A DNA stretch of 15,349 bases from NCBI GenBank assembly GCA_027577415.1, contig JANBQS010000561.1, positions 1 to 15,349 on the forward strand, read 5' to 3'. The notes under the pieces are model-generated. The model was not told the DNA's origin. It did no database searches and saw only the letters and a list, made by a program, of their open reading frames with translations. Source of the DNA: Coemansia sp. RSA 922 (Eukaryota; Kickxellomycota; Kickxellomycetes; Kickxellales; Kickxellaceae). The stretch's first letter is position 1, and the number at the start of each line of letters is the position of its first letter. Of this stretch, positions 1 through 15,349 are shown in pieces. The translations under genes and the position numbers were made by a program.

Positions 1-1
1 C

Positions 2-76
2 CGTGGTGGTGGATTCCGTGGTGGACGTGGTGGTGGAGGCCGCTTCGGCGACTCTAACAGCCACAGCCGCTACTAA
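2..76 (+). CDS. C-terminal end of an RGG-tailed protein (5' part outside window)
   Basis: Read in the frame starting at base 2, the first 25 codons give a run of Arg-Gly-Gly and Phe-Arg-Gly-Gly units, then a short polar tail ending in SHSRY and a TAA at 74-76. RGG boxes of this kind close many RNA-binding and nucleolar proteins (RRM proteins, Gar1-like snoRNP proteins, translation repressors). They bind RNA and are arginine-methylated. The frame is open to the window edge and the reiterated GGT/GGA/CGT codons are typical of a true RGG tail. The domain that would name the protein lies upstream, so no identity is offered. The sequence after the stop becomes AT-rich, as expected of a 3' UTR. Confidence 0.75.
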   Translation, partial: RGGGFRGGRGGGGRFGDSNSHSRY

Positions 77-297
77 AACTACATTATTATCCTTTTTATA
101 TGTGGACGCTAGAGCGATGCTTACTTTTTTCAATTTCTTTCTTTCAACAACAAAAACAAAATCAATTATTTTACTATTTGCTCAACGAAAAAAAAATTGC
201 GTTGTTACTGAGATCTCCCAATATAATTGTATTCAGTTATTTCGTGGTTTACAAAGGATGTGTATACACCGGATGTTTTTGCGTTAGAACCAATCCC

Positions 298-664
298 TTA
301 CACAATGTACATTGCCTCGCCATTGATAACTTTCCAAAGATCCAACTCTATCTCCACCTCTTTGGCTTTTAGATATGCCAAATGGATATGTTTTCTCTGA
401 GAAAGGGCGGCCATGAACAAGGCGTAGGGTGCATTGTATCATCTTGGCCCCCAGAGTACCAAAATAAAATTGCGACAAACCCCACATAAATAGCATCAGT
501 CGTAACAGGCGCGTGTCGTATATATTGCTTTCCAGGTAGCCGTAATCCCAGGTTTCTCTTTCATGTCTGTCGAGCTCCAAATGTGAGGTAATGTCTGTGA
601 CATACTCGACGATAGTCTTGACAATGTGAAGCGGCAGGAGTTAAAGGGGCGAAGGAGGTTGCAT
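298..664 (-). pseudogene. Decayed F-box-like gene of a Kickxellales-type family
   Basis: From an ATG at 664 the reading is MQPPSPL, then TAA at 643-641, then LLPLHIVKTIVEYVTD and about 80 more residues in the same frame. LPLHIVKxIVEYV is the N-terminal helix seen in F-box-like proteins; 'SP-(F/L)-Q-LLP-H-IV' is how I remember the opening of a large hypothetical family in Coemansia relatives. A CAA-to-TAA change would explain the stop. Near 379-385 the frame must shift by one: the shifted frame continues LAYLKAKEVEIELDLW and so on, ending at a TAA (298-300), which fits the expected family sequence better than the unshifted reading. The family member would normally run several hundred residues, so the gene is also truncated. 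The family assignment is from memory; the stop and the frame change are visible directly. Confidence 0.55.
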
Positions 665-905
665 TATAACGGATATAGAATAATAATAGAAAAGAGAACA
701 GGAGAGAGTAGACCTGATTTTGACGCTCCTTGGAAATTGCAGCAAGAACAATTTCATGTATGTAAACAAATGATAAACAGATAACTTTAATCGAACTGTG
801 GGCTAACTGATAGCCATGTAGATGAAAGATTGAGGCTGTAATGAGGCAACAAGTATTTTATGACATTAAAAGCTTTAGCATCTATATTATAACCAAAAAT
901 AGTTT

Positions 906-1154
906 CTATGGGCGTGGCTCCTTCCAGTTGCCAACATGGTCCACTTGACGGCGGCCGAACTTATCCTCCCAATCTCCTACATGATCTACTTGACGCCGTC
1001 CAAACTTGTCTTCCCAATCGCCAACATGGTCTACTTGACGGCGTGCATGAGTATCTTTCCAGTTGCTGACATGGTCGACCTGAGGAGCGGGAGCGGGAGT
1101 GGCAGAGGCAATGGCTGCAAAAACAAGAGCAACAAGAGTAAGCGATGTCTTCAT
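906..1154 (-). CDS. Secreted tandem-repeat peptide precursor (Kex2-processed, pheromone-like layout)
   Basis: An 82-residue intronless ORF. Residues 1-18 are a clean signal peptide (MKT, a hydrophobic core, then IASA). Residues 19-24 are TPAPAP, a run of X-Pro/X-Ala dipeptides suited to a Ste13-like dipeptidyl peptidase. Residues 25-82 are four units of a 13-residue peptide: QVDHVSNWKDTHA, QVDHVGDWEDKFG (twice) and QVDHVGNWKEPRP. The first three are each followed by Arg-Arg, a Kex2/furin-type site. Every released peptide would start with Gln, which can cyclise to pyroglutamate, and would contain an invariant Trp. No cysteines are present, which argues against a disulfide-rich effector. A TATA box lies about 95 bases upstream. 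The layout is that of alpha-factor precursors and of repeat precursors for ribosomal cyclic peptides. The role is unknown: mating or signalling peptide, RiPP substrate and secreted effector are all possible. Confidence 0.85.
   Translation of the reverse strand: MKTSLTLVALVFAAIASATPAPAPQVDHVSNWKDTHARRQVDHVGDWEDKFGRRQVDHVGDWEDKFGRRQVDHVGNWKEPRP
909..1082 (-). repeat. Four tandem 45-base peptide-coding units
   Basis: Units lie at 1082-1038, 1037-993, 992-948 and 947-909 (the last is 39 bases because it lacks the Arg-Arg codons). Units 2 and 3 encode identical 15 residues but differ at eight third-codon positions. Unit 1 has diverged at its C-terminal half (NWKDTHA) and unit 4 ends NWKEPRP. QVDHV and the Trp are invariant in all four. 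Confidence 0.9.
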
Positions 1155-1525
1155 TGTAAATGGAAATTAAGAAATGGAAAAAATGTGTGTTGTTGGTAGG
1201 GGCGAGTGTTCTGTAAGGAATCTGGACTTAACAGCGGACGGCATGTCATTTTATAGCCTTGAGGGTATGCCCCTCTGGCTAGTTTACATTTTTACAAACA
1301 TGTAGAGAGCATATTCAGGATGACACTAGCACCAGTGCTTGTATATTGAACGCGACCGCATTCCGAATTGTGATATAAGAGACCCTTTTGCAAGGTATGT
1401 GCAACAATAAATGCTGCTGCACTTGCTTTCCTGCTTTAGCAATCGGTTGTCAATTGAAGAAGCGCCTTAGAGCGCCCGCCATCCTATCCAATCAAGTGTC
1501 ACTGACCAGTCTGCGCGCCAATCAA
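1155..1525. other. Promoter region of the peptide precursor, grading into possible element debris
   Basis: About 370 bases with no credible gene. The part nearest 1155 is the upstream region of the peptide precursor, including the TATA box at 1249-1255. From about 1340 to 1525, short minus-strand stretches could be the 3' end of the decayed tyrosine recombinase, but they are interrupted by stops and I could not align them convincingly. CCAAT motifs occur on the plus strand near 1490 and 1520. Confidence 0.4.
1249..1255 (-). promoter_or_regulatory. TATA box of the repeat-peptide precursor gene
   Basis: The minus strand reads TATAAAA here, about 95 bases upstream of the ATG at 1154. Spacing and sequence fit a TATA-driven fungal promoter, which is common for strongly regulated secreted-protein genes. 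Confidence 0.6.
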
Positions 1526-1708
1526 TCAATAGTAAAAAGAGCAGCGCAATTGGACCTTCATGCTTGGGATGACAAGGCTCAAGCTGCAAGCAATTGGGCA
1601 ACCGTCAGCGCCAGTGAGTTTCAATGGCTTGACTGTTTTAAAACTCGGTATAGCTGTGTGGGTATTTACAACTCTTAAAACAATAGCGCCATCATGTCTG
1701 GGTTTCAA
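1526..1708 (-). pseudogene. Possible recombinase catalytic-domain fragment
   Basis: A 60-codon open stretch downstream of the truncated recombinase on the same strand. It reads KPRHDGAIVLRVVNTHTAIP, continues with a Lys-rich strand, then GADGCPIA and a helix-like segment. The order 'basic residue, beta strand, K-T-A, beta strand, CP, helix' is what I expect between the first catalytic Arg and the HxxR box of DIRS-type recombinases. It is bounded by stops on both sides and has no start that would make sense for a gene. This is a hand comparison only. Confidence 0.35.
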
Positions 1709-1867
1709 CGTTAGTGGTGTCAGAATTTAACATGAGAGCTTCTTATAAACACACACAAGCGCACAATTGCTATCAGCTTTTCAGAGTATCAGTCACAAAA
1801 CCCCCCACTCCAATGCCGCAATATTCAATGTATTTTACATCTCCACAAAGTCCGATAAATCCGAGAA

Positions 1868-2932
1868 CTAATAGGTCGCTTCGTCGTGTACTGTGCTGCC
1901 GCTGTTGTAAGATACTAGTCGTTTGCCTTTTACCGGTGATGGTGGTGGGTTTCCTTCGAATATCGACCAAACTAACCGCACCGACGTTTTTATATTTGCC
2001 CTCATGCCTGTTGACGTTGAGACCTCCAAAAGAAAGGAGGCTAAATGCGCCTCAGATCGTTTGACAGGGTCCAACCCCCGTTCAATACACCAAGCCACCC
2101 ATCTTTTCCACGCATGGTTATAACTACCGTTGGTACTTTTACTCAGACGGTTAAAGTAAGCTGTGACATCAGACTCGGATTGACCTTGGCGCAAAAGGGC
2201 TTGCCGGACGATTTCCTCTCGACTTTGCGCCATCGGTATTTCAGGACAATGTCTGCGTTTTTTGGTCACACGGTCGCCTGTTGGTAAAGAGATTGGTGCT
2301 GTAAGTGGCGACTCTGCTATTAGACTATCGTGTGTAGTCAAACTTGAGCTATTCGGATCTATATCCACGGACTCGGACTCCGAATCCGATACTAGATCCA
2401 TAGTGCTCATAGTACCAAGATAATCGACATTTTCTTTGACTGCTCTGGCCGAAGCAACTCTGTGCTTGTCGCGCGTGTCGATGAGTGTAGCACAAAGTGT
2501 AGCTAGCAAGTCCACTACTATCTCCACTTGCTCATTGTTGGAATTCTGCCTGTTTAGTGTCTTTTGGAGAATCTCCACTCCGTAGGCCGCCATTGTCGCC
2601 GCTTGACTGTAGGCCTCGTCAACGACAAAGTCGCTCTTCATTCCTACGGCACTAGGACCGAGAGGAGCAAAGTCCGATTGTCCGGGCGGGTACTGCTCGT
2701 GGAGATCTGCCCATGTCGATTTGAAGGCGCGAACGCCTTGCTTAATTGTGTTTAGGCGTGAATCGGAAAGTGGCTCAACGCTGTCGTCGTCGTCGCTGCG
2801 GCTGTGTTTTGGTCTAACGGTCTCATTTTCAATGTCCATCGCTTGGTGTTCTGTGTCAGCGGGGCTTTCTGGTGGTGTTTGAGTGACTAGCTGTGAGGCT
2901 TCCAAGCGGGCAAGCAAAAGTGGCTGGATCAT
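1868..2932 (-). CDS. Truncated tyrosine recombinase with gag-like N-terminal part
   Basis: 354 residues from an ATG at 2932. Residues about 20-60 are acidic and polar. Residues about 60-180 are predicted mostly helical and resemble the gag-like part of DIRS elements (a helical block containing YSQAATMAAYGVEILQKTL and later VVDLLATLCATLIDTRDKH). A Ser/Asp-rich linker and a basic KKRRH patch (possible nuclear localisation) follow. Residues about 239-327 are the SAM-like core-binding domain of tyrosine recombinases, with the typical YNHAWKRWVAWCIERGLDP signature and a following helix pair ending VRLVWSIFEG. The catalytic domain (Arg, HxxR and Tyr) is absent, since the frame ends 27 residues later. 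The protein could bind DNA but could not recombine it. Whether the open frame is a recent decay product or has been retained cannot be told from one copy. Confidence 0.6.
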   Translation of the reverse strand: MIQPLLLARLEASQLVTQTPPESPADTEHQAMDIENETVRPKHSRSDDDDSVEPLSDSRLNTIKQGVRAFKSTWADLHEQYPPGQSDFAPLGPSAVGMKSDFVVDEAYSQAATMAAYGVEILQKTLNRQNSNNEQVEIVVDLLATLCATLIDTRDKHRVASARAVKENVDYLGTMSTMDLVSDSESESVDIDPNSSSLTTHDSLIAESPLTAPISLPTGDRVTKKRRHCPEIPMAQSREEIVRQALLRQGQSESDVTAYFNRLSKSTNGSYNHAWKRWVAWCIERGLDPVKRSEAHLASFLLEVSTSTGMRANIKTSVRLVWSIFEGNPPPSPVKGKRLVSYNSGSTVHDEATY

Positions 2933-3244
2933 TACGAGTTGGTCAATACAGCTGCAGAGAGTATAGAAAAATGATCAAAACTTGTCAAGAATTTGGAACG
3001 AGTAAAAAAAAAAAATTCAACGAATTTTTTTGTGTCATGCTTCATATTTATTCGCGAGTGGGGTAACTTTAAATATATGGGCAACACAGGCAATGACGTA
3101 AATTGTTTCTGGTTGTCTTTTGATATGCGATATATTAAAAATAAAAGTCATGTGAGTGAATGTCTGAGCGCTGTGAGTGATTCTATAGCTGTGACGATTA
3201 TTATAAAAGTATTAGAAAAGCGAATAGTGTGAGTTTATTTATCT
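2933..3244. other. AT-rich spacer between recombinase remnant and Ted1-like gene
   Basis: About 310 bases, AT-rich, with a poly-A run near 3005-3017 (plus strand). It is upstream of the recombinase frame and downstream of the Ted1-like gene. The plus-strand open frame here (2993-3232) has no coding character. A small 13-base hairpin-capable palindrome (ATCTTT, A, AAAGAT) lies just before the stop of the Ted1-like gene. Nothing else is seen. Confidence 0.5.
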
Positions 3245-4877
3245 TTAAAAGATATAAAAGTAAAGTAAACACGCACCGTATGTGGGAAGCGCGACAACAA
3301 CTATGCTCTGCATCGCCAGTACTACTCGGACAATAAGCCTAGTCTGGTTGATCTGCCATATTCCCGGCATACTAGCCGGCAATGGCAGCTCCTCGATTCC
3401 AGGTCCTGGCGTTGGAGAGGGAGACATTGACGGCGACAATTGCAAGCGCACATAGCCGATCTCAGAAGCCAAGTCGTCTTCACTAGGCTTACACACCGGG
3501 TGCCAGCTACGCGAGCCTCTATAGCAATAGACAATGACAATGACCAGTGAGAGGACAAAACTCGCACCATAGACCTTGTAGATACCCAGCTGGTACGGTA
3601 AGAAGCAGTTCTTCACTACGTGAGCGGCAGGCAACTTTCGCCCTGGATATAGCGTCAATAGACCGTAGCTGGCGATGGGTACGCCGCTGGCCCAGCCAAA
3701 GGCACCAATTGTATACTCGATAGCCCTTTTGACGACTCCGCCTTCTGTGGGTACTGGATGGGAGACAGTGCATGTGTCGTGGTCATCACCGCTGAATATC
3801 GCTGTTGGTTTGATTGAGTCGAGCAGATATGATGTTGTGTTTTGGAATAATTGATCCCGAAACTGGTACCCGCGGCGATTCAGTAAGCTGCCTCCTGGTG
3901 CCTGTCGCAGCGGCCCGCAGTCTGTCCCATCAGGCCGCCACAGCGGAACATGCGAGAAAAGTAGTCTCGGCTTCCCTGCCGTCTCGTTTGCTAGCCGTTC
4001 AACCAAATGACGACTGGCGGCGCTCACAGCTGGCGTGTCGCTCTCCAGAGTCAGTGAATCTAAGAGTATGATCTGATGCCCGCCAATGTTTAACACCTGG
4101 TTAGTGGGACCAACGTATTTGTGATACCGATCCAGCGCATGCTCGACCACGGTATTGCCAATACCGATATCATGGTTGCCAGCCATATCGTAAACAGGTA
4201 CGGTGTGTGGCGACCTGTTTCGGAATATCGACTTGTAGCGCGCGTGTTCCTCTAGCCATTGGTCGTCTTCCCACTCACGTCCACCGTCAAACAAGTCGCC
4301 CAAGAATATGATGGCTTCGGGATGTCGAATCGTTTGCAACACGTTGTAGGACTTTCTCAGGTAAATGTCCGTATAGAATTCTACTACCCGGAGAAGCGCT
4401 CCAGTTTGGTCGTAGGAGTAGTGGTCGACTATCTGCGGGTCAGCTACGAGAGCCACGTGTACTGGGGCCACGCCTGCATCGTCATAGGCCTACAATGAAT
4501 GACAAAAGAAACAACATGAAAAGCAGCAGGTCGAGTCAGTGATTGCACGTGGGCATTTTTCTTGCAAAAAGAAACAATGTCGGAGCACGGATGAAGCAGG
4601 GAATAGTCTACAATTGGCCTTTCGTGCACGGAAAAGGACGCCCGACGCTCCTTATTCAAGAGACATGCGAAAAGGAAAAAAAAATAGAGAGATTGGAGTA
4701 CGTTACCTTGAGAGAGGACCATTTACAGCTTGAAACGTGTCCGTAGTACAAACCTATCTCGCAAACTAGAAGCAACACGACCCAATAAAAGCGTAGAAAT
4801 CGCACCACTAGCAAACGATTGTATCGCATTATTGGCGCCTCAGTAAGATTGGTTAAAGTTATTGTTGGAGAGGTCAT
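3245..4877 (-). CDS. Ted1/Cdc1/MPPE1-like GPI-anchor-remodelling metallophosphoesterase (2 exons)
   Basis: Join of 4877-4707 and 4489-3245 gives 471 residues. Exon 1 carries a short N-terminal tail and a membrane anchor (about residues 30-46), then the conserved Cys-Lys-Trp before the catalytic domain. The intron (4706-4490, 217 bases) begins GTAACG, has CTGAC near its end, and closes TTGTAG; joining is in phase 0. Exon 2 holds the calcineurin-like metal-binding motifs: ADPQ (73-76), GDLFD (121-125), GNHDIG (161-166), FSHVPLW and FSGDDHD, in the order and form of fungal Ted1. NCFLPYQLGIY and two C-terminal membrane segments follow, the last at 441-471. The family acts in the ER, removing ethanolamine phosphate from a GPI mannose so that GPI proteins can be sorted into export vesicles. 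ATG 4877 is chosen because it precedes the anchor directly; upstream codons are low-complexity. Ted1 versus Cdc1 (which mannose) is not resolved. Confidence 0.88.
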
Positions 4878-5432
4878 GGTCGAATGATTAAAATTACAAA
4901 AAAAAAATATTTGCCGACAAGTGGAAAAAAACCGTAGCAATAAGTACCAAGAATGCCGTCAAAAGGGAGGGATAACTGTCGCGTTGTCGAATAGTATAAA
5001 CACAAGAGAGGGAGGGAGACGAGGGAGAAAAAAGTCCAGTGGCGCGGTCAGCAGTAGAGAAACTCGGGCATGAGCATTATCGGTGAAAAGAAGAAATTGC
5101 TTGTGAACTTTCATCTGACACGTTGCATTTTTCTACAGTCTGGTGCATGCAATAAAAAAGAATATCGCCCGCCTTTTTTCTACTTTTGTGCTTTATGTCT
5201 ATCATACAAAAAGAAGTTCAAAAAGGTCATAAACAAAAAGGATTCGTGTCAAACACTCTTTTGGTTTTTGTAAATTCTTTGGATTGTCTTTACTCTCTCT
5301 CTCCCTCCCTCTTTTTTTTTAGTTCAAAATCTGCTTTCGTTAAAGTATCGCGTGGATGATTGCACTGTGGAAAAATAAAGGGGAGGGGGATAAAACAAAT
5401 CTATTTACGTGGTTGATTAATATTTTTTTTTT
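4878..5432. other. Upstream region of the Ted1-like gene and 3' flank of the ligase gene
   Basis: About 555 bases with no gene. On the Ted1-like coding strand, 5006-5040 is a CT-rich tract about 130-160 bases before the ATG, a common fungal promoter element. A second low-complexity tract (CT-rich on the plus strand) lies at 5293-5320. AT-rich sequence precedes the ligase stop at 5433. No tRNA or other structured RNA was recognised by eye. Confidence 0.5.
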
Positions 5433-7148
5433 TTAGCAAACAGTAGGTGGGCTGTCAAGTGCGCGGCGGAGAATCTTGCCTGATGCGCTCTTGGGAATTG
5501 AGCTGACGAGCACATACCCTCCACGTAGTTGCTTATAATATGCAACCTGTCGATTCATCCACTTGACAATAGTCTTGGCAGCCTCATCCGCATGCACTGC
5601 AGTTGATGCAACATCGGACAAAACGAGATACGCTCTTGGCACTTCTGTCTGGCGAAGCGGATCAAACACGCCTGTCACGGCACAATCTCTGACCTGCGGA
5701 TGCTGTAACAAGATACCCTCGAGTTCGGCAGGCGCTACTTGAAAGCCATTAAATTTAATGAGCTCCTTTTTGCGACCAGTGACAAAGACAAATCGCCTCG
5801 AATCTACAAACCCGATATCGCCCGTGTGCAAAAATCCATCTCTGTCAATTATATGGTTGGTCGCCTCCTTGTTGTTCAAGTACTCGAGCATAATGTTTGG
5901 CCCTCGGAAACATAACTCGCCGACCTTGCCCTCGCCCAATGCTCGCCCATTGTCGTCAATTACTTTGACTTGGATGTTTGGCAGCAGTTGGCCTGATGAC
6001 CCGACACGACTGACTTTGGGCATGTTTAGCGATAGTCCGGGACTAGTTTCGGTTAGTCCATATCCTTGCATAACACGAACGCCGCTGTATGTCTGCTCAA
6101 GGCTACGTGCGGTATCGGGTCCCAATGGTGCGGCGCCCGAAATAATCCACTGGAGACTGGACAGATCGTATATTGCTGCTGTATCGGATAATTTAACCAT
6201 GGCGTTGAGAATCGGCGGTACCAGCATAGTATCGGTTACACGATGTGCTTCGACTAATTCAAAGAACCGTACAAGATCAAATGTTTTCATAACGACTAGT
6301 CTCGATCCCTGTATTGGCAAGCTGTGAGCCAGAATCAGTCCAAAGCAGTGGAAAATGGGCAGCACGGCTAGTGTCGTGCGCTCATACTGCTTGGGTGGTG
6401 TCATCGTGCGTATTGCATAGCCGATCTGCTCGATATTAGCAACAATGTTGTAGTGACTCAGTACTACGCCCTTGGGTAGTCCCGTCGTACCGCTAGAGTA
6501 GCATATGAATGCCGGAGTCGTGCGCAAGTGATTAATATCTGATAGTAATGCGCGAGGGAATTGCTGCTGGCTTAGCACGTCAAAGATCGACCGTACCAGT
6601 TGTTTATCACCATCTCCAATCATTGGCGAATCTGCTGCTCTGTCAATACACAGTATGTTGGAAAGAGTTTGGTCCAGTCCATGAGCCGACGGTTTGGCCA
6701 GTCTTTCAATGGCATCGGTAATGACGGGTATGCCAGCTCGAGTAGTAATTACGAATCGCGCGTTAGAATCAGATAGTTGGTGTGCTAATTCACCGGCTGT
6801 ATACGCTGGATTAACCAAAGTGCACGATGCGCCCAGCATTAGTACTGCCATTGTCACTGCCAGGTAGTATATGGTATTGGGTAGCACTATGGCAACTCTA
6901 TCGCCCTGGCGTACTCCGACTGAGTGATAAAGACCCGAGGCAAGCTGGGTTGTCAGTGTCTCCAACCCGTCTAGCGTCAAAGCCAGCGACGGCATGTCGC
7001 TGTCAACAAACAGTGGGCGTGGAGGGGAATCATCCGAACTGGCGAGTGCTGTCCTCTGACGCATGCAACTGAAAAAGTGTGTCGGCAGATCATGAAGCGG
7101 CACATCGACATTGGGTAGCCTGGACTTTAGCACTGTGCGAGTCATCAT
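5433..7148 (-). CDS. 4-coumarate-CoA-ligase-like acyl-CoA synthetase, copy 1
   Basis: 571 residues from ATG 7148 (MMTRTVL), chosen because it aligns with the start of the neighbouring paralogue; in-frame codons upstream are AT-rich and low-complexity. This is an ANL-superfamily adenylating enzyme: it activates a carboxylic acid with ATP and transfers it to CoA. Motifs in order: phosphate-binding YSSGTTGLPKG (217-227), GYGLTETSP (362-370), GELCFRG, LHTGD with the ribose-binding Asp at 444, the hinge GRKKELIKFNGFQVAPAELE, and the catalytic Lys in SASGKILRR (558). All are intact, so it should be active. The C-terminus ends PPTVC, not a peroxisomal PTS1 tripeptide, so a cytosolic site is more likely unless another signal exists. 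The substrate (phenylpropanoid, medium-chain or aryl acid) cannot be read from sequence alone. Confidence 0.92.
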   Translation of the reverse strand: MMTRTVLKSRLPNVDVPLHDLPTHFFSCMRQRTALASSDDSPPRPLFVDSDMPSLALTLDGLETLTTQLASGLYHSVGVRQGDRVAIVLPNTIYYLAVTMAVLMLGASCTLVNPAYTAGELAHQLSDSNARFVITTRAGIPVITDAIERLAKPSAHGLDQTLSNILCIDRAADSPMIGDGDKQLVRSIFDVLSQQQFPRALLSDINHLRTTPAFICYSSGTTGLPKGVVLSHYNIVANIEQIGYAIRTMTPPKQYERTTLAVLPIFHCFGLILAHSLPIQGSRLVVMKTFDLVRFFELVEAHRVTDTMLVPPILNAMVKLSDTAAIYDLSSLQWIISGAAPLGPDTARSLEQTYSGVRVMQGYGLTETSPGLSLNMPKVSRVGSSGQLLPNIQVKVIDDNGRALGEGKVGELCFRGPNIMLEYLNNKEATNHIIDRDGFLHTGDIGFVDSRRFVFVTGRKKELIKFNGFQVAPAELEGILLQHPQVRDCAVTGVFDPLRQTEVPRAYLVLSDVASTAVHADEAAKTIVKWMNRQVAYYKQLRGGYVLVSSIPKSASGKILRRALDSPPTVC

Positions 7149-7391
7149 AAATAGCAAATAATAATTAAAAAAAAATAATAGAGAAGGAAGAAAAAAGATA
7201 GTATATTTTTTCAGTTGGTTTTTTTTTGCTTGAGTGTAGATTGTGTCAAGCGTGGCTGAATAGTAAACACTTTTTTGCGGCGTGCATTTGATAACCGGGA
7301 AAGAAAAAAAGTGGCGTCTACGAGAAAAAAGACAATGAAAAAGGGAAATTATATACATGTATGTTAAAAACTTGTATATTATTGAATGTGG

Positions 7392-9008
7392 TTACTCCAA
7401 AAGGCGGCGTAATATTTTGCCCGAAGTGTTGCGAGGAATAGAATTGACCAAGACATATCCACCGCGTAGCTGCTTATAATATGCTACTTGGTTATTGACC
7501 CACTCAACAACCCGCTGAGCGGCAGCAGCTGGATCATTTTGATCTGGGTCAGTCAGCACCAGATACGCCTTTGGCACTTCGGTTTGACGCTGTAAATCGA
7601 ATACGCCCTTGACGGCACAGTCTCTGACTTCAAGATGTTGTAGTATAATTCCCTCGAGTTCGGCGGGCGCAACTTGAAAGCCATTATACTTTATCAGTTC
7701 CTTTTTACGATCAGTAACGTAAATATGTTGTTGGTCATCTATATAACCGACATCGCCAGTATGCAAATAGCCGTCAACATCTATCGTCTCTTTTGTCGCC
7801 TCGTCGTTGTTCAAGTATCCGAGCATGATATTGGGTCCGCGGAAGCACAGCTCGCCAATTTCGTTACTGTCTAGCGTACGTCCAATATCGTCAACTACTT
7901 TGGCTTCAATACTGGGTAAAATACGGCCGACTGACCTGACATTAGAGGCTGTAGGCGGGTTGAGCGAGACAGCTGGACTGGTCTCGGTTAGCCCGTACCC
8001 TTGCAGAATAGATAACTCGGGTAAGAGCGACTCGAGCGTAGCAATCGACTCTGAGCTTAGCGGCGCAGCACCGACCACTACCCAGCGTAGTGACTGTAGG
8101 CAGTCAGTAAGAGTCTTGGGCGGCAGCTTCGTCAGGGCATTGATAATTGGCGGGACCAACATAGTCTCTGTGACCTGATGTTGTTTGACCAAGCTGAGGA
8201 ACTGGGTCATATCGAATTTGCGCGATATCACTGTAGTAACGCCAGAAATGGGCATGACAAAGCAGAGAAATGTCAGACCAAAACTGTGAAACATAGGCAG
8301 CACAGCAATGCTTGTCGGGCGATAGGTGGAGGTCTGGTGTACGGCGGTGATTTGCAAAATGTTGGCGATAATATTGCCGTGACTCAGTTTAACGCCCTTT
8401 GGTAGCCCCGTAGTGCCACTCGAGTACGGGATAAATGCTGGCGCTTGATGAGCGGCATCTGGGCGAGGGAAATCGCGGTTGCTACGCAAGTCAAAGATAG
8501 AGCGAGTATCGGGAAGCTTGTTCATAGAGTCGCTGTCAGCCAACAAGATAGGTACATTGGGTTCAGCAGCCTCGGTGACCAAAGGATGAAGAGCTGTAAC
8601 GGTAATAACGAGGCGCGCTTGTGAGTCACTCAGCTGGTGCGATAGCTCGCGAGAAGTATAGGCTGGATTGGCCAGCGTGCAAGTAGCGCCCAGAGTCAGT
8701 ACAGCGAGGGCGATAGGCAAGTAATAAACAGAGTTGGGCATTACTATAGCCACAACATGGCCAGGGCGAACTCCAGCATTGTGGTACAGTCCAGCAGCCA
8801 ATCTATTAGTCAGAGCCTCAGCGGTGTTCAGCGTGAGAGTGGCCGACGGATCATCGCCGTCAATATACAGCGGGCGTAGAGCTTGTGAGCCACTAGAGTC
8901 AGTAAAGGCAGGATTTTGGCGGACTCGGCTGAAGAAAAACGCGGGAAGATCCGAGTGTTTAGGGGCGACAATGTCGGGCAGAGATGACTTTATTCCAGAG
9001 TAAACCAT
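7392..9008 (-). CDS. 4-coumarate-CoA-ligase-like acyl-CoA synthetase, copy 2
   Basis: 538 residues from ATG 9008 (MVYSGIKSSLPD). It is a clear paralogue of the ligase just downstream on the same strand, 243 bases away, with long shared stretches in the C-terminal third (PAELEG, QHxxVRDCAV, RQTEVPxAYLVL, NxQVAYYKQLRGGYVLV). Motifs: YSSGTTGLPKG (195-205), GYGLTETSP with Tyr338, GELCFRGPNIMLGYLNN, LHTGD, DRKKELIKYNGFQVAPAELE and the catalytic Lys in TSGKILRR (531). It lacks about 20 residues present in copy 1 before the phosphate loop. It ends RRLLE, again without PTS1. The hinge differs from copy 1 (TDRKKE against TGRKKE). Its promoter is shared divergently with the WD40 gene; a TATATATA lies 87 bases upstream. 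Confidence 0.92.
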   Translation of the reverse strand: MVYSGIKSSLPDIVAPKHSDLPAFFFSRVRQNPAFTDSSGSQALRPLYIDGDDPSATLTLNTAEALTNRLAAGLYHNAGVRPGHVVAIVMPNSVYYLPIALAVLTLGATCTLANPAYTSRELSHQLSDSQARLVITVTALHPLVTEAAEPNVPILLADSDSMNKLPDTRSIFDLRSNRDFPRPDAAHQAPAFIPYSSGTTGLPKGVKLSHGNIIANILQITAVHQTSTYRPTSIAVLPMFHSFGLTFLCFVMPISGVTTVISRKFDMTQFLSLVKQHQVTETMLVPPIINALTKLPPKTLTDCLQSLRWVVVGAAPLSSESIATLESLLPELSILQGYGLTETSPAVSLNPPTASNVRSVGRILPSIEAKVVDDIGRTLDSNEIGELCFRGPNIMLGYLNNDEATKETIDVDGYLHTGDVGYIDDQQHIYVTDRKKELIKYNGFQVAPAELEGIILQHLEVRDCAVKGVFDLQRQTEVPKAYLVLTDPDQNDPAAAAQRVVEWVNNQVAYYKQLRGGYVLVNSIPRNTSGKILRRLLE

Positions 9009-9094
9009 GAGTACAAGAGATAGGGTTAGAGTAGATGTTGCGAGAGAGAAAAAGGAGAAAAAAGAGTACTTTTCCCTGTCTTTTTTGTCGCCAA

Positions 9095-9102
9095 TATATA
9101 TA
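9095..9102 (-). promoter_or_regulatory. TATA element, ligase copy 2
   Basis: TATATATA located 87 bases before the ATG at 9008. It is palindromic; distance favours the ligase over the WD40 gene (244 bases). Confidence 0.5.
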
Positions 9103-9229
9103 CTGGAACCCCTTCTCTTTTCCTCCTTTTTTCATCGTCGAAAATAGAAGAATACACTGCTTTTTGGCATATCTCTTGCATGAGAGGCTTGGATTGGGCC
9201 TACTGCGCCACTAGGTACTGGACAAAAAA

Positions 9230-9253
9230 TTGATCAGCAATGATTTGATCAGC
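9230..9253. repeat. Direct repeat TTGATCAGC in the divergent promoter
   Basis: Two identical 9-base copies, starts 15 bases apart, each containing the six-base palindrome TGATCA. A candidate paired binding site for a dimeric regulator. Chance occurrence is not excluded. Confidence 0.4.
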
Positions 9254-9345
9254 CCATGTGAGGTGTTTATGTCACCAGCGCATATAGTTGTATAGTTGCA
9301 TTTTGCTTCTTTAATTTTGTTCATCCACTTTATTTACTTTTCTCA

Positions 9346-12291
9346 ATGATGGACATTTACGCAGAGACATGGCGACCGAGTAGCAGCACGAGCAATATGA
9401 GTGGCACCAGGTCGCGCAGACAAAGCACACGCGGAGTAGCGACAGCGAGTCCTACAACAGCCGTTGCAGGCTGCAGCAGCGCGCACTGGCGGCAGGCATA
9501 CGTAGCCAGCGATACAGGAGATACTAGCGGAGTGCAGTCGACGTCGCTGGGATTGCCCGACGAGTCGCGGTTCACAACGAGCCTGGCCATGAGCGAGGAC
9601 CAGCCGCTGCTGGCAGTAGGGTCGGGCAGCCACGAGACAAACATGTTCTTTGTGCAGAGCCTCGACGACCAGCTCGACGTCAAGGCATCGTTTGCCTCAA
9701 AGTTTCCCATCTACGCACTCGCACTGCACGGCAACCTTCTGCTGGCTGGCACCGACCGCAGCACCAGCGTACTGTACCGCGTCGACCGTGCTCGGCTGCT
9801 CGGCTACTCTGAAGCTGACGCAGGGTCGGAAGACGGGCCCCTCGTGCGCTGCGTGGGCACTTTTAAGAGCAAGGCTGCGCGCAGTGTCGACGTTGCTGCG
9901 CCGGGCAGCCATGCGCCCACGAGGCGCGTCTCGTGCGTAGACTTTGCTGGCGACGCGTTTCTGGCCTGCGTCGGCGGCGTCGTCAGCGTGTGGGACGCAG
10001 CGCGCAGTCAGCAGCAGCAGCCGCAGCCGCTGAGAGTCGAGCGCGTGTCGGCCCAGCCGTTGACGCGGGCCGCTTGGAGCCCGCACGGCGGAGCAACGCT
10101 GGTGGCTGCGTCTGGCGTCGACGGCGGAGCGGCGATAGTCGACCTGCGCCGGCGGGGACGCGCTGTGGCGTGGCGTGCAGCGACGGCGGCCGGCGCCAAT
10201 GATGCGGCGTGGTCGCCCCTGGTGCCGCACTGGCTGGCGACGGCGGGCGAGGACGGCGCTGTGCGAGTATGGGACCTGCGCTACGCCACGACGACGCCCG
10301 CCATGACCGTGCGGCATGCGACCAGCGCCGGCGTGCCTCGGCGGGTGGCGTGGAGCCCTACGCACGTCGACCTGATCTCGGTCGGAACCAGCGACCGCGC
10401 CTGGCGCCTGCACTCACTGCGCGACACTCTTTCGCCCGTGGTGGCTGACTGCCGTGCTGCTGATGACGTAGGCGCTGTTGTGTCAGCGTGCGCCAAGGGC
10501 AGCACCTTTTACACGCTCAGCGCCTGTGGCGACCTGTTTGCCCACCGCCTGACGCCACAAGCACTGAGCCTCGCAGCAGTGCATCGCTATGGCGATAGTG
10601 GGGATTCGGTCCTGAGCCGAGCCGAGTCTGCTGTTTACGCTCGCGATATCCGAGGCGCTGCCGACGCCGTTTTGAGCCAGCCGCTCAGCAGCGACGCTGC
10701 CACGACGCGTGCGCTGTGCGACTTGTTTGCAGCGAAGCCACGGCTGGCAGCTGCGGCTGCCGAGTGGACCCTGCCAACGACGTTGCCTCGCGCATCATTG
10801 ACCGACTCTGCCGCTACTGCCGCCGACTCCGAGTCGACCGACGCGGCGGCGCGGCGTGCGATGGCTGGCGACCTGCAGCGGCTTGGCTATGGCCTGCCGC
10901 CAGACTTCCCGCTCGACGCAACTGCGGCGCGGCACCCGGCGGTGCTGCAGGCGCTTGAGCGGCTGAACACCGCCAGCTTGCGGTCGGCGCTGGACGATCT
11001 CGTCGCACAGTCCGAAGGGTCCGAAGATGCTGGCAGTGGCAGCAGCCCGCCGTGGAAGGCGGCGGCCGATCGCGCGCAGCAAATTGTGCAGTGTGTGACA
11101 GCAGACCCGACGCTGCTGGATGCGCGGCTGCTGCGTGCTGTGGTCAAGCTGGTGCTGCCCAACGACTGCATTGCCGGGCTGACACTGGGCCTGGGCATTT
11201 GCCAGGCCTACCTTGCCCACCAGCGCCGAGGCCCAGCGTCGGCTGTTTCTTGCGGAGACTTGGACGGCCTTGTCCACGTGCTTTTGTTCCCTACAGTGTT
11301 TGACGCCGACTCTGCCAATGACAGCGCAATGGCTGCAGGTACGACGACGCGTGCCGTAGGCGCTCCCGACGCGCATGCTGTTCGAGAGCGTATTCGCGAG
11401 TGCCTCGACGCCTGCCCAGACGTAGTGTTTGAGATGGTACGTTTAGAAATCAGCATTCAGGACGCTGTGCTGAAGGGCGGCGAGCAGGCCCATGTCGCCG
11501 AAGCCATTGTGCAGACCATGAAGGAGCATGCCCAGACTGTTGCCACTTTGCTCGATAGTCGTCAGCCTCAGTTGCCACCTGTGCAGATCCACGCGCTGTA
11601 TCCAACGACGACTACTATCTCGGCTAGTGCCGTTCGCTTGTACCTGAACTCGTTGGTGCCGATGCGTGCCTATGACGAGTACTTGGTCAACTCGCAGTGG
11701 TGGCGAGTAGCTCCACTATCTCATGCATCTACAGGCGAGGGTCGTGTAGTTGGAAGTGACATGGGATGGCCCTCGTCATATCCATTGGCGCGGATGATTA
11801 ACCGCCAGACCGCTACACTAGTAGTACCACGCTTTGCTCGTCAGCTCGATGTAGTGCGAGCCGCAGTGGCCAAAGAGCCGCTGAGCTTGGAGCCGCGTTT
11901 ATACCGGGACACGTTGCTCAAAATTGCGCGTATCAACATACTGATGCGCTGCGACCAGGCTTTAACATTTACCATACCTCCTCCTTCTTCCCAATCCGCT
12001 GATGGAACTGTCGCTGGGCCAAAGTCAGTTACTACTAGTATATCTGAATCTCTGCTTGTCGATGCATTTGACGAGATAGGTAATGCCTTTCTTATGCTTC
12101 TCGAGGCCCTGGCTCGTCATGCTAGCCACCGTGATGCACACAAGCGTGCTGCTGCAGAGGCATTACCCCTTCACGAGTCCCTTGCCAAGCTTGTTGAACA
12201 TCAGTCGGTTTCAATAACTGCAGGACGTAAACCACATGTGGCTTCTGTAACAAAGTACTTGCGCAAACTCGAGCACTATGCTAACGCATAA
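9346..12291 (+). CDS. Large WD40-repeat protein with helical C-terminal half, unrecognised
   Basis: 981 residues, single exon, from ATG 9346 (a second ATG follows immediately). The first ~70 residues are Ser/Thr/Arg-rich and disordered. About residues 75-410 form a beta propeller: WSPHGG at 244, WSPLVPHWLATAGEDGAVRVWDLRY at 289-313 and VAWSPTHVDLISVGTSD at 335 are good WD40 blades. From about 410 the protein is predicted alpha-helical, with Ala/Leu-rich stretches, the segment DLQRLGYGLPPDFPL near 505, and a well-ordered C-terminal third. Propeller followed by helical solenoid is the plan of coat, tethering and SEA/GATOR-type scaffolds, but I see no C-terminal RING or zinc ribbon that would suggest Sea4/Mio, and it does not read as Sec31. 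The 5' two-thirds are strongly GC-rich while the last ~700 bases are not. TAA at 12289-12291 overlaps a TAATAATAAA stretch that supplies AATAAA. Confidence 0.85.
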   Translation: MMDIYAETWRPSSSTSNMSGTRSRRQSTRGVATASPTTAVAGCSSAHWRQAYVASDTGDTSGVQSTSLGLPDESRFTTSLAMSEDQPLLAVGSGSHETNMFFVQSLDDQLDVKASFASKFPIYALALHGNLLLAGTDRSTSVLYRVDRARLLGYSEADAGSEDGPLVRCVGTFKSKAARSVDVAAPGSHAPTRRVSCVDFAGDAFLACVGGVVSVWDAARSQQQQPQPLRVERVSAQPLTRAAWSPHGGATLVAASGVDGGAAIVDLRRRGRAVAWRAATAAGANDAAWSPLVPHWLATAGEDGAVRVWDLRYATTTPAMTVRHATSAGVPRRVAWSPTHVDLISVGTSDRAWRLHSLRDTLSPVVADCRAADDVGAVVSACAKGSTFYTLSACGDLFAHRLTPQALSLAAVHRYGDSGDSVLSRAESAVYARDIRGAADAVLSQPLSSDAATTRALCDLFAAKPRLAAAAAEWTLPTTLPRASLTDSAATAADSESTDAAARRAMAGDLQRLGYGLPPDFPLDATAARHPAVLQALERLNTASLRSALDDLVAQSEGSEDAGSGSSPPWKAAADRAQQIVQCVTADPTLLDARLLRAVVKLVLPNDCIAGLTLGLGICQAYLAHQRRGPASAVSCGDLDGLVHVLLFPTVFDADSANDSAMAAGTTTRAVGAPDAHAVRERIRECLDACPDVVFEMVRLEISIQDAVLKGGEQAHVAEAIVQTMKEHAQTVATLLDSRQPQLPPVQIHALYPTTTTISASAVRLYLNSLVPMRAYDEYLVNSQWWRVAPLSHASTGEGRVVGSDMGWPSSYPLARMINRQTATLVVPRFARQLDVVRAAVAKEPLSLEPRLYRDTLLKIARINILMRCDQALTFTIPPPSSQSADGTVAGPKSVTTSISESLLVDAFDEIGNAFLMLLEALARHASHRDAHKRAAAEALPLHESLAKLVEHQSVSITAGRKPHVASVTKYLRKLEHYANA

Positions 12292-12926
12292 TAATAAACA
12301 GTAGCTTTTTCCTCCGATCAGACGACTTGATATAAAGATAAATGTGGCGTAATAGTGAACTGCTACGTAATTGTTTATTATTATTATATTTGTATTTTTT
12401 GCGGCGTAGTTTGTCACAAAGAGAGGGATGACGGGGAGGGAATGCTGTGGGAATAAAAATATATTGTTTAACGAGAGGAATAGGGACAGCGAGACTGGTT
12501 AGCCACTTTTTTTTTAAAAATCCAAAGAGATTTAATATTGTTCTTGACGTAAATAAATGGCGCTACAGCACATTTTTTCATTGTGCTGTGCGTGTGTACA
12601 GGTTTTATATTTTTTTCTTGCAATATAAAAAAGAAGAAGAATGAAAAACATGGCTTGTATTGAATTTTTTTCTATATCCCTTTGTTCATAGGAAAAAAAC
12701 GTGAATATGGCTTGGGAGCCTTTTTTTTTTCCTCATAGAGTGCAAAAAGTTGTGGCTATGTGCCGGAATAATTTTTTTGTTTGGCACACAGAAATATATA
12801 TAAAATCATCTCGAGACTGAAACATTTCAAAAAGTATCCTGTGTACCAGAAATAAAAAGTTCCTTTGCTACTCTCTTCATCACTAGTATCATCCCCCTTT
12901 CCCCTCCCAAATTTATTTCATCCAAT
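12292..12926. other. AT-rich spacer and promoter of the Asn/Gly-rich secreted protein
   Basis: About 635 bases. It starts with the 3' end of the WD40 gene (AATAAA at 12293-12298), then many A and T runs with no coding character. Near the downstream gene, TATATATAAAA lies at 12795-12805 and a pyrimidine-rich leader (CCCCCTTTCCCCTCCC) at about 12893-12908 precedes the ATG. No RNA gene was recognised. Confidence 0.5.
12795..12805 (+). promoter_or_regulatory. TATA box of the Asn/Gly-rich secreted-protein gene
   Basis: TATATATAAAA about 120-130 bases before the ATG at 12927, followed by a pyrimidine-rich leader. A strong consensus TATA suggests a highly or inducibly transcribed gene. Confidence 0.6.
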
Positions 12927-13634
12927 ATGCGTACTTTTGCTCTGCTTAGCCTGCTTGCTGCCTGCGCCGTCGGTGCTCCCATGCTAGTTCTGCGTCAGCT
13001 TCCCGGAGACTCTGTCAATGGTCCCACTGCATTGAGCCATCCCAACATTAACAACGGAGAGTCGGTCGAGGGCTCTGTCGAAGATACCACGTCGCTTAAC
13101 GGTGCTGTTATCAGTAACGCTATGGGTAACGATATAACCAAGATTACTCAGAACACTAACTGGCATGATAACACGATCCTCAACCCCAACATCAACACCG
13201 CTTCCAACACTCAGGGTGACGTTGTCGTCGGTAACGGTAACCAAGTATTCCCTGCTTTCGGCCGTGGCAGCAGTGTTGTCTTTAGGCGTCAGGCGCCCGG
13301 TCATATGGTCAACGGTCCTACGGCTCTCAGTAACCCAACGGTCAATAACGGTGCGTCTACTCAGGGCTCGCTCAAGGCTGATACTAGTGCTAATGGTGCT
13401 ACTATGGTTAACCCTGTCGGAAACGAATTTAGCCAGGTCAACTCTAACCAAGAGGTCGCTGATAACGTCTTTGAGAACCCTAACTGGAATCAAATCTCGG
13501 GTAATAACGGACCTGCGCTTGCTGGTAACAACAACATCTTTGTGCCCGTGACTAACGAGGCTGGTGCTATTCAGATTGATAACGGAGATCTTTTGAATGC
13601 AGCGCTGATGGCTGGTACTGCAGGTAAATGGTAG
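12927..13634 (+). CDS. Secreted Asn/Gly-rich protein with two 86-residue repeats
   Basis: 235 residues, no intron. Residues 1-17 are a signal peptide (MRTFALLSLLAACAVGA). Two repeats then align without a gap: residues 24-109 and 122-207, both opening Q-x-PG-x-x-VNGPTALS-x-P and sharing NNG, GS, TS, NGA, DN, NPN and P at the end (about 39 of 86 identical by hand count). Repeat 1 follows a single Arg; repeat 2 follows FRR, a Kex2-type site, so the precursor may be cut into two domains each beginning with Gln. There are no Cys in the mature part. The regular N-P and N-G spacing suggests a beta-solenoid or beta-roll, perhaps a wall or spore-surface component. The family is not one I can name. AATAAA at 13714-13719 follows the stop. 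A long antisense frame here is a codon-bias artefact. Confidence 0.85.
   Translation: MRTFALLSLLAACAVGAPMLVLRQLPGDSVNGPTALSHPNINNGESVEGSVEDTTSLNGAVISNAMGNDITKITQNTNWHDNTILNPNINTASNTQGDVVVGNGNQVFPAFGRGSSVVFRRQAPGHMVNGPTALSNPTVNNGASTQGSLKADTSANGATMVNPVGNEFSQVNSNQEVADNVFENPNWNQISGNNGPALAGNNNIFVPVTNEAGAIQIDNGDLLNAALMAGTAGKW
12996..13547 (+). repeat. Two gapless protein-level repeats inside the secreted protein
   Basis: Codons for residues 24-109 (12996-13253) and 122-207 (13290-13547). They are equal in length and alignable end to end, linked by a 12-residue segment with the Arg-Arg site. An internal duplication followed by substantial divergence. Confidence 0.8.
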
Positions 13635-13849
13635 TTATAAATGTGGAACCATTTTTTATTTATATTTAAATATATTCTGTTGCTCTAGCATTAGAAGCTA
13701 TCCTGTACAAAAAAATAAAAGAGAGACTAGAAATACTTTTTTTTTTTTCCTAGATGAATGAAGAAGGGCAGAGAGAGCAAAAAGAGGTCCTTGATATGGA
13801 AGAAGCAATAGAGATAGGGATATCCAAAAAAAAGTAAAAAGAATATTTT

Positions 13850-14535
13850 TTAGGCCTGGTTCTCACCACCGTAGTGCTGCTGTTGCTGACCACCGTAGTT
13901 GTTGTAGCCACCCTCCTGGCGGTTACCACCATCGTACTGGTGCTGACGGTTGTTGTAGCCGCCGTTGTTATAGCCACCAGCATTGTTGTAGTTGTTGCTA
14001 CGGAAGCCGCCCTCCTGACGAGGGTTGGAGCGACCGCCACGGCCACCACCGTAGCCACCACGGCGACCATAAGTGCCGTAGTCATTACCGCCCTGAGCCT
14101 GGTTATCGTACTCACCTCCCTCCTGCTGCTGCTGCTGGTAGTTGCCACCCTCCTGGCCTTGGTAGGAACGGTTGTTGTTAAAACGAGGACGGGGAGGACG
14201 CGCCTCCTGCTCGTTGGCGGGGTTGACGCTGATCTTGCGCTCGTCAATCTCCATATCCTGACCACCAGCAATAGCCTTACGGGCCTCATCCTCGTTGGAG
14301 AAAGTCACAAAGCCAAATCCACGAGACCTGCCTATATATATGTAAAGCATGAACAAATATTAGTTTCTTTTTTCTTTAAGTAAGATATATGTATCTTATT
14401 TTGTGGCAACTTACCAGTCTCACGGTCGGTGATGACCTTGGAGTCGACGACAGTGCCAAACTCGCTAAAGATCTCGGCGAGACGAGGGCTCTCAACACCC
14501 CAGGGGATAGAACCAACAAAGACCTTGCACGTCAT
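13850..14535 (-). CDS. RRM glycine-rich RNA-binding protein (2 exons)
   Basis: Join of 14535-14415 and 14331-13850 gives 200 residues. The intron (14414-14332, 83 bases) starts GTAAGT, has a CTAAT branch-like site and ends TATATAG; it splits Gly41. A single RRM fills residues about 3-78, with RNP2 (VFVGSI, 5-10) and RNP1 (RGFGFVTF, 44-51), both with the aromatic residues that stack on RNA. The remainder is a low-complexity tail: QEGG units, poly-Gln stretches, an RGG patch (GRRGGYGGGRGGR) and Tyr/Asn/Gly-rich repeats, i.e. a prion-like tail. This is the layout of cold-inducible and plant-type GRP proteins, which act as RNA chaperones and in splicing or mRNA stability. The start is fixed by the ATG directly before the RRM. 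Its leader on the coding strand is a long CT-rich tract, common in highly expressed fungal genes. Confidence 0.92.
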
Positions 14536-15294
14536 GACTAAAAAAGAAATAGAACCTTGAAAGAGAAAAGAGAAAAAAAGAGGAGCCTATAGAGAGGAAA
14601 AAAGAAAAAAAAAAAGAGAGCCTGGGATGAGAAAGGGAAAAAAAGAGGGAAGCAGTTTGCATTTATCAACGTCTTCGTCGTCTCTGGCACACACTACACA
14701 ATTGCAGCAACGGTGGACGTTTTTTTTTCCTCCCTCCCTCAATTTTCTCATGTACAGGCCGTGTATGAAAAAGAAGAAAAAAAAATTTGCTTAGCACACG
14801 CGCCGCACTCCCATTGGCTCTGACTTGTTACTAGTGTAGATTTGATTCGCTCTGATTACAATCTTGTGGCTGAGCTGTTGTTTCATGCGAGTCGGCTTTT
14901 TTGGGGGAAGGGGGGCAAAACCAAAAGAAACCGAGCTGCTCATCCACCGCCTGCCGACTCTAGTGTTGACAAAAAAATGAGTCCGAAAAGAAGCACAGGG
15001 GAAAGTGTGTAATTAAGGCGTACCGCGCTTCTTTCTCCTAACCCTTTCTTTTATTTATTTATATTTTCTACTGGCTGACTCTATAACTTCTAATATTCTG
15101 TGTGGCTTGTACTTTAGTCACTATTATTTCTTTCTTTTTTCATAAAGTAATTACATCACATCCTTTTTCTTGGCTAGGTCAATTTCCTATAAACATAAAG
15201 GTACTTGTCATAAATACAACGCGGGGGAGGATGTTTCTGACAAAAAGGCAGTTAAACTAAACAACTCTTTTATTATTATTATTGTGGATAGTCA
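14536..15294. promoter_or_regulatory. Divergent promoter: RNA-binding protein / Ras
   Basis: About 760 bases without a gene. 14540-14650 is almost pure purine on the plus strand, i.e. a pyrimidine-rich leader for the RNA-binding-protein gene. A CCAAT box in reverse (ATTGG) lies near 14813. A G-rich run (GGGGGAAGGGGGG) is near 14903. Toward 15294 the sequence is AT-rich with pyrimidine runs, and the Ras leader ends in a TTATTATTATTATTG stretch. No structured RNA was recognised. Confidence 0.5.
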
Positions 15295-15349
15295 ATGTCG
15301 GGGAATCAGCTTATTCGCGAGTACAAGCTCGTGGTAGTCGGTGGTGGTG
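15295..15349 (+). CDS. Ras-family small GTPase, N-terminal 18 codons only
   Basis: ATG at 15295 opens MSGNQLIREYKLVVVGGG and runs off the window. REYKLVVVGGG is the first beta strand and the start of the G1 phosphate-binding loop of Ras proteins; the short N-terminal extension before REYKL is typical of fungal Ras. The expected protein is a membrane-tethered GTP switch for growth and cAMP/MAPK signalling. Nothing about the C-terminal CAAX motif can be said from here. A Rap-type GTPase is a less likely alternative. Confidence 0.9.
   Translation, partial: MSGNQLIREYKLVVVGGG

Follow-up and report, generated by a model that had tools for sequence, protein, structure and literature searches.

A family of predicted Kex2-processed repeat proteins maintained by selection at three loci in Coemansia, with a possible pheromone role

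What does a short, repetitive open reading frame (ORF) on a contig of the fungus Coemansia sp. RSA 922 encode? The ORF lies on contig C561, which is the window of this study, meaning the whole stretch of 15,349 nucleotides that was analyzed. The first-pass annotation described a signal-peptide-like start, a TPAPAP stretch and four 13-residue peptides, three of them followed by Arg-Arg, and this description is exact for the 82-codon ORF on the minus strand (Table 1). It also placed the DNA in an early-diverging fungus, in agreement with the NCBI classification of Coemansia under Kickxellomycota, Kickxellales. The parts of the precursor follow one another in the order MKTSLTLVALVFAAIASATPAPAP, QVDHVSNWKDTHA-RR, QVDHVGDWEDKFG-RR, QVDHVGDWEDKFG-RR and QVDHVGNWKEPRP-stop, and each 13-mer consists of QVDHV[GS][DN]W plus five residues. 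The stop codon comes right after residue 13 of copy 4, which therefore lacks a dibasic tail. Residues 3 to 18 are hydrophobic (mean Kyte-Doolittle value of 2.07), and the signal peptide was judged by composition only.

Table 1. Parts of the precursor gene and its promoter elements in the window
Feature	Position	Strand	Details and basis
TATAAAA-N10-TCCGCTG	1232..1255	minus	TATA 101 nt upstream of ATG; arrangement common to the other five genes, with 2 nt of variation in spacing
Precursor ORF, 82 aa (82 codons)	906..1154	minus	ATG at 1154 to TAG at 906; paralogues, sister contigs, homologues
Predicted signal peptide, MKTSLTLVALVFAAIASA	1101..1154	minus	Codons 1-18; putative cleavage between ASA and T; composition and hydrophobicity
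TPAPAP, three X-Pro dipeptides before copy 1 (Ste13-type spacer)	1083..1100	minus	Sequence
Copy 1, QVDHVSNWKDTHA	1044..1082	minus	Sequence
Arg-Arg, Kex2-type site 1	1038..1043	minus	Sequence
Copy 2, QVDHVGDWEDKFG	999..1037	minus	Sequence
Arg-Arg, Kex2-type site 2	993..998	minus	Sequence
Copy 3, QVDHVGDWEDKFG	954..992	minus	Peptide identical to copy 2, codons partly different
Arg-Arg, Kex2-type site 3	948..953	minus	Sequence
Copy 4, QVDHVGNWKEPRP	909..947	minus	Stop codon directly after; without Arg-Arg

The 82-codon ORF is a real gene. Its copies use different synonymous codons, indicating that the repeats are not a product of chance. When the aligned 13-mers of the window ORF are set beside those of its paralogue on contig C90, 32 of 156 nucleotides differ, falling at codon positions 1, 2 and 3 in the numbers 4, 3 and 25 and changing 6 of 52 residues. 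None of 10,000 simulations, in which an equal number of changes was placed uniformly at random in the aligned 13-mers, reached so few residue changes (simulated mean, 22.3). An antisense ORF at 936-1199 on the plus strand was rejected, since 25 of the 32 differences sit at third positions of the minus frame. Genome-wide, a degenerate DNA pattern encoding Q-V-D-H-V-x-(D/N)-W matches 20 times, always within the six family members, and its reversed control never; the shorter QVDHV pattern matches 30 times, 21 times in family members and 9 times in unrelated frames elsewhere, against 5 matches for its control.

How many such genes does this genome carry? In the assembly (20.4 Mb, 960 contigs), the precursor gave 7 matches on six contigs, which can be grouped by their flanking DNA into three loci of two contigs each: C561/C356 (92.8% identity across 5.8 kb), C85/C90 (93.2% across 9.9 kb) and C776/C927 (93.4% across 5.3 kb and 90.8% across 1.6 kb). 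Paired contigs also occur at a dipeptidyl peptidase gene described below (97.5% identity, compared to 90.8 to 93.4% at the precursor loci), and the pairs may represent alleles or diverged haplotypes, the genome of a hybrid, or an assembly that mixes two strains. Four of the six genes, those on C561, C85, C90 and C776, are undamaged, and all four share the same architecture. In the gene on C356, most of copy 1 is lost to a 38-nt deletion, which also puts what follows out of frame; the repeats beyond the deletion show two synonymous changes relative to the window and no others. In the gene on C927, the Trp codon of the last copy is TGA, and the penultimate copy has drifted (EDRLG). The damage in both genes may be assembly error; with two of six genes affected, it argues against indispensability.

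The surroundings of the loci are partly shared. A 354-aa ORF at 1868-2932 (minus strand), located upstream of the precursor, is one of a family that matches the genome 74 times, and it has no significant Pfam match; we take it to be a mobile-element remnant with a recombinase-like N-terminal domain. The C776/C927 locus has a relative of this ORF on the same side, and positions 976-2235 of the window align to C927 with 67% identity over 1.3 kb, so that the C561 and C776/C927 loci look like an old segmental duplication. On C90, an AA9-family (lytic polysaccharide monooxygenase-like) gene at 2779-3510 (minus strand) lies about 1.4 kb from the precursor.

Beyond this genome, a search for the repeat precursor in relatives, as proposed in the first-pass annotation, returned two homologues from a protein database of 5.8 billion entries, P0001 (79 aa) and P0002 (65 aa, Coemansia sp. 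RSA 2681). A second search with the alignment of six precursors (1,195 candidates scored) returned the same two; these searches were restricted to proteins with exact five-residue words in common. Both homologues have the architecture of the undamaged Coemansia genes, except that the first copy of P0001 is short (QVDNVGNWKIPR) and its Arg-Arg is gone. In the alignment, the spacer of the other genes is TPAPAP or a shorter Ala/Pro-rich stretch, and that of P0002 contains one dipeptide (AL) that is neither X-P nor X-A, assuming cleavage at the corresponding position. No protein identical to the window ORF was among the matches of the five-residue-word search. No precursor protein of Coemansia sp. 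RSA 2531 was among them either, though a WD-repeat protein of that strain is 98% identical to the one encoded at 9346-12291 of the window. For this WD-repeat protein, 27 of 32 matches (7,999 candidates scored), including the best 13, are from Coemansia, and four matches are from other genera (Martensiomyces, Kickxella, Dipsacomyces and Furculomyces). A gene as small as the precursor is probably often missed by gene callers, so missing matches in other Coemansia do not mean absence.

What has been kept in these repeats during evolution? We compared the three loci in register, with copies aligned by position from the C terminus and one contig per locus (C561, C90 and C776). In the octapeptide core, 3 of 80 residues changed between loci (pN of 0.015, pS of 0.67 and pN/pS of 0.023), and in the five-residue tail, 14 of 50 changed (pN of 0.137, pS of 0.96 and pN/pS of 0.143). 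Core and tail are both constrained, the core about 6-fold more by pN/pS, and the precursor is under purifying selection. Among the 22 copies of six genes (the four undamaged genes plus P0001 and P0002), Q1, D3, V5 and W8 are kept in all and H4 in 20. In each of these six genes the tail of the penultimate copy is EDKFG and the last copy has exactly 13 residues, the latter fitting the release of 13-mers. Matching of copies by position across loci was equaled by few alternatives (counting the observed arrangement itself, 2 of 144 were as good when judged by amino acids and 3 of 144 when judged by nucleotides), indicating that copies correspond by position and that the distinct peptides themselves have been kept. 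These alignments suggest that the precursor holds several different peptides whose order is fixed, rather than one homogenized unit. Between C776 and C927 the constraint is weaker, with pN/pS of 0.23 for the repeats and 0.63 for the leader. This weaker constraint and the two damaged genes would suit a structural, repellent-like surface peptide or a decaying relic without function. Against both stand the core pN/pS of 0.023 between loci and the common promoter elements described below, which mean long-term selection, and the peptides are short and polar; we consider a structural or relic nature quite improbable.

The six genes share a promoter arrangement. A TATA box is found 89 to 114 nt upstream of the ATG in all of them, and the heptamer TCCGCTG begins 17 to 19 nt past the TATA start, again in six of six; in C927 there are two TATA matches that overlap, and in C776 there is another TATA further upstream. 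In the last 250 nt before the ATG at the three loci, these two elements are the sole common 7-mers whose positions lie within 30 nt of one another, and 500 mononucleotide shuffles of the same regions gave a mean of 0.006 common 7-mers and a maximum of 1. Genome-wide (20.4 Mb), the pattern TATAWA-N9-14-TCCGCTG, which was defined after inspecting the precursor genes, occurs at nine places, and six of them are the precursor genes. It has 10 matches, including the two overlapping ones in C927, compared to 14 for the reversed control pattern, so as such it is neither rarer nor more common than expected by chance, and the weight lies in the six-of-six coincidence with the precursor genes and not in rarity. 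The remaining places are C61 and C72, a pair with 95.2% identity in which the C61 match falls inside a 602-aa ORF, and C294, where the match lies about 37 to 61 nt inside a 520-aa ORF (called from the first ATG). The upstream DNA of C561 and C776 is still alignable, with about 70% identity, and for that of C85/C90 BLAST found nothing further upstream than the final tens of bases ahead of the ATG. Since the C561 and C776 upstream regions can still be aligned, the promoter evidence represents two independent backgrounds, not three. A sigma-70 promoter scan was disregarded because the host is a fungus.

How would such a precursor be processed? Each required cut has a candidate enzyme in the genome, and these enzymes probably act on the precursor. 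The kexin candidate is a 651-aa ORF with S8 and P domains, the one P-domain match of the genome; kexin entries rank first among its PDB matches (E = 9.2e-145). The candidate for a Ste13-kind dipeptidyl peptidase is a 948-aa ORF with DPPIV_N and Peptidase_S9 domains, located on the 97.5% identical contig pair mentioned above; a third, weaker DPPIV_N match lies on C311. There are 10 genome matches to S10 carboxypeptidases, a family-level assignment that does not imply Kex1 identity. The Kex2/Ste13-style precursor proposed in the first-pass annotation thus finds support in both the layout and the candidate processing enzymes of the same genome. A separate 235-aa, secreted-looking protein, encoded at 12927-13634 on the plus strand, has two related halves (RQLPGDSVNGPTALSHPNINNG and RRQAPGHMVNGPTALSNPTVNNG) with Arg-Arg before the second and no Pfam match, and it is possibly another kexin-cut protein.

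In the processing that we propose, the precursor chain would enter the secretory pathway, signal peptidase would cut past ASA, kexin would cleave C-terminal to every Arg-Arg, and a Kex1-like S10 carboxypeptidase would trim the basic residues. Since signal peptidase would not be expected to cleave behind a Pro, a dipeptidyl peptidase would be required for the first copy alone, where a Ste13-type enzyme would take off TP-AP-AP; this would explain the presence of the spacer there. All products would then begin with Gln, probably cyclizing to pyroglutamate, and the output would be a mix of linear 13-mers with a near-invariant N-terminal QVDHV[GS][DN]W and copy-specific five-residue tails. The calculated [M+H]+ values of the pyroglutamyl forms are 1519.6924 for copy 1, 1514.6546 for copies 2 and 3 and 1544.7604 for copy 4, and those of the unmodified peptides are larger by 17.0265. 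We regard the processing and secretion part of this account as highly probable. Taken as a whole, the explanation that we prefer, a KEX2-processed repeat protein (KEP) releasing linear, probably pyroglutamylated self-signaling peptides, is reasonably probable.

Could the peptides be modified further? A RiPP substrate was the other option named in the first-pass annotation, and in the ustiloxin sense this appears unlikely. Dikaritin RiPPs (ustiloxin, phomopsin) do come from a kexin-cut repeat precursor, as predicted in Coemansia, and DUF3328 (UstYa) genes lie near 22% of KEPs in Umemura's survey (PMC7329392). Against a cyclized or modified product of this type, the table of the same survey has no DUF3328 neighbor for any of 185 Zoopagomycota KEPs, the UstYa/DUF3328 model (PF11807) had no match in the present genome with the control silent as well, and Tyr is absent from all 22 copies of the six genes. 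Nine ORFs of the window were scanned, and no UstYa, methyltransferase or P450 family was found. We consider a dikaritin-type product very improbable. The window does hold two adjacent AMP-binding (acyl-CoA ligase-like) enzyme genes at 5433-9008 (minus strand), probably tandem duplicates, which could be counted in favor of a modified product and are without any tie to the peptide. C-terminal amidation was also considered, as Gly precedes Arg-Arg in copies 2 and 3 and Gly-Arg-Arg could be turned into a Phe-amide, giving a neuropeptide-like product. It was rejected as scarcely credible, because Gly is not present in every copy (copy 1 ends in Ala, and the last copies end in Pro or Ser at the stop) and the Cu2_monooxygen model (PF01082) for PHM had no genome match, with the control silent.

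Another intriguing question is what linear 13-mers of this kind would do. We propose that they are secreted as a diffusible signal, most likely acting on the producer fungus or its kin. The acidic to neutral charge of the predicted 13-mers (net charge of -3 to 0 in 15 copies of the four undamaged genes), the frozen core and the shared promoter speak for a ligand of a conserved self receptor rather than for a peptide acting on membranes or foreign targets. This step is the weakest of the account, and the probability of the self-signaling part is evenly balanced. The same charge, and a core nearly frozen despite heavily changed synonymous sites, speak against antimicrobial, deterrent or interaction factors directed at other organisms, since most antimicrobial peptides are not acidic to neutral and peptides directed at foreign targets tend to diversify. 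The damaged genes point to dispensability and in this respect fit such factors. Targets in other organisms have been proposed for mushroom KEPs by Vogt et al., and among the characterized KEP peptides are virulence factors as well as modulators of mutualism (PMC9769878). For the Coemansia peptides we consider other-organism targets unlikely.

A strict sexual pheromone, equivalent to alpha-factor and read by a GPCR of the mating partner, would be a special case of the self-signaling explanation, so that our probabilities for the two overlap and those for all readings are not meant to add up to unity. A sexual pheromone would be consistent with the Kex2/Ste13-style layout, the candidate processing enzymes of this genome, the strongly conserved core and the TATA-bearing promoter common to the genes. 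According to Le Marquer et al. (PMC6339444), little is known of the pheromones of early-diverging fungi outside Mucoromycotina and Blastocladiomycota. On the other side, the loci are present on both contigs of each pair, with nothing mating-type-specific seen. Models for STE2 (PF02116) and STE3 (PF02076) had no match in the genome, a weak argument since STE2 had none in 14 control genomes either and the control genomes were silent for STE3 too. We judge the sexual reading doubtful.

Overall, a KEP family at three Coemansia loci is real and under selection, and a pheromone reading is possible. In its boldest form, which we offer as a speculation, the family would be the first peptide pheromone or density signal of Kickxellomycota, with pGlu-VDHV-G-(D/N)-W as the active octapeptide, a receptor other than STE2, variable tails by which each precursor would yield several related ligands in a set order, and three loci under one promoter arrangement. 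These ideas are directly testable, since the products of this conserved peptide family can be predicted exactly and candidate processing enzymes are encoded in the same Coemansia genome.

How does this family compare to known peptide precursors? With the KEPs of Le Marquer et al. 2019, Umemura 2020 and Vogt et al. 2022, the Coemansia precursor has in common a predicted secretion signal, three or more repeats with a length of 8 aa or more, and dibasic separators. Umemura's rule specifies three or more tandem repeats of 8 to 100 aa between dibasic sites (PMC7329392), and the window precursor has four 13-mers and three RR sites. Zoopagomycota, in which Kickxellomycotina are placed by PMC10386755, had the highest KEP density in Umemura's survey, with 185 in 16 strains (PMC7329392); hence, a KEP in Coemansia is unsurprising as such. 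Mating genetics in that phylum are described as not well understood (PMC10386755), and Rhizophagus was the one early-diverging fungus with yeast-like Ste13 signatures in the set of Le Marquer et al. (PMC6339444). The Coemansia peptide sequence shows no relationship to any family named in the text sections of the KEP surveys that were compared. In the literature searched, the string QVDHV occurred in a single, unrelated tuberculosis context. In the literature on pheromones, Kex2, Ste2 and secreted peptides of Coemansia, Kickxellales and Zoopagomycota, we found no published description of the family, which supplementary KEP tables may list.

Ascomycete alpha-type precursors, such as MFalpha1 of S. 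cerevisiae, share with the Coemansia precursor a repeated peptide, dibasic sites and X-P/X-A dipeptides, and they have a signal peptide, as is predicted for Coemansia; the yeast alpha-factor peptide has 13 residues, as predicted here. The first-pass annotation had claimed exactly this layout. Its outline holds, and the word "exactly" does not: dipeptides occur before copy 1 only, copies 2 to 4 start with Gln right after RR, there is no long pro-region, RR is used throughout, the peptide is unrelated, and STE2 was not found (control silent). The mating-factor Pfam models MF_alpha and MF_alpha_N, names taken from PMC7329392, had no match in any of five proteins scanned at E up to 10, a setting at which HMMER filters discard most hits weaker than about 0.1. 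Hits to ACC_epsilon, DUF4148 and other families fell below curated cut-offs and were disregarded.

Mushroom KEPs provide the other comparison. Agaricomycete KEP peptides are short and carry a D-W motif (C-terminal -AADW or XSDW, the latter named by Le Marquer, PMC6339444), and the corresponding Coemansia motif is (G/S)(D/N)W. The Trp is C-terminal in the mushroom peptides, whereas five residues follow it in Coemansia, and at this level of sequence the likeness may be chance. Pleurotus precursors carry Ste13-type dipeptides, and a mushroom KEP precursor expressed in P. pastoris showed Kex2 and Ste13-type processing (Vogt et al., PMC9769878). The KEP peptides detected in mushrooms in the same study are linear, with an N-terminal Gln that is often pyroglutamate, as is predicted for the peptides of Coemansia.
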